A DNA stretch of 64,000 nt. Source: Eubacterium sulci ATCC 35585 (lineage in GTDB: Bacteria > Bacillota > Clostridia > Peptostreptococcales > Anaerovoracaceae). Below, one piece after another: positions 1 through 64,000 of the stretch (positions within the stretch are counted from its first letter, which is position 1; every line of letters starts with the position of its first letter). Location of the stretch: assembly GCA_001189495.1 (NCBI GenBank), contig CP012068.1, positions 620,001 to 684,000 of the forward strand. The letters are read 5' to 3'. A model generated the notes under the pieces. That model was not told the DNA's origin. It ran no database searches and saw only the letters and a list, made by a program, of their open reading frames with translations. Both the position numbers and the translations under genes were made by a program.

Positions 1-1
1 T

Positions 2-214
2 GTGGGAATGAGCACAGTAGTTGAGGCAATTGCAGCTCATCACATGGGTCTTAGGGTCTGCGGAATTTCGTGCATAAGCAATATGGCAGCAGGAATACTG
101 GACCAGCCGCTAACTCACTCAGAGGTGCAGATTACCGCAGATAAGGTAGCTCACAAGTTTGAAAGGCTTGTAAGTGGCCTGATTAAAGAGATTAGCAAGC
201 TAAAGGAGGTATAG
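2..214 (+). CDS. punA: Purine-nucleoside phosphorylase, C-terminal fragment
   Basis: This is the 3' end of a gene that starts before the window; about 70 residues are visible. The segment opening GMSTVVEAIAAHHMGLRV, followed by GISCISNMAAG, matches the C-terminal substrate-binding part of trimeric class I purine-nucleoside phosphorylases, where the conserved form is GMSTVPE...A...G..V.G.S..TN. These enzymes split inosine or guanosine with phosphate in cytosolic purine salvage. The stop TAG lies directly before the next ATG, and the Shine-Dalgarno sequence of that gene (aaggaggt, 203-210) is inside the end of this one, so the two are probably co-transcribed. The family is clear; the exact base preference cannot be judged from this piece. 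Confidence 0.82.
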   Translation: MGMSTVVEAIAAHHMGLRVCGISCISNMAAGILDQPLTHSEVQITADKVAHKFERLVSGLIKEISKLKEV

Positions 215-940
215 ATGAGAAAAAGTGTTTTTATCACAGGAGGATCAAGGGGAATCGGAGCAGCCTGCGTAGAGCTCTTTTCTAAGAATGGATTTTCTGT
301 AGCCTTCGCATACGGAAGCGATGATAAGGCGGCGCAAAAGCTTGCAGCTAAGACTTCAGCTCTTGCAATTAAAGCTGATGTTTCAGATGCTAAGCAAATA
401 GAAAAGACCTTTGATCAGGCTAGAACATATTTTGGAATACCTAGCTTTGATGTAGTGGTCTGCAACGCAGGAATTTCAGCTTCGGGACTCATAACAGATA
501 TGAGCGATGAGGATGTAGATAATCTCATAGGTATTAACCTAGTTGGAACCATAAATGTGAGTCGTAAAGCTGTAGCACACATGGTCGAGGCAAAGAAGGG
601 AAGCATTGTCATGATCTCATCTATGTGGGGTCAGAGAGCAGCTTCCTGCGAGAGCGTCTATGCGGCTACAAAGGCAGGAATAATTGGATTTGCTAGGAGC
701 CTTGCAGCAGAGCTTGGACCTTCGGGAATAAGGGTGAATGTCGTATCGCCAGGAGTTATTGCAACCGAAATGAACAGCGAATATAGCGAGGCCGATATGT
801 CTGCCTTAGCAGAGGAAACTCCGCTAGGAAGAATAGGGCTTCCTGAAGAGGTTGCAGAGGCAGTCTATTACCTAGCTAGCGATAAGGCTAGTTTCATAAA
901 CGGGCAGGTGCTCGGAGTAGATGGCGGATTCGCCGTTTAG
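215..940 (+). CDS. SDR-family reductase, probably EF-P 5-aminopentanone reductase (YmfI-like)
   Basis: A 241-residue short-chain dehydrogenase/reductase. It has the Rossmann dinucleotide motif GGSRGIG (residues 9-15), the NAG motif, the catalytic Ser in SSMWGQ and the YxxxK pair in YAATK. It looks like FabG, but a bona fide FabG sits in the fatty-acid operon at 25.4 kb. The SSMWGQRAASCE stretch before the active-site Tyr resembles the YmfI group, which reduces 5-aminopentanone on elongation factor P; that assignment is inference. The SD aaggaggt is 4 bases before the ATG. It is downstream of a purine phosphorylase and upstream of a cell-wall gene pair, so context does not settle the substrate. 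Confidence 0.75.
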   Translation: MRKSVFITGGSRGIGAACVELFSKNGFSVAFAYGSDDKAAQKLAAKTSALAIKADVSDAKQIEKTFDQARTYFGIPSFDVVVCNAGISASGLITDMSDEDVDNLIGINLVGTINVSRKAVAHMVEAKKGSIVMISSMWGQRAASCESVYAATKAGIIGFARSLAAELGPSGIRVNVVSPGVIATEMNSEYSEADMSALAEETPLGRIGLPEEVAEAVYYLASDKASFINGQVLGVDGGFAV

Positions 941-966
941 TTATAGTCGAATTTTGAGGGATTAAA

Positions 967-2736
967 ATGTCAGTTATACAAAACATTTTATCGAAAATAG
1001 GAGAGTTTTTCATAGGCATATTCGACCTGTTTAAAGAGCTTTTTACGCTCTCAGACGGTTACGGCCTGCTTTACACGGCCATCGCAAGGTGGGTGTTCAT
1101 AATTCTCTCGCTCTTCATCCTGGTTAAATCCATAGTTTCGCTATTGCGAAGCAGGAGTCCAAATGAGGTGTGGGCATATTTCAATGTCAACGATCGCATA
1201 GCCTATCCGATAACTCACTGGGAAAACCTAATAGGAAGATCAAAGAGCTGCGACCTTGTACTAAAAGACGGTGCAGCTTCACGAAGCCACGGTACGCTCA
1301 GCAGAGACGCTGAGGGAAGGTGGTCATATATGGATCTTGGATCGAGCAACGGCAGTATCTGTGCCGGAAAAAGACTCACCAAGGGCAAGAAGTATCCTAT
1401 AGAGCCAGGTGACAGCATTCTCATCGGCCAAAGCACATGCACACTTCTTCCAATAAGCCTTGAGGAGAAGAGAAACAACGAGAAACTCAGAAAGGAAGAA
1501 ACCTTCCTTCTATCACCATGGTCATCGCTTTTGATGCTGACACTATTTCAGCTAATGACAGTGATTCAGCTAGATATATCGCTAGGAGAATCATATACAA
1601 GCCAAATTGCAGTAGCATTTGCTGGTCTATGCATACTTATGTGGGTCTATGTTATCTCCATGAGAATGCTCAAGAGAAAGAGTTTTGAGATGGAGACGAT
1701 AGCGTTTTTCTTGTCAACTCTAAGCCTTGCGGTTACGGCCAGCAAATTCCCGCACTCAGTGCTCAAGCAGTTCATAGCTATAGTCTTTGGAGTGCTCCTA
1801 TTTGTTGGAATGTGCACGGTTCTAAGAAATCTAGATAGAAGTAAGGCTATCAAAAAATACCTCTACGCAGGAGCTGCAGCCATGCTGATTTTCAACCTGC
1901 TTTTAGGTACAACAAAGTTCGGTGCTGCCAACTGGGTAAGCATAGGAGGGCTTTCGGTGCAGCCATCGGAGATAGTAAAGCTAGCCTTCATCTGGGTAGG
2001 TGCGGCGTCACTAGATGAGCTGATGGAGAAGAGGAACTCTTTGATATTCATGCTGTTTTCAGGATTCTGCTTCATCTGTCTTGCGCTGATGGGTGACTTT
2101 GGTACAGCTTTGATATTCTTTGTTAGCTTTTTGGTTATATCATTTCTGCGAAGCGGTGACTTCACAAAGCTCATTTTGATTGTTGGCGTTGCCTTTGTTG
2201 GAGGACTTATGGTTCTCAAGTTTAAGGCATATGTTGCCGCAAGATTTGCTGCATGGGGTCATGTTTGGGAATTCGCGGATGAGATGGGCTACCAGCAGAC
2301 TAGAACTATGTCAGCTGCATCAAGCGGAGGACTCATAGGAGTAGGTGCCGGAGATGGATGGCTTAAAACCATACCAGCTTCTGAAACTGACCTAGTCTTT
2401 GGATTCATTACCGAGGAATGGGGACTCATAATCGCTGTACTTGCAATCCTTGCTATAGTAACGCTTTCGCTATTTGCGATTCGCTCTATTTGGAGTGGCA
2501 GGTCAACCTTCTATACGATAGCTGCCTGCTCTGCGATGTCGCTATTCATATTCCAGACAATGCTAAATGTATTTGGCTCAGTGGATCTATTCCCGCTTAC
2601 TGGTGTTACCTTCCCATTCCTATCAAATGGAGGAACGAGCATGGTTGCATCTTGGGGACTTTTAGCCTTCCTGAAGGCTTCAGACACTAGAGCAAATGCG
2701 AGCATTGCGGTATCAAGTGAGGAGGCGATTGCATGA
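967..2736 (+). CDS. FHA domain fused to FtsW/RodA/SpoVE-family glycosyltransferase
   Basis: A 589-residue membrane protein. An N-terminal hydrophobic segment (about residues 36-58) is followed by a cytosolic forkhead-associated domain at about 85-165, with the hallmark GRS, SRSH and GSSNG motifs that bind phosphothreonine peptides. A polytopic SEDS domain follows (about 185-575) with the family segment PSEIVKLAFIW and the late FPFLSNGGTSM loop. SEDS proteins polymerise lipid II into glycan strands together with a class B PBP, and the next gene, overlapping by ATGA, encodes such a PBP. Actinobacteria keep FHA proteins, RodA and PbpA as separate neighbours; here FHA and RodA are one chain. No Ser/Thr kinase gene is in the window. 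Confidence 0.88.
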   Translation: MSVIQNILSKIGEFFIGIFDLFKELFTLSDGYGLLYTAIARWVFIILSLFILVKSIVSLLRSRSPNEVWAYFNVNDRIAYPITHWENLIGRSKSCDLVLKDGAASRSHGTLSRDAEGRWSYMDLGSSNGSICAGKRLTKGKKYPIEPGDSILIGQSTCTLLPISLEEKRNNEKLRKEETFLLSPWSSLLMLTLFQLMTVIQLDISLGESYTSQIAVAFAGLCILMWVYVISMRMLKRKSFEMETIAFFLSTLSLAVTASKFPHSVLKQFIAIVFGVLLFVGMCTVLRNLDRSKAIKKYLYAGAAAMLIFNLLLGTTKFGAANWVSIGGLSVQPSEIVKLAFIWVGAASLDELMEKRNSLIFMLFSGFCFICLALMGDFGTALIFFVSFLVISFLRSGDFTKLILIVGVAFVGGLMVLKFKAYVAARFAAWGHVWEFADEMGYQQTRTMSAASSGGLIGVGAGDGWLKTIPASETDLVFGFITEEWGLIIAVLAILAIVTLSLFAIRSIWSGRSTFYTIAACSAMSLFIFQTMLNVFGSVDLFPLTGVTFPFLSNGGTSMVASWGLLAFLKASDTRANASIAVSSEEAIA

Positions 2737-4064
2737 GAAAACTAGAAGTTAGATCGATAATCTGTTTAGCACTTGCAGCTATTTTGATAATCGGTACAGG
2801 AGTATTTGTGTTCCGCTTTGTCAAATACGGAAGCAAGTGGGCGACATTTTACGGAAATAGAAGCATATATGAAAACGGTGTCCTCAAAAGTGGAGCCATC
2901 TATGATAGAAATGATGTTCTCCTAGCAAAGAGTGGGGGCGGCGAAATAAAATACAACGACGATCCCGAAATAAGAGAGGCAACAGTCCATGCTGTAGGCG
3001 ATGTGAACGGTAAAATTTCAACATCTGCACTCAGCGCATATAAGGATAAGCTCATAGGATATAATCTTTTGACGGGTACATATAAGCTAAAGGGCAAAAA
3101 CGAGGACCTTAAGCTCACTCTAGATGCCGATGTGTGCAAGGAGGCCTATAGACAGCTATCCAAATACGATGCTGGATGCATAGGAATTTACAACTATAAA
3201 ACGGGTGAAATTATATGTATGGTGAGCACACCTACATTTGATCCCGAAAATGAGCCAAGCGTTTCAGCAGACGACCAGTCTGGTCTATATATGAATAGAT
3301 TTCTTTCATCAAAGCTACCGCCAGGCTCGATTTTCAAAACGGTAACTGCGGCAGCAGCAATTGAAAACACAGACTATCAAAACTTCAGCTACGAGTGCGA
3401 TGGAACTAGAGTCATCCACGGTGAAGATTTAAACTGTGCATACCCACACGGACATGTTGACCTTGGTGGTGCGCTACTTCAGTCGTGTAACGGTGCATTT
3501 TCGGTCCTAGCTGATGAAATGGGACCAGAAGTCATGAAAGACTATGTAAACAGGCTTGGACTTACCAAATCATACAATATTGATGGAATCAGAAATGTAA
3601 AGGGAAGCTTTGATTTTCCTAAGGATTCTGAGCTAAACCTAGGATGGTCTGGGGTAGGTCAGTATCATGACCTTGTGAACCCATGCTCTATGATGGTATA
3701 TATGGGAGCTATTGCAAATGGTGGAAAGGCTGCCATTCCTCATATTTTGATGAGTGACTTCAGAATAACCAAGATGACAAATCAGATGATAGATGAATCT
3801 ACATCCGAAATTCTTTCTGATATGATGAAGAAAACTGTAGAAAAAGCCTATCTTGGAGATTCTAACCTGCCAAATCTAGATGTATATGCTAAGACTGGAA
3901 CTGCAGAGTCTGCAGGAAAGAAGCCTTACGGATGGTTTGCTGGATTCCTAAAGGATGAGAATCATCCTTATGCATTTATAGTTTGCCTAGAAAACTCTGG
4001 TGAAGCTTACTATACGGCGCTTCCAGTTGCAAATAGTGTTTTACAGGTCGCAGTAAGCAAATAA
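2733..4064 (+). CDS. Class B penicillin-binding protein (PbpA-like transpeptidase)
   Basis: A 443-residue single-pass membrane protein with a TM segment at about 9-29 and a transpeptidase domain with all three active-site motifs in order: SxxK in PGSIFKT (about residue 198), SxN as SCN (about 251) and KTG in AKTGTAES (about 387). It cross-links peptidoglycan outside the membrane. The length and short N-terminal region resemble actinobacterial PbpA rather than the larger PBP2 of rods. The start ATG overlaps the stop of the FHA-SEDS gene (ATGA), so translation is coupled, as expected for a glycosyltransferase/transpeptidase pair. Whether it serves elongation, division or a sporulation-like process is not shown. 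Confidence 0.88.
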   Translation: MRKLEVRSIICLALAAILIIGTGVFVFRFVKYGSKWATFYGNRSIYENGVLKSGAIYDRNDVLLAKSGGGEIKYNDDPEIREATVHAVGDVNGKISTSALSAYKDKLIGYNLLTGTYKLKGKNEDLKLTLDADVCKEAYRQLSKYDAGCIGIYNYKTGEIICMVSTPTFDPENEPSVSADDQSGLYMNRFLSSKLPPGSIFKTVTAAAAIENTDYQNFSYECDGTRVIHGEDLNCAYPHGHVDLGGALLQSCNGAFSVLADEMGPEVMKDYVNRLGLTKSYNIDGIRNVKGSFDFPKDSELNLGWSGVGQYHDLVNPCSMMVYMGAIANGGKAAIPHILMSDFRITKMTNQMIDESTSEILSDMMKKTVEKAYLGDSNLPNLDVYAKTGTAESAGKKPYGWFAGFLKDENHPYAFIVCLENSGEAYYTALPVANSVLQVAVSK

Positions 4065-4130
4065 TTTTGTAATAGAAAAGATATGATATAACTAAGAACA
4101 TCGCAAGATGAAAAACAAAAGGGGACTTTT

Positions 4131-5396
4131 ATGAAAGACGAAACAAAATGCCTGCACTCAGGCTATAAACCAAAGAATTCAGAGCCGCGCGTACTTCCTA
4201 TCGTGCAGAGCACAACCTATGTATTTGATTCAACACAGGATGTTGCAGACGTATTTGATGATCCAACTAAGGCTCTAATTTACTCAAGATTTGCAAACCC
4301 AACTGTAATGGCAGTTGAAGAAAAGATAGCTGACCTAGAGGGCGGAATTGCAGCTATGTGCACAAGCTCTGGACAGGCAGCAAATATGTTTGCTGTAATG
4401 AATATCTGCAAGGCAGGAGATCACATTCTCAGCGTTGCTCAGATCTACGGAGGAACATATAATCTTTTCAATGTAACGCTTAAGAAGCTAGGAATAGACT
4501 GCACATTTGTATCTACAGATGCTAGCGATGAGGAAATCGAAGCTAAGATCCAGCCAAATACAAAGCTAGTATTCGGTGAGACTATTGCAAACCCAGCAAT
4601 CAGCGTATTTGATATCGAAAGATTTGCGAATATTGCTCATAAACACAAGATTCCTCTTGTAATCGATAACACCTTTGCTACACCTATGCTCTGCAAGCCT
4701 ATTGAGTTTGGTGCAGACATCGTTACTCATTCGACAACAAAGTACATGGACGGACATGCAGTACAGGGCGGAGGAATCATCGTAGACAGCGGTAAATTCG
4801 ACTGGGCTAACGGAAACTTCCCTGATTTGACAGAGCCCGACGACTCATATCACGGATTAAGATATGTGGAGAAATATGGAAATCTAGCATACATACTAAA
4901 GGCAAGAATGCAGCTAATGCGTGACTTTGGTGCATATCCAGCAGCTCACTCAGCCTTCCTTCTAAACCTAGGACTTGAGACACTTCACCTCAGAATGGAA
5001 AGATACTGCGAGAATGCTTTAGCAGTTGCAAAGTATCTAGAAAAGAACAATCTAGTTGAGAGCGTAAGCTACCCAGCGCTAGAGAGCGATAAATATCACG
5101 AGCTATACAAGAAGTATCTAAAGGGTGCAAGCGGTGTAATTTCATTCGTAATCAAAGGTGGAAGAGACACTGCAATGAAGTTCATGGATTCTCTAGAGCT
5201 AGCATCAAATGAGGTTCATGTAGCTGATATCAGAACCTGCGTGCTTCATCCAGCAAGCGAAACTCACAGACAGCTTTCTGACGAGCAGCTTGCCGAAGCT
5301 GGAATCAATCCAGGCATGGTTAGACTCTCAGTTGGACTAGAAAGCATAGACGATATTCTTGAGGATTTACAGAAGGGCTTTGATGCTATAAAGTAG
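4131..5396 (+). CDS. metY: O-acetylhomoserine sulfhydrylase-type PLP enzyme
   Basis: A 421-residue Cys/Met-metabolism PLP enzyme of fold type I. It starts TKCLHSGYKP and has VLPIVQSTTYVFDS, the cofactor-binding SSGQAAN, the DNTFATP segment and the PLP lysine in HSTTKYMDGHA (about residue 204). The N-terminus and length fit O-acetylhomoserine sulfhydrylases (MetY), which make homocysteine from O-acetylhomoserine and sulfide. Methionine gamma-lyase and cystathionine gamma-synthase are the main alternatives and share most motifs. It stands alone with an SD (aagggga) before the ATG. No SAM riboswitch or T-box is recognisable in the short upstream gap. Confidence 0.8.
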   Translation: MKDETKCLHSGYKPKNSEPRVLPIVQSTTYVFDSTQDVADVFDDPTKALIYSRFANPTVMAVEEKIADLEGGIAAMCTSSGQAANMFAVMNICKAGDHILSVAQIYGGTYNLFNVTLKKLGIDCTFVSTDASDEEIEAKIQPNTKLVFGETIANPAISVFDIERFANIAHKHKIPLVIDNTFATPMLCKPIEFGADIVTHSTTKYMDGHAVQGGGIIVDSGKFDWANGNFPDLTEPDDSYHGLRYVEKYGNLAYILKARMQLMRDFGAYPAAHSAFLLNLGLETLHLRMERYCENALAVAKYLEKNNLVESVSYPALESDKYHELYKKYLKGASGVISFVIKGGRDTAMKFMDSLELASNEVHVADIRTCVLHPASETHRQLSDEQLAEAGINPGMVRLSVGLESIDDILEDLQKGFDAIK

Positions 5397-5444
5397 TAAA
5401 TTTCAATATTTTTAACTATTTTCGAGATTTATGAAGAAATATAA

Positions 5445-5473
5445 TTGACGACTTGGCTTTCATAATGTAGAAT
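5445..5473 (+). promoter_or_regulatory. Sigma-A-type promoter for the small lipoprotein gene
   Basis: TTGACG (5445-5450) and TAGAAT (5468-5473) are separated by 17 bases, each one mismatch from consensus. It lies about 60 bases before the lipoprotein start, so the gene has its own transcript. Confidence 0.6.
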
Positions 5474-5535
5474 AATCTAGGTGGATTTTTATTTTCATAA
5501 ACTCACAAGAATTTTAGAGAGGAAAGAGGAAAGAT

Positions 5536-5937
5536 ATGAAAAATAAGAGATTTTTTGCATTGCTAATGGTAGCTGTTATGACAATTTCAGCACTAGCACT
5601 AGCTGCTTGCGGAAGCAAGACACTAGAAGAGTATGTTAAGAGCGATTCAAAGCTAGACTCAGAGATTAAGAATGTTGCACAGCAGAATGGTCTAGAGATC
5701 ACAGTTAAGGATAATACTCTAACATACATCTACAAGTACAAGGAGACAATGACAGATGACCAGATTAAGCAGATGGGTACTCAGCTAGACACAGCTCTAG
5801 AGAGTGCAAAGGCTACATTCCAGAACCTAGCAGCTGAGATGGAGACAAAGACAAAGATCAAGGGAATCACAGTTGCTGTTGAGTACCAGGATGCATCAGG
5901 TAAGGTAATCACAAAGAAGGAATTCACTTCTAAGTAA
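5536..5937 (+). CDS. Small secreted lipoprotein, DUF4854-like
   Basis: A 133-residue protein with a lipoprotein signal peptide: a basic start (MKNKR), a hydrophobic core and the lipobox LAAC, giving lipid-modified Cys25 after cleavage by signal peptidase II. The mature part is Lys/Glu/Thr-rich, with a short Tyr-rich strand (LTYIYKYKE) and a repeated EYVKSD/EYQDAS character like small clostridial DUF4854 lipoproteins. It should sit on the outer face of the membrane; function is unknown. The SD is gaggaaagagg. A strong terminator follows directly, so it is a monocistronic, probably well-expressed gene. Confidence 0.75.
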   Translation: MKNKRFFALLMVAVMTISALALAACGSKTLEEYVKSDSKLDSEIKNVAQQNGLEITVKDNTLTYIYKYKETMTDDQIKQMGTQLDTALESAKATFQNLAAEMETKTKIKGITVAVEYQDASGKVITKKEFTSK

Positions 5938-5960
5938 GAACTAGCCAAAAATGTTTTTAA

Positions 5961-5990
5961 ACATAGCCGATAACTCGGCTATGTTTTTTT
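5961..5990 (+). terminator. Intrinsic terminator after the lipoprotein gene
   Basis: A perfect 10-bp stem (acatagccga / tcggctatgt) with a 4-base loop, followed by seven T. Confidence 0.9.
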
Positions 5991-5991
5991 A

Positions 5992-6020
5992 TTGAACAGC
6001 ATCTGCTTTTACTGTAAAAT
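5992..6020 (+). promoter_or_regulatory. Promoter of the lepA-hemW-glpK run
   Basis: TTGAAC (5992-5997) and TAAAAT (6015-6020) with a 17-base spacer. The predicted transcript start near 6027 lies almost on the first in-frame ATG (6031), which favours the later ATG at 6049 for lepA. Confidence 0.6.
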
Positions 6021-6048
6021 ATAGGTATTAATGATGCGTGAGGTAAGC

Positions 6049-7866
6049 ATGGAAAATAAAGATTATCAGAAGTATATTAGAAATTTTAGCATTATAGCTC
6101 ATATAGATCATGGTAAGTCTACTCTAGCAGATAGAATTATAGAAAACACAGGTCTTGTCGCTCATAGAGACATGAAGGAGCAGTTCCTTGATAACATGGA
6201 TCTTGAGAGGGAGCGTGGTATAACTATCAAGCTTCAGACAACGAGGCTAGTTTACAAGGCAGAAGATGGCAATGAGTACATATTCAATTTGATAGATACA
6301 CCAGGTCACGTCGACTTTAACTACGAGGTTTCAAGAAGCCTTGCGGCTTGTGAAGGTGCGGTTCTTGTCGTAGACTCAACTCAGGGTGTTGAGGCTCAGA
6401 CCATGGCAAATGTTTATCTTGCACTTGATGAGGACCTTGAGATAGTTCCTGTCCTAAATAAGATAGACCTAGCTAGTTCAAGACCTGATGAGGTTAAGGA
6501 AGAGATAGAGGAGATGATAGGCATAGATGCTTCAGAGGCTCCGCTTGTATCTGCAAAGGAAGGCATTGGTATCACCGACCTTCTTGAGGCTGTGGTTAGG
6601 TCTATTCCGGCACCTAGCGGTAATCCAGATGGTAAGCTTAAGGCTTTGATTTTTGACTCCGTATACGATAACTATAAGGGTGTTGTTATCTACACTCGTA
6701 TAGTTGATGGTCAGGTTGGAGTTGGAGACAATATCCTTTTGATGAATACAAAGAAGAAGTATGAGGTAACAGAAGTTGGCATTATGGCGCCTTCTCACGT
6801 TCCAACTAAGTATTTGAGAGCTGGCGAGGTAGGATATATCTGCGCGAGCATCAAGCAGGTTAAGGACGCTAGAGTAGGTGATACTGTGACGCTTGCTCAG
6901 GATCCTGCTGACGAAGTACTTCCAGGATATAAGAAGGTTCAGTCCATGGTTTACTGCGGTATCTATCCTGCAGAGGGAGAGAAGTACGAGAGCGTCAAGG
7001 ATGCACTTGAGAAGCTTCAGGTAAACGATGCTGCCTTTGTTTTTGAGCCAGAGACATCTACTGCTTTGGGCTTTGGATTCAGATGCGGATTCCTTGGACT
7101 TCTCCACATGGAGATAATCGTAGAAAGACTCGAGAGAGAGTTTGACCTTGGAGTAATCACGACTTCGCCTAGCGTAGTATATAAGGTTGTTATGAACGAC
7201 GGTAGCGTTCAGATGATACAGAATCCGACGAACCTACCGCCTCAGACGGAGATAGACCATATAGAGGAACCGATAGTTAAGGCTGACATTATGACGCCTA
7301 AGGAATATGTTGGCACAATCATGGAACTTTGCCAGAAGAAGCGTGGTACTATGCTACATATGGAATATATAGCTCAGGATAGAGTTCAGCTTCACTATGA
7401 GCTACCGCTCAATGAGGTTATATATGATTTCTTTGATGCCCTAAAATCAAAGACAAGGGGCTACGGCTCGCTTGACTACGAGTTCATCAAGTATCAGAAG
7501 TCCTCGCTTGTTAAGATGGATGTTCTACTAAACAAGGATTTGGTAGATGCCTTCTCCATGATAGTTCACGAGAGTGCTGCCTACGATAGAGGAAGATTCG
7601 TTTGCAAGAAGCTCAAGGAAGTTATTCCTATGCACCAGTTTGAAGTTCCTATTCAGGCTGCCATAGGTCAGAAGGTTATCGCAAGAGAGACGGTAAGAGC
7701 CTACCGTAAGGACGTAATCGCAAAGTGCTACGGCGGAGACATATCGCGTAAGAAGAAGCTCCTCGAGAAGCAGAAGGAAGGTAAGAAGAGAATGCGCCAG
7801 TTCGGTAAGGTAGAGGTGCCTCAGGAAGCCTTCACAGCGGTTCTAAAATATGATGACGACAAATAA
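6049..7866 (+). CDS. lepA: Elongation factor 4 (LepA), back-translocating GTPase
   Basis: A 605-residue ribosome-associated GTPase with G1 [10 protein letters not shown]3 DTPGHVDF, G4 NKID and G5 SAK, then EF-G-like domains and the LepA-specific C-terminal domain ending [15 protein letters not shown]. It acts on stalled or mistranslocated ribosomes. Two earlier in-frame ATGs exist at 6031 and 6034, but they lie at the predicted transcript start; the ATG at 6049 has the SD gaggt 5 bases ahead and gives the usual family length. The 3' end overlaps hemW by 17 bases. The lepA-hemW-hrcA order is common in Firmicutes. Confidence 0.95.
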
Positions 7867-9073
7867 AATAGATGCAGGACTAGGGATATATGTACATATC
7901 CCTTTCTGTATAAGTAAGTGCATATACTGCGGATTTTATTCTGCAGCAGGAAGGCCCAGCACTGAAGAGGAAAGTTCCTACGTAAATCTTCTCGTGCAGG
8001 AGATAGAAAGTGCCAAAAGGCCTGATCGCAAGGTGGATAGCATTTTCTTTGGTGGGGGAACTCCAAGCACGCTAAAGGCAGAGAGTCTGATAGAAGTACT
8101 AGATGCAATAAGAAGTTTCTTTGATGTGACAGATGACTGCGAAATAACACTCGAGGCAAATCCTGGAGCGGTAAGCGAGGCATATTTATCAAAGCTTCAC
8201 GACGCAGGCTTTAACAGGCTTTCCATGGGATGTCAGTCTTTTTCAGACGATGTGCTTAAGACGCTTGGCAGGATTCATAGATCAAAGGATGCACGCGAAA
8301 GCTTTGCAGCTGCAAGGGCAGCAGGCTTTGATAATATAAATCTCGATTTGATGTTCTCTGTACCTGGTGCAGACGAGGACGTCTGGCAGGACACGCTAGA
8401 TCAGATGCTTGAGCTTTCACCTGAGCACATATCTTTTTACAGTCTTCAGATAGAGGAGGAAACTCCGCTTTATGATATGTATAAGAATGGTGTATTTGCA
8501 GAGGTCACAGATGAAGCAGATAGGAAGATGTATCACAGGGCAATAGAGTGCCTGAAGTCTTCTGGATATGAGCACTACGAGATATCAAATGCAGCAAAGC
8601 CGGGCTTTGAGTGCAGACACAATCTCAAGTACTGGTCCTTATCAGACTACATAGGTTTTGGGAAAAGTGCTTCATCTTATATAGATGGTGTGAGATTTAC
8701 AAATGCAACTGATGAAGGCTATGGCAAGGGCGTTTTGATGGAAAGAGATTTTCTAAAGAACAGCAAGACGAGGAATATGATAGAGTCTTCTGATGCTGAA
8801 TTTGCAAACTACAAATACAGCGAGTTTCATGTGAATGACTTTATGGATACGGCTTCAGAATTTGTGTTTCTTGGGCTAAGACGCACTGCTGGTATAAGCT
8901 TTGATGAATTTGAGCAGTTATTTGGTAAGCGTTTTGCAGATGTCTACGCTGGCAGAAGAGACGAGATAGAGCCATTCATAGAAAGTGGCGATTTGATAGA
9001 GGACGAAAACGGCCTTAGGCTCAGTGAGAGAGGCTTTGATATTTCGAACAAAATAATGGCGATATTTGTGTAG
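7850..9073 (+). CDS. hemW: Radical SAM heme chaperone HemW
   Basis: A 407-residue radical-SAM protein with the cluster motif CISKCIYC (CxxxCxxC) in [16 protein letters not shown], the glycine-rich FFGGGTPS segment and a SMGCQSF region typical of HemW, once annotated as oxygen-independent coproporphyrinogen oxidase. HemW binds heme and hands it to target proteins. True HemN enzymes have a longer N-terminus with a fourth conserved Cys, absent here. Translation starts inside lepA, with two consecutive ATGs (7850 and 7853) equally possible. Confidence 0.9.
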
Positions 9074-9082
9074 ATCCTTTAA

Positions 9083-10597
<1,515 letters not shown>

Positions 10598-10612
10598 GAT
10601 TTACAGAGAGGA

Positions 10613-10646
10613 TAAGCAGATACGACTACATATCTGCTTATTTTTA
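10613..10646 (+). terminator. Intrinsic terminator after glpK
   Basis: A 10-bp stem (taagcagata / tatctgctta) with an 8-base loop, followed by tttttat. It isolates the heat-shock operon downstream. Confidence 0.85.
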
Positions 10647-10748
10647 TACTAAAAGTGCTGGCTTGATTAGCATGATCCAACACAAATTCAACAAATTCAG
10701 CATACTAAAAAAACACAAGAAAAAAATAAATTTATTTGCAAATAGGTG

Positions 10749-10777
10749 TTGACAATCTATGGGATAAGGAGTAAATT
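10749..10777 (+). promoter_or_regulatory. Promoter of the hrcA-grpE-dnaK-dnaJ operon
   Basis: TTGACA (10749-10754) and TAAATT (10772-10777) with a 17-base spacer. It is a housekeeping sigma-type promoter, with the CIRCE operator starting 11 bases after the -10 box, at the transcript start. Confidence 0.75.
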
Positions 10778-10788
10778 ATATATAGTGA

Positions 10789-10815
10789 TTAGCACTCGAA
10801 CACAATGAGTGCTAA
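10789..10815 (+). promoter_or_regulatory. CIRCE operator (HrcA binding site)
   Basis: A perfect inverted repeat TTAGCACTC - 9 bases - GAGTGCTAA, identical to the CIRCE consensus. HrcA bound here represses the operon until heat or misfolded protein titrates GroE. It lies just upstream of hrcA, so HrcA regulates its own gene. Confidence 0.97.
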
Positions 10816-10869
10816 TAACAAAGATTGGTTAGAGTTAAGGCAGCAGGCACAGAAGGTGCTTGTTACTGA

Positions 10870-11934
10870 ATGGAGATGATGCAGATGGAGATGACAGAGA
10901 GAAAGCTAAAGATTTTACATGCTATTATCAACGATTATGTTAAATCTGCTGAACCTGTTGGATCAAGAGCTCTATCTCGTAAGTTTGAACTTGGCATCAG
11001 TCCTGCGACAATCAGAAACGAGATGAGTGATCTTGAGGAGATGGGTTATTTGACGCATCCACATACATCGGCAGGTAGAGTTCCTTCGGATAAGGCATAT
11101 CGCCTTTACGTAAACCAGATGATGGAGAGACAGGAACTTACATTAGATGAGAAGAGAGAAATCTCACGCGAGCTTCAGGCTAATATCAGAGAGTTTGATA
11201 GGACTATAGAGCATGCGGCAAAGATTCTTTCTAAGATTACGAATTTGACATCATTTGCAGTAACGCCTACGGCGGCTGATGACACAATCAAGTTCGTAAA
11301 TCTCTTGCCAGTCGATGAACGCACGGTTGTAATGATGATAGTTTCAGATACAGGCAAGGTTAGCAATACGGCGCTCAAGCTAGATTCGCCATGCAGCAAT
11401 GATAATTTGCAGCTGCTAGCTAAGTCGATGACATACAAGTATAGAGGAAGAACACTTACGGATGTACTGACAGGTAACATAATCGAGTGCTTCCACAACG
11501 ATGTCGAAGCTATGGATAAGCTCGAGCAGGATATCATGCCAGACTTCCTTAAGACTCTTGAGGAGATGCTAAATGTTCAGCTATACATGGATGGTATGAC
11601 CAATATATTTGACCTTCCAGAGTATAACGATATAGAGCGTGCTAAGAGCTTCTTCAATTTATTTAGTCATAAGGATGAGTTTATCAAGACTGTCATAAAC
11701 CGTGATAAGGGTATGATAGTAACCATAGGTGAAGAGAATATGGATGAGCAGATGAATGATTACTCTATGATAACAGCCACATATAGTGTGGACGGTAAGC
11801 AGGTGGGTAAGATTGGTGTAATCGGCCCTAAGCGAATGAGATATGACAAAATAACTTCGATAATGGAGTATCTGACCGATAATTTGAATCAGAGCTTTCA
11901 GTTAGAAGAGGGAGGACACGATAGTGGCGAATAA
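10870..11934 (+). CDS. hrcA: Heat-inducible transcription repressor HrcA
   Basis: A 354-residue repressor with an N-terminal winged helix (LKILHAIINDYVKSAEPVGSR, then the recognition region SPATIRNEMSDLEEMGYL) and the long HrcA C-terminal domain. It binds CIRCE and needs GroEL to stay active. The start is ambiguous: five in-frame ATGs lie between 10870 and 10891 in the run encoding MEMMQMEM. Agaaggtg at 10851-10858 supports 10870, whereas most family members begin at the equivalent of 10891 (MTERKLK). The function is not affected. Confidence 0.95.
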   Translation: MEMMQMEMTERKLKILHAIINDYVKSAEPVGSRALSRKFELGISPATIRNEMSDLEEMGYLTHPHTSAGRVPSDKAYRLYVNQMMERQELTLDEKREISRELQANIREFDRTIEHAAKILSKITNLTSFAVTPTAADDTIKFVNLLPVDERTVVMMIVSDTGKVSNTALKLDSPCSNDNLQLLAKSMTYKYRGRTLTDVLTGNIIECFHNDVEAMDKLEQDIMPDFLKTLEEMLNVQLYMDGMTNIFDLPEYNDIERAKSFFNLFSHKDEFIKTVINRDKGMIVTIGEENMDEQMNDYSMITATYSVDGKQVGKIGVIGPKRMRYDKITSIMEYLTDNLNQSFQLEEGGHDSGE

Positions 11935-12475
11935 GGAGAAGATGAACGCAGAGGCTTGCGAGCTCAAGGATGAGGAATGCAAGGCTTGCGAGGATAAGGC
12001 TGAGGATCTAGATAAGCCAGAAGAAGCTGAGGAAGAGCTTGTAGCTAAGGAAGAAGAAAATGCTGACGATGATATGGCAAACAAATATGTCAGACTCATG
12101 GCAGAGTTTCAGAACTATAAAAAGAGAGTCTCCAAAGAGAAAGATGACCTCAGAAGCTACGCTAATGAGAATCTTGTTTTAAGCCTTCTGGAGGTTTTGG
12201 ATAACTTTGAGAGAGCGCTTCAGCATGATACAGATGACGAAGGCTTTGTGACCGGAATGCAGATGATTTTCAAGCAGATGCTAGATAAGCTAAACAAGGC
12301 TGGACTTGAGGAGATAAAGGCTCTAGGAGCGGATTTTGATCCGAACTTTCACAATGCTGTTTTGACTGGTGATGATCCACAGTATGAGAGCGGCAAGGTT
12401 ACGGATGTAATGCAGAAGGGATACACGCTTAACGGTAAGGTTATTAGAGCTGCAATGGTAAAGGTAAATAACTAG
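11924..12475 (+). CDS. grpE: GrpE, DnaK nucleotide-exchange factor
   Basis: A 183-residue protein with a GTG start that overlaps the hrcA end by 11 bases; gggagga supplies the SD. The N-terminal 50 residues are a Glu/Asp/Lys/Ala-rich disordered or coiled segment with three Cys (CELKDEECKACED), followed by the dimer helix, the FQNYKKR and LLEVLDNFERAL signatures and the beta-wing ending VRAAMVKV-like (VIRAAMVKV). It releases ADP from DnaK and works in the cytosolic chaperone cycle with DnaK and DnaJ. Confidence 0.95.
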   Translation: MANKEKMNAEACELKDEECKACEDKAEDLDKPEEAEEELVAKEEENADDDMANKYVRLMAEFQNYKKRVSKEKDDLRSYANENLVLSLLEVLDNFERALQHDTDDEGFVTGMQMIFKQMLDKLNKAGLEEIKALGADFDPNFHNAVLTGDDPQYESGKVTDVMQKGYTLNGKVIRAAMVKVNN

Positions 12476-12518
12476 TAATTAGTGCAAATAAATTAAGTAT
12501 ATTTAGGAGGAATTTGAT

Positions 12519-14384
12519 ATGGCAAAGGTAATAGGAATAGATTTAGGAACAACAAATAGCTGCGTTGCTGTAATGGAAGGTGGCGAACCAGTAGTAATTG
12601 CAAATGCAGAGGGTAACAGAACTACACCATCTATTGTAGGCTTCGCAAAGAACGGCGAAAGACTTGTAGGTGAGACAGCTAAGAGACAGGCTGTAACAAA
12701 CCCAGAAAGAACAATTACTTCAATCAAAAGACACATGGGTGAGGACTATACAGTTACAATCGATGACAAAAAGTACACACCACAGGACATCAGTGCTATG
12801 ATTCTCGCTAAGCTAAAGGCTGATGCTGAGAGCTATCTAGGTGAGAAGGTTAATGAAGCTGTAATCACAGTTCCAGCTTACTTCTCAGATGCTCAGAAGC
12901 AGGCAACAAAGGATGCTGGTAAGATTGCTGGTCTTGATGTAAAGAGAATCATTAACGAGCCAACAGCAGCATCTTTAGCATATGGTCTAGATAAGGAAGA
13001 AGGAACACACAAGATTCTAGTATATGACTTGGGTGGTGGTACATTCGACGTATCAATTCTAGAACTAGGTGATGGCGTATTCGAAGTACTAGCAACAAAT
13101 GGTGACACAATGCTCGGTGGTGACGACTTTGATAACAAGATTGTTACATATCTTGCAGATACATTCGCACAGGAAAACGGTGTGGACCTTAGAGCTGATA
13201 AGATGGCTCTTCAGAGACTAAAGGAAGCAGCTGAGAAGGCAAAGAAGGAGCTTTCAAGCGCTCAGACAACAAACATTAACCTTCCATTTATAACAGTTAC
13301 AGCTGATGGCCCTCTTCACTTGAATATGGATCTTTCAAGAGCTAAGTTCGAGCAGCTAACTGCTGACCTGGTAGAGAGATCAATCGCACCTATGAAGAAG
13401 GCAATGGAAGATGCCGGCGTTTCAAACAGCGACATCGAGAAGGTAATCCTGGTAGGTGGTTCAACAAGAATCCCGGCTGTTCAAGAAGCAGTTAAGAAGG
13501 TTACAGGTAAGGAGCCATTCAAGGGAATCAACCCTGATGAGTGCGTAGCAATCGGTGCTGCTATCCAGGCTGGTGTTTTGACAGGTGAGGTTAACGACGT
13601 TCTTCTACTAGACGTAACACCACTTTCACTTTCAATCGAGACACTTGGCGGGGTTGCAACAAAGCTAATCGAGAGAAATACAACAATCCCAACAAAGAAG
13701 AGCCAGGTATTCTCAACAGCTGCAGACAACCAGACAGCTGTAGATATCCACGTAATGCAGGGTGAAAGAGAAATGGCAGCAGATAATATCTCACTAGGAC
13801 AGTTCCAGCTTACAGGAATCGCTCCAGCTCCACGTGGAATTCCACAGATTGAGGTTACATTTGATATCGATGCTAACGGCATTGTAAATGTAAGCGCTAA
13901 GGACCTTGGAACAGGTAAGGAGCAGAAGATTACAATCACATCATCAACAAAGCTTTCAGAGGAAGAAATCCAGGCTAAGGTAAGAGAAGCAGAAGCTTAT
14001 GCTGCTGAGGACAAGAAGAAGAAGGAAGCTATCGAGAATAGAAACCAGGCTGAGGCTCTTGTATACCAGACAGAGAAGTCTCTAAAGGATCTAGAAGGAA
14101 AGATTGATGCAGCAGATGAATCAGCTATCAAGGAAGCTAACGAGGAGCTAAAGAAGGCTCTTGAGGCTAACAATGAAGAGGACATCAAGGCTAAGTCAGA
14201 AGCACTTTCAGCTAAGTTCACTGAGGTTTCAACAAAGCTATATCAGCAGGCAGGTGCTGAAGCTGGCCCAGACATGTCAGGCATGGGTGGAGCAGGTCAG
14301 AGCGCAGGTGCAGATGCAGGAAGCGCAGCAGACGACAATGTAGTTGATGCAGATTACACTGTTGTAGATGATGAGAATAAATAA
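12519..14384 (+). CDS. dnaK: Chaperone DnaK (Hsp70)
   Basis: A 621-residue Hsp70. It starts [24 protein letters not shown] and carries the ATPase signatures [20 protein letters not shown] and [10 protein letters not shown], the linker [12 protein letters not shown] and a substrate domain with the C-terminal lid ending in the disordered [14 protein letters not shown] tail. It binds exposed hydrophobic segments in an ATP-driven cycle with DnaJ and GrpE. A good SD (taggagga) precedes the ATG. A stable hairpin separates it from dnaJ and may set the relative amounts of the two. Confidence 0.97.
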
Positions 14385-14404
14385 AGGAAAGATTTAGCTT
14401 GACT

Positions 14405-14442
14405 CGCAAGAGGATTTGCTTCAGAGCAAATCCTCGTTTGCG
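14405..14442 (+). other. Stable intercistronic hairpin between dnaK and dnaJ
   Basis: An 11-bp perfect stem (14410-14420 with 14425-14435) closed by a TCAG tetraloop, extended by five more pairs (cgcaa with ttgcg) across a 2-base bulge. No T-run follows, so it is not a standard terminator. It ends 6 bases before the dnaJ SD. A role in mRNA processing or 3'-end protection of dnaK is inference. Confidence 0.7.
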
Positions 14443-14460
14443 GTTAATATAGGTGAGAAT

Positions 14461-15591
14461 ATGGCAGAAAAAAGAGATTACTATGAGGTCCTGGGGCTAC
14501 AAAAGGGAGCCTCAGATGATGAGATAAAAAAAGCATTCCGAAAGCTGGCAATGAAGTATCATCCTGATAGAAATCCTGACGATAAGGCTGCAGAAGAAAA
14601 ATTCAAGGAAATAAACGAAGCATACGCTGTTCTTTCAGATGCTGAGAAGAAGGAAAAGTATGATCGCTTCGGACATGCAGGTGTAGATCCAAACGCTGGA
14701 TTTGGTCAGGGAGGTTTCTCTGGCGGTGGCTTTGAGGATATCTTTGATATGTTTGGTGGCATGTTTAGTGGTGGCTTCGGAGGCGGAAGAAGAAACGGCC
14801 CTCAGAAGGGAAGAGACCTTCAGAAGCATGTTACGATTGAATTTGAAGAAGCTGCTTTCGGTACAAATAAGAAGATAAGACTTACCAAGATGGTTAAGTG
14901 CGAAAAATGTGGTGGTGAAGGTAATGCACCTGGAACAGAAAAGCACACATGCTCAAGGTGTAACGGAAAAGGTGTTGTAGATAGCGTTCAGAGAACACCT
15001 TTTGGACAGTTCCATAGCCAGAGCACATGCCCAGAATGTAATGGAACAGGATATAAGATAGATACTCCATGTCCAGACTGTAACGGTACGGGAAGCGTTC
15101 GCAAGACGATAACAATAGATGTTAAGATACCAGCAGGTGTCGATACAGATACAGTTATTCCACTAAGAGGACAGGGTGAGCCAGGTGTGAACGGAGGTCC
15201 GGCAGGAGACCTCTACATCGTGCTAGATGTAAAACCGCATAAGCTTTTTAAGCGTACTGGAGATGACCTTTACCTAGACATGCCGATTACTTTTGTTCAG
15301 GCAGCGCTAGGAGATGAGATTATAGTGCCAACGCTTGACGGTAAGGTTTCATATAAGATTCCAGCAGGAACTCAGCCAGAGACTGTTTTCAGACTCAAAG
15401 GCAAGGGCGTTAAGAATGTTAGAAATGGTAGAATGGGAGATCTTTATGTAAAGGTCCAGCTCGAGGTTCCAACAAAGCTTAACGCAAAGCAGCGCAAGGC
15501 CATAGAAGATATGGATGCGGCTCTAGATAAGAACTGCTATCAGAAGAAAAATGGCTTTGCACAAAAGGTAAAAGAAATCTTTGGTTTTTAA
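14461..15591 (+). CDS. dnaJ: Chaperone DnaJ (Hsp40 type I)
   Basis: A 376-residue type I Hsp40. The J domain has the HPD motif in YHPDRNPDD, then a Gly/Phe-rich linker, four zinc-finger repeats [24 protein letters not shown] and CPDCNGTG, and the C-terminal client domains. It stimulates DnaK ATP hydrolysis and delivers substrates. The open frame extends upstream to 14416, but the ATG at 14461 has the SD aggtgag and begins [13 protein letters not shown] as in the family. Confidence 0.96.
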
Positions 15592-15643
15592 TAAATAAGC
15601 TGTTGACATGGCATCTGGACTTATTTTTAGTCATGAGCAGCGT

Positions 15644-15676
15644 ATTGTAAACCAAATTATAAAATAGTTTACCAAT
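15644..15676 (+). promoter_or_regulatory. BirA-like biotin operator upstream of bioY
   Basis: An imperfect inverted repeat: attgtaaac (15644-15652) and gtttaccaat (15667-15676), with about 14 bases between. It has the architecture of Firmicute BirA operators (TTGTAAAC-type arm, 14-16 spacer, GTTTAC-type arm). The right arm covers the -35 box of the bioY promoter. Repression by biotinyl-AMP-loaded BirA is inferred from this architecture. Confidence 0.75.
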
Positions 15677-15696
15677 GAAATCCATAGTGATATAAT
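15668..15696 (+). promoter_or_regulatory. bioY promoter
   Basis: TTTACC (15668-15673), inside the BirA-like operator, and a perfect TATAAT (15691-15696) at a 17-base spacing. The overlap would make repressor and RNA polymerase binding exclusive. Confidence 0.7.
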
Positions 15697-15728
15697 AACC
15701 TTCGTAATTTACTACGGAGGTTATTATT

Positions 15729-16295
15729 ATGATTACAGACAAGTTTCAAAACAAGACAAGCAGACTAGCAATTGTAGCTCTATTTACAGCACTGGTATCA
15801 GTTGGTGCATTCATCAAAATACCGATGCCGTTTATGGACTATGTAACCATGCAACTCTTCTTCGTTATCCTATCGGGATTTGTACTAGGTAGCAAGCTAG
15901 GTGCACTTTCCCTTACAATATATCTGGTCCTCGGAATATGCGGAGTTCCAGTTTTCGCTGGTGGCGGAGGCTTCAACTATGTGCTAATGCCGACATTTGG
16001 ATATATCATCTCCTTCATCTTTGCATCGTATGCAGTTGGATATATCTCAGAGAGAGGAACGCCTAGCATTAAAAGATATTTCTTCGCATCGATGGTTGGC
16101 TTTGTTCTGATTTATGCCATAGGAATCACCTACAAGCTGATCATCATGCTTTGCTACATCAAAACTGATAAGGCAGTTTCAGTACTTCTTCTCTCATCAA
16201 TTTCAATTCAGATGCCTGTCGATGTTGTAAAATGTTTCTTAGCAGCAACAGTAGGACTTCAGCTTAAGAAGGCGATTTCAAAGATGTCATTCTAA
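15729..16295 (+). CDS. bioY: Biotin transporter S-component BioY
   Basis: A 188-residue polytopic protein with about six TM segments. The family stretch MPFMDYVTMQLFFVILSGFVLG and a GGGGFNYVLMPTFGYIISF substrate-site region are the BioY signatures. BioY binds biotin outside the cell and works with an ECF energising module; no EcfA or EcfT gene is here. It lies between dnaJ and prmA, which are normally neighbours, and has its own promoter and operator. Biotin is needed by AccB, encoded 2 kb downstream. Confidence 0.93.
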   Translation: MITDKFQNKTSRLAIVALFTALVSVGAFIKIPMPFMDYVTMQLFFVILSGFVLGSKLGALSLTIYLVLGICGVPVFAGGGGFNYVLMPTFGYIISFIFASYAVGYISERGTPSIKRYFFASMVGFVLIYAIGITYKLIIMLCYIKTDKAVSVLLLSSISIQMPVDVVKCFLAATVGLQLKKAISKMSF

Positions 16296-16346
16296 GAACT
16301 TTGACTAGATACACATCAAAAGGAACCTGACATATTTATTGCTAAT

Positions 16347-16384
16347 TAGCTTCGCAAATGATATATTTTAAGCGGAGCTATTTT
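16347..16384 (+). terminator. Weak terminator-like hairpin after bioY
   Basis: Arms tagcttcgc (16347-16355) and gcggagcta (16372-16380) pair over 9 bp with one G-T, but the loop is 16 bases. TTTT follows. It could limit bioY transcription into prmA. Confidence 0.45.
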
Positions 16385-16411
16385 AGTTTTTGAACAAAAG
16401 GAGCCATAGGC

Positions 16412-17383
16412 ATGAAATATATAGAAGTGAAGATTAAGACGAGCAAGAGCGGAATTGATCCAGTCCTTGCAGCGCTTATGAACATAGGAATTAACGATGC
16501 GATGATAGATGATCCAGATGAGATACTTGCAATGATAGCAACTCCTGGTCCAAGCGAATGGTACGACGAAAGTCAGATACCGGACGTTAGCATGATTGAG
16601 CCTGCAGTTACTGTTTTCTTTGCTGATGATGAGGAAGGACGCAGCAAGTCAAACGATGTAAGAAAGGCTATAGAGGAGTTAGCTAAATCTGCAGCCGAGG
16701 GAAGATATGGTGCTGAAGCAAATCTAGGAGAGCTTTCAGTTAGTGCTAAGGTTGAAGACGATGTGCTCTGGCGCGATAAGTGGAAGGAGTATTTCAAGCC
16801 AACGAAGCTTTCTAATAATATCGTAGTAAAGCCTACGTGGTGCGAGTATGAGCCTAATGAGGAGGACATTGTCATAGAGATAGATCCGGGCATGGCCTTT
16901 GGAACGGGAACTCATGAGACAACAATGCTCTGCATAAGAATGATAGAAAAATATATGTCTGATGGATATAAGGTATTAGATGTAGGAAGTGGATCTGGAA
17001 TACTTTCCATAGCTGCTGCAAAGCTAGGTGCATCAGATGTTCTTGGCATAGATATCGATGAAGATGCTGTTAGAGTATCCAATGAAAACTACGAGCTAAA
17101 TAAGGTCAGCGATAGGGCAAAGGCTATAGTCGGAGACCTAACAACAGGAGTTGACTATAAAGCAAATATCGTAGTTGCAAATTTACTTGCAGATATTGTC
17201 ATGAGGCTATCAAAGGATGCCAAAAGGCATCTAGGAGAAAAGGGCATATTTATTACATCAGGAATACTAACAGAGAAATCTGAAGCTGTAGAAAAATGTA
17301 TGATAGAATGCGGATTTGAGATAGTAGAAAAAGCTATTTTGGGCGAGTGGTGCAGCATAGTAGCTGTGAATAAAGCTGTCTAG
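16412..17383 (+). CDS. prmA: Ribosomal protein L11 methyltransferase
   Basis: A 323-residue methyltransferase. An N-terminal substrate domain (to about residue 125) is followed by a class I SAM fold with motif I VLDVGSGSGILSIAAAKLGA, the acidic loop GIDIDEDA and the post-motif NLLADI typical of PrmA (NxL-type). It methylates ribosomal protein L11 at several positions. It belongs to the clostridial dnaJ-prmA-rsmE-mtaB order; here bioY intervenes before it, and rsmE and mtaB do not follow. The SD is aaaaggag. Confidence 0.93.
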   Translation: MKYIEVKIKTSKSGIDPVLAALMNIGINDAMIDDPDEILAMIATPGPSEWYDESQIPDVSMIEPAVTVFFADDEEGRSKSNDVRKAIEELAKSAAEGRYGAEANLGELSVSAKVEDDVLWRDKWKEYFKPTKLSNNIVVKPTWCEYEPNEEDIVIEIDPGMAFGTGTHETTMLCIRMIEKYMSDGYKVLDVGSGSGILSIAAAKLGASDVLGIDIDEDAVRVSNENYELNKVSDRAKAIVGDLTTGVDYKANIVVANLLADIVMRLSKDAKRHLGEKGIFITSGILTEKSEAVEKCMIECGFEIVEKAILGEWCSIVAVNKAV

Positions 17384-17477
17384 TAAGTTATAAGAAGGTA
17401 ATTTGCCTATGAATATATGATGGCAAAATTATATATATGATTTATTATGATAATCAAAGCCTAGTATTTGAGGGTTT

Positions 17478-17503
17478 AAAGCCTCAAATGTCAGGCTTTT
17501 TTT
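17478..17503 (+). terminator. Terminator after prmA, with an overlapping alternative hairpin
   Basis: Stem aaagcct / aggcttt (17478-17484 with 17493-17499), 8-base loop, then T-run. Its left arm also takes part in a second hairpin, tttgagg / cctcaaa (17467-17473 with 17482-17488), so the two cannot form together. Confidence 0.75.
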
Positions 17504-17558
17504 ATTTGCAAGGATTTACGATTTCACAAAAACAACACATTTTTACACGAAAAAACCT

Positions 17559-17587
17559 TTGACATAGATATATCAAAATGGTATTCT
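17559..17587 (+). promoter_or_regulatory. Promoter of the fatty-acid synthesis operon
   Basis: TTGACA (17559-17564) and TATTCT (17582-17587) with a 17-base spacer. It is the only good promoter seen before acpP, and probably drives all twelve genes to 28.3 kb. Confidence 0.65.
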
Positions 17588-17686
17588 AACAAAGAATTAT
17601 ATAAAATATTTTAACTAAATTCTTTTAGATAAAATATTTTACTTACTTCAAACCCGCCACGTGAGTGGGAAAAGCAATAGTTTAAT

Positions 17687-17699
17687 TTTGATTATTAAA
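17687..17699 (+). promoter_or_regulatory. FabT-like operator in the acpP leader
   Basis: TTTGATTATTAAA differs by one base from the FabT core TTTGA-TTA-TCAAA known from streptococcal fatty-acid operons. It sits about 100 bases after the predicted start and just before the acpP SD, and would act as a roadblock. A FabT-like MarR protein is encoded at the end of this operon. Confidence 0.5.
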
Positions 17700-17718
17700 G
17701 AAGAGAGAGGTATTTATA

Positions 17719-17949
17719 ATGACTTTTGAGAAGGTAAAGGAACTAATCGTTGAAACACTTAGCGTAGATGAGGACAAGATTAAGCTAGAATCAAACCTAG
17801 CAGAGGATCTAAAGATTGACTCACTAGATGCAGTTGAGCTAGTTATGACTCTTGAGGAAGAGTTTGACATCAAGCTACCTGACGATGTACTAAAGCAGCT
17901 AAAGACAGTAGAAGACGTAGTTAAGTGCGTTGACCAGTATAAGGCATAG
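17719..17949 (+). CDS. acpP: Acyl carrier protein
   Basis: A 76-residue acidic protein with the phosphopantetheine site DSLDAVELVM (Ser in LKIDSLDAVEL, about residue 36). The 4'-phosphopantetheine arm carries the growing acyl chain between FAS II enzymes. It is the first gene of the operon, with SD gagagagg, and is followed 2 bases later by accB. Confidence 0.96.
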   Translation: MTFEKVKELIVETLSVDEDKIKLESNLAEDLKIDSLDAVELVMTLEEEFDIKLPDDVLKQLKTVEDVVKCVDQYKA

Positions 17950-17951
17950 TC

Positions 17952-18404
17952 ATGGAAGTTAAGAACAGGGTCAAGGAATTAATAGAGATATTCGAGACCT
18001 CTGGCCTTTCGGAGATGGAATTTGATGCTGATGGCCTTAAGCTTAAGCTGAAGAAGGCAAACGCAAATCCAAGCTTTGATGTATATGCCATTCAGCCTAG
18101 CCAGCCAGATCTAGTAAGCAAGGCGGTAAAGGTAGCACCAAAGACTAGGGAAGATGAGAATGACAAGGAGTACATCAAAAGTCCGCTTGTCGGAACTCTT
18201 TATCTTGCAGCAAACCCAGAGAGCGAGCCATTCGTTAAGGTAGGTAGCAAGGTCAAAGCTGGAGAGCCTATGTGCATAATTGAGGCTATGAAGATGATGA
18301 ATGAGATCAAGGCGCCATATGATTTAGTAGTAAAGAATGTACTGCAAAACAATGGAGACATGGTCGAGTTCGATCAAAATATTTACGAGGTAGACAGATG
18401 CTAA
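17952..18404 (+). CDS. accB: Biotin carboxyl carrier protein of acetyl-CoA carboxylase
   Basis: A 150-residue BCCP: an N-terminal helical segment, a linker, then the biotinyl domain from about residue 75 with the biotin-accepting lysine in EAMKMMNEI. It shuttles CO2 from the AccC carboxylase to the AccDA transferase. The ATG lies 2 bases after the acpP stop, and the last 7 bases overlap accC. Confidence 0.95.
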   Translation: MEVKNRVKELIEIFETSGLSEMEFDADGLKLKLKKANANPSFDVYAIQPSQPDLVSKAVKVAPKTREDENDKEYIKSPLVGTLYLAANPESEPFVKVGSKVKAGEPMCIIEAMKMMNEIKAPYDLVVKNVLQNNGDMVEFDQNIYEVDRC

Positions 18405-19783
18405 AGCGTGTCCTAGTTGCAAACAGAGGAGAGATTGCTCTGAGAATAATCAGAGAGTGCTTGGATAAAAATATAGAAACCGTAGCGATATATTCGTCAG
18501 CTGACAAGGATTCGCTGCACGTCCTGCTCGCAAATGAATCTGTTTGTGTCGGCGCTGCACCACCCTCGGAAAGCTATTTGAAGATGGATAATATTATAGA
18601 GGCGGCGCTCGGAACGGGCTGTGATGCAGTCCATCCGGGCTTCGGCTTTCTATCAGAAAATCCAGCATTCGCTGCACTTTGCGAAGAGAACGGTATCAAA
18701 TTCATAGGTCCATCATCTAGTGTCATAGAGCAGATGGGAAATAAGTCTGCTGCGCGTGAGCTTATGATGAAGGCTAAAGTACCAACGGTTCCAGGCTCAG
18801 ATGGGGCGGTTATGGATATCGAGACGGCAAAGAGCATAGCTGAGAAGATAGGCTTTCCTATTTTGATCAAAGCCTCCGCAGGTGGCGGTGGCAGAGGCAT
18901 GCGAAAGGCAAACTCACTTGAGGATATAGAAAGAGCCTTTGATGAGGCAAGAGCCGAGGCAAGAGCAGCATTTGGTGATGATACAGTATATATCGAAAAG
19001 CTTATTTTGAGCCCTAAGCACATAGAGGTACAGGTACTTTCTGACTCCTATGGGAAGACGATTCACCTAGGTGAGAGAAACTGCTCAATACAGAGGAAGA
19101 ATCAGAAGATGCTAGAGGAAGCTCCAGCATTTGCCTTTGATCAGGGACTTAGAGATAGGATGTGTGAAGCGGCGGTTAAGGCTGCCGAGGCTTGTAACTA
19201 CGAGGGTGCAGGTACTGTTGAATTCGTGCTCGACACTGAGAATAACTTCTATTTTATCGAGATGAACACGAGAATTCAGGTTGAACATCCTGTAACAGAG
19301 ATGGTAACAGGGGTAAATATTGTTGCTCAGCAGATCAGAATCGCTTCGGGCTTGCCGCTTGATATAGACCAAAGCGATGTAAAGATTAAAGGTCATGCAA
19401 TAGAGTGCAGAATTTGTGCTGAGAATCCGGTCAGGGATTTTGCTGCTTCTCCAGGACATGTGAACATGGTTCACTTCCCAGGAGGGAACGGTGTAAGAGT
19501 CGAGAGCGCGCTTTATAGTGGTTGCGACATCAGTCCTTACTACGATTCTATGGCAGCTAAAATCATCGTCTACGGCGACACTAGAGTTGAGGCGGTGAGA
19601 AGGATGAGAAGGGCTCTTGAGGAGACCATCATCGAGGGAATAGATACAACGCTTTTGTTACAGTATCTAATTCTATTTAATCGAGTATTTCTTAGAGGAA
19701 ATTACAACACTTCATTTATTGAAAAAGAGCAGGAATCACTATTAGAACTTTTGAGGACTGCTACTGATATAAGAGGAAAATAA
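18398..19783 (+). CDS. accC: Biotin carboxylase subunit of acetyl-CoA carboxylase
   Basis: A 461-residue ATP-grasp enzyme. It starts MLKRVLVANRGEIALRIIRE and has HPGFGFLSENPAFA, the glycine-rich ATP lid KASAGGGGRGMR and the catalytic EMNTRIQVEHPVTE motif. It carboxylates the biotin on AccB using bicarbonate and ATP. The length is normal for AccC (about 450). The stop and next start overlap as TAATG, indicating translational coupling with accDA. Confidence 0.96.
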   Translation: MLKRVLVANRGEIALRIIRECLDKNIETVAIYSSADKDSLHVLLANESVCVGAAPPSESYLKMDNIIEAALGTGCDAVHPGFGFLSENPAFAALCEENGIKFIGPSSSVIEQMGNKSAARELMMKAKVPTVPGSDGAVMDIETAKSIAEKIGFPILIKASAGGGGRGMRKANSLEDIERAFDEARAEARAAFGDDTVYIEKLILSPKHIEVQVLSDSYGKTIHLGERNCSIQRKNQKMLEEAPAFAFDQGLRDRMCEAAVKAAEACNYEGAGTVEFVLDTENNFYFIEMNTRIQVEHPVTEMVTGVNIVAQQIRIASGLPLDIDQSDVKIKGHAIECRICAENPVRDFAASPGHVNMVHFPGGNGVRVESALYSGCDISPYYDSMAAKIIVYGDTRVEAVRRMRRALEETIIEGIDTTLLLQYLILFNRVFLRGNYNTSFIEKEQESLLELLRTATDIRGK

Positions 19784-21507
19784 TGGAAAAGATTTTAGGC
19801 GACAAGATAAAGCTGCTTAGATTTGTTAAGAAAATCAGCAAATCATCAGCGACGCTTGAGGAGATACGCAGTGAAAACGAAATAGTGGAATGCAAGGGCT
19901 GCGGATTTCAGGCGCCAAAGAACGAGTGGAGAGACAATCTATACGAATGTCCTGAGTGCGGTAAGTATAAGAATATCGCAGCTAGAGTGCGCATCAAGTA
20001 CATCTGCGATGAGGACAGCTTCAGAGAGTTCGGAAGATGGATAAAGGGGTATAATCCGCTCGATTTTCCTGAATACGATAACAAGCTTTCAGAGATGGAA
20101 AAGAAGACTGATATGCCTGAGGCTGTGGTCACCGGAACCTGCAAGATAGACGGACACAAAGCAGTTATCTGTGTCATGGATTCGAGGTTTATGATGGCCA
20201 GCATGGGCATGGCTGTAGGTGAGAAGGTTACAAGGGCTGTTGAATATGCGACCAAGAAAAAACTTCCACTGGTAATTTTTTCAGCTTCTGGAGGCGCAAG
20301 AATGCAGGAGGGAATGCTATCTCTGATGCAGATGGCAAAAACCTCAGCCGCTATTGGTAAGCTACGCGAGGCGGGAGGGCTATTCATTTCGGTTATGACA
20401 AATCCGACAACGGGTGGCGTCACGGCGAGCTTTGCTTCCCTCGGCGATATTCAGCTTGCAGAGCCTGGAGCGCTTATTGGCTTTGCGGGTCCTAGGGTCA
20501 TTAGTCAAACTATCGGCGAAAAGCTCCCTGAGGGTTTCCAGAGCGCGGAATTCCTCTATGAGCACGGTCTCTTGGACAGGGTAGTTCCAAGAGCAGAGCT
20601 GAAAAGCTACATCGCTAAACTCATTTCGCTCCACCAAAAAGGAAAGAAGGCTCAGCTCGCTTCTTCAGACAAAAAAGAATTAGCTAGAGAACTGGATGAA
20701 ACGCTTTCAAGTCGCAGTGCAGATGAACGTGTTTTGATAGCGAGAATCGAGACTAGGCCTACAGGCAGAGATTATATTGATAGACTAATTTCTGACTTCT
20801 GTGAGTTTGGAGGAGATAGACTTCATGGAGAGGATGTCTCAATTGTTGGAGGCGTCGGAAGATTTCACGGAGTACCTGTAGTAGTTATAGCTCAGGAGCG
20901 TGGAAAGAGCCTTGATGAGAAGATAAGTCACAGATTCGGAATGCCAAATCCTGAAGGTTATCGCAAGGCAGAAAGGCTCATGAAACACGCGGAGAGATTC
21001 GGACTTCCCATCATTACTTTTGTTGATACTCCTGGAGCATATCCTGGAAAGGAAGCCGAGGAAAACGGTCAAGGCAGTGCGATTGCTCATTGCTTGCTAA
21101 CTCTTAGCAGACTTAGAGTGCCGGTTGTAAATGTATTCATCGGTGAAGGTGGAAGTGGAGGCGCCCTTGCTATAGGCTTTGGCGACTGTATGATAATGCT
21201 AGAGAACAGCGTATTTTCAATACTATCACCAGAGGGATTTGCCTCGATTTTGTACAAGGACTCCTCAAGATGGAAGGAAGCCTGCGAGAACATGAAGATG
21301 ACAGCGCCAGAACTCAAGAAAATGGGAATCTGCGACTGCGTTATCAAAGAGGATGGTGAAGGTGCACACGAAAATAGTGAGCCAGTATTTAAGAGACTAG
21401 ATGCTGCACTTGCAGGAAATCTCGCAAGACTTATGAAGATAAGTGGCGAGGATATCGTAAAGCAGAGATATCACAGGCTGCGTAAGGTCGGAAAGGAACT
21501 TATTTAG
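19783..21507 (+). CDS. accDA: Fused acetyl-CoA carboxylase carboxyltransferase (AccD-AccA)
   Basis: A 574-residue fusion. The N-terminal half is AccD (beta) with a four-Cys zinc site (Cys36, 39, 55, 58) and the carboxyltransferase crotonase fold (SASGGARMQEG, MTNPTTGGVTASF). The C-terminal half, from about residue 300, is AccA (alpha) with GGDRLHGED, the TPGAYPGKEAEENGQ loop and GEGGSGGALAIGFGD. Together they move the carboxyl group from biotin to acetyl-CoA to give malonyl-CoA. Most bacteria encode the two separately; fusion fixes the stoichiometry. No internal stop or frameshift is visible. Confidence 0.95.
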   Translation: MEKILGDKIKLLRFVKKISKSSATLEEIRSENEIVECKGCGFQAPKNEWRDNLYECPECGKYKNIAARVRIKYICDEDSFREFGRWIKGYNPLDFPEYDNKLSEMEKKTDMPEAVVTGTCKIDGHKAVICVMDSRFMMASMGMAVGEKVTRAVEYATKKKLPLVIFSASGGARMQEGMLSLMQMAKTSAAIGKLREAGGLFISVMTNPTTGGVTASFASLGDIQLAEPGALIGFAGPRVISQTIGEKLPEGFQSAEFLYEHGLLDRVVPRAELKSYIAKLISLHQKGKKAQLASSDKKELARELDETLSSRSADERVLIARIETRPTGRDYIDRLISDFCEFGGDRLHGEDVSIVGGVGRFHGVPVVVIAQERGKSLDEKISHRFGMPNPEGYRKAERLMKHAERFGLPIITFVDTPGAYPGKEAEENGQGSAIAHCLLTLSRLRVPVVNVFIGEGGSGGALAIGFGDCMIMLENSVFSILSPEGFASILYKDSSRWKEACENMKMTAPELKKMGICDCVIKEDGEGAHENSEPVFKRLDAALAGNLARLMKISGEDIVKQRYHRLRKVGKELI

Positions 21508-21508
21508 G

Positions 21509-22450
21509 ATGATGAAAGAAAAGCTTGCTATGAAATTTATAGGAACTGGTCTTGCTCACGGCAAGAAAAAGGTTCTAAACGACGACCTGGCTAAGATCAT
21601 GGACACAAGTGACGAGTGGATTAGAGAAAAGAGCGGTATCGAAAGCAGATGGTTTGCAGATGGGCAAAGCAATGCAGATATCGCTTGCGAAGCATCTCTT
21701 AAGGCTATAGAGGAATCAGGGCTTTCTGCTCGCGATATAGATGCGGTAATCGTATGCACATTTACAGCAGATAAGGCAACTCCAGGAGTTGCTACAGAAC
21801 TTTGCGGTATGCTCGGGCTAAGAGAGGATGTGCTTGCTACAGATGTAAACGGTGCTTGCTCAGGCTTCATATACGGAGCAATTGTAGCAAATGCACTTCT
21901 TCATACAGGAAGCTACCAGAACATTTTGCTGGTCGGAAGTGAAACTATAAGCAGCTTCATGAGCATGAAGGACAGAGGGACAGATGTGCTCTTTGGAGAC
22001 GGTGCTGGCGCTGCCGTATGTACATTGAGAGAGGATGCCTTCTTTGCACACCTAGAAGGTGTAATTTCAGATTCTGAGGTCCTATACTGCGAGAGATTTG
22101 AGCAGAGAATCAGCATGCAGGGTCAAGAGGTCTATAGATTTGCAGTAAATAAGATTCCGGAGGTAACTCAGGAGCTACTAGATCAAAACGGTGTGCATAA
22201 GGATGATGTTGACTTCTTCATCTTCCATCAAGCTAACAAGCGCATTATCAGAAGTATTGCCTCAAAGCTAGGCGTTCCTATTGAAAAATGCTTCATGGAT
22301 TTAGAGGAATATGGAAACACCTCGGCAGCCAGCGTTGCAATTGCAATGGCTGACATGAGGGACAAGGGCCTTCTTAAGCCCGGAATGCTAGCAGTAAGCG
22401 TTGGATTTGGCGCAGGACTAACTTATGGAGGAATGCTTTTTAGGGCATAA
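21509..22450 (+). CDS. fabH: Beta-ketoacyl-ACP synthase III
   Basis: A 313-residue thiolase-fold enzyme with the Cys-His-Asn triad in NGACSGFIYG, FHQANKRI and GNTSAASV. It starts chains by condensing acetyl-CoA with malonyl-ACP. The start could be 21509, 21512 or 21530; 21509 has aaggaac at a good distance, while 21530 begins MKFIGTG as in many homologues. It lies one base after the accDA stop. Confidence 0.95.
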   Translation: MMKEKLAMKFIGTGLAHGKKKVLNDDLAKIMDTSDEWIREKSGIESRWFADGQSNADIACEASLKAIEESGLSARDIDAVIVCTFTADKATPGVATELCGMLGLREDVLATDVNGACSGFIYGAIVANALLHTGSYQNILLVGSETISSFMSMKDRGTDVLFGDGAGAAVCTLREDAFFAHLEGVISDSEVLYCERFEQRISMQGQEVYRFAVNKIPEVTQELLDQNGVHKDDVDFFIFHQANKRIIRSIASKLGVPIEKCFMDLEEYGNTSAASVAIAMADMRDKGLLKPGMLAVSVGFGAGLTYGGMLFRA

Positions 22451-22461
22451 GGGGATTGAAT

Positions 22462-23388
22462 ATGAATTTAAATAAAATTTTTGATATAGAATTTCCTATT
22501 TTTCAGGGAGGAATGGCTCAGGTTGCTACGGGTTCTTTTGCAGCCGATGTATCAAATGCAGGTGCCATGGGGATCATCGGTACTGGAGCTATGAATGCCG
22601 AGATGTTAAAGGCCGAAATCGATGCTGTTAGAGCAAAGACGGATAGACCATTTGGCATCAACCTAATGATGATGAATCCCGATGTTGAAAGAATGGCAGA
22701 TGTCATCGCTGAGTCTGGCGCATCACTTGTAACAACTGGTGCAGGAAATCCTGGCAAGTATATCGAACTTTGGAAGAGCAAGGGCATCAAAGTGTTCCCT
22801 GTTGTTTCATCGGTTGCACTTGCTAAGAGACTTGAATCTATGGGTGCTGATGGCATGATAGCTGAAGGCTGCGAAAGCGGCGGACACATCGGCGAAATCA
22901 CAACCATGGTTTTGGTTCCGCAGATTGTAGATGCAGTGAGCGTTCCAGTTGTAGCTGCTGGTGGTATAGCTGGCGGACGTCAGATGGCGGCTTCTGAGAT
23001 CCTTGGAGCTACGGGAATTCAGGTCGGCACTGTACTGCTTGCAAGCGAGGAGTGTCCTATCCACCAAAACTATAAGGATGCCGTTATCAAGGCAAAGGAT
23101 AGAAGCACTATCGTTACTGGCAGAAACTCAGGAGCCCCTGTTAGAGTCATTAAAAATCCAATGGCTCAGGAGTACCTAGAGCGTGAAAAGGCGGGTGCAG
23201 ACCTTATGGAGCTCGAAAAATATACGCTCGGCGCACTTAGAAGAGCTGTCCACGAAGGTGATGTCAAGAGAGGCTCACTGATGGCTGGGCAGGTGTCAGC
23301 GCTCGTCAAAGAAGTGAAACCACTTCGCAGTATTTTCGAGCAAATGATGAGAGAATATGAGGAATGTAAGAATGAGTTTTGCAAATAG
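22462..23388 (+). CDS. fabK: Enoyl-ACP reductase II (FMN-dependent FabK)
   Basis: A 308-residue TIM-barrel flavoprotein: FPIFQGGMAQVATG near the start, then VVAAGGIAGGRQMAA and GIQVGT at the phosphate-binding end. FabK reduces the enoyl-ACP double bond with NAD(P)H and FMN in place of FabI, and makes its hosts insensitive to triclosan. A TTG at 22456 is in frame, but the ATG at 22462 has aagggg 7 bases ahead. The adjacent gene is a paralogue. Confidence 0.93.
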   Translation: MNLNKIFDIEFPIFQGGMAQVATGSFAADVSNAGAMGIIGTGAMNAEMLKAEIDAVRAKTDRPFGINLMMMNPDVERMADVIAESGASLVTTGAGNPGKYIELWKSKGIKVFPVVSSVALAKRLESMGADGMIAEGCESGGHIGEITTMVLVPQIVDAVSVPVVAAGGIAGGRQMAASEILGATGIQVGTVLLASEECPIHQNYKDAVIKAKDRSTIVTGRNSGAPVRVIKNPMAQEYLEREKAGADLMELEKYTLGALRRAVHEGDVKRGSLMAGQVSALVKEVKPLRSIFEQMMREYEECKNEFCK

Positions 23389-24427
23389 AGCGTCTGCTAA
23401 AGTTTTTAGGGATAAGCTCGAAATTCCAGTTATTCAGGGCGGTATGGGAGTTGGTATATCCATGGGAAAGCTCGCCGGAAGCGTCGCAGCTTGCGGTGGT
23501 ATGGGTGTTATTTCAACTGCTTTGATCGGCTTTCGTGAGGAAGATTTCTATCAGAATCATGTAGAGGCTGATGTGCGTGCCCTTAGAAAAGAGATACAAA
23601 TCGCTAAGGAAATTGCTAATGGTAGAGGAATGATAGCCATAAATGCTATGACTGTAACTACTGACTATAGGGAATGTATCGAGGCTGCTGTCAGGGAAGG
23701 AATAGATGCGATCATATCAGGTGCTGGGCTCCCCCTTGCCCTACCTGAACTAGTTGATGGCAAAGATGTCCTAATAGCTCCGATTGTCTCGAGTGCCAAG
23801 GCGGCAGCTTTGATCATGAGAAGCTGGAATAAAAAATGTGAAAGAAAACCCGACTTCATAGTTGTTGAAGGTTCGGGAGCAGGCGGACATCTAGGCTTTA
23901 AGAAGGAGGAATTGCTCGAGAAAAGCTATAAGCCTCTAACTGAGATAGTCTCAGATGTCGTGAATGTCTGTGGAGATATACCTGTCTTTGCTGCAGGAGG
24001 CATCTTTGATGCAGATGACATCAAAAAGGTACTTAAGTGTGGTGCTTACGGCGTGCAGATAGGAACAAGATTCATCGCCTGTGAAGAGTGCGATGCAAGT
24101 CAGGGATTTAAGGATAAAATCGTGAAAGCGAAGGCCGAGGATTTAAAAATCATACAAAGTCCTGTAGGGCTTCCAGGAAGAGCACTTAAATCAGCTCTTC
24201 ACAAGCAGGTCGAAAAGGAAGGTAGAAAAGCGCCAAGTCGCTGCATAAATTGCATAAGTACATGCGATCCTAAGACGACGCCGTACTGCATAAGCGCAGC
24301 TTTGATAGCAGGATTTAATGGAGACGAAGAAAATGGACTTTTCTTCAGCGGTGAAAACTGCGGAAGAATAGATAAAATAGTTAAAGTCAAGGACCTTATG
24401 GATGAACTGTCAAAGGGATTTGAATAA
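23372..24427 (+). CDS. FabK/nitronate monooxygenase-family flavoprotein, second copy
   Basis: A 351-residue FMN TIM-barrel protein related to FabK: IPVIQGGMGVGISMGKLAGSV at the start, VVEGSGAGGHLG, PVFAAGGIFDADDI and GVQIGTRFIACEE. It has a C-terminal Cys-rich segment (CINCISTCDPKTTPYC, about residues 293-308) lacking in FabK. It may be a nitronate monooxygenase-type enzyme or an oxidoreductase acting on unsaturated acyl chains; placement in the FAS operon favours a lipid role, but that is inference. The start is 23372 (SD tgagga), 17 bases inside fabK; a longer frame from 23357 lacks support. Confidence 0.8.
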   Translation: MSFANRASAKVFRDKLEIPVIQGGMGVGISMGKLAGSVAACGGMGVISTALIGFREEDFYQNHVEADVRALRKEIQIAKEIANGRGMIAINAMTVTTDYRECIEAAVREGIDAIISGAGLPLALPELVDGKDVLIAPIVSSAKAAALIMRSWNKKCERKPDFIVVEGSGAGGHLGFKKEELLEKSYKPLTEIVSDVVNVCGDIPVFAAGGIFDADDIKKVLKCGAYGVQIGTRFIACEECDASQGFKDKIVKAKAEDLKIIQSPVGLPGRALKSALHKQVEKEGRKAPSRCINCISTCDPKTTPYCISAALIAGFNGDEENGLFFSGENCGRIDKIVKVKDLMDELSKGFE

Positions 24428-24448
24428 ATATTAAGCGAGGAGAACAAA

Positions 24449-25372
24449 ATGAAAACAGCTTTTTTATTTGCTGGACAGGGAAGTCAGAAGCCAGGGATGG
24501 GCAGAGATTTGTACGCTGAGTTTGAAGGATTTAAAAATTGCTTTGACAAACTGCCAGCTGAGCAGAGAAGCATCGCATTTGATGGAAGCATGGAGGAACT
24601 TTCTCAGACCCAAAATACGCAAGTCATTCTCTTGGCTTTCGGTATGGGAATTTACAGCGTACTAAAAGAGAACGGAGTTAAACCTGATTTTGCAGCAGGT
24701 CTAAGTCTTGGAGAATACACAGCTTTATGCAGTGCGGGCGTTTTTGAATACGAGGATGCGCTAAAGCTCGTTCAGTTTAGAGCAAACGAGATGGTTAAGG
24801 CATCAAAGGACGTAGATTCAAGCATGGCAGCTGTCCTTGGACTTGAGCAGGAGCCGCTTGCTGAGTGCTGCAAGCAGGCATCAAATGGGGACAAAAAGGC
24901 AGAGATAACCAATGTCAACTGTCCTGGTCAGATTGTAATTTCGGGTGAGGCTTCAGCAGTAGCTAAGGCATCTGAGCTCGCTCTAGAAAAGGGTGCAAGA
25001 AGGGTTATGCCACTATCAGTTTCAGGACCGTTCCACACATCATACATGAAGCCAGTCGGAGATGCTCTTCTTGAGAAGACCAAGGAATTTAAGCTAGGCA
25101 AAGCAGAGTTTCCTGTTTTGTTCAACTACACAGGAGATGTGAAGCAGGCAGATGAGTCAATCTCAGAGCTTCTATCAAAACAGGTTCAGTCTGGTGTACT
25201 GATGGAGAAGATAATCAGAAAGCTAATAGAGCTTGGGGTTACAAACTTTGTTGAGATAGGCCCAGGAAATGCACTGTCTGGATTTGTCAAAAAAGTAGAT
25301 CGCTCGGTGAAGACAATTAGCATTACTACAGCTGATGAGCTTCGCCAGGCCATTGAAGAGTTAGGAAGGTAA
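24449..25372 (+). CDS. fabD: Malonyl-CoA:ACP transacylase
   Basis: A 307-residue acyltransferase. It starts MKTAFLFAGQGSQKPGMGRD and has the nucleophile elbow GLSLGEYTALC (Ser about 92) and the catalytic His in SGPFHTSYM. It loads malonyl groups onto ACP for chain extension. The SD is gcgaggag. Sequence length and motifs are those of FabD. Confidence 0.95.
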   Translation: MKTAFLFAGQGSQKPGMGRDLYAEFEGFKNCFDKLPAEQRSIAFDGSMEELSQTQNTQVILLAFGMGIYSVLKENGVKPDFAAGLSLGEYTALCSAGVFEYEDALKLVQFRANEMVKASKDVDSSMAAVLGLEQEPLAECCKQASNGDKKAEITNVNCPGQIVISGEASAVAKASELALEKGARRVMPLSVSGPFHTSYMKPVGDALLEKTKEFKLGKAEFPVLFNYTGDVKQADESISELLSKQVQSGVLMEKIIRKLIELGVTNFVEIGPGNALSGFVKKVDRSVKTISITTADELRQAIEELGR

Positions 25373-25377
25373 TCGAT

Positions 25378-26115
25378 ATGGGAAATAGAGTTGCAATAGT
25401 TACAGGTGCCGGAAGAGGTATCGGAAGAGAGGCTGCGGTAAAGCTAGCTCAAAGCGGTGTTGATGTCGTAATCAACTACAGCAGAAGTGAGGATGCTGCT
25501 CTAGAGACAAAGAGACTCTGTGAGGAGGCAGGAGCTAAGGCTATCCTAGCAAAGGGTGATGTCTCAAATGAAGAGGAGTGCAAGGCTATCGTAGATCTTG
25601 CTATAAGCGAGCTAGGAAGACTTGATATACTTGTAAACAACGCTGGTATCACAAGGGATGGACTTGGCGTGAGAATGAGTGCAGAGGACTTTGATAGCGT
25701 CGTAAAGACCAATCTCTACGGACCTTTCTATATGATCAAAGCAGCTGCGTCTGTGATGATGAGAAAAAGATTCGGAAGAATAGTAAACGTTTCATCTGTC
25801 ACAGGAATCGTTGGAAATGCAGGCCAGGTAAACTATGCTGCAGCAAAGGCTGGAATCATCGGAATGACAAAGAGCTTTGCTAGAGAGCTGGCAGGCAGAG
25901 GCGTTACTGTAAATGCTGTTGCACCAGGATTTATTAGCACTGCAATGACAGATGCTATCCCAGAAGAGGCAGCAGAAAAGCTCCAGAGTAACATTCCTAT
26001 GGGAAGAGCTGGAACTACAGCAGATGTCGCAAGTGCAATTCTATTTTTGACGACTGAAGAGTCAGGATATATCACTGGAGAGGTTCTCAAGGTCGATGGC
26101 GGAATGGCCATGTAG
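25378..26115 (+). CDS. fabG: 3-oxoacyl-ACP reductase
   Basis: A 245-residue SDR with GAGRGIG, the NNAG motif (VNNAGITRDGL), Ser in VSSVTGIVGNAGQ and YAAAK. It reduces 3-oxoacyl-ACP with NADPH. Its place between fabD and fabF, and the typical NNAGITRD segment, identify it as the operon FabG, unlike the SDR at 215-940. Confidence 0.95.
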   Translation: MGNRVAIVTGAGRGIGREAAVKLAQSGVDVVINYSRSEDAALETKRLCEEAGAKAILAKGDVSNEEECKAIVDLAISELGRLDILVNNAGITRDGLGVRMSAEDFDSVVKTNLYGPFYMIKAAASVMMRKRFGRIVNVSSVTGIVGNAGQVNYAAAKAGIIGMTKSFARELAGRGVTVNAVAPGFISTAMTDAIPEEAAEKLQSNIPMGRAGTTADVASAILFLTTEESGYITGEVLKVDGGMAM

Positions 26116-26124
26116 GAGGAAATT

Positions 26125-27357
26125 ATGAAGAGAAGAGTTGTTGTTACAGGTATCGGAGCAGTTTCCCCTATAGGAATTGGAAGCTCAAATATGTGGGAAA
26201 ATGCCAAGACTGGAAAGCTAGGTATAGATTTCATTACTCAGTTTGACACTGAGGAATCAAAGGTAAAAATCGCAGGCGAGGTTAAGGACTTTGACCCTTG
26301 CGAAATCATGGACAAGATGGAAGCTAGAAGAACAGCTAGATTCACGCAGTTTGCTCTCTATGCTGCAGAGGAGGCTTTCAAGCAGAGCGGTCTTGATATG
26401 TCAAAAGAGGATGCGCTGAGATGCGGTGTAAATGTTGCTAGTGGAATCGGTGGACTTCCAGTAATTCAGCGTGAATGCCTAAGAGGGGATAAGCACGGAT
26501 ATGATAGAGTTTCACCTCTATTTGTTCCATCAAGCATAACTAACATGGCAGCAGGAATGATTGCAATCAAGCTCGGATTTAAGGGAAGCTGTACCTGCGT
26601 TGTTACAGCCTGCGCTTCAGCTTCAGATTCAATAGGAGCAGCCTTCCACTATATCAGAGATGGATACTCGGATGTAATGGCTTGTGGAGGTGCAGAAAGC
26701 TGTATCTGCGAGCTAGGAATAGGTGGATTTGCTTCTATGAAGGCACTTTCTGACTCAGACAATCCAGCACGTGCATCAATTCCTTTTGATAAGGAGAGAA
26801 GTGGCTTTGTTATGGGTGAGGGAAGCGGAATCCTAATCCTTGAAGAGTATGAGCATGCTGTTAAGAGAGGAGCAAAGATTCTTGGCGAAGTTGCTGGATA
26901 TGGAGCTAGCTGCGATGCGAACCATATGACTGCACCGCTTGAGGATGGTAGTGGAGCTGCTGACTGCATGACCTTAGCTATTAGAGATGCCGGAATTGAG
27001 CCTTGTGAAGTTGGATACATCAATGCTCATGGAACAGGAACACCGCTTAACGATAAGGGTGAGACCAAGGCAGTAAAGCTTGCCTTCGGTGAGCACAGCA
27101 AGGAACTTTTGATCTCATCAACAAAGTCCATGACAGGACACCTTCTTGGTGCGAGTGGAGCAATTGAAGCTGTAATGGCAATTAAGGCTCTAGAAGACCA
27201 ATTTGCACCTCCTACAGTAGGATATAAAGTGCCTGACGATGAGTGTGATTTAAAGATTTGTCCTAACGAAGGAGTAGCTTTTGACAGCGAATACGCTATG
27301 TCAAATTCACTCGGGTTTGGTGGACATAATGCGTCTTTGATTTTCAAGAGAGTTTAG
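26125..27357 (+). CDS. fabF: Beta-ketoacyl-ACP synthase II
   Basis: A 410-residue condensing enzyme with the Cys in VTACASASDSIGAA and two His in NAHGTGTPLND and STKSMTGHLLGA. It elongates acyl-ACP with malonyl-ACP. The SD taggagga overlaps the fabG stop. No fabB is present, so FabF probably performs all elongation steps. Confidence 0.96.
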   Translation: MKRRVVVTGIGAVSPIGIGSSNMWENAKTGKLGIDFITQFDTEESKVKIAGEVKDFDPCEIMDKMEARRTARFTQFALYAAEEAFKQSGLDMSKEDALRCGVNVASGIGGLPVIQRECLRGDKHGYDRVSPLFVPSSITNMAAGMIAIKLGFKGSCTCVVTACASASDSIGAAFHYIRDGYSDVMACGGAESCICELGIGGFASMKALSDSDNPARASIPFDKERSGFVMGEGSGILILEEYEHAVKRGAKILGEVAGYGASCDANHMTAPLEDGSGAADCMTLAIRDAGIEPCEVGYINAHGTGTPLNDKGETKAVKLAFGEHSKELLISSTKSMTGHLLGASGAIEAVMAIKALEDQFAPPTVGYKVPDDECDLKICPNEGVAFDSEYAMSNSLGFGGHNASLIFKRV

Positions 27358-27378
27358 TGTAAAATAAAGGAGATTAAG

Positions 27379-27804
27379 ATGACTCTTAATTCAGAACAGA
27401 TAAAAGAAATTCTTCCTCACAGATATCCTTTCCTTCTTGTCGACAGGATTACGGATATGGAGCCAGGTAAGTTTGCCAAGGGAATTAAGTGCGTATCTCA
27501 GAACGAAATGCACTTCCTAGGCCACTTTCCACAGAAGGCTGTCATGCCAGGGGTTTTAATCCTCGAGGCTTTGGCTCAGACTGGTGCTTGCGCACTTTTA
27601 TGCGCCGAGGAGAACAAAGGAAAGCTAGCCTTCTTCGGCGGAGTCAAAAACTGCCGATTTAAGAGACAGGTAGTTCCGGGGGATGTTTTGACGCTGGAAT
27701 GCGAAATCATTAAGAGCCGCGGTAACGTAGGCTTCGGAAATGTAGTTGCGACCGTAGATGGTGAAGTAGCTTGCAGTGGGGAGATTTCATTCGCAATAGG
27801 ATGA
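27379..27804 (+). CDS. fabZ: 3-hydroxyacyl-ACP dehydratase
   Basis: A 141-residue hot-dog-fold enzyme with the active-site helix and loop: [12 protein letters not shown] near the start and [20 protein letters not shown] with the catalytic Glu. It dehydrates 3-hydroxyacyl-ACP to trans-2-enoyl-ACP, the FabK substrate. FabZ is the only dehydratase in the operon; how unsaturated fatty acids are made is not shown (no FabA, FabM or FabN seen). Confidence 0.95.
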
Positions 27805-27816
27805 TGGGAGAGATAT

Positions 27817-28299
27817 ATGCTGAAAGAAAATTTTTCGCATGTTTATGACAAATTCAAACTGCTCTTGTACGATAAGGCATTCAATGATGATAGTGACGAT
27901 GATGCACTATCTGCATTTGAGGTTATTTGCATGGAGATAATCACAGCCCTAAAAGAGCCAACTGTAAACGCATTTGCCGACGCAGCACATATGTCTTCGC
28001 CGAATGCGACATACAGAGTAAACAGCCTTATCAAAAAGGGATATATCAACAAGAAGCGCGGTGAAACCGACCGCAGAGAGTACTACCTCGAAGCGACCGA
28101 GAAGTACACCAAAAACTACGGTATGGTCTACGACTATATCGGAATCGTTTGCGACCGCATCAAGGAGAGATTCTCAGAGGAGGATGTCGAAAAACTCGAC
28201 GAAATTCTCGAAGTAGTTGCAAAGGAACTGACCCACGAGGCAGATAGCTTCCATAGCGTTGCGATTAGAAAACGCAAGCTAAAAGGCGTAAAAGCTTAG
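27817..28299 (+). CDS. MarR-family regulator, probable FabT-like fatty-acid repressor
   Basis: A 160-residue winged-helix protein. The recognition helix region is SSPNATYRVNSLIKKGYINKK, and the wing is GETDRREYYLEAT with the typical DRR motif. FabT, a MarR protein in streptococci and enterococci, binds acyl-ACP and represses FAS operons. In those species it is usually encoded near the front of the cluster; here it is the last gene. A FabT-like box upstream of acpP supports autoregulation of the whole operon, by inference. Confidence 0.75.
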   Translation: MLKENFSHVYDKFKLLLYDKAFNDDSDDDALSAFEVICMEIITALKEPTVNAFADAAHMSSPNATYRVNSLIKKGYINKKRGETDRREYYLEATEKYTKNYGMVYDYIGIVCDRIKERFSEEDVEKLDEILEVVAKELTHEADSFHSVAIRKRKLKGVKA

Positions 28300-28325
28300 A
28301 TAAATGTAGAATATGTAAACCAAAG

Positions 28326-28360
28326 TAGCAGCCTTGGCATATTGCCAGAGCTGCTATTTT
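28326..28360 (+). terminator. Terminator of the fatty-acid operon
   Basis: Stem tagcagc / gctgcta with an inner tggc / gcca stem, followed by TTTT. Confidence 0.85.
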
Positions 28361-28445
28361 GCATGTACAAAAGTTCACTTACCTTTGTGCGGTTATTTAG
28401 CCTGTAATAAAGCACAAAAGGAACTGAAACCGTTTAATCGATATG

Positions 28446-28477
28446 AATAAGAAAACCCCGTATCAGACAATACGGGG
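28446..28477 (-). terminator. Terminator of cstA (minus strand)
   Basis: A perfect 8-bp stem ccccgtat / atacgggg with a 6-base loop. On the minus strand it is followed by ttttctta, so it ends cstA transcripts; on the plus strand the trailing ctttat is weaker. Confidence 0.85.
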
Positions 28478-28513
28478 CTTTATACACTATGTATTTAATT
28501 TGATTAGAGATTA

Positions 28514-29989
28514 CTATTTAACCTCTAGTGGAGTATCCACAAGTGGTGTATCTCCAGCCTTTGTATAAACTTTAATCATATAGAAAGCAAATACTACAGC
28601 TGCAAATGCGATACCAATACCATCAGCGATTGTTGGATTGATTCTGAAACCTTCCTTAGCCTGCAAGATATATGCTACTGTTACAGCTGACATATATGTT
28701 GCTGGAATTGATGCCATCCAGCTGCTAATCTTGCTTCTGTAACGGCATAGGTAAACTGCGATAGCCCAAAGTACCATCATAGCAAGTGTCTGGTTTGACC
28801 ATGAGAAGTATCTCCAGATAACTGCATAGTTTAGCTTAGAAATTCCATAACCTACAAGAAGTAGTGGAAGTGAAAGAAGAAGTCTCTTCTTCTTATCCTG
28901 CTGGTCAATCTTGAACCAGTCTGCGATTGTAAGTCTTGCTGAACGGAATGCCGTATCACCTGATGTAATAGGACATGCAATAACACCTATCATAGCTAGG
29001 ATGCTACCAACACCACCGAGAAGTGCTCTTGACATCTGATATACAGTGTTTGAGTTACCACCCTGCATATCTAGAAGAGCCTGTAGTCCAGTACCATCTC
29101 CACCTCTGTTGTAGTAGAATGCAACGCCAGCTGATGCCCAGATAAGAGCGATAATACCTTCAGCAACCATTGCTCCGTAGAAGATCTTACGGCCGTTCTT
29201 CTCTTTTGTTAGGCAACGAGCCATCATTGGTGACTGTGTTGCATGGAAACCTGAGATAGCACCGCAAGCAACAGTGATGAACATTAGAGGCCAAATTGGA
29301 AGCTTGTCCTTTGCAGGATACATGTTCTCAAAGTGATCCCATATCTCAAGCATTGGTCTTTCACCTGAATGTAGAAGTGTTGCACCACCGATTCCAAGAG
29401 CCATTACGATAAGAGCAAGACCGAAGATTGGGTAAATCTTACCAATAATCTTGTCGATTGGAAGTAGAGTTGCTAGGAAGTAGTAAATAAGAACTACGAT
29501 TGTCCAGAACTGAACGCCAAATGCATCTGGTGTTAGAAGTGCAATTAGCTGTGCAGGTCCAACCATGAATACTACACCAATCATGACTAGAAGTACAACT
29601 GAGAATATTCTCATGATAGTCTTCATTACTGGTCCGAGGTACTTTCCGACAATCTCAGAGATTGAAGCACCATTGTTTCTTTCTGAAAGCATTCCTGATA
29701 GGTAGTCGTGAACACCACCAGCAAAGATTGTACCAAATACAATCCATAGATATACTACTGGTCCCCAAAGAGCACCTGATAGAGCTCCGAAGATAGGACC
29801 AAGTCCTGCGATGTTAAGGAGCTGAATAAGGAATGACGTACCAGTCTTCATTGGAATGTAGTCAACGCCATCTTCCTTAGTGTACGCAGGTGTTCTTCTA
29901 TCATCTGGTCCGATGAGTCTTTCGACAACCTTTCCGTAGGTAAAGTAACCCGCAATAAGCAGTACTACACCCATGATAAATGAAATCAT
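28514..29989 (-). CDS. cstA: CstA-family carbon starvation / peptide or pyruvate transporter
   Basis: A 491-residue polytopic membrane protein with about 13-15 TM segments. The N-terminal domain holds YGKVVERLIGPDDRRTPA and the DGVDYIPM segment, followed by HDYLSGMLSERNNGASISEI and FHATQSPMMARC, which identify the CstA/BtsT family. In E. coli these proteins take up peptides or pyruvate under nutrient limitation. It is the short form (about 490 rather than 700). It is transcribed alone on the minus strand with SD aggaggaaat; the upstream region carries repeated ATCACAT boxes. Confidence 0.9.
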   Translation of the reverse strand: MISFIMGVVLLIAGYFTYGKVVERLIGPDDRRTPAYTKEDGVDYIPMKTGTSFLIQLLNIAGLGPIFGALSGALWGPVVYLWIVFGTIFAGGVHDYLSGMLSERNNGASISEIVGKYLGPVMKTIMRIFSVVLLVMIGVVFMVGPAQLIALLTPDAFGVQFWTIVVLIYYFLATLLPIDKIIGKIYPIFGLALIVMALGIGGATLLHSGERPMLEIWDHFENMYPAKDKLPIWPLMFITVACGAISGFHATQSPMMARCLTKEKNGRKIFYGAMVAEGIIALIWASAGVAFYYNRGGDGTGLQALLDMQGGNSNTVYQMSRALLGGVGSILAMIGVIACPITSGDTAFRSARLTIADWFKIDQQDKKKRLLLSLPLLLVGYGISKLNYAVIWRYFSWSNQTLAMMVLWAIAVYLCRYRSKISSWMASIPATYMSAVTVAYILQAKEGFRINPTIADGIGIAFAAVVFAFYMIKVYTKAGDTPLVDTPLEVK

Positions 29990-30057
29990 AAATTTCCTCC
30001 TTCTTTACATAAAACATAAGTTATATGAACAAAATCACATACATAATCTACACATTA

Positions 30058-30087
30058 GATTATAAATGTTTATCAAAACAGTTTCAA
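30058..30087 (-). promoter_or_regulatory. cstA promoter (minus strand)
   Basis: On the minus strand TTGAAA (30087-30082) and a perfect TATAAT (30063-30058) with an 18-base spacer, giving a leader of about 60 bases to the cstA ATG. Confidence 0.6.
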
Positions 30088-30223
30088 TTGTGATAGGACA
30101 ATGTTAATAATCTGATTTCTTATAACTAGTATTAAAAAGACTAATCACATATCACATTCTGCATTGGAGAATCTAATATACCATACAAAGTGCATAATTC
30201 CGTAGTTACTAGATCAAAACATA

Positions 30224-30252
30224 TTGCGTATCACATTAGAAAAAGTTATGAT
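30224..30252 (+). promoter_or_regulatory. Possible promoter for the flavoprotein gene
   Basis: TTGCGT (30224-30229) and TATGAT (30247-30252) with a 17-base spacer. One ATCACAT box (30230-30236) lies in the spacer, where a bound protein would block or bend the promoter. Confidence 0.45.
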
Positions 30253-30359
30253 GTATTTGGCAAAAAGCCTATATTTTTTGTACCCATGACACCATATTTC
30301 AATCACATTCTAGTCAAAAAAATAACAAAGTTAACGGAAAAATTGAATTCGGAGATGAA

Positions 30360-31649
30360 ATGACAGAAATGAGCAAAGTCAAAGGATTTGATGTAATAGT
30401 AATAGGAGCAGGAGCATCTGGCATGATGGCAGCAGTTTCGGCTGCGAGCCTCGGCGCTAGGACTCTTTTGGTGGAGAAAAACGATTCTCTTGGTAAGAAA
30501 CTTCTTCTAACAGGAGGCGGCAGGTGCAATCTCACAAATGCAGAAGACAGGGATGAACTCCTTGCGAAGATTCCCGTAAATTCAAAGTTCCTATATAGCA
30601 GCATGGCCAGCTTTGACAACAAGGATATAATGGATTTCTTCACATCGGGAGGGCTTAAGCTGAAGGTAGAAGACAAGGGCAGGGTTTTCCCAGTTACTGA
30701 CTCATCAAAGAGCATAGTTGAGCTCTTTGAAGCCAAGTTAAAAAAGCATGGTGTAAAGATAAAGACAGGAAGTGCCGTAACAGAGATTCTGCAGAGAGAA
30801 GGGAAAGCTCTTGGCATTAGAACAAAGCATGGTGAGGAGTTTTACTCCCCATGCGTAATAGTTTCCTGCGGAGGAAAGTCATTTTCTTCAACTGGATCAA
30901 ATGGAGATGGCTATGCACTCATGGAGGTTTTAGGGCACAGCATAAGTCCGCTTTATCCAGCTGAGGTTCCCATAGTTTGCAGAAATTATGGTGATTTTCT
31001 CTCTGAGCTTAGTGGGATATCGCTTCAAGACGTAAAGCTCAGTGTATATAACAAAAAGAATAAACTTGTATCAAGCCACGAAGGAGATTTGATTTTCACG
31101 CATTTTGGCCTATCAGGACCTATTGCGCTCAGGTGCTCAGGCTTTGTTAACAGCATAATGCGAAAGGATAGGCTAGAAACCGTAAGACTTAGCCTCGACC
31201 TACTTCCGCAAAAATCAAAGGGAGAAATCCTGGATGAGCTTAGAAGCATGGCAAGAACTAACGGAGAAAAGGAGCCAAAAACTTATTTAAGGGCAGAAAT
31301 CCCAAAGAGGCTCGCTGACTATATTTTGAAGCTTGCAGTAATTTCGGATGGAGAGAAGCTAAAGCAAATACCAGAGAAAAAGCTTGAGGAGTTTGCGGGG
31401 CTTTTAAAAAATGTGGAGTTTCAGGCAGAGGGAACGCTATCGCTAGACAAAGCCTTTGTTACAGCTGGTGGTGTCTCAGTTAAGGAGATAAACCCTAAGA
31501 CCATGGAATCTAAGCTAATCTCAGGTGTCTATGCCTGTGGAGAGGTGCTCGATGTAAGTGGATACACGGGCGGATATAACCTAACCATTGCTTTTTCGAC
31601 AGGTCATACGGCAGGTAGTGCTGCTGCAGAAAAGGCGCTAGGCGAATAA
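30360..31649 (+). CDS. HI0933/YhiN-family FAD-dependent oxidoreductase
   Basis: A 429-residue flavoprotein. The FAD-binding motif is GAGASGMMAAVSAASLG, followed by VEKNDSLGKKLLLTGGGRCN, the signature of the HI0933 (BaiN/YhiN) family; the C-terminus has GVYACGEVLDVSGYTGGYNL. Members have been annotated as aminoacetone oxidases or bile-acid BaiN reductases, but the natural substrate of most is unknown. It precedes another flavoprotein by 28 bases in the same direction, and the pair is often found together in clostridia (general impression, not checked). Confidence 0.85.
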   Translation: MTEMSKVKGFDVIVIGAGASGMMAAVSAASLGARTLLVEKNDSLGKKLLLTGGGRCNLTNAEDRDELLAKIPVNSKFLYSSMASFDNKDIMDFFTSGGLKLKVEDKGRVFPVTDSSKSIVELFEAKLKKHGVKIKTGSAVTEILQREGKALGIRTKHGEEFYSPCVIVSCGGKSFSSTGSNGDGYALMEVLGHSISPLYPAEVPIVCRNYGDFLSELSGISLQDVKLSVYNKKNKLVSSHEGDLIFTHFGLSGPIALRCSGFVNSIMRKDRLETVRLSLDLLPQKSKGEILDELRSMARTNGEKEPKTYLRAEIPKRLADYILKLAVISDGEKLKQIPEKKLEEFAGLLKNVEFQAEGTLSLDKAFVTAGGVSVKEINPKTMESKLISGVYACGEVLDVSGYTGGYNLTIAFSTGHTAGSAAAEKALGE

Positions 31650-31677
31650 TATAGAATTAATTTGATAGGAGCTAAGT

Positions 31678-33243
31678 GTGTATAGAATTAGCCAGATAAA
31701 GCTCGCGCTAAACGAGCCTAAGGAGCTTCTCGTAAAGAAAATAGAGAAGAAGCTTTCAAACAATGTAAAGATAAAGGAATATAAGATTGTAAAGGAGTCG
31801 ATAGACGCTAGAGACAAGAGCGATATCAGATTTGTCTATACGGTCGACTTTGATGTAGAGCAAAGGCAGGGCGCAAGGAAAATAACGCTAAAGCCTGACC
31901 ATAAGAAGATTCTTTCTATAGCGCCTGACATGAGCTATAAAGCACCTGAGCCTGGCGTGCGTGAGCTAAAGCATAGGCCAGTTATTGCAGGCTTTGGGCC
32001 ATGCGGAATCTTTTGTGCTTTGATACTTGCTCAGCAGGGATATAGACCGATAGTTCTCGAGAGAGGAAAGTGCGTGAGCGAAAGAGCTGAGGATGTGCAA
32101 AACTTCTGGAATGGCGGAGCGCTAAACACAGAGTCAAATGTTCAGTTTGGCGAGGGTGGTGCTGGAACTTTTTCTGACGGCAAGCTTACGACCGGAATCA
32201 AGGACCCGAGAATCCATAAAGTCCTAAGTGAATTTGTAAGCGCCGGTGCACCAGAGGAAATACTTTACAAGAATAAGCCGCACATAGGAACAGACCTTCT
32301 CAGAGATGTGGTCGCAAATATACGCGAGGAGATAATTCGACTCGGCGGTGAGATTAGATTTTCGAGTAAGCTAGTCGGCATAGACGCGCCATCGGGGAAA
32401 ATCAAAGCCATCAAAGCTGAGGATGTTTTGACTGGGGAAAGCTACACACTAGAAACAGAAAATCTAGTACTTGCCATAGGCCACAGCGCAAGGGACACCT
32501 TTAGGTATGCGCACGAGCTAGGCATTGAGATGTCAGCGAAGCCGTTTTCCATAGGAGTGAGAATAGAGCACCCACAGAAGATGGTAGATGAGGCTCAGTA
32601 TGGCAAAACCAAGGGTCTTCCACCTGCAGAGTATAAGCTATCTCATCGCTGTGAAAACGGAAGGGGTGTTTATACATTTTGCATGTGCCCAGGTGGTGAG
32701 GTCATAATGTCTTCTTCTCAAGAGGGTGGTGTTGTAACAAACGGCATGAGTAATCACAAGCGTGACAGTGGAACAGCTAACAGCGGACTTCTTGTTGATG
32801 TTAGGGTTTCTGATTTTGATAGTGATAATGCACTGGCTGGAGTAGAGTTTCAGGAAAAGTACGAGAGGCTCGCTTACAAAAACAGTGGCGGAAGATATGC
32901 CTTCCCTAAGACCTGCTGGTCAAAGTTCAGAGATGGAGATAAAGATGCGAAGGCTGTGATTGACTCGCTCCCTAGCTTTGCTGTTGAGTCTATTAGAGAG
33001 GCCATGCCATATCTAGGAAGAAAGCTAAAGGGCTTTGACGATGATAATGCAGTGATGAAGGCGGTAGAGACGAGAAGCTCTTCGCCAGTTAGATTTTTTA
33101 GAGACGATAGGCTTCAGGGAAGCATCAAAGGGCTTTACCCTGCAGGTGAGGGCGCAGGATATGCTGGCGGCATAACGAGTGCAGCCTGCGATGGTATAAA
33201 GGTTGCTGAGAAAATTATCGAGGAATTTTGTTTCAAGGCCTAG
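31678..33243 (+). CDS. COG2509-type FAD-dependent dehydrogenase
   Basis: A 521-residue flavoprotein with a GTG start (SD taggagc). An N-terminal ferredoxin-like domain (about 1-95) precedes the FAD motif GFGPCGIFCALILAQQG and ESNVQFGEGGAGTFSDGKLT, the hallmark of this uncharacterised dehydrogenase family. The C-terminal part has AGEGAGYAGGITSAACDG. Electron donor and substrate are not known. It follows the HI0933-type gene and probably shares its transcript. Confidence 0.82.
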   Translation: MYRISQIKLALNEPKELLVKKIEKKLSNNVKIKEYKIVKESIDARDKSDIRFVYTVDFDVEQRQGARKITLKPDHKKILSIAPDMSYKAPEPGVRELKHRPVIAGFGPCGIFCALILAQQGYRPIVLERGKCVSERAEDVQNFWNGGALNTESNVQFGEGGAGTFSDGKLTTGIKDPRIHKVLSEFVSAGAPEEILYKNKPHIGTDLLRDVVANIREEIIRLGGEIRFSSKLVGIDAPSGKIKAIKAEDVLTGESYTLETENLVLAIGHSARDTFRYAHELGIEMSAKPFSIGVRIEHPQKMVDEAQYGKTKGLPPAEYKLSHRCENGRGVYTFCMCPGGEVIMSSSQEGGVVTNGMSNHKRDSGTANSGLLVDVRVSDFDSDNALAGVEFQEKYERLAYKNSGGRYAFPKTCWSKFRDGDKDAKAVIDSLPSFAVESIREAMPYLGRKLKGFDDDNAVMKAVETRSSSPVRFFRDDRLQGSIKGLYPAGEGAGYAGGITSAACDGIKVAEKIIEEFCFKA

Positions 33244-33270
33244 CTTTGATGTCCTGAAAGGAGTAAGGGA

Positions 33271-35022
33271 ATGAGAAAAGAAAAATTTGCTTTTTATAGC
33301 TTTTTGATACTGGTGACAATAGTATTTGAACTCTATATGTTTTTGAACAGAAACGCTTGGTCTGGACTAATTCTTGTTTTGGTTACAGCCTTTATAATAA
33401 GTCTTTATTGGAAGAAGACAAGAAAAGGCGGCAGGGCTGTAATTGCAATGTTTATTCTCTTTGCTTTAATTTCATTCATAAGCCTTCCTAAGGAAAAGCT
33501 CGTCCCAGCTACCTATGATGGAGCAAAGCGCACGGGCAAAATCGAGGTAAAAGAGGGTAGGCTCACAGGTGTATATAACAAAGATGGCTCAGTTGAGGTC
33601 TATGCAGGCATTCCATATGCTAAGGCTCCAGTTGGAGATTTGAGATGGAAGGAACCGAAAAATCCTGAGAAGTACAAAGGTGTTCTCAGGGCAGATCACT
33701 TTCAGCCCATGGCCATGCAAAAGCGCACTAACAGAGTCGTTTCATCTGCAACTGATATTTTCTTCTACCGCAATGTGACTAGAACAATAAAGAATAGATA
33801 TGTTCCAAAGATGAGCGAGGACTGTCTTTATCTCAATATTTGGAAGCCTAGAGGACAGCAAAAAAAGCTCCCTGTTGTCTTCTATATCCACGGAGGTTCG
33901 CTCACAACTGGTCAGGCTTGGTGGGAGGACTATAACGGTGAATCCTATGCGAAGAATGACGTTATATTTGTAAACTTTAGCTATAGACTTGGTGCGCTCG
34001 GGTTTTATGCTGATGAAAATCTAGCTTCTGAGTCTCCTAACGGAACTACAGGAATGTACGGTTTCCTCGACCAGCTTAAGGCTCTTGATTGGGTGAGAGC
34101 AAACATCGAAAAGTTCGGTGGCGATCCTGACAATATCACAATTGCAGGTGAGTCTGCAGGCTCATCCTCGGTAAATGCAATGTGCACTTCACCACTGGCA
34201 AAAGGCAAGTTCAAATACGCAATCTCTGAGAGCTCCTCGATTACAGCAAAGAACCCGCCTCATTCATATATGGATATCAAAACGGCAATAAAGCAGGGCA
34301 AATCTCTTCGCGATGAGCTAGGCGCAAAGAAGCCTAAGGATCTCAGAAAGCTTTCTGCTGAGGACATTGCAAACACAAATACCAAGTATGGAACGCTTAA
34401 TGCGATGACAAACGATGGGTACGCTTTGACAAAATCCCCATATGAGAGCTATATGGCCGGTGAAAATAATGAGAAGGCCTTGCTGACTGGATATAACAAG
34501 GAGGATGGCGACTTCTTCTTGCTCCTTGAATCAAAGACAGATAAGGATAACTATGCTGATAAGATTAAGAAAAGCTATCCTAAGGGCTATGAGGAAATCC
34601 TAAAGCTTTACCCAGCAAAGACGGATGAAGAGGCAGCAAAGAACTTCAAAATTATCTATAACGCTGGAACCTTCGGTTATGGGCATGATGTATGGAGCAG
34701 GTTAGCAAGCGAAAGAGAGCCTGTATATAGATATTACTTCACCAAGGAAAACAAGTCGATTGGCTCTAACCATACAGGAGAACTTCCATACGCCTATGGA
34801 AACATAGGAAAAGCACCATATCTATATGACAGCAGTGACAAGAAGCTTTGCGAAACTATGACGTCTTACTGGATTAACTTTGTAAAGACTGGAAATCCAA
34901 ATGGCAAGGGTCTTCCTGAGTGGGAGCCGTATAACAGTGGCAAAGTGCTTGAGCTAGGTAGTAAAATTAAAATGATAAGCGACCCTAACGATAAGCTATA
35001 TAGAATCTTTGATCAGGAATAG
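33271..35022 (+). CDS. Membrane-anchored type B carboxylesterase
   Basis: A 583-residue protein. Three hydrophobic segments at the N-terminus (about 8-26, 29-46, 56-72) precede an alpha/beta-hydrolase of the p-nitrobenzyl-esterase/cholinesterase family. Visible are YAGIPYAKAPVGDLRW, the SEDCLYLNIW disulfide-region motif, the oxyanion HGGSL, the nucleophile in GESAGSS (Ser about 295), an acidic residue in NKEDGDFF (about 411) and a His in GSNHTGELPYAYG (about 501). Three TM segments would put the catalytic domain outside the cell. The substrate is unknown. It is 27 bases after the flavoprotein, with SD gaaaggag. Confidence 0.85.
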   Translation: MRKEKFAFYSFLILVTIVFELYMFLNRNAWSGLILVLVTAFIISLYWKKTRKGGRAVIAMFILFALISFISLPKEKLVPATYDGAKRTGKIEVKEGRLTGVYNKDGSVEVYAGIPYAKAPVGDLRWKEPKNPEKYKGVLRADHFQPMAMQKRTNRVVSSATDIFFYRNVTRTIKNRYVPKMSEDCLYLNIWKPRGQQKKLPVVFYIHGGSLTTGQAWWEDYNGESYAKNDVIFVNFSYRLGALGFYADENLASESPNGTTGMYGFLDQLKALDWVRANIEKFGGDPDNITIAGESAGSSSVNAMCTSPLAKGKFKYAISESSSITAKNPPHSYMDIKTAIKQGKSLRDELGAKKPKDLRKLSAEDIANTNTKYGTLNAMTNDGYALTKSPYESYMAGENNEKALLTGYNKEDGDFFLLLESKTDKDNYADKIKKSYPKGYEEILKLYPAKTDEEAAKNFKIIYNAGTFGYGHDVWSRLASEREPVYRYYFTKENKSIGSNHTGELPYAYGNIGKAPYLYDSSDKKLCETMTSYWINFVKTGNPNGKGLPEWEPYNSGKVLELGSKIKMISDPNDKLYRIFDQE

Positions 35023-35047
35023 AGTGAAAGCAAAATGTAAAAAGTTA

Positions 35048-35100
35048 TTGACATTTTTGTTAAAAGTATTAAGATAAAAATGTAAAGAGCTTTTTACATT
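35048..35100 (+). promoter_or_regulatory. Promoter and palindromic operator candidate for the XRE pair
   Basis: TTGACA (35048-35053) and TAAGAT (35070-35075) with a 16-base spacer, followed by the inverted repeat aatgtaaa / tttacatt (35079-35086 with 35093-35100) at the transcript start. The half-site atgtaaa also occurs at 35035. It is a likely autoregulatory site for the XRE protein encoded downstream. Confidence 0.5.
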
Positions 35101-35138
35101 CAATTACTGGCATTAGTATTTCTGAAAGGAGAAACGCT

Positions 35139-35471
35139 GTGAAAAAGATGGATGAAATGGATAGAAACATCCGTATGCGTTCTGAGAGCTGGGGATATAG
35201 GGTTGCCATGACATCACTAAGTATATGGATAATGTACAATTCTTATAAGACAATTGTACACGGAGCAAAGTCGGAAACGATCCCTGTTCTTATTCTTTTA
35301 TTGGGTGTTAGTGCACATAATATCTCGATGAGTATGATAAAAAGAAAAATGGTTGCTGGCGATGATGAATATAAAGAACCAAATAAATTTATACAAATAA
35401 TAATTACAACCATTGTTATTGCAGCCTTAACTTGTTTACTGATTGTGTTTTTGATTACCTTATCTTTATGA
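35139..35471 (+). CDS. Small membrane protein paired with an XRE regulator
   Basis: A 110-residue protein with a GTG start (SD aaaggag). A charged N-terminus (MKKMDEMDRNIRMRSESWGYR) is followed by three predicted TM segments at about 23-39, 47-63 and 84-108. It resembles small clostridial membrane proteins (DUF6773-like) encoded with a short helix-turn-helix gene, but no catalytic motif is visible. The stop overlaps the regulator start (ATGA), so the two are made together. Membrane sensing coupled to the regulator is speculation. Confidence 0.65.
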   Translation: MKKMDEMDRNIRMRSESWGYRVAMTSLSIWIMYNSYKTIVHGAKSETIPVLILLLGVSAHNISMSMIKRKMVAGDDEYKEPNKFIQIIITTIVIAALTCLLIVFLITLSL

Positions 35472-35662
35472 AAAATATAATAAAACAGTTAAGAAAAGAA
35501 GCAGGGCTCAGGCAAGAGGATATGGCTAATGAACTAGGAGTCAGCAGACAGACCATAGTTGCTATTGAAAATGACAAATACAATCCTACACTTGAGCTCG
35601 CAATGAAAATAGCGAAATTTCTCAAGCTCCATGTAGAGGATGTATTCTTTTTAGATGATTAG
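35468..35662 (+). CDS. Short XRE/Cro-type helix-turn-helix regulator
   Basis: A 64-residue DNA-binding protein consisting only of an HTH_3 domain: IKQLRKEAGLRQEDMANELGVSRQTIVAIENDKYNPTLELAMKIAKFL, with the recognition helix SRQTIVAIE. The start ATG overlaps the TGA of the membrane-protein gene, and a frame extended to 35432 is not supported. These short YgzD/PbsX-like regulators commonly repress their own two-gene operon. Confidence 0.88.
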   Translation: MKNIIKQLRKEAGLRQEDMANELGVSRQTIVAIENDKYNPTLELAMKIAKFLKLHVEDVFFLDD

Positions 35663-35712
35663 AAAATAATAAGGCAAAGCAAACCATAAAATAGACAGAT
35701 AAAAATGAAGAG

Positions 35713-35748
35713 CAGTAGGTCCAAATAAAGGGCTTACTGTTTTTATTT
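35713..35748 (+). terminator. Terminator after the XRE gene
   Basis: A 10-bp stem with two G-T pairs (cagtaggtcc / gggcttactg), 7-base loop, then tttttatttta. Confidence 0.75.
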
Positions 35749-35770
35749 TAATAAAACTTAAGTACATAAT

Positions 35771-35848
35771 CTAAACTGTATATATATAAATAACACATTT
35801 CAACAAGTACAGTAGGAACAAAACCCAATATAATCCTAAACTGTATAT
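35771..35848 (+). repeat. Perfect 13-bp direct repeat upstream of the ECF S-component gene
   Basis: ctaaactgtatat occurs at 35771-35783 and 35836-35848, 65 bases apart. The surrounding gap (35663-35942) is very A+T-rich with no ORF. The spacing is about six helical turns, as for a dimeric or looping regulator. Confidence 0.7.
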
Positions 35849-35942
35849 TATAAAAAATAAAATATTGCATATTTAATAAATCTAGATTAGTGCTAGAATA
35901 ATATTGTAATAGATTTAAATATAATATATAGGAGTTATACAC

Positions 35943-36488
35943 ATGGAAAATAGAAAAAAAATAACAACACAAGAGCTCGTAATTACAGCACTTTTCATCG
36001 CAATGGTCTATGTTGCAACATGGCTAATTAATATCAGACTTCCACTTGCAGGAAGTGGCGGACTAATCCACCTTGGCAACGTACCTCTATTCATTGGAGC
36101 TATGCTCTTTGGTAGAAGGACAGGAGCATTAGCAGGTGCTTGCGGAATGGGACTCTTTGACATAATGAGCGGATGGGGTGCATGGGCGCCATTCACATTC
36201 GTAATCGTTGGACTCATGGGATATACAGTTGGATATTTCGCAGAGAAAAAGCCAATCAAGAACGCATTTGCGAATAGCCTTGTTTCCCTAGTTTTAGCGC
36301 TAGTTATCAAACTAGTTGGCTACTACTTTGCAGAGGTTATATTAACCGGAAACTGGATAGCCCCATTTGGATCGGTGCCTGGCAATATCGCACAGGTTGG
36401 ATTTGCTATAGTTGTAGCACTTCTAGTGGCACCAGTTTTGAAGCTAGCAACAAGGAAGGTACCTGGTAGCATAGAATGTACAAGATAA
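35943..36488 (+). CDS. ECF transporter S-component, vitamin type
   Basis: A 181-residue membrane protein with about six TM segments. It starts with the S-component helix ITTQELVITALFIAMVYVATW and contains GGLIHLGNVPLFIGAMLFGRRTGALAG, the family substrate-site loop (PF07155-like). It captures a vitamin and docks on a shared ECF energising module, which is not in this window. It overlaps the following PLP-dependent aminotransferase gene by 13 bases, which suggests a B6 vitamer or an amine linked to B6 as the ligand, but the substrate is not proven. Confidence 0.85.
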   Translation: MENRKKITTQELVITALFIAMVYVATWLINIRLPLAGSGGLIHLGNVPLFIGAMLFGRRTGALAGACGMGLFDIMSGWGAWAPFTFVIVGLMGYTVGYFAEKKPIKNAFANSLVSLVLALVIKLVGYYFAEVILTGNWIAPFGSVPGNIAQVGFAIVVALLVAPVLKLATRKVPGSIECTR

Positions 36489-37603
36489 TGACAGCAGGAC
36501 CTACACAGGTCAGAGAAAATGTAAGATTAGAAAGAAGCAAGGAGTTTACGAATCCAGATATAGACCCTAAGTTCTTTGACTTCTATAAGGAAACTTGTGA
36601 GCTTCTATCAAAGGCAATGCACACTGATACCAAAGCCTTCATCCTAGGTGGAGAAGGAATACTAGGCCTAGAGGCTGCCTGTGCTTCTTTAACTGAAGAA
36701 GGCGACAGAGTACTCGTAATAGATAATGGAATTTTTGGCAAGGGCTTTGCTGATTTTGTTAGCATGTACGGCGGAGAGCCAGTGCTATTTAGCAGTGACT
36801 ATAGAAATCCAGTTAATGTAGATGAGCTTAGAGATTTCCTATCAAAGGATAGTAACTTTAAGTATGCAACCGTGGTTCACTGCGACACGCCAAGCGGAGT
36901 TATGAACGATGTCGAAAGCATAAGTAAGCTCTTTGATGAGTTTGGAATTTTGACAGTCTGTGACTCAGTAGCAGGAATGTTTGGAGAGCCACTAGATCTT
37001 AGTAATTCTAAGATAGATATACTATGTGGGGGTTCGCAGAAGGCGCTTTCAGCTCCTCCAGGACTTACTATGGTTTGGGTTAGTGACAGGGCTTTTGAGG
37101 CAATGCAAAACCGTAAAACTCCTATCAAAGCTTTCTATGCAAACCTCCTTTTTATCAAGGACTACTACGAAAACCAGTGGTTCCCATATACGATGCCGGC
37201 AAGCGACATCATGGGACTAAGAGTTGCGATAGATAATTATCTTGAGGATGCAGATTTTCAGAATAGACATAAGCAGCTTGCAAAGGCAACAAGAAATGCA
37301 GTAGAAAAGGCGGGGCTTAAGCTCTATCTAGAAAGCGGATATTCTAACAATGTGACAGTAATCGAAATTCCTGAAGGAATTACAGAGGATGAGATTTTGA
37401 GCGGGCTTAGAGATGAGTTTGGCATTTTGATAAGCGGATGCTTTGATGTGCTCAAAGGCAAGGTTGTTAGAATCGGTCACATGGGCGAAAATGCAAACAA
37501 GGAAGACCTTGCACAGACGCTCGAAGCGCTACAGAAGGTTCTTGAGGCACGTGGTATCAAGCTTGCATGCAATATGAGGGATGAATTTTTATTGGCTTGC
37601 TAA
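36476..37603 (+). CDS. Class V PLP-dependent aminotransferase
   Basis: A 375-residue alanine-glyoxylate aminotransferase-like enzyme. It starts MYKIMTAGPTQVRENV, has LGGEGILGLEAA for cofactor phosphate binding, CDSVAGMFGEP with the Asp, and the PLP lysine in CGGSQKALSAPPG (about residue 190). Relatives include serine-pyruvate, alanine-glyoxylate and pyridoxamine-pyruvate aminotransferases. The start within the ECF gene indicates tight coupling with the transporter. The C-terminal Cys-containing tail (KLACNMRDEFLLAC) is unusual. The precise reaction cannot be fixed from sequence. Confidence 0.82.
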   Translation: MYKIMTAGPTQVRENVRLERSKEFTNPDIDPKFFDFYKETCELLSKAMHTDTKAFILGGEGILGLEAACASLTEEGDRVLVIDNGIFGKGFADFVSMYGGEPVLFSSDYRNPVNVDELRDFLSKDSNFKYATVVHCDTPSGVMNDVESISKLFDEFGILTVCDSVAGMFGEPLDLSNSKIDILCGGSQKALSAPPGLTMVWVSDRAFEAMQNRKTPIKAFYANLLFIKDYYENQWFPYTMPASDIMGLRVAIDNYLEDADFQNRHKQLAKATRNAVEKAGLKLYLESGYSNNVTVIEIPEGITEDEILSGLRDEFGILISGCFDVLKGKVVRIGHMGENANKEDLAQTLEALQKVLEARGIKLACNMRDEFLLAC

Positions 37604-37660
37604 TATCGACTGATTCAAGTAAAATACTCTTAAGTATTATTTAGATCAGTGAGAGTGAAG

Positions 37661-38128
37661 ATGCTAAAAAACTACGTTTATTTGTTTTTTATGTCTATGC
37701 TCCCCATGGCTGAACTTAGAGTTGCAGTGCCATTTTCTCAGGCGCGCGACCTGCCAGTCATAGAGTCTTTACTCATATGCATGATAGGTAACATGATACC
37801 AGTTCCATTTATCTACCTATTTGCCAGAAAGATTCTAACCTGGGGATGCGAAAGACCTTTTATATGGAAGCCGTGTCGTTTCTTCCTGAGCAAAGGAGAG
37901 AAGGCTGGACACAAGCTTACGCAGAAGAGCGATAGAGGTGTATTTATCGCGCTTTTGTTGTTTGTAGGCATTCCTATTCCGGGAACAGGTGCTTGGACAG
38001 GAACACTTGCAGCAAGCATACTTGATATAGATTTTAAGAAGACGGTGCTTTCAGTTACGCTAGGCGTTGCGCTTGCAGGTGTAATTATGATGATTGCAAG
38101 CGTCGTTGGAGTAAATATTTTTAACTAA
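37661..38128 (+). CDS. COG2426 small multidrug export-like membrane protein
   Basis: A 155-residue protein with about four TM segments and the family motifs MLPMAELRVAVPFSQ and GIPIPGTGAWTGTLAASIL (Sm_multidrug_ex, PF06695). The family name implies drug export, but real function is unsettled; a DedA-like lipid or ion role is possible. A GTG at 37649 is in frame, but the ATG at 37661 has gagag 6 bases ahead. It stands between an aminotransferase and a Nudix gene, with a short terminator after it. Confidence 0.78.
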   Translation: MLKNYVYLFFMSMLPMAELRVAVPFSQARDLPVIESLLICMIGNMIPVPFIYLFARKILTWGCERPFIWKPCRFFLSKGEKAGHKLTQKSDRGVFIALLLFVGIPIPGTGAWTGTLAASILDIDFKKTVLSVTLGVALAGVIMMIASVVGVNIFN

Positions 38129-38131
38129 TAG

Positions 38132-38150
38132 GGCCCATCGCGGCCTTTTT
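38132..38150 (+). terminator. Short terminator after the COG2426 gene
   Basis: A 4-bp GC stem (ggcc / ggcc) with a 6-base loop, then TTTTT; the short stem makes it weak. Confidence 0.5.
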
Positions 38151-38169
38151 ACTTTGATAAGGTGGAAAT

Positions 38170-38676
38170 ATGACAGCAAGTTTTGATGAGATAAGATCAA
38201 AGATGAGCACTTTGTGCTACATAGAGCGAGATGAAAAATATCTGATGATGCATAGGGTCCTCAAGGAAAACGATGTAAATAAGGACAAGTGGATAGGTGT
38301 CGGCGGACATTTTGAGCATGCAGAAAGTCCAGAAGAATGCCTGCTTCGTGAGGTATATGAGGAGACGGGATATAGACTTTGCGACTATAGATTTAGGGGG
38401 ATTATCACCTTTGTTTATGGTAAGAAGGGTAAGGAAACCATAGAGTACATGCATCTTTTCACTGCACAGAACGTGATAGGAGAACCAAAGGCCTGCGACG
38501 AGGGCGTTCTAGAGTGGGTGCCTAAATCAAAGCTTATGGAACTTGAGCTCTGGGAAGGCGATAAGATTTTCTTAAGGCTCTTAGATGAAAGAGAGGATTT
38601 CTTTTCGCTCAAGCTAGTTTATAATGAAGAGGATAAGCTTATCGAGTGCGTGCTTGACGGAAAAGCGCTAAACTAA
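38170..38676 (+). CDS. Nudix hydrolase, MutT-like
   Basis: A 168-residue Nudix enzyme. The full Nudix box GHFEHAESPEECLLREVYEETGY fits G-x5-E-x7-REUxEExGU (residues about 44-66; Glu residues bind Mg). The start CYIERDEKYLMMHRV is like 8-oxo-dGTP diphosphatases of Firmicutes. It would clean the nucleotide pool or hydrolyse another nucleoside diphosphate derivative; substrate is not certain. The SD aaggtgg is before the ATG, and a LysE exporter gene follows 22 bases later. Confidence 0.88.
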   Translation: MTASFDEIRSKMSTLCYIERDEKYLMMHRVLKENDVNKDKWIGVGGHFEHAESPEECLLREVYEETGYRLCDYRFRGIITFVYGKKGKETIEYMHLFTAQNVIGEPKACDEGVLEWVPKSKLMELELWEGDKIFLRLLDEREDFFSLKLVYNEEDKLIECVLDGKALN

Positions 38677-38698
38677 GTATGACCAAAGGAGAAGGCTA

Positions 38699-39289
38699 AT
38701 GCCAGTTGCACTAATACCATCATTTCTATTTTACTGCTATATAAACGGAATAACGCCGGGTCCAGCAAACCTATGCAGCCTATCGGCAAGTCTTAACGCG
38801 GGCAAAAAGGTGGCTTTGAGACAATGGTGGGGAATTTTCATTGGCTTTTTCATAGATGCCATGATAGCAGTTTTCCTTATCTACTTTGTCGGTGAAGTTC
38901 TCGGAAAGTATATCTCATATTTTGCCTATGTCGGAGCAGCATATATAATCTGGCTTGCAATACATATACTGAGGAGTACAGTGTCTCCAGAAACGAGCAA
39001 GCAGGTGAACTATAGCATCAAAACTGGACTCATAGTCCAGCTGACAAATGCCAAGGTAATACTCTTTTGCTTCACAGCACTAGGAACCTATGTTGCACCT
39101 TACAGCGATTCATTCATGAGCTTATTTCTCGTAGGATGCTTCTTGCCGTTCACTGGACCTGTGTGCAATATGATTTGGCTACTCACTGGAGCAAAGCTGA
39201 GAAATCTATTCATCAATCATCAAAAGGCAGTTAATATCGTCATGGCAATAGCTCTAGTAATCTGTGCAATAAGCGTAGTTATAAAATGA
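38699..39289 (+). CDS. LysE-family amino-acid exporter
   Basis: A 196-residue protein with about five or six TM segments. The NGITPGPANLCSLSASLNAG motif near the start is the LysE/RhtB signature (TPGP), and VQLTNAKVILFCFTALGTY is the second family segment (NPK-like). It exports amino acids or related metabolites; the pattern is closest to the cysteine/O-acetylserine exporters but the substrate is inferred. The SD is aaaggagaagg. Confidence 0.85.
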   Translation: MPVALIPSFLFYCYINGITPGPANLCSLSASLNAGKKVALRQWWGIFIGFFIDAMIAVFLIYFVGEVLGKYISYFAYVGAAYIIWLAIHILRSTVSPETSKQVNYSIKTGLIVQLTNAKVILFCFTALGTYVAPYSDSFMSLFLVGCFLPFTGPVCNMIWLLTGAKLRNLFINHQKAVNIVMAIALVICAISVVIK

Positions 39290-39396
39290 TTTTTTTGAAA
39301 AACTTTGATTAAATTTAGTTCTCAAAGTGTATATAAGTAGTGCACAATTTAAAGGGAGCTTGGGAATAGAGATTGAGATTTAAATCTATATAAATG

Positions 39397-39420
39397 AAAG
39401 GGCAGCAATGTCCTTTTTTT
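39397..39420 (+). terminator. First terminator before the surface-protein array
   Basis: Stem aaagggca / tgtccttt with a GNRA tetraloop (gcaa), followed by a T-run. It closes the lysE transcript, or a short leader transcript from TTGATT (39305) and TATATA (39330), whose 19-base spacing is weak. Confidence 0.85.
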
Positions 39421-39432
39421 AAGGGGGAACAT

Positions 39433-39478
39433 AAAAGACAAAACCTACACCCAAGAGGATGTGCATTTTGTCTTTTTT
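39433..39478 (+). terminator. Second, strong terminator directly before the first surface-protein gene
   Basis: An 11-bp stem (aaaagacaaaa, 39433-39443 with ttttgtctttt, 39466-39476) with a structured 22-base apex, then T-run. It ends about 36 bases before the surface-protein ATG, leaving no room for a good promoter after it, so that gene may be controlled by read-through. Confidence 0.85.
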
Positions 39479-39514
39479 ATTTGAAAAAATTTGAAATATA
39501 TGGGGAGATTAGAA

Positions 39515-41716
39515 ATGAAAAAAAAGAAAGGATTAAGGCTTACAGTAGTACTCGCTTTGATATGTAGTGTCCTTGTGACGGCTATGCCGCTTGCGTCATT
39601 TGCAGCAGATGACATATCAACTACACAGACTGCGCCAGCTACAAGAACATATAAGGTAAGACATGTAAGACAGTCACTAGATGGCAGCTATAACGACGAG
39701 TCACTAGCTGAGTACGAAACTCTCACAGGAAATGTGGGCGATAAGACTGAGGCAAAGGCAAGCAAAAGCTATGAGGGATTTCAGGCGCTTGTTCCAGAGC
39801 AGGTTCAGATAGCAGCTAGCGGTGATATAACGGTTACCGTTTACTATGCAAGAAAAAGCTATACAACATATTTTAAGACTGCAGATTCTACTAAGGACTT
39901 CAGCCAGACAAACCGTTATGAAGAAAGCCAGCCTGCACCACCTGCGCTTGATATTAATGGTAATATGTTCATGTACTGGGAATATGTGGACGAAAACGGA
40001 GTGATTAAAAACTGGCAACCGGGACTTCAGCCAGCTAAGGATATGACGGTTTACGCTAAGTACGATGTTCCAACTCAGGCTTCGTACACCATAAACTATT
40101 GGTACCAAAATGCGACTGATGAGGTTTCTTACACAGATGATAAAAAAACATATTCACTCTTCGATACAGAGAAGAAGGTGCAGGATATCAATACGGTACC
40201 TAACTTTGATGCAACTACTCGAGAGACGACATACAAAAAGTTTAATGCTAATAAGACAAGAATTGCAAATGCAAATAAGCTAGTAAATGCTGACGGATCA
40301 ACAGTCATAAATGTTTACTACGACCGTCCAGTAATGACAATCACTTTGGTATACTATAACACTGATACAGGAGTCGAGGACCATAGAGTTGATTTAAAGG
40401 GGCTTTACGGACATTCGACTGAAGAAACCGGTGGACTTGATCCTAAGTACAGATGGTCAGCTGCAGGAAGTGCGAGCAATGGTAGAAGGCAAATGCCGAC
40501 TATTTTCACTATACTACCATTATTCATGATTGATGATTATCACATAGAGTTTCATGCTAGAATCCTTGCACCGCCGTCAAATTCAGAGATATATGTAGTT
40601 TTCCACCACCAGAACACGGATGGAACTTGGACAAGGGATATGAAGTCTAAGAAGCTTCAGAGCTCTACTTATAACTTTCTAAACTTCTCGACATATTTTA
40701 CGTCAAATGTAGCACATAATTATGCTTACTATTACTGGACTAATGCAGAGGATGAATTCACTACTGATGTAGGGCCATCAAATTCTGAGCTCAAGCCATA
40801 TACATCTGGACAGAAGATACAAACTTTGCAAAATGGAAAGATTGTAGGTGACTATGATAATGACGGCGTAGGATATATGCATGTTTATGTAGAGCTAAGG
40901 CAGTATGACCTTCGCTTTGAAAATGCAGGAAACACTCCTGTGAAGCTACACTACGGCGAAGCTTTATCATCTGCAAATGCCGAATTTAACAATCCTATTA
41001 AGCCGGCAAACATCCCAGCAGAATATGTATTTGATGGATGGTACACATCGCCAGGACTTCAGGACGGCACAGAGTATAACCCTGAGATGAAGATGGGTAC
41101 TCAGGACATGTTCCTATATGCAAAGTGGGTTCAGCCTAAAGTTAAGGTGACAGTGGAAGGTAATGGAGCGATTTCAGAGCTTCCAAGTGTAATTGATGTT
41201 CCGATGCTCGGTAGCGTCCACAGAGATCTTTCTATGATTCCATCAAAGGACGGCAACTGGTTTGCAGGCTGGTTTAGGGATGCAGCTTTCACGCAGCCAT
41301 TTGATGTAAACGAAAGCCTAACTCAGGATATTACAGTATACGCAAAGTGGGTAGGAAGGCAGCAGGCAAACTGGGAAATCAGATATGTCGATGAGGATGG
41401 AAATCCGCTAGCCGATTCAAAAAATGGATTCGATAATCTATATGCAGTACTCTACACAAGTGCTTTAAACATCCCGGGATATGCAGTGGATTTCGCTAAT
41501 AAGAACCTGAGCCTTTTGAGCGCAGATGATGTAAACACGGTGACATTCGTATATAGCAAGCAGAAGCCAGCTGAGACTATCGAAGCGCCAAAGACTGCTA
41601 AGTCAAACGTTCCAAACACAGGCGATAGTTCAAATGCAGCACTTTACGGAGCAGTAATGGCTATGTCAGTGCTTGCTCTAGCGGCTCTTGCAATTGCAAA
41701 GAGAAAGCACAGCTAA
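39515..41716 (+). CDS. Sortase-anchored repeat surface protein, copy 1
   Basis: A 733-residue secreted protein. A signal peptide (MKKKKGLRLTVVLALICSVL to SFA, about 1-33) leads to a RTYKVRHVRQSLDG domain (MucBP-like, about 45-115). Beta-rich domains follow, with two InlB-type repeats (FDGWYTSPGLQDG... and FAGWFRDAAFTQPFDV...KW) at about 490-610, then WEIRYVDEDGNPLADS (MucBP-like). The last 35 residues are VPNTGDS, a hydrophobic span and KRKHS: a VPxTG-type sorting signal. It should be covalently attached to peptidoglycan and act as an adhesin-like protein. It lacks the extra 50-residue domain of copies 2 and 3. The start is 39515 (SD ggggag); earlier in-frame TTG/ATG codons are not supported. 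Confidence 0.87.
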   Translation: MKKKKGLRLTVVLALICSVLVTAMPLASFAADDISTTQTAPATRTYKVRHVRQSLDGSYNDESLAEYETLTGNVGDKTEAKASKSYEGFQALVPEQVQIAASGDITVTVYYARKSYTTYFKTADSTKDFSQTNRYEESQPAPPALDINGNMFMYWEYVDENGVIKNWQPGLQPAKDMTVYAKYDVPTQASYTINYWYQNATDEVSYTDDKKTYSLFDTEKKVQDINTVPNFDATTRETTYKKFNANKTRIANANKLVNADGSTVINVYYDRPVMTITLVYYNTDTGVEDHRVDLKGLYGHSTEETGGLDPKYRWSAAGSASNGRRQMPTIFTILPLFMIDDYHIEFHARILAPPSNSEIYVVFHHQNTDGTWTRDMKSKKLQSSTYNFLNFSTYFTSNVAHNYAYYYWTNAEDEFTTDVGPSNSELKPYTSGQKIQTLQNGKIVGDYDNDGVGYMHVYVELRQYDLRFENAGNTPVKLHYGEALSSANAEFNNPIKPANIPAEYVFDGWYTSPGLQDGTEYNPEMKMGTQDMFLYAKWVQPKVKVTVEGNGAISELPSVIDVPMLGSVHRDLSMIPSKDGNWFAGWFRDAAFTQPFDVNESLTQDITVYAKWVGRQQANWEIRYVDEDGNPLADSKNGFDNLYAVLYTSALNIPGYAVDFANKNLSLLSADDVNTVTFVYSKQKPAETIEAPKTAKSNVPNTGDSSNAALYGAVMAMSVLALAALAIAKRKHS

Positions 41717-41727
41717 TATAATCAATC

Positions 41728-41756
41728 AAAGGACTTGCGACAGCAGGTCCTTTTTT
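41728..41756 (+). terminator. Terminator after surface-protein copy 1
   Basis: A 10-bp stem (aaaggacttg / caggtccttt, one G-T), 6-base loop, then TTTTTT. Confidence 0.88.
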
Positions 41757-41816
41757 GATAAGCCTCAAAAAGTTCATCAAATTGAATTGACGGAATAATT
41801 TATCAGATAGCTTGTG

Positions 41817-41845
41817 TTGATTGTGAGATAGTAATTTAGTATAAT
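41817..41845 (+). promoter_or_regulatory. Promoter of surface-protein copy 2
   Basis: TTGATT (41817-41822) and a perfect TATAAT (41840-41845) with a 17-base spacer. Confidence 0.7.
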
Positions 41846-41878
41846 TATGATGTATTATTACCTAAAGGGGGGACAATA

Positions 41879-44176
41879 ATGAAGAAGAAAGGTTTTAGGC
41901 TATTGCTATCTTTTGCTTTGATTTGCAGCATGCTTGCTACAGCTCTGCCAGCAGCTGTTTATGCAACTGATTCGGCTCCAAGCATACAGACAGCACCAGC
42001 GACAAGAACGTACAAGGTAAGACATGTCAGACAGAGTCTTGACGGTACCTACAATGACGAATCTATGGCAGAGTATGAAACTCTAACTGGAAAAGTAGGG
42101 CAGAAGACTGAGGCTACTGCAAACAGAAACTATGAAGGTTTTCAGGCACTAGTTCCGGAGCAGGTAGAAATAGCACCTAGCGGTGACATAACGGTTTCTG
42201 TGTACTATGCGAGAAAAGAATTTACAACATATTTTAAGACTGGCGATCCAAATCAGGACTTTTATGAGACCTTCCTTTATGGAACAAATCAGTCTACGCC
42301 AGCACAGCCAAATATTCCTGGCAAGATTTTCCAAAATTGGGAGTATGTGGATGAGAATGGAGTAGCTCATGTATGGACACCAGGAGTGCAGCCTGGTAAG
42401 GACATGATTGTATCAGCTAAGTACGACATACCATTTCAGGCTATGTATAGGGTTAACTACTGGTATCAGAAGCCAACAGATGAAGTGGATTTGCCAGATG
42501 ACCAAAAAACTTATGACCTTGTAGATACAGAGACAAAGACCCAAAACGTAAATACACCTGTTGTATATGATACTACATCACGTGAATCTACATACATGAA
42601 GTATAACAGCGCTAAGACCGTTGCAGCAAATACAGGTAAAACCGTAAGCGGAGATGGTGAGACTGTTGTAAACGTATACTATGATAGACCTGTTATGACT
42701 ATAACTAAGGTATATTACAATACAGATACTGGAGTAGAGGATCACAGGGAGTCATATAGAGGTATATACGGACATTCTACAAAGGATGTTCCAGCACTAG
42801 AGAAGAAGTATAGGTGGACAGCATATAACAATCCAGATAGCAACACTATGAATTTAGCTAGGACTTATGTAAAGGATAATCGTTTTATGAAAGATGATTA
42901 CCATATTGAATATCATGCAAGAGTACTAGCTGCGCCAAGTGTCAAAGATGTCTTCATAGTTATTCATTATCAGAATAAAGATGGTTCATGGTCAATGGAT
43001 ATGGAAAAATATATGGGTAAGCTAGAGACCTACTCATACAGCAGCTTCTATGCCTACTTTAATAATACCACTGCATATACATATGATTACTACCAGTGGA
43101 CTAACGGAGAACAAGAGTTTACAGATAACGTAAGTGCAACAAACCCAGCGCTTACAAAGTACAACCAAGGGGATAGAATATATGTAATTAGGAATAATAC
43201 ATTACAGAACGACTTTGATGGAGACGGAAAGTCGTACCTGCATGTGTATACTAGCCGAAACCAGTTTAATCTGAGGTTCGCAAACGCAGATAATAACTTG
43301 GTTAAGCTTTACTATGATGCACCTTTGTCAAATGCACATAACGAACTCGATAATCCAATCAAGCCATCTAATGTGCCAGCGCACTATGTTTTTGCAGGCT
43401 GGTATACTGTAGGCTCTATGTATGATGAGACAAAGCTAAGTCCAGATGCGAAAATGCCAGATCACGACTTAGTTATTTATGCAAAGTGGGAAGAACCACA
43501 TGTCAAGGTAACTGTTGAAGGAAACGGTGCTACATCGGAGCTGCCATCAGTTGTCGACATTCCAAAGTTTGGCAGCGTTCACAAGGATATTCCAAATATC
43601 CCATCAAAGGACGGCTACTGGTTTGCAGGCTGGTTCAAGGATGCAAATTTCACACAGCCTTTTGATGTAAATGAGAGCGTTCCTCACGACATGACAATCT
43701 ATGCTAAGTGGGTTGGAAGACAACAGACAAACTGGGAAATCAGATATGTTGACGAGGCAGGAAGAGTGCTAGCAAGTTCTGTAACTGGTATAGGAAACCT
43801 GTATTCAGTTCTATTTGAAAATGCACTAAGCATCAGGGATTACGCTCCAGACTTTGCAAGTAAGAACCTAACATTATCATCGGCTAACAACACAAATGTC
43901 TTGACCTTCGTATATAGCAAGATTAGAACTTACTGGGTGACTGAGGACAATCATAATCTAAAGGACCCAGAGTATGGAACAAAGCCAGCAGAGAAGTTTG
44001 AGGGCTACACGCTAATAAGAACTTATACAGCAAAGAACGGTGATATTATTCACCTATATAGAAAGAATGTTCCAAACACAGGAGATAGCGCAAACATTGC
44101 TCTATTTGAGGCAATGCTTGCTATGTCAGCGCTTGGTCTAGCGGCTCTTGCAATTGCAAAGAGAAAGCACAGCTAA
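41879..44176 (+). CDS. Sortase-anchored repeat surface protein, copy 2
   Basis: A 765-residue paralogue of copy 1 with the same order: signal peptide (to about ATD, residue 31), RTYKVRHVRQSLDGTYNDES domain, a TTYFKTGDPNQDF domain, NYWYQKPTDE segment, two InlB-like repeats (FAGWYTVGSM and FAGWFKDANFTQ) and WEIRYVDEAGR. Before the anchor it has an added domain, TYWVTEDNHNLKDPEYGTK to HLYRK (about 680-728), then VPNTGDS, a hydrophobic stretch and KRKHS. The last 41 bases including the stop are identical to those of copy 1. It has its own promoter and terminator; the SD is aagggggg. Confidence 0.88.
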   Translation: MKKKGFRLLLSFALICSMLATALPAAVYATDSAPSIQTAPATRTYKVRHVRQSLDGTYNDESMAEYETLTGKVGQKTEATANRNYEGFQALVPEQVEIAPSGDITVSVYYARKEFTTYFKTGDPNQDFYETFLYGTNQSTPAQPNIPGKIFQNWEYVDENGVAHVWTPGVQPGKDMIVSAKYDIPFQAMYRVNYWYQKPTDEVDLPDDQKTYDLVDTETKTQNVNTPVVYDTTSRESTYMKYNSAKTVAANTGKTVSGDGETVVNVYYDRPVMTITKVYYNTDTGVEDHRESYRGIYGHSTKDVPALEKKYRWTAYNNPDSNTMNLARTYVKDNRFMKDDYHIEYHARVLAAPSVKDVFIVIHYQNKDGSWSMDMEKYMGKLETYSYSSFYAYFNNTTAYTYDYYQWTNGEQEFTDNVSATNPALTKYNQGDRIYVIRNNTLQNDFDGDGKSYLHVYTSRNQFNLRFANADNNLVKLYYDAPLSNAHNELDNPIKPSNVPAHYVFAGWYTVGSMYDETKLSPDAKMPDHDLVIYAKWEEPHVKVTVEGNGATSELPSVVDIPKFGSVHKDIPNIPSKDGYWFAGWFKDANFTQPFDVNESVPHDMTIYAKWVGRQQTNWEIRYVDEAGRVLASSVTGIGNLYSVLFENALSIRDYAPDFASKNLTLSSANNTNVLTFVYSKIRTYWVTEDNHNLKDPEYGTKPAEKFEGYTLIRTYTAKNGDIIHLYRKNVPNTGDSANIALFEAMLAMSALGLAALAIAKRKHS

Positions 44177-44187
44177 TTTGATATACG

Positions 44188-44215
44188 AGAGACTCCAAGC
44201 GAGTCTCTTTTTTTG
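44188..44215 (+). terminator. Terminator after surface-protein copy 2
   Basis: An 8-bp stem (agagactc / gagtctct), 5-base loop, then T-run. Confidence 0.88.
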
Positions 44216-44274
44216 TCTATTTGATACTAGGCAATAAATTGTATGTAAATATACATTTATCAGACAAGTACGTA

Positions 44275-44303
44275 TTGAAAACTATGTTGTGTTTTAGTAA
44301 AAT
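44275..44303 (+). promoter_or_regulatory. Promoter of surface-protein copy 3
   Basis: TTGAAA (44275-44280) and TAAAAT (44298-44303) with a 17-base spacer. Confidence 0.65.
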
Positions 44304-44338
44304 ATATTTATAGGTTTGTAAAAAAGGGGAGTAGGAAA

Positions 44339-46639
44339 ATGAAGAAGATCAAGAGACTAAAGTGTTTGCTCATGCTGACTTTGATATGTGGCATGATGAT
44401 TACAGCTTTACCAGCAGAGGTTTTTGCAACTGAGTCAGTGCCTAGTACTCAGCCAGTTCCAGCTACGAGGACTTATAAGGTGAGGCATGTTAGACAGAGC
44501 CTTGACGGTAGCTACAAAGACCCAGCTATGATGGAGTATGAGACTCTAACAGGAAACGTTGGTCAGATGACCGAAGCTAGTGGCAATAAGACTTATGAAG
44601 GCTTTCAGGCGCTTACACCAGAACAGGTCGAAATCGCACCTAGCGGTGATATCACTGTAACTGTGTATTATGCGAGAAAGGAATTCACAACATATTTTAA
44701 GACTGGTGATCCAAATCAGGATTTCTATGAGACATTCTTATACGGAACAAATCAGTCTACGCCAGCGAATCCAAATATTCCTGGTAAGATTTTTACTCAC
44801 TGGGAGTACGCTGATGAAGCTGGAGTTTCACATACTTGGACACCAGGTGTTCAGCCAGGAAAGGATATGACAGTTTACGCGCAGTACGATATCCCATTTC
44901 AGGCTAGCTATACAGTAAACTATTGGTATCAAAATGCGACAGACGAGCTTACATTTACCGATGATCAAAAGACTTATTCACTTTTTGATGTAGAGACAAA
45001 GGTTCAGAATGTAAATACTGCCGTTTTATACGATACAACAAATAGAGATACAACCTATAGAAAATACAATAGCGCAAAAACAACTGCAGCTAACATGGGT
45101 AAGACAGTTGCAGGAGATGGATCTACGGTTGTAAATGTTTACTACGATAGACCTGTTATGACAATAACTCTTGTTTACTATGACACGACAACTGGAATAG
45201 AAGACCATAGAGAAGATTATAGGGGAATTTATGGACATTCTACTGACGGCATAGTTTCACTGGATAGAAAATATAGATGGACAACGCCTACAAATCCACA
45301 TAGTGGCAGAGTAAATATACCAGGGGAATTTATAAAAATTCCATCATTTATGATTGACGATTATAATCAGGAATATCACGCTAGAATTCTGGCCAAGCCA
45401 CCTAAGACGAAAATTTTTACGGTTTACCATTACCAGAATCCAGATGGCACATGGACTAGAGACATGCAAACAGAGAAAAAGCAGTTTTCTACCTATGATT
45501 ACAAAAACTTCTATATATACTTCAGTAAGAACAATGCACATGAAGCAAAGTTCTACTACTGGACAAATAGTGCTGAGGATTTTACCACAGATGTTAGTGC
45601 ATCAAATCCAAACCTTAATGCCTATACTAATGAGGCACATATAGACGTTCTCAAAAATGAACAGCCTATCAACGACTATGATGGAGACGGAGAAACATAT
45701 TTACATGTTTATGTTACATCATTGCAGTATAAGCTTCATTTTATAAATGCGGACAATAATCCTGTTTCACTCCACTACGGAGCACCACTATCATATGCTA
45801 ATACAGAGCTCAGCAATCCAATAAAGCCAGCAAATATATCTTCGCACTATGTATTTGCAGGATGGTACACAACAGCAAGAATGGATGAAGCAACAAAGCT
45901 TGACCCTAACCAGAAGATGGGTGAAGAGGATATCTTCATATACGCAAAATGGGAAGAACCTCATATTAAGGTTACAGTAGAAGGAAACGGCGCGACATCT
46001 GCATTACCAAGTGTCATAGATATTCCTATGATGGGAAGCGTTCACAAGGAGCTTCCAACAATTCCATCAAAGACTGGCTACTGGTTCGCAGGCTGGTTCA
46101 AGGATGCAGCCTTCACACAGCATTTTGATGTAAACGAAAGCCTAGCTCAGGATACAACAATCTATGCGAAGTGGATAGGTAGACCTCAGGCCAAGTGGGA
46201 AATCAGATATGTTGATGAAGCAGGTAGAGTTCTTGCAAACGCGACGCAAGGGGAGGACAATCTATACTCTGTGCTCTTTGCAACTGCGCGAGGCATTCCT
46301 GACTATGCAGCTGATTATGCACACAAGAACTTGACCCTAGAAACAGATACAGATACCAATGTCTTGACCTTCGTATATAGCAAGGTGAGAACATACTGGA
46401 TAACGGAAGACAATCAGAATCTCAAGGATCCAGAGTACGGAACCAAGGGACCAGAAAAATTTGCTGGATACACATTTGTTAAGACAAATACGGCATCAAA
46501 TGGAGATACCTTCCACATATACAGAAAGTATGTACCAAATACAGGCGATAGTTCAAATATTAAGCTTTACGGCATAATACTTGGTGCTTCAGTGCTAGGT
46601 ATAATATTTATAGTTGTTACTAAGAAGAAAAAAGACTGA
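44339..46639 (+). CDS. Sortase-anchored repeat surface protein, copy 3
   Basis: A 766-residue paralogue. Signal peptide about 1-30, then the RTYKVRHVRQSLDGSYKDPA domain, TTYFKTGDPNQDFYETFLYG, NYWYQNATDELTF, two InlB-like repeats, WEIRYVDEAGR and the extra TYWITEDNQNLKDPEYGTK domain shared with copy 2. The sorting signal is VPNTGDS, but the C-terminal hydrophobic part (IILGASVLGIIFIVVTKKKKD) differs from the first two copies, so the ends have diverged or been exchanged. No terminator is evident right after it. The SD is aaggggag. Confidence 0.88.
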   Translation: MKKIKRLKCLLMLTLICGMMITALPAEVFATESVPSTQPVPATRTYKVRHVRQSLDGSYKDPAMMEYETLTGNVGQMTEASGNKTYEGFQALTPEQVEIAPSGDITVTVYYARKEFTTYFKTGDPNQDFYETFLYGTNQSTPANPNIPGKIFTHWEYADEAGVSHTWTPGVQPGKDMTVYAQYDIPFQASYTVNYWYQNATDELTFTDDQKTYSLFDVETKVQNVNTAVLYDTTNRDTTYRKYNSAKTTAANMGKTVAGDGSTVVNVYYDRPVMTITLVYYDTTTGIEDHREDYRGIYGHSTDGIVSLDRKYRWTTPTNPHSGRVNIPGEFIKIPSFMIDDYNQEYHARILAKPPKTKIFTVYHYQNPDGTWTRDMQTEKKQFSTYDYKNFYIYFSKNNAHEAKFYYWTNSAEDFTTDVSASNPNLNAYTNEAHIDVLKNEQPINDYDGDGETYLHVYVTSLQYKLHFINADNNPVSLHYGAPLSYANTELSNPIKPANISSHYVFAGWYTTARMDEATKLDPNQKMGEEDIFIYAKWEEPHIKVTVEGNGATSALPSVIDIPMMGSVHKELPTIPSKTGYWFAGWFKDAAFTQHFDVNESLAQDTTIYAKWIGRPQAKWEIRYVDEAGRVLANATQGEDNLYSVLFATARGIPDYAADYAHKNLTLETDTDTNVLTFVYSKVRTYWITEDNQNLKDPEYGTKGPEKFAGYTFVKTNTASNGDTFHIYRKYVPNTGDSSNIKLYGIILGASVLGIIFIVVTKKKKD

Positions 46640-46722
46640 TTGCCAATATAGAGCTACTGGAGAATCACTTGATAACTTAAATAATAGCATGTAAACTATT
46701 TATCAGGAGATGAATAGACAAT

Positions 46723-47166
46723 ATGGAATATGAAATATTAGAAACTCAAGACTATATAATATTTGAAAAACTGTTCAAAGAATCAGGACTTGAATTTAAT
46801 TTAGAGAAAAATAGTTTACACCCATGGGGCTTTATTAAAGCTTTTTGTTGCAAAGATGTTGATGGCAATATTATTGCTGGTAGTAGCATAACTTATAGAA
46901 AAGGGAAATATATTCTTAATGATATTGCTGTCTTGGAAGAGTTTAGATCTATTAATATAGGTGTAAATTTATTGTCTGTGACTGAAAAAGAAATAAAAAA
47001 ACTTGGAGGAAAGTACATATATATTACAGCAAAAGCACCAGATTTTTTCTCTAGATATGGTTACGAATACCTAGATGAAAAAGATGTGCCAGATATATTT
47101 AGTTGTCTCGACTGCAAACAATTAAATGTAACCTGTAATCCTAAATTTATGATAAAAAATATATAA
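46723..47166 (+). CDS. GNAT-family acetyltransferase
   Basis: A 147-residue protein with a GNAT fold: the beta4 segment ILNDIAVLEEFRSINIGVNLLSVTEKEIKK holds the acetyl-CoA loop in degenerate form (RSINIGVNL for the usual R-x-x-G-x-G/A), and the end has FFSRYGYEYLDE, typical of the family (F..GF.). The substrate is unknown. The gene is visibly more A+T-rich, and its codons are more A/T-ending, than its neighbours, so transfer is possible. It lies in the boundary zone next to an IS. The SD caggag is about 10 bases upstream. Confidence 0.75.
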   Translation: MEYEILETQDYIIFEKLFKESGLEFNLEKNSLHPWGFIKAFCCKDVDGNIIAGSSITYRKGKYILNDIAVLEEFRSINIGVNLLSVTEKEIKKLGGKYIYITAKAPDFFSRYGYEYLDEKDVPDIFSCLDCKQLNVTCNPKFMIKNI

Positions 47167-47172
47167 GATGTT

Positions 47173-47205
47173 AAAAAGGGATTTCCATGCAGAAATCCCT
47201 TTTTT
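47173..47205. terminator. Bidirectional terminator between the GNAT and C39 genes
   Basis: A 13-bp stem aaaaagggatttc / gaaatcccttttt with a 6-base loop. T-runs on both strands let it serve both convergent genes. Confidence 0.9.
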
Positions 47206-47210
47206 CTCTA

Positions 47211-47810
47211 TTATTTGCTAGCCTTATCTTCCTTACGAGTGAAGATGTAGTAGCGTGGGCTACGATTTGCAGCGTCAGCATCTACAACCTCTGGCTTTGC
47301 ATAGATTAAAAATCCTTCTTCGCGAACCTGACCCTTACGACCTTCTTCCTGGAACTTATCCTCGCTCCATGAAGGATCTAGGATTAGGAATTCGCCATCT
47401 CTATAGCTTACGGCAACGATAAAGTGGCCACCGCGTGTAAATAGACCGTGGTGTCCCTCGTAGTCTCCGCCAACATTTACGATAGCACAGCCACCGTTTC
47501 TTAGACCGTCAATCATGTCGTGATAGTTATCAGACTCCACAAGGTCAAGATTAAATCTCTCTGCAAGAGGTGGGGCAAGGAACTTCATCTCAGTGCCTGG
47601 ATCGAGGTTAGCCTTTGCATCTATGGACATCTTAATACATTCCTCCATGCTTAGGCTCTCTGTACAAAGTCTATCTACCATCATGCAAGCTGAGCAGATT
47701 CCGCAGCCAGCGTCTTTGATATTTCCGTTTACATCAAGGTCACAACCTGGCTCCTTAACATTTGTTGGATACTTTATGTCTGGGTATTCTAATTGATTTA
47801 GATATAGCAT
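47211..47810 (-). CDS. C39-like papain-fold cysteine protease
   Basis: A 199-residue protein without signal peptide. The catalytic Cys is in AGCGICSACMM (about residue 36), the His in GGHFIVAVSY (about 128) and the Asp in LILDPSW (about 142), the order of peptidase C39/C39-like domains that cut after Gly-Gly in leader peptides. No bacteriocin, leader peptide or ABC exporter is nearby, so a stand-alone intracellular role is likely. A second group of Cys (CGICSAC) could bind metal. Transcribed on the minus strand with SD aggagg. Confidence 0.78.
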   Translation of the reverse strand: MLYLNQLEYPDIKYPTNVKEPGCDLDVNGNIKDAGCGICSACMMVDRLCTESLSMEECIKMSIDAKANLDPGTEMKFLAPPLAERFNLDLVESDNYHDMIDGLRNGGCAIVNVGGDYEGHHGLFTRGGHFIVAVSYRDGEFLILDPSWSEDKFQEEGRKGQVREEGFLIYAKPEVVDADAANRSPRYYIFTRKEDKASK

Positions 47811-47957
47811 AACTCCTCCTAGGTTTTCATTCTTTTAGACTATCTTAGTACAGCAAGCATCAAAATTCAAGAAAAAAATAAAGGCCAAGCCCGTGATGTG
47901 ACCCCAAAAAGTTAGACTTTTATTGCGTAACAGATTCTAATATCTGTTACGCATTTT

Positions 47958-48776
47958 TTATGCAGCTAAGAGACTTTGCCTGTATTGTACAGGACTCATC
48001 CATCCTAGTTTTTCTTTTATTCTTTGCTCGTTGTAATACTTAATGTATCGTTTTATTTCTAACTTTAATTCTTCATAACTATAATAAACAACACCATAAT
48101 AGATTTCTTGCTTAAGGAGACCAAAGAAGTTTTCCATAACAGAGTTGTCACGACAGTTTCCTTTGCGTGACATACTTTGGAAAATTCTTTCTTCATTAAG
48201 ACGATGCGAGTATGCCTTCATCTGATATGCCCAACCTTGATCAGAGTGGAATGTTCTTCGATATGGGCAATCAGAAGTTATTGCAATTGCATGTTCCAAG
48301 GCATCCATGATGTTCTTAGCTGAAGGATGTTTATCAATTCCATAACTTAGGATTTCTCCATTGCACATATCCATAAATGGATCCAAGTAAAGTTTATGCA
48401 TTGTCATATGTCCTTTAGAATCTACTTCATAGTACTTAAACTCTGTAGTATCTGTTGTAATCTTCTGATGTGGGATATGTGTGTTAAACCGTCTCTTTAT
48501 TCGATTAGGAGCAACAGTTCCGACTTTTCCCTTGTAAGAACTGTATTTCCGACTTTTGCGAGTGAACGATGTAACCTGTAAACCTAGCTTCTGCATTATA
48601 CGTTGTACTTTCTTTTTATTAATGCTATAGCCTTGATTTCTTAATTCTGCTAACATTCGACGATATCCATAATCCTTATTAAGTTCTCGAATCTCAAGTA
48701 TCTTTTCCTCGATTTCTTTGTCAGGATTTTCTCTATTAATTCTTTTTTGCCAATACATATATGTTGCCTTAGGCAT
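47958..48776 (-). CDS. IS3-family transposase OrfB (DDE catalytic subunit)
   Basis: A 272-residue rve-type integrase domain as counted from the first ATG. The catalytic residues are in TTDTTEFKYYE (first Asp), FHSDQGWAYQ (second Asp) and MENFFGLLKQEI (Glu). The frame is open further upstream without a Met (LVINSLRGEFKLKDLLSYIG), overlapping the end of orfA in the -1 frame, so the active enzyme is probably an OrfAB fusion made by ribosomal frameshifting near GCAAAAATG (minus strand, 48848-48856). Confidence 0.93.
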   Translation of the reverse strand: MPKATYMYWQKRINRENPDKEIEEKILEIRELNKDYGYRRMLAELRNQGYSINKKKVQRIMQKLGLQVTSFTRKSRKYSSYKGKVGTVAPNRIKRRFNTHIPHQKITTDTTEFKYYEVDSKGHMTMHKLYLDPFMDMCNGEILSYGIDKHPSAKNIMDALEHAIAITSDCPYRRTFHSDQGWAYQMKAYSHRLNEERIFQSMSRKGNCRDNSVMENFFGLLKQEIYYGVVYYSYEELKLEIKRYIKYYNEQRIKEKLGWMSPVQYRQSLLAA

Positions 48777-48799
48777 GCCTATATAAGAGAGAAGGTCTT

Positions 48800-49378
48800 T
48801 TAGTTTGAATTCTCCTCGGAGGCTGTTGATGACGAGTGCCGTTCTCTCATTTTTGCCTCGTCCTCTAAACGCAACCTCCTCAGTTCTTTTAAAAAGGCAT
48901 TCTCAATTCTTAGCTTAAGCAGTTCATCCTCTAGTTCTTTTACGTGTTCGGCACTGGTGTCGATAACGCTGTTTTCTTGAATTATTGGTTTATTATCTAT
49001 CTTAGGTTTATCCAATGTTTTCTTTCGACCTTTCTTGCGAGGTCTCAAAGCATCAGGACCGGCAGCACGAAATCGGTTAACCCAGTTCACAATCATACTT
49101 GGATTGCTTATCCCTTCTCGAATCGCCAAGTCTTGATATGAAATCTCACTTGATAGATATAACTCTACAACAGAAATCTTCTTTTTGAAAGAGTATTTTA
49201 TTTGATTACGAGAACGCCTTAATCCTTCATCACCGAACGCACTATATGCATTAATCCATTTGCGTAACTGTGAGTTAGAACCAAGTCCATATTTTTTAGA
49301 AAGATATTGCGTTCCCCCTTTGCCATCCAAATATTCTAAAACAACTTTCTTCTTGAATTCAAAACTATGTTTTGCCAT
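48800..49378 (-). CDS. IS3-family transposase OrfA (DNA-binding subunit)
   Basis: A 192-residue protein with two helix-turn-helix domains: YLSKKYGLGSNSQLRKWINAY and QDLAIREGISNPSMIVNWVNRF. A basic linker (RPRKKGRKKTLDKP) and a C-terminal leucine-zipper-like coiled coil (VKELEDELLKLRIENAFLKE) follow. It recognises the IS ends and dimerises. Its end overlaps the extended orfB frame, as in the IS150 group. Confidence 0.92.
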   Translation of the reverse strand: MAKHSFEFKKKVVLEYLDGKGGTQYLSKKYGLGSNSQLRKWINAYSAFGDEGLRRSRNQIKYSFKKKISVVELYLSSEISYQDLAIREGISNPSMIVNWVNRFRAAGPDALRPRKKGRKKTLDKPKIDNKPIIQENSVIDTSAEHVKELEDELLKLRIENAFLKELRRLRLEDEAKMRERHSSSTASEENSN

Positions 49379-49485
49379 AAAAATACCGACCTCCTAATCG
49401 TTAGATTTTGGTCTAACTTTTTGGGGTCGGTACACCCGTGCTTAACCTTTAAATTTTGCGTATTATAGTGTGATTATATATTTTA

Positions 49486-49794
49486 TTATTTAAGAAGGTC
49501 TACTAGTTTCTGCTTAGGTGCAAGTCCTACTGAGCGGCCTACTTCTTCGCCATTCTTGAATGCAACTACGCATGGAATTGAGCTAACGTTGAATTTCTCT
49601 GCAAGATCCATCTGCTCGTCGATGTTGATCTTTCCAACCTTAACGCCATCAAGCTCTTCGGCAAGCTGATCTACAACAGGTGAGAGCATCTTGCATGGTC
49701 CGCACCAAGCTGCCCAAAAATCTACGATAACTGGCTTATCTGACTTAATTACTTCCTGCTCGAAGTTTTCGTTTGTGATTGTTAATACTGACAT
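49486..49794 (-). CDS. trxA: Thioredoxin
   Basis: A 102-residue thioredoxin with the redox motif WCGPC in DFWAAWCGPCKM, the cis-Pro segment SSIPCVVAF with an extra Cys next to the Pro, and family length. It reduces disulfides in cytosolic proteins. The frame extends upstream to 49818, but the ATG at 49794 has aggagg 8 bases ahead. It is the last gene of a gpx-ohrR-trxA unit and probably the electron donor of the peroxidase. The IS lies just after it and has split its terminator. Confidence 0.93.
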   Translation of the reverse strand: MSVLTITNENFEQEVIKSDKPVIVDFWAAWCGPCKMLSPVVDQLAEELDGVKVGKINIDEQMDLAEKFNVSSIPCVVAFKNGEEVGRSVGLAPKQKLVDLLK

Positions 49795-49842
49795 AATTAT
49801 ATCCTCCTGATTTTCCATTTATAATGTTGATATTCTATTAAA

Positions 49843-50277
49843 TTACTTTGATGTGTTTTCTAAAACCTTGTGAAGAAGCTTATATAAAGTTGCCATCTCT
49901 TCAGGTTCCATATTTATGCAATTACCCATTTGAATAGGGACATAAACAGCTTTGTCTCTCAGTTTTTCACCCTCAGGTGTAATCTCGACCAAAAGGTTAC
50001 GCTCATCGCTTGCCATCCTAGTTCTCTTGATATATCCCTTGGACTCTAGCTTCTTTAGGAGTGGCGTTAGTGTTCCAGAATCGAGATAAAGGTACGAACC
50101 AAGCTCCTTTACATTTGCTGATTTTCTTTCCCACAGAACCATCATGGTGATGTATTGAGTGTAGGTGAGATTCAGATCATCAAGCATAGGCTTGTATTTT
50201 CTAACAATCTCCTTAGCCGCAGCGTAAAGCGGAAAACATAACTGATTATCTAGCTTTAAATTATCGTACTTATCCAT
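49843..50277 (-). CDS. OhrR-like peroxide-sensing MarR regulator
   Basis: A 144-residue MarR protein of the OhrR subgroup. The reactive Cys14 lies in NQLCFPLYAAAKEI, the conserved OhrR position, and there is a second Cys at about 120 (MGNCINMEPE) as in 2-Cys OhrR. The wing helix is DSGTLTPLLKKLESKGYIKRTR and the DER motif is in MASDERNLLVEIT. In known OhrR, oxidation of the N-terminal Cys releases DNA. It lies between gpx and trxA on the same strand, with a matching palindrome upstream of gpx, so it probably represses this unit. Confidence 0.85.
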   Translation of the reverse strand: MDKYDNLKLDNQLCFPLYAAAKEIVRKYKPMLDDLNLTYTQYITMMVLWERKSANVKELGSYLYLDSGTLTPLLKKLESKGYIKRTRMASDERNLLVEITPEGEKLRDKAVYVPIQMGNCINMEPEEMATLYKLLHKVLENTSK

Positions 50278-50286
50278 ACTAACTCC

Positions 50287-50763
50287 TTATATTATTGCGG
50301 AAATCTTATCGTCGATGTCCTCAGGCTTAACTGTAGGAGCAAAACGTTCGATTACATTTCCGTCTTTGTCAATCAAAAACTTTGTGAAATTCCATTTAAT
50401 TTTCTTTCCTAGAAGGCCGCCCTTCTGCGACTTCAGGAATGTATAAAGAGGATGCTCGTTTGCACCGTTTACCTCAATCTTAGCAAACTGTGGAAAACTT
50501 GTATCGTACTTTAGCTGACAAAACTCATGAATTTCTTCAGCAGTTCCTGGTGCCTGTTTTCCAAACTGATTGCAAGGAAAATCCAAAATCTCAAATCCCT
50601 TATCCTTGTACTTGCGGTAGAGCTTCTCTAGGCCCTCATACTGTGGTGTAAATCCACAGCCAGTAGCTGTATTTACTATCAAAAGAGTTTTTCCCCTGTA
50701 CTCGCTCATGCTATGTTCTTCGCCTAAGCGATCAATAACTCTTATATCATAAATCTTATCCAT
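50287..50763 (-). CDS. gpx: Glutathione peroxidase-family (thioredoxin-type) peroxidase
   Basis: A 158-residue peroxidase starting MDKIYDIRVIDR. The peroxidatic Cys is in NTATGCGFTPQY (about residue 36), followed by the conserved FPCNQFGKQAPG (a second Cys) and the Trp-Asn-Phe-Thr-Lys motif KWNFTKFL. It has Cys, not selenocysteine, and such bacterial enzymes usually take electrons from thioredoxin, which is encoded two genes on. The frame opens at 50790, but the ATG at 50763 has agaggt 6 bases ahead. Confidence 0.9.
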   Translation of the reverse strand: MDKIYDIRVIDRLGEEHSMSEYRGKTLLIVNTATGCGFTPQYEGLEKLYRKYKDKGFEILDFPCNQFGKQAPGTAEEIHEFCQLKYDTSFPQFAKIEVNGANEHPLYTFLKSQKGGLLGKKIKWNFTKFLIDKDGNVIERFAPTVKPEDIDDKISAII

Positions 50764-50787
50764 ATCAATACCTCTTTTCATAAACAT

Positions 50788-50834
50788 CAATTGTTTACAA
50801 TTTGATTATACACTACTAGAGCCAATTTAAACAA
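50788..50834 (-). promoter_or_regulatory. gpx operon promoter with OhrR-like palindrome
   Basis: On the minus strand TTGTTT (50834-50829) and TATAAT (50810-50805) with an 18-base spacer. A palindrome caattgtttacaatttg (50788-50804; arms aattgt / acaatt) covers the transcript start, similar to the AATTGTA-type OhrR sites. Confidence 0.65.
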
Positions 50835-50948
50835 GTAAAATTTAAAATTTCCCATATATATTGTGAAAAAATGGTGAAGACTGCTCTTTGATGTACAAAA
50901 TGAGCTTATTTTGATATCAAAATGGGAGATATTTGCACAAAGCTGTGA

Positions 50949-50954
50949 TATAAT
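50949..50954 (+). promoter_or_regulatory. TATAAT box 8 bases before the mtaB start
   Basis: Perfect TATAAT (50949-50954) with an upstream TG giving an extended -10 (TGATATAAT). Transcription would begin at about 50961, one base before the ATG at 50962. No convincing -35 and no SD precede that ATG. Confidence 0.5.
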
Positions 50955-50961
50955 TTCAAGC

Positions 50962-52272
50962 ATGAGTATTAAAATAGCATTTCACACCTTGGGTTGCAAG
51001 GTGAATCAATATGAGACAGAGGCGCTGAAGGAAAAATTCGTGCAAAAAGGCTACGAAATCGTTTCCGACGAAGATAGGGCAGATATATATGTAATCAACA
51101 CGTGCACGGTTACCAACCTGGCGGACAGAAAGTCTAGGCAGTTCATAAGAAAGGCAAAGCGCCTGAATGAAGATGCTGTGATTGCTGTAACAGGCTGCTA
51201 TGCAGAGACTGATCCTGATGAGGTTTCAAGCATAGAGGGCGTAAGTCTTGTCTGTGGTACTGGCGAAAAGGCTGAGCTCCCTAAGTACATAGAAGAGTAC
51301 ATGAGCGAGAAGGGTGTAGTGGTCGAAGGTGCTGGTGATAGGGAAAGACTTGATAGCTACCATTCAGATGGCATTATTACTGGCATGGACTCTAGAACTA
51401 GAGCATATATTAAAATCGAGGAAGGCTGTGATAGATTCTGCAGCTACTGCATAATTCCGTATGCTAGAGGCAAGGTAAGAAGTAGGTCATTAGCAGAAAT
51501 TAAGGCTGAGACGAAGGGACTTATCGACAGAGGCTTTAAGGAGATAGTTCTCACAGGAATTAACACGGCGCTATACGGCAAGGACATAGGATTTGATGGC
51601 ATAGAGCCTCTCATTGAAGAGCTAGATGCGATGCCGGAGAATTTCAGAATAAGACTTAGCTCGCTAGAACCGACAGTTATAAATAAAGAGCAGGTAAGAA
51701 GCCTTCTTAAGTACAAGAAGCTTTGTCCGCACCTACACCTTTCCATACAGAGCGGTTCTGATAATACGCTTTCAACTATGTCAAGAAGGTATACTAGACA
51801 GGAATACCTTGATATTGTAAAGGAACTTAGAAGTTTTGATCCTCACTATGGTATAACTACAGATATAATCGTAGGCTTTCCTGGGGAAAGTGATGAGGAC
51901 TTTGCAGAAAGCATTTCCGTATGCGATGAGGCGCAGTTTGTCAAGGTTCACGCTTTTAAATATTCTCCAAGAAGGGGAACAAAGGCAGCCGAGATGAAAA
52001 ATCAAATTCATGGTGAACTTAAGAACCAGAGGAGCCAGGCTTTGATAGCTCATGCTGAGAAGGTTTCTGAAGACTTTAGGAGAAGCTGTGAAGGAAGCAT
52101 AAGGACAGTGCTTTTTGAGGAGTTTGAAGGCGATGCTTTGATGTGTGGATACACTGATAACTATATTAGAGTTTATACGCAGGCTGACGAGAGCAAGCTC
52201 AATGAGTTTTGCAAGGTCAAGCTTGATAAGGTATATAAGGACGGAATGAAAGGAGTGATAATAGATGAGTGA
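50962..52272 (+). CDS. mtaB: tRNA t6A37 methylthiotransferase MtaB
   Basis: A 436-residue radical-SAM methylthiotransferase. The N-terminal domain has the cluster Cys in LGCKVNQYE, NTCTVTN and VTGCYAETDP, followed by the radical SAM motif CDRFCSYC (CxxxCxxC) and a C-terminal TRAM domain. It adds methylthio to t6A37 of tRNA decoding ANN codons. The frame opens at 50911, but residue 1 is more likely the Met at 50962 (MSIKIAFHTLGCK). It precedes HIT, rpsU and yqeY in the usual clostridial order, but is 33 kb away from prmA. Confidence 0.94.
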   Translation: MSIKIAFHTLGCKVNQYETEALKEKFVQKGYEIVSDEDRADIYVINTCTVTNLADRKSRQFIRKAKRLNEDAVIAVTGCYAETDPDEVSSIEGVSLVCGTGEKAELPKYIEEYMSEKGVVVEGAGDRERLDSYHSDGIITGMDSRTRAYIKIEEGCDRFCSYCIIPYARGKVRSRSLAEIKAETKGLIDRGFKEIVLTGINTALYGKDIGFDGIEPLIEELDAMPENFRIRLSSLEPTVINKEQVRSLLKYKKLCPHLHLSIQSGSDNTLSTMSRRYTRQEYLDIVKELRSFDPHYGITTDIIVGFPGESDEDFAESISVCDEAQFVKVHAFKYSPRRGTKAAEMKNQIHGELKNQRSQALIAHAEKVSEDFRRSCEGSIRTVLFEEFEGDALMCGYTDNYIRVYTQADESKLNEFCKVKLDKVYKDGMKGVIIDE

Positions 52273-52606
52273 TTGTATTTTTTGCAAGATAGGAACGCAC
52301 GATATTCCATCAAATGTGGTATATGAGGACGATAAACTTATCTGCTTCCACGACCTAGAACCACAGGCACCGGTTCACGTTCTCGTAATTCCAAAGAAGC
52401 ATCTTACATCTCTTGATGATGTTTCGGAGGAAGACAAGGAACTTCTCGGGTACATCATGTTCAAGATACATGAAATAGCTGAGAGCCTTGGACTTGAGGG
52501 CGGATATCGTGTAGTTAGCAACAACGGTGAGGATGCCTTCCAGACGGTTAAGCATCTTCATTTCCACGTGCTTGGAAAGAGAAAAATGCTTTGGCCACCA
52601 GGCTAA
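52265..52606 (+). CDS. HIT-family nucleotide-binding protein (HinT)
   Basis: A 113-residue histidine-triad protein: CIFCKIGTHDIPSNVVYEDD at the start, a zinc-like CxxC (CIFC), and the active site HLHFHVLG (H-x-H-x-H). Hint enzymes hydrolyse AMP-lysine or nucleoside phosphoramidates. It overlaps mtaB by 8 bases, with SD aaggagtg inside the mtaB end. Confidence 0.94.
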   Translation: MSDCIFCKIGTHDIPSNVVYEDDKLICFHDLEPQAPVHVLVIPKKHLTSLDDVSEEDKELLGYIMFKIHEIAESLGLEGGYRVVSNNGEDAFQTVKHLHFHVLGKRKMLWPPG

Positions 52607-52706
52607 AAATATTCCTTGCTTGTTTATTGAAAAGATAGTATAATATTTGCGTTACAGTTAAATCTGAACACTGCTGAATTTACGAAGAGGCAGGAGGTGA
52701 TTAGAT

Positions 52707-52886
52707 ATGGCACAGGTAATCGTCAGAGAAAACGAAAGCTTGGAAAGCGCTCTTAAGAGATTCAAGAGACTTTGCGCTAGAGATGGCGTAATGGCTGAGG
52801 TAAGAAAGAGAGAGCACTACGAAAAGCCAAGTGTAAAGAGAAAGAAGAAATCTGAGGCAGCCAGAAAAAAAGCAAGAAAGTATTAA
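52707..52886 (+). CDS. rpsU: 30S ribosomal protein S21
   Basis: A 59-residue basic protein: [20 protein letters not shown] at the start, then the Arg/Lys tail [16 protein letters not shown]. It binds the 30S head near the anti-SD region. It is below the length that automatic ORF lists often keep. The SD aggaggtga is very strong (52692-52700). It lies between HIT and yqeY, as in most clostridia. Confidence 0.95.
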
Positions 52887-52910
52887 TATATCGGAAGCGA
52901 AGTGATTTAC

Positions 52911-53357
52911 ATGAATCTAAAAGAGCAACTGATGGCTGATTTCAAGCAGGCCCTCAAGGATCGCGACGAGACAGCCAAAAATACAATTAGTTTGGCTCGT
53001 GCAGCTGTTAAGCAGTACGAGGTAGACAACAGAGAAGAACTTGATGATGCAGGGATCCAAAAATTGCTACAGAAGCAGGTAAAGATGCGTAATGACGCCT
53101 TATCTGACTTTGAGAAGGCAGGTAGACAGGATCTAATCGATGCATATAAGTCCGAAATCGCAGTACTAAAGAAGTATCTACCTGAGCAGCTATCCCCTGA
53201 GAAGATTGCGGAGATCGTAAGAGAGACCGCAGCATCCATGGGAATCGAAGGCGGCAAGGAGAATATGGGTAAGCTCATGGGAGCTGTCATGGGTAAGACT
53301 AAGGGTCTTGCAGATGGCAACGAAGTGCGCAAGCAAGTAATGGCGTTCTTAGGATAG
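52911..53357 (+). CDS. GatB/YqeY domain protein
   Basis: A 148-residue helical protein: LKEQLMADFKQALKDRDETAKNTISLARAAVKQYEVD, then YLPEQLSPEKIAEIV and MGKLMGAVMGKTKGLADGNEV, the YqeY family signature shared with the GatB tail, which binds tRNA in amidotransferases. Stand-alone YqeY has no proven role. A frame from GTG 52902 exists, but the ATG at 52911 has aagtga 5 bases ahead. It follows rpsU by 24 bases, as in related genomes. Confidence 0.9.
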   Translation: MNLKEQLMADFKQALKDRDETAKNTISLARAAVKQYEVDNREELDDAGIQKLLQKQVKMRNDALSDFEKAGRQDLIDAYKSEIAVLKKYLPEQLSPEKIAEIVRETAASMGIEGGKENMGKLMGAVMGKTKGLADGNEVRKQVMAFLG

Positions 53358-53373
53358 AAGTCAAGCAAAGCAG

Positions 53374-53402
53374 GAGAAATTCATTTTGAGTTTCTCTTTT
53401 TT
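53374..53402 (+). terminator. Terminator after the mtaB-yqeY run
   Basis: A 9-bp stem gagaaattc / gagtttctc with a 5-base loop, then TTTTTT. Confidence 0.8.
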
Positions 53403-53421
53403 GTATTTAACAGGAGATAAA

Positions 53422-53913
53422 ATGGAGTATGTAATAGGAATATTGCTATGCGTATTTGGTTATTTTATGATACGCGTAGGAGCGTTTCAGTCAAATAACC
53501 TTAGAGAGTTCAATGAGCTTTTCGAAAATGAGAGAAAGAAGAAAACCGTAAGTGGAACTATCAGGGTTCTTGACATCAGAAAGAGCAGATGGTCATTCGA
53601 ATGTGATATCGAACTTGTATTCAAAACTCCAAAGGGAAGGGAATATCGATATACAGAGACGAAGTTTTCGTCCGGAAGTAGCGCAAGGTTCCTTAGCAAA
53701 TGTAAGGGCAAGGGAGAAATTCCTGTTAGCGTAATTTACAATGGTGAATCTCCGAACCAGCATTATATTGAAGAGTTAAAAGAGGCTAAGACCATGGCAA
53801 ATTCAAGCATTGGTTTTAGAATCATAGGCGTGCTCTTTATTGTAATGGGAGTACTGGTTGCAGGAATGGATTTTATCTCTGATAATATAATGATACATTT
53901 TTCTAGAATGTAA
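53422..53913 (+). CDS. Uncharacterised two-TM membrane protein (DUF3592-like)
   Basis: A 163-residue protein. A TM segment at about 2-22 and another at about 131-154 flank a soluble domain with beta character (GTIRVLDIRKSRWSFECDIELVFKT, REYRYTETKFSSG, GEIPVSVIYNG) that resembles DUF3592 proteins. Function is unknown. The frame opens at 53386, but the ATG at 53422 (SD caggag) matches the hydrophobic start MEYVIGILLCVFG. The LRR gene follows 23 bases later, so they may be co-expressed. Confidence 0.65.
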   Translation: MEYVIGILLCVFGYFMIRVGAFQSNNLREFNELFENERKKKTVSGTIRVLDIRKSRWSFECDIELVFKTPKGREYRYTETKFSSGSSARFLSKCKGKGEIPVSVIYNGESPNQHYIEELKEAKTMANSSIGFRIIGVLFIVMGVLVAGMDFISDNIMIHFSRM

Positions 53914-53936
53914 GGAAGGTCAGTATAGGTGGGTAT

Positions 53937-54995
53937 ATGAGCATTTCATTTTGTGAGGACTACATCTCATTTACAGGTGAGCTTAGCGATAATGATATTA
54001 AGGAACTTGTAAAGGCTGGACAAATTGACCGTATTCAGACAAATATTGAGGCACTTGACAGAGCTACGCTCAAAAAACTAAATGATAAATATTTTGCAAG
54101 CTTTCCTGATGTAGAGCTTCGTATTTACACATGTGGCGACTGCGATATTGACGGTATTTCTTTGATGACTAATCTTAGAAAGCTTAGTGTCGAAACCTCA
54201 GCTTCAATCTTAAACATAGAGGAAATTTATTCGCTAGAAAATCTTAAAAGTCTCAATTTAGAGGCAAAGAGCATAGCTGATAAGGCGTTTTTAGAAAGCT
54301 TGCCTATTGGACTTGAGTCCTTTGGACTAGACCTTGCGAACAAAAGTTTTGATCTAAAAGATATCACGCGTTTTTCGCAGCTTAAGATTCTAAGTCTTCA
54401 TAGGTGTTCTAAGAATGTAGAGTGTGTAGCAGGTCTAAATAAGTTACAGAGACTCAAACTACATGGAATTAGCCTTGAATCATGCGCTTTCATAAACGAA
54501 ATTAAGAGCCTGAGAATGCTGGGGCTTAGTGGAGGAAACACGGAGAATCTCTTTGAACTATATGGAAATGATAGGATAAGCGAGCTTTATCTATTCAAGC
54601 AGACCAAGATGGAGAATCTAGACATACTGGCAAAGCTAACTGAACTCAAGGTTGCTGAAGTGTCACAGATGGCTAGAGTTAAAGAACTACCAGATCTATC
54701 AAAATCAAAACTCGAGCACCTATTCCTTGAAAACATGAAGGGACTTGTAAACTTAGATGGAGTAGAGCATGCACCATGTCTTAAGACAATTACGGAAATG
54801 GTTTGCCCATCACACAGGCTACTTGAGCAGCTTCTTCCGGTGATGAGAAATGAAGTAATAGAAAGATGTGCATTTTTCACGTCAAGCAGCAAGAAAAACC
54901 GAGAATTTGAGGAACTTATTAAGCAAAACGGGAAGCTATGCGAACACAATTTTCAGGAAGTTAGAGCATTGCTTTTCCCTGATGGAAGAATGTAG
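53937..54995 (+). CDS. Leucine-rich-repeat protein
   Basis: A 352-residue protein without signal peptide. From about residue 80 it shows degenerate 22-24-residue repeats of the LRR type (LRKLSVETS, LENLKSLNLEAKS, LKILSLHRC, LQRLKLHGI, LRMLGLSGG, ISELYLFKQ, LEHLFLENM). LRR proteins bind partners on a curved surface. The lack of a signal suggests an intracellular role. The C-terminus is polar and contains two Cys. The partner is unknown; the SD is aggtggg. Confidence 0.75.
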   Translation: MSISFCEDYISFTGELSDNDIKELVKAGQIDRIQTNIEALDRATLKKLNDKYFASFPDVELRIYTCGDCDIDGISLMTNLRKLSVETSASILNIEEIYSLENLKSLNLEAKSIADKAFLESLPIGLESFGLDLANKSFDLKDITRFSQLKILSLHRCSKNVECVAGLNKLQRLKLHGISLESCAFINEIKSLRMLGLSGGNTENLFELYGNDRISELYLFKQTKMENLDILAKLTELKVAEVSQMARVKELPDLSKSKLEHLFLENMKGLVNLDGVEHAPCLKTITEMVCPSHRLLEQLLPVMRNEVIERCAFFTSSSKKNREFEELIKQNGKLCEHNFQEVRALLFPDGRM

Positions 54996-55086
54996 AAAAA
55001 GCCTAGTAATATTTTGAAAAAAAGCGAGCATAATAGCCGAAAAAATGTTATAGTAATGCATATAATATTTTAAGGATGGTACTTTC

Positions 55087-55755
55087 TTGGACAAGTTTGA
55101 CTTAATGAGACAGAGACATTCTGTGAGATTTTATCTTGATAAGGATATCGACTCAGAGCATGTTTTGATAATGCAAAAGGCCATAGATAGATACAACAAA
55201 ATCAGCGGACTAAGGATGCAGTTTATCGAAAATGACGAGAATGCTTTTGACTGCCTAATGGCTAAATATGGCAAGTTTGAAGGTGTGAAGAACTACATCG
55301 CGCTAGTTGGCCCTAAGGCTCCAGACCTAGAATTTAAATGTGGATACTACGGTGAGCATTTAGTGATGATTGCTCAGAGCCTTGGACTAAACACATGCTG
55401 GGTTGGACAGACATTTAAGAAGAGCAAAACAGTATATCATGCAGAGCTCAATGAAAAGCTTGCTGCAGTTATAACCATAGGATATGGTAAGACTCAAGGG
55501 ACGCCGCATAAGAGCAAGAAGCTTAGGTCGGTGAGCGATTATAAGGAGAGCGACCCTGATTGGTACAAAAGAGGCCTAGAAGCGGCCATGCTTGCACCTA
55601 CTGCACTTAATCAGCAGAGGTTCAACATAGTTCATAACGAAAGACGAGTAAAGCTGAGACCAGGAGTCGGTTTCTTTACAAAGATGGATATGGGTATTGT
55701 AAAATACCATTTTGAGCTTGGCGCAGGCAGGGAAAACTTCTACTGGAGTGAATAA
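55087..55755 (+). CDS. Nitroreductase-family flavoprotein (TM1586-like)
   Basis: A 222-residue FMN protein: MDKFDLMRQRHSVRFYLD holds the R-(R/H)-S-(V/I)-R phosphate-contact motif, then YYGEHLVMIAQSLGLNTCWVG and a second half LEAAMLAPTALNQQRF, typical of the tandem TM1586-like nitroreductases. It probably reduces nitro compounds or quinones with NAD(P)H; the physiological substrate is unknown. The start is TTG with SD aaggat 9 bases ahead; the first ATG (55105) would cut off part of the FMN motif. A terminator follows. Confidence 0.83.
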   Translation: MDKFDLMRQRHSVRFYLDKDIDSEHVLIMQKAIDRYNKISGLRMQFIENDENAFDCLMAKYGKFEGVKNYIALVGPKAPDLEFKCGYYGEHLVMIAQSLGLNTCWVGQTFKKSKTVYHAELNEKLAAVITIGYGKTQGTPHKSKKLRSVSDYKESDPDWYKRGLEAAMLAPTALNQQRFNIVHNERRVKLRPGVGFFTKMDMGIVKYHFELGAGRENFYWSE

Positions 55756-55760
55756 ACCTT

Positions 55761-55788
55761 AGGTATAGCAGCGCTATACCTTTATTTT
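55761..55788 (+). terminator. Terminator just before the Ca2+ ATPase gene
   Basis: A 9-bp stem aggtatagc / gctatacct with a 3-base loop, then ttattttaa. It ends only 18 bases before the ATPase start, so that gene depends on read-through or on an unseen promoter. Confidence 0.8.
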
Positions 55789-55806
55789 AAATAAAGAGAG
55801 GATATT

Positions 55807-58443
55807 ATGGGAAAAGAATACCTACATGATCCGAGGAAGGTCCTAGAGGATCTTAATACCGGAGAGAGCGGGCTTACATCTGAGGAGGTCGCAAGAAGAC
55901 AGGCTCAATATGGAGCAAATAAACTTGCAGAGGGGAATAAGAAGACTAAGCTACAGAGATTTTTGGAGCAGCTGAAGGACCCTATGTTAATCATGCTGAT
56001 TATAGCAGCAGGTGTTTCAGCAGTTACAAACATCATTTCTGGCGAATCGATGGTAGAGGTTTTCATCATCATCGTAGTAGTTCTTATTAACGCTATACTT
56101 GGAGTTCTTCAAGAGAGCAAGGCTGAGGAAGCCATAGAGGCCCTGCAGACTATGACTGCAGCAACCTGCAAGGTTATCAGAGATGGTAAGCAGCAGGTTA
56201 TACCTAGTGCAGAGCTAGTGCCTGGTGACATAGTCGTTCTCGAAGCAGGCGATGCCGTACCAGCAGATGGAAGACTAATAAGTGCAGCGAGCCTAAAGAT
56301 TGAAGAATCTGCGCTCACAGGGGAGAGCGTGCCAGTAAATAAGCTGATTGATATCCTAAACCTCAGCGATGGCAAGGATGTTCCTCTAGGAGATAGAGTG
56401 AACATGTGCTACATGGGTTCAACTGTTGTGTATGGACGCGGAATTGCAGTAATAACAGCAACTGGTATGGATACAGAGATGGGCAAGATCGCAGATGCCC
56501 TGAACCAGACACAGGAAGAGCTTACTCCACTTCAGATTAAACTTAACGAGCTTGGTAAGAAGCTTTCGTATTTAGTTCTTTTGATATGTGTATTCATATT
56601 TGTTTTTGATTTATTCGTATCAAAGGATATGAGCCTTAAATCGATACTAGAAATATTTATGGTAGCTGTATCGCTTGCGGTTGCAGCAATACCAGAGGGA
56701 CTAGCTACAGTAGTTACAGTAGTTTTGTCAATTGGCGTAACCAAGATGTCCAAAGAGAATGCTGTTGTTAGAAGGCTGACAGCAGTAGAAACCCTAGGAT
56801 GTACTCAGATTATCTGCTCAGATAAGACAGGAACGCTTACACAGAACAAGATGACTGTAACAGAGCATGTGGGTGATGGCAGGCAGATAGCTACTGCTAT
56901 GGCTTTGTGCTGCGATGCAGTCCTTAACGATAAGGATGAAGCAGAAGGCGAGCCTACAGAGGCTGCACTTGTGAACTTTGCTGTAAAGCAAGGACTTAAG
57001 AAATACGAGCTAGAGATAGCATATCCTAGAGTGAACGAGTGCCCATTTGATTCATCAAGAAAGATGATGAGTACAATTCATAAGACTGAAGAGGGCTTTG
57101 TTCAGTTCACCAAGGGTGCGCCTGATGTGATCTTGAGCAGGTGCACAAGCTATTTTGATGGCGAAAAAGAAGTTCCGTTCACAGATGAGCTAAAGGCTAA
57201 GTTCCTAGCGGATAACAAGGCGATGGCTGATAAGGCACTCAGAGTGCTTGCAGTATCAAAGAGAGACTGGAGCGAAAATCCTGAGAATAACAGTTCAGAA
57301 AACCTAGAACACGACCTTTGTCTAATTGGACTTACGGGTATGATCGATCCGATAAGACCAGAGGTTAAGGATGCGATAGTAGAGTGCCGCAAGGCTGGCA
57401 TAAGACCTATAATGATAACTGGTGACCACAAGGATACTGCGGTTGCTATTGCCAAGGACCTTGGAATAATCGAAGATGCTTCGGCTGCAATAACTGGTGC
57501 ACAGCTTGACGAAATAAGCGATGAGGATTTTGAAAGCAGAGTAGTTGAGTTTTCGGTTTATGCGAGAGTTCAGCCAGAGCATAAGGTTAGAATAGTAAGT
57601 GCTTGGAAGAAGCGTGGTGCTATAACAGCTATGACAGGTGATGGCGTTAACGATGCTCCATCAATTAAGACTGCTGACATAGGAATTGGCATGGGAATCA
57701 CAGGTACTGATGTAACAAAGAACGTATCAGACATGATCCTTGCAGACGATAACTTTGCAACAATCGTAAATGCAGTAGAAGAGGGAAGAAGAATCTACGA
57801 TAATATTCGTAAGGCTATACAGTTCCTTTTGAGCTCCAACATGAGTGAGGTTTTAGGTATATTCTTTGCAACCCTGCTTGGATTTACGCTTCTAAAGCCT
57901 GTACATCTTCTATTCATCAATCTGATTACAGATGCCTTCCCAGCTCTTGCCCTAGGACTAGAGAAGGAAGAGCCTGATACGATGAGAAGACCACCAAGAG
58001 ATTCCAAGGATTCTATCTTTGCTGGGGGAATGGTCTTTGATATAGTTTATCAGGGACTGATGATAACAGTGCTTACAATAGCATCATATATTATCGGACA
58101 CTCAATGGAGGTCGGCTACTTCGAAATGCCAAAGGGACTTTCACCGGATGGAATGACCATGGCCTTCATGACGATGAACATGTGCGAGATATTCCAAAGT
58201 CTCAACATGCGCTCGCAGAGGGCAAGTATCTTTAGACTAAATTACCAGAACAAGGCACTATTTGGCACAATGGTTATGAGCCTTGTATTTGTAACTTTAG
58301 TAATCGAGGTTCCTTTCATTGCTAATATGTTTGGCTTTACATCGGTAAGTCTTACAGAATACGCTATCGCACTTGGACTTTCAGTACTTGTAATTCCAAT
58401 TGTAGAGTGCATCAAATTCGTGCAGAGACGCTTAAGAGGATAA
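55807..58443 (+). CDS. P-type cation-transporting ATPase, Ca2+ type
   Basis: An 878-residue P2-type ATPase. The N-terminal cation-ATPase domain leads to about ten TM segments. Catalytic features are the phosphorylation site DKTGTLTQNK (Asp about 339), PEGL in TM4 (AVAAIPEGLATVV, about 296), TGES in TALTGES-type form (ALTGESVPVN), KGAPD and GDGVNDAPSIKTADIGIGMG. The TM6 motif NLITDAFPALALGLE has the Asn and Asp that bind Ca2+ in SERCA/PMCA types. It exports Ca2+, or Mn2+, from the cytosol. Two small related membrane proteins follow immediately. Confidence 0.9.
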   Translation: MGKEYLHDPRKVLEDLNTGESGLTSEEVARRQAQYGANKLAEGNKKTKLQRFLEQLKDPMLIMLIIAAGVSAVTNIISGESMVEVFIIIVVVLINAILGVLQESKAEEAIEALQTMTAATCKVIRDGKQQVIPSAELVPGDIVVLEAGDAVPADGRLISAASLKIEESALTGESVPVNKLIDILNLSDGKDVPLGDRVNMCYMGSTVVYGRGIAVITATGMDTEMGKIADALNQTQEELTPLQIKLNELGKKLSYLVLLICVFIFVFDLFVSKDMSLKSILEIFMVAVSLAVAAIPEGLATVVTVVLSIGVTKMSKENAVVRRLTAVETLGCTQIICSDKTGTLTQNKMTVTEHVGDGRQIATAMALCCDAVLNDKDEAEGEPTEAALVNFAVKQGLKKYELEIAYPRVNECPFDSSRKMMSTIHKTEEGFVQFTKGAPDVILSRCTSYFDGEKEVPFTDELKAKFLADNKAMADKALRVLAVSKRDWSENPENNSSENLEHDLCLIGLTGMIDPIRPEVKDAIVECRKAGIRPIMITGDHKDTAVAIAKDLGIIEDASAAITGAQLDEISDEDFESRVVEFSVYARVQPEHKVRIVSAWKKRGAITAMTGDGVNDAPSIKTADIGIGMGITGTDVTKNVSDMILADDNFATIVNAVEEGRRIYDNIRKAIQFLLSSNMSEVLGIFFATLLGFTLLKPVHLLFINLITDAFPALALGLEKEEPDTMRRPPRDSKDSIFAGGMVFDIVYQGLMITVLTIASYIIGHSMEVGYFEMPKGLSPDGMTMAFMTMNMCEIFQSLNMRSQRASIFRLNYQNKALFGTMVMSLVFVTLVIEVPFIANMFGFTSVSLTEYAIALGLSVLVIPIVECIKFVQRRLRG

Positions 58444-58445
58444 AT

Positions 58446-58712
58446 ATGGCTGAAATATATTTATTGACATTTCCGTATAAACGATTAGTAATCAATGTGA
58501 TTTCGCTCATTGTCGGACTAGTTTTAAGGCATTTATGTATCAAATATGGTATATTTAAAATGGGGCGGGAAGTACCTAGTGTGACAATAAATAAATTGAC
58601 AAAGCTATTTGTAGTTCTTGTCAAATTTGATATCATAGGAAACGCTATAGCCATAATTCTGCAACTGGCTATCTACGGAGTGTTTGCAATGAAAGGGCTA
58701 GTCGCTTTCTAG
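58446..58712 (+). CDS. Small membrane protein A behind the Ca2+ ATPase
   Basis: An 88-residue protein with TM segments at about 12-31 and 54-84. The ATG at 58446 lies 2 bases after the ATPase stop, so it is almost certainly co-translated; a longer frame from 58407 runs inside the ATPase gene. The conserved part LIVGLVLRHLCIKYGIF...VKFDIIGNAIAIIL...AMKG..AF is shared with the next protein. I do not recognise a known family. A role as accessory or regulatory subunit of the pump is inference from position only. Confidence 0.72.
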   Translation: MAEIYLLTFPYKRLVINVISLIVGLVLRHLCIKYGIFKMGREVPSVTINKLTKLFVVLVKFDIIGNAIAIILQLAIYGVFAMKGLVAF

Positions 58713-58730
58713 TTTTTTAAGGAGGGTAAT

Positions 58731-59048
58731 ATGGGCGCAGTATTCTTTTTGATGCTTTGGCCACTGCTACTAGTATCGGGATTGTTTTATGTGATTTTGC
58801 CATTCATTCCGTATATTGTTATGGCAACATCGCTATTTTGGCTATTAATTGGCCTGCTCCTAAGATACATATTTATCAAGCATAATGTATATGACACGGG
58901 GCTAAACGATGAGCGTAAGCCCGTAAATGTCCTAACCGAGATACTTATATGGGTAGTCAGAATCGATATAGTAGTAAATATCATTTTGATTGCTGGCGCA
59001 GTAGCTGCAGCAATAATCTTTGCAACAAAAGGCATTACGATTTTCTAG
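58731..59048 (+). CDS. Small membrane protein B, paralogue of A
   Basis: A 105-residue protein with TM segments at about 6-24, 30-50 and 73-97. It shares with its neighbour the patterns LLIGLLLRYIFIKHNVY, VVRIDIVVNIILIAG and ATKGITIF, showing that the two arose by tandem duplication. It adds an N-terminal TM segment and a charged loop (NDERKPVN). The SD ggagg is before the ATG. Family unknown. Confidence 0.72.
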   Translation: MGAVFFLMLWPLLLVSGLFYVILPFIPYIVMATSLFWLLIGLLLRYIFIKHNVYDTGLNDERKPVNVLTEILIWVVRIDIVVNIILIAGAVAAAIIFATKGITIF

Positions 59049-59108
59049 CGTGTATTGAATCAGTGATAAAGTGCGAGAGAAAGAGCTGTTAACTAAGTCA
59101 CAGGCTGG

Positions 59109-59137
59109 TGGACAAAGCATGCGCACTATGATATAAT
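59109..59137 (+). promoter_or_regulatory. Promoter of the thiamine operon
   Basis: TGGACA (59109-59114) and a perfect TATAAT (59132-59137) with a 17-base spacer. Predicted start near 59144, about 15 bases before the riboswitch. Confidence 0.8.
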
Positions 59138-59158
59138 TTTTACAAGTAAATATAAAGA

Positions 59159-59290
59159 ATCAAGGGGAGCGGAATTGCTGAGAGTTAGCGCTGAGATGCG
59201 TTAAGACCCTAAACCTGATTGGATAATGCCAGCGTAGGGATGTATTTTGACGAGTAGTATCCAGAGGGGTGCTACTCTTTTTCTTTTTTA
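59159..59290 (+). ncRNA. TPP riboswitch (THI element) with terminator
   Basis: The aptamer (59159-59243) carries the conserved blocks ggggagc, gctgaga, gaccct, acctgat and ggataatgccagcgtaggga. The expression platform is an intrinsic terminator: 11-bp stem gagtagtatcc / gggtgctactc with an agag loop (59252-59277), then tttttctttttt. Thiamine pyrophosphate binding should end transcription before thiM. It therefore governs thiM-thiE-thiW-thiD-thiC. Confidence 0.97.
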
Positions 59291-59306
59291 GACCGTGGAG
59301 GTAGAG

Positions 59307-60074
59307 ATGGACAAAAAAGAGCCTCTAGTTCACATAATCACAAACAGCGTGACCATAAACGATACGGTAAACCTTGTGCTTGCAGCAGGTGGAGCAGCCA
59401 TATGTGCAGATTCACCGAGGGAAGTGGCTGAAGTCGTATCGCTTTGCGATGCGCTGATGATAAATATAGGGACGCCTAGTGAGAAGAAGCTTACAGCCAT
59501 GCTGATTGCAGGAAGAAGGGCAAACGAGATGGGAATACCCGTCGTGCTCGATCCTGTCGGTGCTGGTGCATCGGGGTTTCGCAGGCAGATTCTGGGAGAG
59601 CTACTTGAGGATGTGAGCTTTGACTGCATCAGAGGAAATAAGTCAGAGATAGCAGCACTTCTTGGCATTCCGTTTAGATCAAAGGGGGTAGAAACCGTAA
59701 GTCTTGAGCTTGCAGATGAAGCAGTTCACGGACTTGCCGAAAAAACAGGCTCAGTAATTCTCATGACTGGCGAAAGCGATTTAGTCTTTGACGAGAGCGA
59801 AAAGTTTGAGATATGTGGCGGAAGTCCTTTGATGAAAAAGCTCACAGGAAGTGGCTGCATGTATAGCGCATTTATTGCCACAAGACTTGCAGAGCACAAG
59901 GATGAGCCAGCGGTCAAGGTCGTGAGAAAGGCAGCAGCTGACTATAAGCTAAATACTGTCAAGGCGATAAAGCTTATGAAGGAGCGAGGCGCTCTTGGAA
60001 CAGCAAGTTTTAGGCAGTGTCTGATAGATGCGATGAGCATAGCTACACTAGGGGAGATATTTGATGAAATTTAA
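59307..60074 (+). CDS. thiM: Hydroxyethylthiazole kinase
   Basis: A 255-residue ribokinase-like enzyme: VHIITNSVTINDTVNLVLAAGG at the start, VLDPVGAGASGFR and the anion hole GSGCMYSAFIA with the catalytic Cys. It phosphorylates 4-methyl-5-(2-hydroxyethyl)thiazole from salvage. GTG 59295 is in frame, but it overlaps the SD (ggaggt); the ATG at 59307 is the start. The end overlaps thiE by 11 bases. Confidence 0.95.
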   Translation: MDKKEPLVHIITNSVTINDTVNLVLAAGGAAICADSPREVAEVVSLCDALMINIGTPSEKKLTAMLIAGRRANEMGIPVVLDPVGAGASGFRRQILGELLEDVSFDCIRGNKSEIAALLGIPFRSKGVETVSLELADEAVHGLAEKTGSVILMTGESDLVFDESEKFEICGGSPLMKKLTGSGCMYSAFIATRLAEHKDEPAVKVVRKAAADYKLNTVKAIKLMKERGALGTASFRQCLIDAMSIATLGEIFDEI

Positions 60075-60705
60075 TAAGGAAGATCTGTTAGTCTACGCCA
60101 TAACGGATGAAGTTAGGCGAAGCGAAGAAGCGTGGGGGAAAATCCTAATTCCTATGTTTGAAGCAGGTATAAGGATACTCCAGCTAAGAGAAAAACATGC
60201 ATCGCGAGATGAATTTGTGAGCCTAGCGAGAAAGCTTGCTGAGATATGCCATGAGCACGGAGCAAAGCTCATAGTAAACGACGATGCGAGAACCTGCATA
60301 GAGGCGGGTGCAGATGGTGTTCACCTCGGTCAGGATGATATGCCTATAACTGATGCGAGAAGGCTTCTTGGAGATGACTACATAATCGGTGCGACAGCGC
60401 ATAACCTAGCTGAAGCAAAGAGGGCTTGCGAGGAGGGTGCTGACTATGTTGGAGTCGGCGCAGCCTTTGGCTCAAGCTCCAAGCTAGATGCAAGGCCAAT
60501 AGAGCTAGATGAGTATAAGAGAATAAGCGACAATATTTCGATTCCTATGGTAGCCATAGGCGGGATAAATCTAGAGAATATGGATAAGCTTTCTGACTCA
60601 GGAGCGGACGGCGTTGCTGTTATATCGGCTCTATTTGCAAAGGAAGATGTTAGGGCGGCTGCGGATGCTTTGATGACTAAGAGCAGAAGCCTATTTGGAA
60701 ATTAA
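60064..60705 (+). CDS. thiE: Thiamine-phosphate synthase
   Basis: A 213-residue TIM-barrel enzyme: LVYAITDEV, ILQLREKHASRDEF, LIVNDDARTCIEAGADGVHLGQDD and AIGGINLENM. It joins HMP-pyrophosphate and thiazole phosphate to thiamine phosphate. The ATG at 60064 follows the SD ggggag 8 bases later; an in-frame TTG at 60061 is unneeded. It overlaps thiM. Confidence 0.95.
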   Translation: MKFNKEDLLVYAITDEVRRSEEAWGKILIPMFEAGIRILQLREKHASRDEFVSLARKLAEICHEHGAKLIVNDDARTCIEAGADGVHLGQDDMPITDARRLLGDDYIIGATAHNLAEAKRACEEGADYVGVGAAFGSSSKLDARPIELDEYKRISDNISIPMVAIGGINLENMDKLSDSGADGVAVISALFAKEDVRAAADALMTKSRSLFGN

Positions 60706-60718
60706 GAAAGGTGAACTT

Positions 60719-61237
60719 ATGAATAATAGGGGAAAATTAGAACTAAAGAAGATGGTGGTTGCTGCGATGTTTGTAGCGCTGACAGTGTCGCTTTCAGGCT
60801 TTTCAATACCTGTGGGAACAGCTAAGTGCTTTCCGGTGCAGCATATGATGAACGTAATTGCTGCGGTATTTCTTGGACCAGTCTATGCGGTGCTTTCTGC
60901 ATTTGTGACTTCGGTAATTAGAAATATTATGGGAACTGGATCGCTATTAGCATTTCCAGGAAGCATGGTCGGAGCACTTTTATGTGCTTTAATATACCAG
61001 AAGAGCAAGAAGCTTTGGGCCTGCTACATAGGCGAGATCATCGGAACAGGAATAATAGGAGGACTTCTCGCATATCCAGTTGCACTGCTTCTTATGGGCA
61101 ATGCCAAGGTTGCGACATTTACATTTGTTCTTCCATTTTTGATTAGCACCTGTGGTGGTACGCTGATTGCAGCGATTTTGATCGGTATAATGGACAAAAC
61201 CAAGGTTTTGGATTATCTGAAGCGTCAGATAAGATAG
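60719..61237 (+). CDS. thiW: ECF S-component ThiW (thiazole uptake)
   Basis: A 172-residue membrane protein with about five TM segments. The family pattern is MVVAAMFVALTVSLSGFSIPVGTAKCFPVQHMMNVIAAVFLGP, with GTGSLLAFPGSMVGALL as the substrate loop. ThiW is predicted to import the thiazole moiety with a shared ECF module. It follows thiE with SD aaaggtg; the frame from 60695 lies inside the thiE end. Its place next to thiM fits thiazole salvage. Confidence 0.9.
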   Translation: MNNRGKLELKKMVVAAMFVALTVSLSGFSIPVGTAKCFPVQHMMNVIAAVFLGPVYAVLSAFVTSVIRNIMGTGSLLAFPGSMVGALLCALIYQKSKKLWACYIGEIIGTGIIGGLLAYPVALLLMGNAKVATFTFVLPFLISTCGGTLIAAILIGIMDKTKVLDYLKRQIR

Positions 61238-61246
61238 GAGGATATT

Positions 61247-62041
61247 ATGAAGACAGCATTGACGATAGCAGGAAGTGATTCGAGCGGTGGTGCAGGTATT
61301 CAGGCAGACCTTAAAACCATGCTTGCAAACGGTGTCTACGGAATGTCGGTTCTCACAGCTTTGACGGCACAAAATACTGTCGGAGTCAGATCGATTCTAA
61401 ATGTGGACAGCAAGTTTTTGAAGGACCAGATAAGCTCAGTATTTGAAGACATCTACCCAGATGCGGTTAAGATAGGAATGGTGAGCGATGCGGCTCTTAC
61501 AATGACAATAGTAGAAGAACTTTACATGTGGAAGGCAAAGAATCTTGTGGTTGACCCAGTTATGGTTGCAACTAGCGGAGCAAAGCTTATTTCAGATGAG
61601 GCCTGCGAGGTTTTGATAGAAAAGCTTATTCCACTTGCAAGGGTCATAACTCCAAACATTCCAGAGGCAGAGTACATATCAGGCGAGACGATTAAATCGA
61701 CAGAGGATATGGAAAGAGTTGCTAAGCTAATCGGCGATAAGCATGGAGTTGCAGTTCTCCTAAAGGGTGGACATAGCATCAGCGATGCGGATGATGTGCT
61801 TTATGATAATGGCAATTTCAGGTGGTTCAAGGGCGAGAGAATAGATACAAGCAATACTCACGGAACAGGCTGCGTGCTATCGAGCGCGATTGCATCAAAT
61901 CTTGCTAAGGGAATGGAGCTTGAAGATGCGATTGTAAGAGCGAAGGAATATATAAGCGGAGCCCTTGCTTCAGGACTGGATCTGGGAGCAGGAAGTGGAC
62001 CGCTAGATCACGGCTTTGACCTAAAGAGCATGTTTATATAG
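61247..62041 (+). CDS. thiD: HMP kinase / HMP-phosphate kinase
   Basis: A 264-residue ribokinase-family enzyme: LTIAGSDSSGGAGIQADLKTM, VLDPVMVATSGAKL-type (VVDPVMVATSGAKL), LKGGH and the anion-hole motif NTHGTGCVLSSAIA. It phosphorylates hydroxymethylpyrimidine twice for ThiE. The SD is aggagg. A small hairpin, not a terminator, separates it from thiC. Confidence 0.95.
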   Translation: MKTALTIAGSDSSGGAGIQADLKTMLANGVYGMSVLTALTAQNTVGVRSILNVDSKFLKDQISSVFEDIYPDAVKIGMVSDAALTMTIVEELYMWKAKNLVVDPVMVATSGAKLISDEACEVLIEKLIPLARVITPNIPEAEYISGETIKSTEDMERVAKLIGDKHGVAVLLKGGHSISDADDVLYDNGNFRWFKGERIDTSNTHGTGCVLSSAIASNLAKGMELEDAIVRAKEYISGALASGLDLGAGSGPLDHGFDLKSMFI

Positions 62042-62048
62042 AGCAAAG

Positions 62049-62064
62049 CTAGGCCGGTGCCTAG
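62049..62064 (+). other. Small hairpin between thiD and thiC
   Basis: A perfect 6-bp stem ctaggc / gcctag with a cggt loop, without a T-run. It lies in the 93-base gap before thiC and may be an RNA-processing or stabilising element. Confidence 0.55.
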
Positions 62065-62134
62065 GCAAACAAACAAGTATTTATTTTCAAAGATAAATAG
62101 AGATTTCATTTCAAGAAAGGTAGAAGGAATAATC

Positions 62135-63448
62135 ATGGAAAGAAAGTATTCAACTCAGATGGAAGCAGCGCGCATGGGGATTGTAACTCCAGAGCTTGAG
62201 GCAGTAGCAAAGAAGGAGAACCGCAGCGTAGAGGAACTGCTACCTTTGATGGCTTCGGGAAAGATGGTTATACCAGCAAATGTGAACCACAAGTCGCTAG
62301 ATCCTAACGGCGTGGGCAGCATGCTAAAGACAAAGATAAATGTAAACCTTGGAATCAGCCGTGACTGCAAGGACTACGATATAGAGATGAAGAAGGTAAT
62401 GAGAGCAGTTGACCTAGGTGCAGAGGCAATCATGGACCTTTCGAGCCACGGAAATACACAGCCGTTTAGACAGAAGCTATGTGCAGAGTGTCCAGCAATG
62501 ATAGGAACAGTTCCAATTTACGACTCAGTTATTCACTATCAGAGAGACCTTGGTACACTTACTGCTCAGGACTTCATAGATGTTATAAGACTCCATGCTC
62601 AGGATGGTGTTGACTTTGTCACACTTCACTGTGGAATTACAAGAAAGACAATAGATCAGATCAAAAACGGTGGCAGAAAAATGAATATCGTAAGTCGTGG
62701 CGGAAGCCTTGTATTTGCATGGATGTCCATGACAGGAAACGAGAATCCTTTCTATGAATACTACGATGAAATCGTTGAAATCTGCAGAGAATATGACGTA
62801 ACAATAAGCCTTGGAGATGCTTGCCGTCCAGGATGTCTTGCTGATGCAACAGATGGATGCCAGATTGAGGAACTCATCATGCTAGGAGAGCTAACAGAGA
62901 GAGCTTGGAAGCGCGACGTACAGGTAATGGTAGAGGGACCAGGGCATGTGCCAATGGATCAGATTGCAGCAAACATGAAGATTCAGCAGACAATCTGCAA
63001 GGGAGCACCTTTCTACGTACTAGGACCTCTAGTAACAGATATCGCACCTGGATATGACCATATCACAGCAGCTATCGGCGGAGCTATAGCTGCATGGCAA
63101 GGAGCAGCCTTCCTTTGCTATGTAACACCGGCAGAACACTTAGCACTTCCAAATGTCGACGATGTTCATCAGGGAATCATTGCAAGTAAGATTGCAGCAC
63201 ACGCAGCAGACATTGCAAAGGGAATACCTGGAGCAAGAGATCAAGACGACAGAATGGCTGACGCAAGAAAGGCTCTTGACTGGGATGCTCAGTGGCTAGA
63301 GGCTCTAGACCCTGAGGTTGCAAAGGAAATCAGAAAGAGCAGAATGCCTGAAGAGGATCACTCAGATACATGTAGCATGTGTGGTAAGTTCTGTGCGGTT
63401 AGAAGCATGAACAAAGCTCTTGCGGGAGAGGTCATAGATATACTATAA
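62135..63448 (+). CDS. thiC: Phosphomethylpyrimidine synthase ThiC (short form)
   Basis: A 437-residue radical SAM enzyme that rearranges aminoimidazole ribotide to HMP phosphate. Visible are [16 protein letters not shown], the FLSPAFE-like [18 protein letters not shown] and the C-terminal cluster motif CSMCGKFC near the end. It is the short clostridial form without the N-terminal domain. The frame opens at 62057, but the ATG at 62135 has aagga 7 bases ahead and begins [15 protein letters not shown]. It is the last gene of the TPP-controlled operon. Confidence 0.94.
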
Positions 63449-63501
63449 TACTGATAAAATAATTTTAGATAACTTTTGAGACATAGAACTAGGAGATTTC
63501 T

Positions 63502-64000
63502 ATGAGAGAAAAAGAGATAATTAAGGTCAGTATAATAGGAATAATAGCCAATCTATTCCTCGCTGCATTTAAGGCGGCCATAGGAACCTTAACTAATTCC
63601 ATCGCGATCACGCTCGATGCAGTAAACAACCTAAGCGACGTGTTATCATCGATAATAACCATTATCGGAACGAGAATAGCAGGTCGAAAGCCAGACAAGG
63701 AGCATCCGCTAGGTCACGGCAGGGTTGAGTACCTAAGTGCAGGCTTGATTGCTATGATAGTCCTATATGCAGGAATTACTTCTCTTGTAGAGTCAGTAAA
63801 GAAAATTATAGATCCGAGCGAGCCTGAGTACACGAATATAGCGCTGATAATCGTAGCTGTAGCTGTTGTAGTCAAGCTCCTGCTCGGAAGCTATGTAAAG
63901 AGCAAAGGAAAGAAGCTAAACTCAGATTCACTTATAGCTTCTGGAGAAGATGCTAGACTAGATGCAGTTATTTCAGCATCAACTGTCGTAGCTGCTTTGA
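63502..64000 (+). CDS. Cation diffusion facilitator transporter, N-terminal part (Mn-type residues)
   Basis: The window ends inside this gene; about 166 residues are visible. It starts MREKEIIKVSIIGIIANLFL, has KAAIGTLTNSIAITLDAVNNLSDVLSS and the CDF motif HPLGHGRVEYLSAGL. The metal-site positions are Asn-x3-Asp in TM2 (NNLSD) and Asp-x3-Asp in TM5 (DARLD) in place of the His-x3-Asp of Zn exporters. The N-D-D-D set is the pattern described for MntE-type Mn2+ exporters. Function as a manganese exporter is therefore inferred. The SD aggag is 6 bases before the ATG. Confidence 0.87.
   Translation, partial: MREKEIIKVSIIGIIANLFLAAFKAAIGTLTNSIAITLDAVNNLSDVLSSIITIIGTRIAGRKPDKEHPLGHGRVEYLSAGLIAMIVLYAGITSLVESVKKIIDPSEPEYTNIALIIVAVAVVVKLLLGSYVKSKGKKLNSDSLIASGEDARLDAVISASTVVAAL

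Follow-up and report, generated by a model that had tools for sequence, protein, structure and literature searches.

An FHA domain fused to a SEDS glycosyltransferase and paired with a PbpA-like transpeptidase in Eubacterium sulci and other Clostridia

Within the 64,000-nucleotide stretch of Eubacterium sulci ATCC 35585 DNA analyzed here (the window), an FHA domain and a SEDS glycosyltransferase are encoded as a single chain and followed directly by a short, PbpA-like class B PBP; what is new is this fusion variant of the FhaB-RodA-PbpA module. No description of an FHA-SEDS fusion was found in the open literature, a coverage outside which most subscription papers fall. On balance we favor, with modest confidence, the reading that the fused FhaB-RodA and the PbpA-like transpeptidase make up a complete peptidoglycan synthase that would be docked, via its FHA domain, on a kinase-phosphorylated protein. 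The earlier note on this DNA had described the same arrangement; its observation is confirmed, and its interpretation proves right in anatomy and plausible in mechanism.

Architecture of the fusion protein and its partner PBP

The fusion gene (positions 967 to 2736 of the window, forward strand, stop included) is an intact open reading frame of 589 residues with no internal stop, and a Pfam domain search places on that one chain both domains that the earlier note had proposed, FHA spanning residues 88-154 (E 2e-14) and FTSW_RODA_SPOVE spanning residues 257-570 (E 7e-50). Along the chain, a TM helix (residues 30-61) comes first, followed by the FHA domain, two extra TM helices (residues 185-234), and the SEDS core. 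The N-terminal TM helix (1054 to 1149, forward strand) is a hydrophobic stretch after which a long loop of cytoplasmic type begins; it is modeled as a helix with pLDDT 73-88 in an AlphaFold2 structure of the fusion that was built on 37 sequences (mean pLDDT 78, pTM 0.81), and it is the equivalent of the FhaB membrane anchor.

That two genes were artificially joined by a frameshift or an assembly error, a concern raised in the earlier note, has a negligible probability. The host assembly is a single 1.74 Mb contig that is 99.7% complete, and the same fusion, 96% identical, is present in an independent assembly from [Eubacterium] infirmum NCTC12940, which is the closest of the named relatives. 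Scanning named genomes yielded 571 relatives, and in the best 80 of the 571, which were fetched, the homologous locus is a single-ORF fusion in 80/80. Such fused copies, coming from independent assemblies and falling into one clade with 100/100 support, rule out both a frameshift and an assembly join. In one family genome (G015:C16:18319-19988) the FHA and SEDS parts lie in two overlapping frames, which represents either a secondary split or a sequencing frameshift.

The FHA domain spans residues about 64-166 (1156 to 1464, forward strand), scores above the cut-off of PF00498, and has GR91, S105, R106, H108, N128, and G129 as its key residues, with the core motifs lying exactly as they had been read earlier (GRS at 90-92, SRSH at 105-108, and GSSNG at 125-129) and containing the GR, SxxH, and NG signatures. 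Residues 64-166 match the folds of the solved FHA domains of MDC1, DgcB, GarA, and FhaA with Z scores of 15-17, and OdhI is also among the matches. In an alignment of 37 relatives, G90, R91, S105, and G129 are invariant (37/37), including the phosphopeptide-binding Arg and Ser on which the earlier note had made its reading hang, and R106 (36/37), H108 (36/37), and N128 (31/37) are conserved to a slightly lesser extent. In family f95 (L188-L190), the FHA domain of the fusion is without the GSxNG loop and keeps GR and SRxH, which suggests relaxed or changed ligand recognition in these proteins.

Since N128 is lost in a minority of relatives and GSxNG is degenerate in one family, FHA binding may be weak or altered in some of them, and this bears on an alternative in which the FHA domain holds the synthase to a partner protein constitutively, phosphorylation being no longer needed. 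The fusion by itself does not require regulation, and the relaxation at N128 and GSxNG would accord with such docking; however, R91 and S105 are invariant in 37/37 and even the proteins with the degenerate loop retain GR/SRxH as their core, and we regard constitutive docking as unlikely. The predicted topology fits a cytoplasmic location of the FHA domain: Lys and Arg abound both in the FHA loop and in the one at 235-240, two TM helices lie between the FHA domain and the SEDS core, and in known SEDS proteins the N-terminus of the core is cytoplasmic. The fusion contains the sole FHA domain of the host genome, and the same is true of 38/46 family genomes that have an intact fusion.

The two extra TM helices (1519 to 1668, forward strand) lie N-terminal to the 10-TM SEDS core and are also found in unfused SEDS proteins of the same subfamily. 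The core itself (residues about 239-572; 1681 to 2682, forward strand; PF01098, E 7e-50) has the 10-TM SEDS fold, with residues 229-586 matching FtsW (8bh1, Z 31.4) and RodA (6bas, Z 26.3). In its large extracytoplasmic loop, D475 of a TDxVF motif is invariant in 37/37 and corresponds in the alignment to the Asp of the FtsW motif TDFVFA, the site of catalysis in SEDS proteins. The SEDS core fold, this Asp, and a class B PBP partner are shared with the FtsW-FtsI and RodA-PBP2 pairs, from which the fusion differs in its extra TM hairpin, its FHA domain, the absence of an MreB link, and scores that fall below the NCBIfam equivalog cut-offs for both FtsW (183 versus 337.5 bits) and RodA (147 versus 336.7 bits). 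Directly after the last TM helix is a short cytoplasmic segment, K570-A581 (KASDTRANASIA; 2674 to 2709, forward strand), in which K570, D573, R575, A578, S579, and A581 are invariant in 37/37 family relatives. This KxxDxRxxASxA pattern was looked for in the tails of unfused SEDS proteins and none was seen there, so that it is observed in the fused clade only; as a guess, the segment may provide a contact that a tethered FHA domain requires.

The next gene (2733 to 4064, forward strand) overlaps the fusion ORF by the four bases ATGA and encodes a class B PBP, as the earlier note had it, of the short kind. Its 443-residue product has a TM anchor and matches PF00905 only (residues 148-436, E 8e-46), with no glycosyltransferase domain, and it contains the active-site motifs S199IFK (S199-x-x-K202), S251-C-N253, and K387-T-G389. 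A PBP gene is found downstream of the fusion at a 4-base overlap in 50/73 relatives, and because the upstream neighbors differ between genera, the conserved unit is the pair of fusion and PBP genes. Elsewhere in the window, at 5536-5937, a small, ordinary lipoprotein-like DUF4854 (PF16146) protein is encoded downstream of the gene for a PLP enzyme of Cys/Met metabolism. With active-site and pocket residues kept, the phosphothreonine pocket and both enzymes look functional, as far as sequence can tell.

Descent of the module and its place among wall synthases

The fusion is carried by a set of Clostridia of the gut and mouth. It was found in frame in 13/293 sampled genomes of the class, with many more having a similar unfused SEDS protein, and across the phylum no fewer than nine family-level groups have it (f1, f34, f54, f61, f95, f127, f137, f185, and f193). 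The earlier note had treated it as a trait of one lineage, a view that has to be widened to these groups, although the fusions have one origin: the SEDS tree unites the fused proteins in one clade (support 100/100), which was kept when fused proteins from the phylum-wide search were added (SH-aLRT 100, quick tree).

Unfused clostridial operons have identical gene order and domains, as in Monoglobus pectinilyticus, where an annotated trio of FHA, SEDS, and PBP genes stands in the same order. Among the best 17 unfused loci, a separate TM-FHA gene is situated upstream of the SEDS gene in 16/17 and a PBP gene 3' of it in 16/17, and in most the FHA gene is just before or overlapping the SEDS gene. 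They differ from the fusion in that the TM-FHA protein, of 142-183 residues, is separate and the last SEDS helix is not followed by a KxxDxR segment. The actinobacterial fhaA-fhaB-pstP-rodA-pbpA-pknA-pknB locus has the same order of FHA protein, SEDS, and short class B PBP, and the gene order in Tsukamurella and Actinomyces is FHA, FHA, (PP2C), FtsW/RodA, PBP, kinase, and PASTA kinase, these loci being taken from plasmid-collection records of which some resemble chromosome pieces. In Actinobacteria, FhaB and RodA are separate proteins with a PP2C gene between them and kinases adjacent, whereas the fusion genome has one chain and no FhaA, and its kinase and phosphatase are unlinked to the module.

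The comparison with FhaA/FhaB, RodA, PbpA, and PknA/PknB is in fact closer than the earlier note had claimed, because the gene order is shared and the actinobacterial RodA groups with the fusion SEDS. In the SEDS tree, fused, unfused, and actinobacterial RodA proteins fall together, apart from the host's own FtsW and RodA (98/93), and in the PBP tree the fused clade has 100/100 support and the module PBPs, the actinobacterial ones included, are split from the two other host PBPs (98/97); in both splits the outgroup branches, including those of the two other host PBPs, are long. The fusion locus therefore has the order of TM-FHA, SEDS, and PbpA-like PBP that characterizes the FhaB-RodA-PbpA module, with SEDS and PBP of common descent, and because unfused Clostridia and Actinobacteria share the gene order, the fusion is a derived form of that module. 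The simplest history would be an old FHA-SEDS-PBP module followed by one fusion of its first two genes.

Three SEDS genes are present in the host: the first is separated by about 4 kb from the gene of a 668-residue PBP, the second by about 5 kb from mreB, and the fusion is a third SEDS synthase besides FtsW and the MreB-linked RodA. Across 99 family genomes, the number of SEDS matches follows a simple sum, with one match for FtsW and a further one each for MreB and for the fusion where these occur; the few exceptions to this rule are mostly split hits and incomplete genomes. The FHA-SEDS module is present in 48/99 family genomes, a count that includes the split pair in G015 and a contig-edge fragment in G022; it occurs in 32/72 genomes with MreB and 16/27 without it (Fisher p 0.26, and p 0.76 at ≥90% completeness). 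As its presence is independent of MreB, the module neither needs nor replaces the MreB system, and a replacement of MreB/RodA by the module was rejected. By SEDS count, the 27/99 family genomes without MreB are also without the MreB-linked RodA; these two were lost together, and FHA-SEDS was kept or lost independently.

The presence of the module in only 48/99 family genomes and its lack of correlation with MreB, in the more complete genomes also, could point to a dispensable, specialized synthase for stress, wall repair, or a developmental stage, with the FHA domain setting its timing, instead of a core growth enzyme. Against this, the module has persisted in at least nine groups at family level, and within the family its active sites remain intact; we give this reading a slim chance as a separate explanation; it is compatible with a synthase docked on a phosphorylated protein and not opposed to it.

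Proposed phosphothreonine reading and candidate ligands

The earlier note had reported that the window (C1:620001-684000) holds no kinase, and indeed the only Pkinase match of the genome is at C1:1128482-1129129. A search of the same genome for a PASTA or eukaryotic-type kinase, which the note had proposed, found one PASTA eukaryotic-type kinase directly beside a PP2C phosphatase. This sole kinase and the PP2C are about 0.5 Mb from the fusion, and a PknA/PknB-type kinase and PP2C were not found in the module's own cluster. A kinase is present in 48/48 family genomes with the module, but because one is also present in 96/99 family genomes overall, this co-occurrence is uninformative (chance about 0.13) and was dropped as evidence, showing only that a kinase-FHA model is possible.

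Among published precedents, FhaA recognizes phosphorylated MviN as well as the juxtamembrane region of PknB (PMC11898655, PMC12077195), and the interaction of FhaB/FipA with PknA requires its FHA domain (PMC3989709). For the fusion, we infer that Thr phosphorylation may recruit or gate the wall enzyme, as the earlier note had suggested, and that, most likely, the SEDS-PBP pair is docked through the FHA domain on a phosphorylated substrate of the PASTA kinase. The PASTA kinase would sense wall precursors or fragments and would phosphorylate threonines on itself or on a cytoplasmic partner; binding of the FHA domain to phosphothreonine would then bring the synthase to that site, or switch it on there, and the PP2C phosphatase would reset the phospho-link. 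The fusion would ensure a one-to-one stoichiometry and position the reader right beside the polymerase on its cytoplasmic face, in a synthase that would be separate from the FtsW divisome and from the MreB/RodA elongasome.

The partner PBP, which the earlier note had put forward as the phosphopeptide, is improbable as a ligand, since no threonine occurs in its cytoplasmic tail, which reads MRKLEVRS in the window and MKK(L/I)E(K/R)R in relatives. A threonine of the kinase juxtamembrane region was rejected as a conserved ligand, with no conserved Thr motif found there in 21 fusion-bearing genomes; a rough count gave fewer juxtamembrane Thr residues in these 21 than in 20 fusion-lacking genomes, the limits of the region having been set by a crude rule that ran on into the membrane for several of the fusion-lacking genomes. 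The PASTA kinases of fusion-bearing genomes (L002 and L147-L166) share a stretch resembling NIEFVTKVVGNSIF just behind the kinase domain, which is absent from the kinases of most fusion-lacking relatives and may only reflect phylogeny.

Long cytoplasmic C-tails occur in 28/76 relatives, and in 21/28 of these a Thr motif lies near the C-terminal end, compared with 0.3 expected after shuffling, a test that is post hoc because the motif was first spotted by looking at the tails. The motifs are PLTLDDIFG, EITDFSQL, and similar, with Asp most often at +3, a residue that some FHA domains favor at that position. Within the C-terminal 10-35 residues, PLTL[DE]D[IL]FG or E[IV]TDFSQLEDDDL ends tails that are otherwise variable (L074, L079, L085-L088, L090, L092-L095, L099, L103, L105-L109, and others), and the motif is a candidate phosphothreonine site or docking motif.

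These tails could belong to an intramolecular switch, as in OdhI and GarA, in which the FHA domain would bind a phosphothreonine in the tail or linker of its own chain and so close or open the synthase. Such a switch would be in keeping with the frequency of the motif in long tails, with T574 in the segment after the last helix being Thr in 34/37, and with the fold match to OdhI and GarA, whose FHA domains read phosphothreonine, although these are soluble metabolic regulators with no fused wall enzyme. However, the tail of the window's own protein, like most of the 76 complete tails, is short and without the motif, and two related homologues have Ser in place of its Thr, where FHA domains prefer phosphothreonine. 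We therefore consider self-binding improbable as the general mechanism, and docking of the synthase on a protein phosphorylated by the PASTA kinase remains the preferred reading.

Possible meaning for PASTA kinase control of SEDS polymerases

The fusion bears on how PASTA kinases control SEDS polymerases. In tuberculosis-type bacteria the signaling link passes through two separate proteins, and the fusion hard-wires it in one chain. Several kinases and FHA proteins blur the answer in Actinobacteria, and streptococci have no FHA domains (PMC12077195), whereas these Clostridia offer a clean case with one kinase, an adjacent phosphatase, and, in those 38 of 46 family genomes, a single FHA domain within the polymerase itself, so that point mutants in one protein could test direct phospho-control. 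Because the SEDS-fused FHA is the only FHA domain in most genomes, it is conceivable, though we hold it only tentatively, that the fusion is a minimal hard-wired phospho-switch in which the PASTA kinase would act on the SEDS polymerase via one covalent reader, some relatives being self-contained with a phosphorylatable C-tail motif. With gene order continuous between Clostridia and Actinobacteria, the FhaB-RodA-PbpA module is not an actinobacterial specialty; it is widespread in Clostridia, where it occurs with MreB or persists without it.
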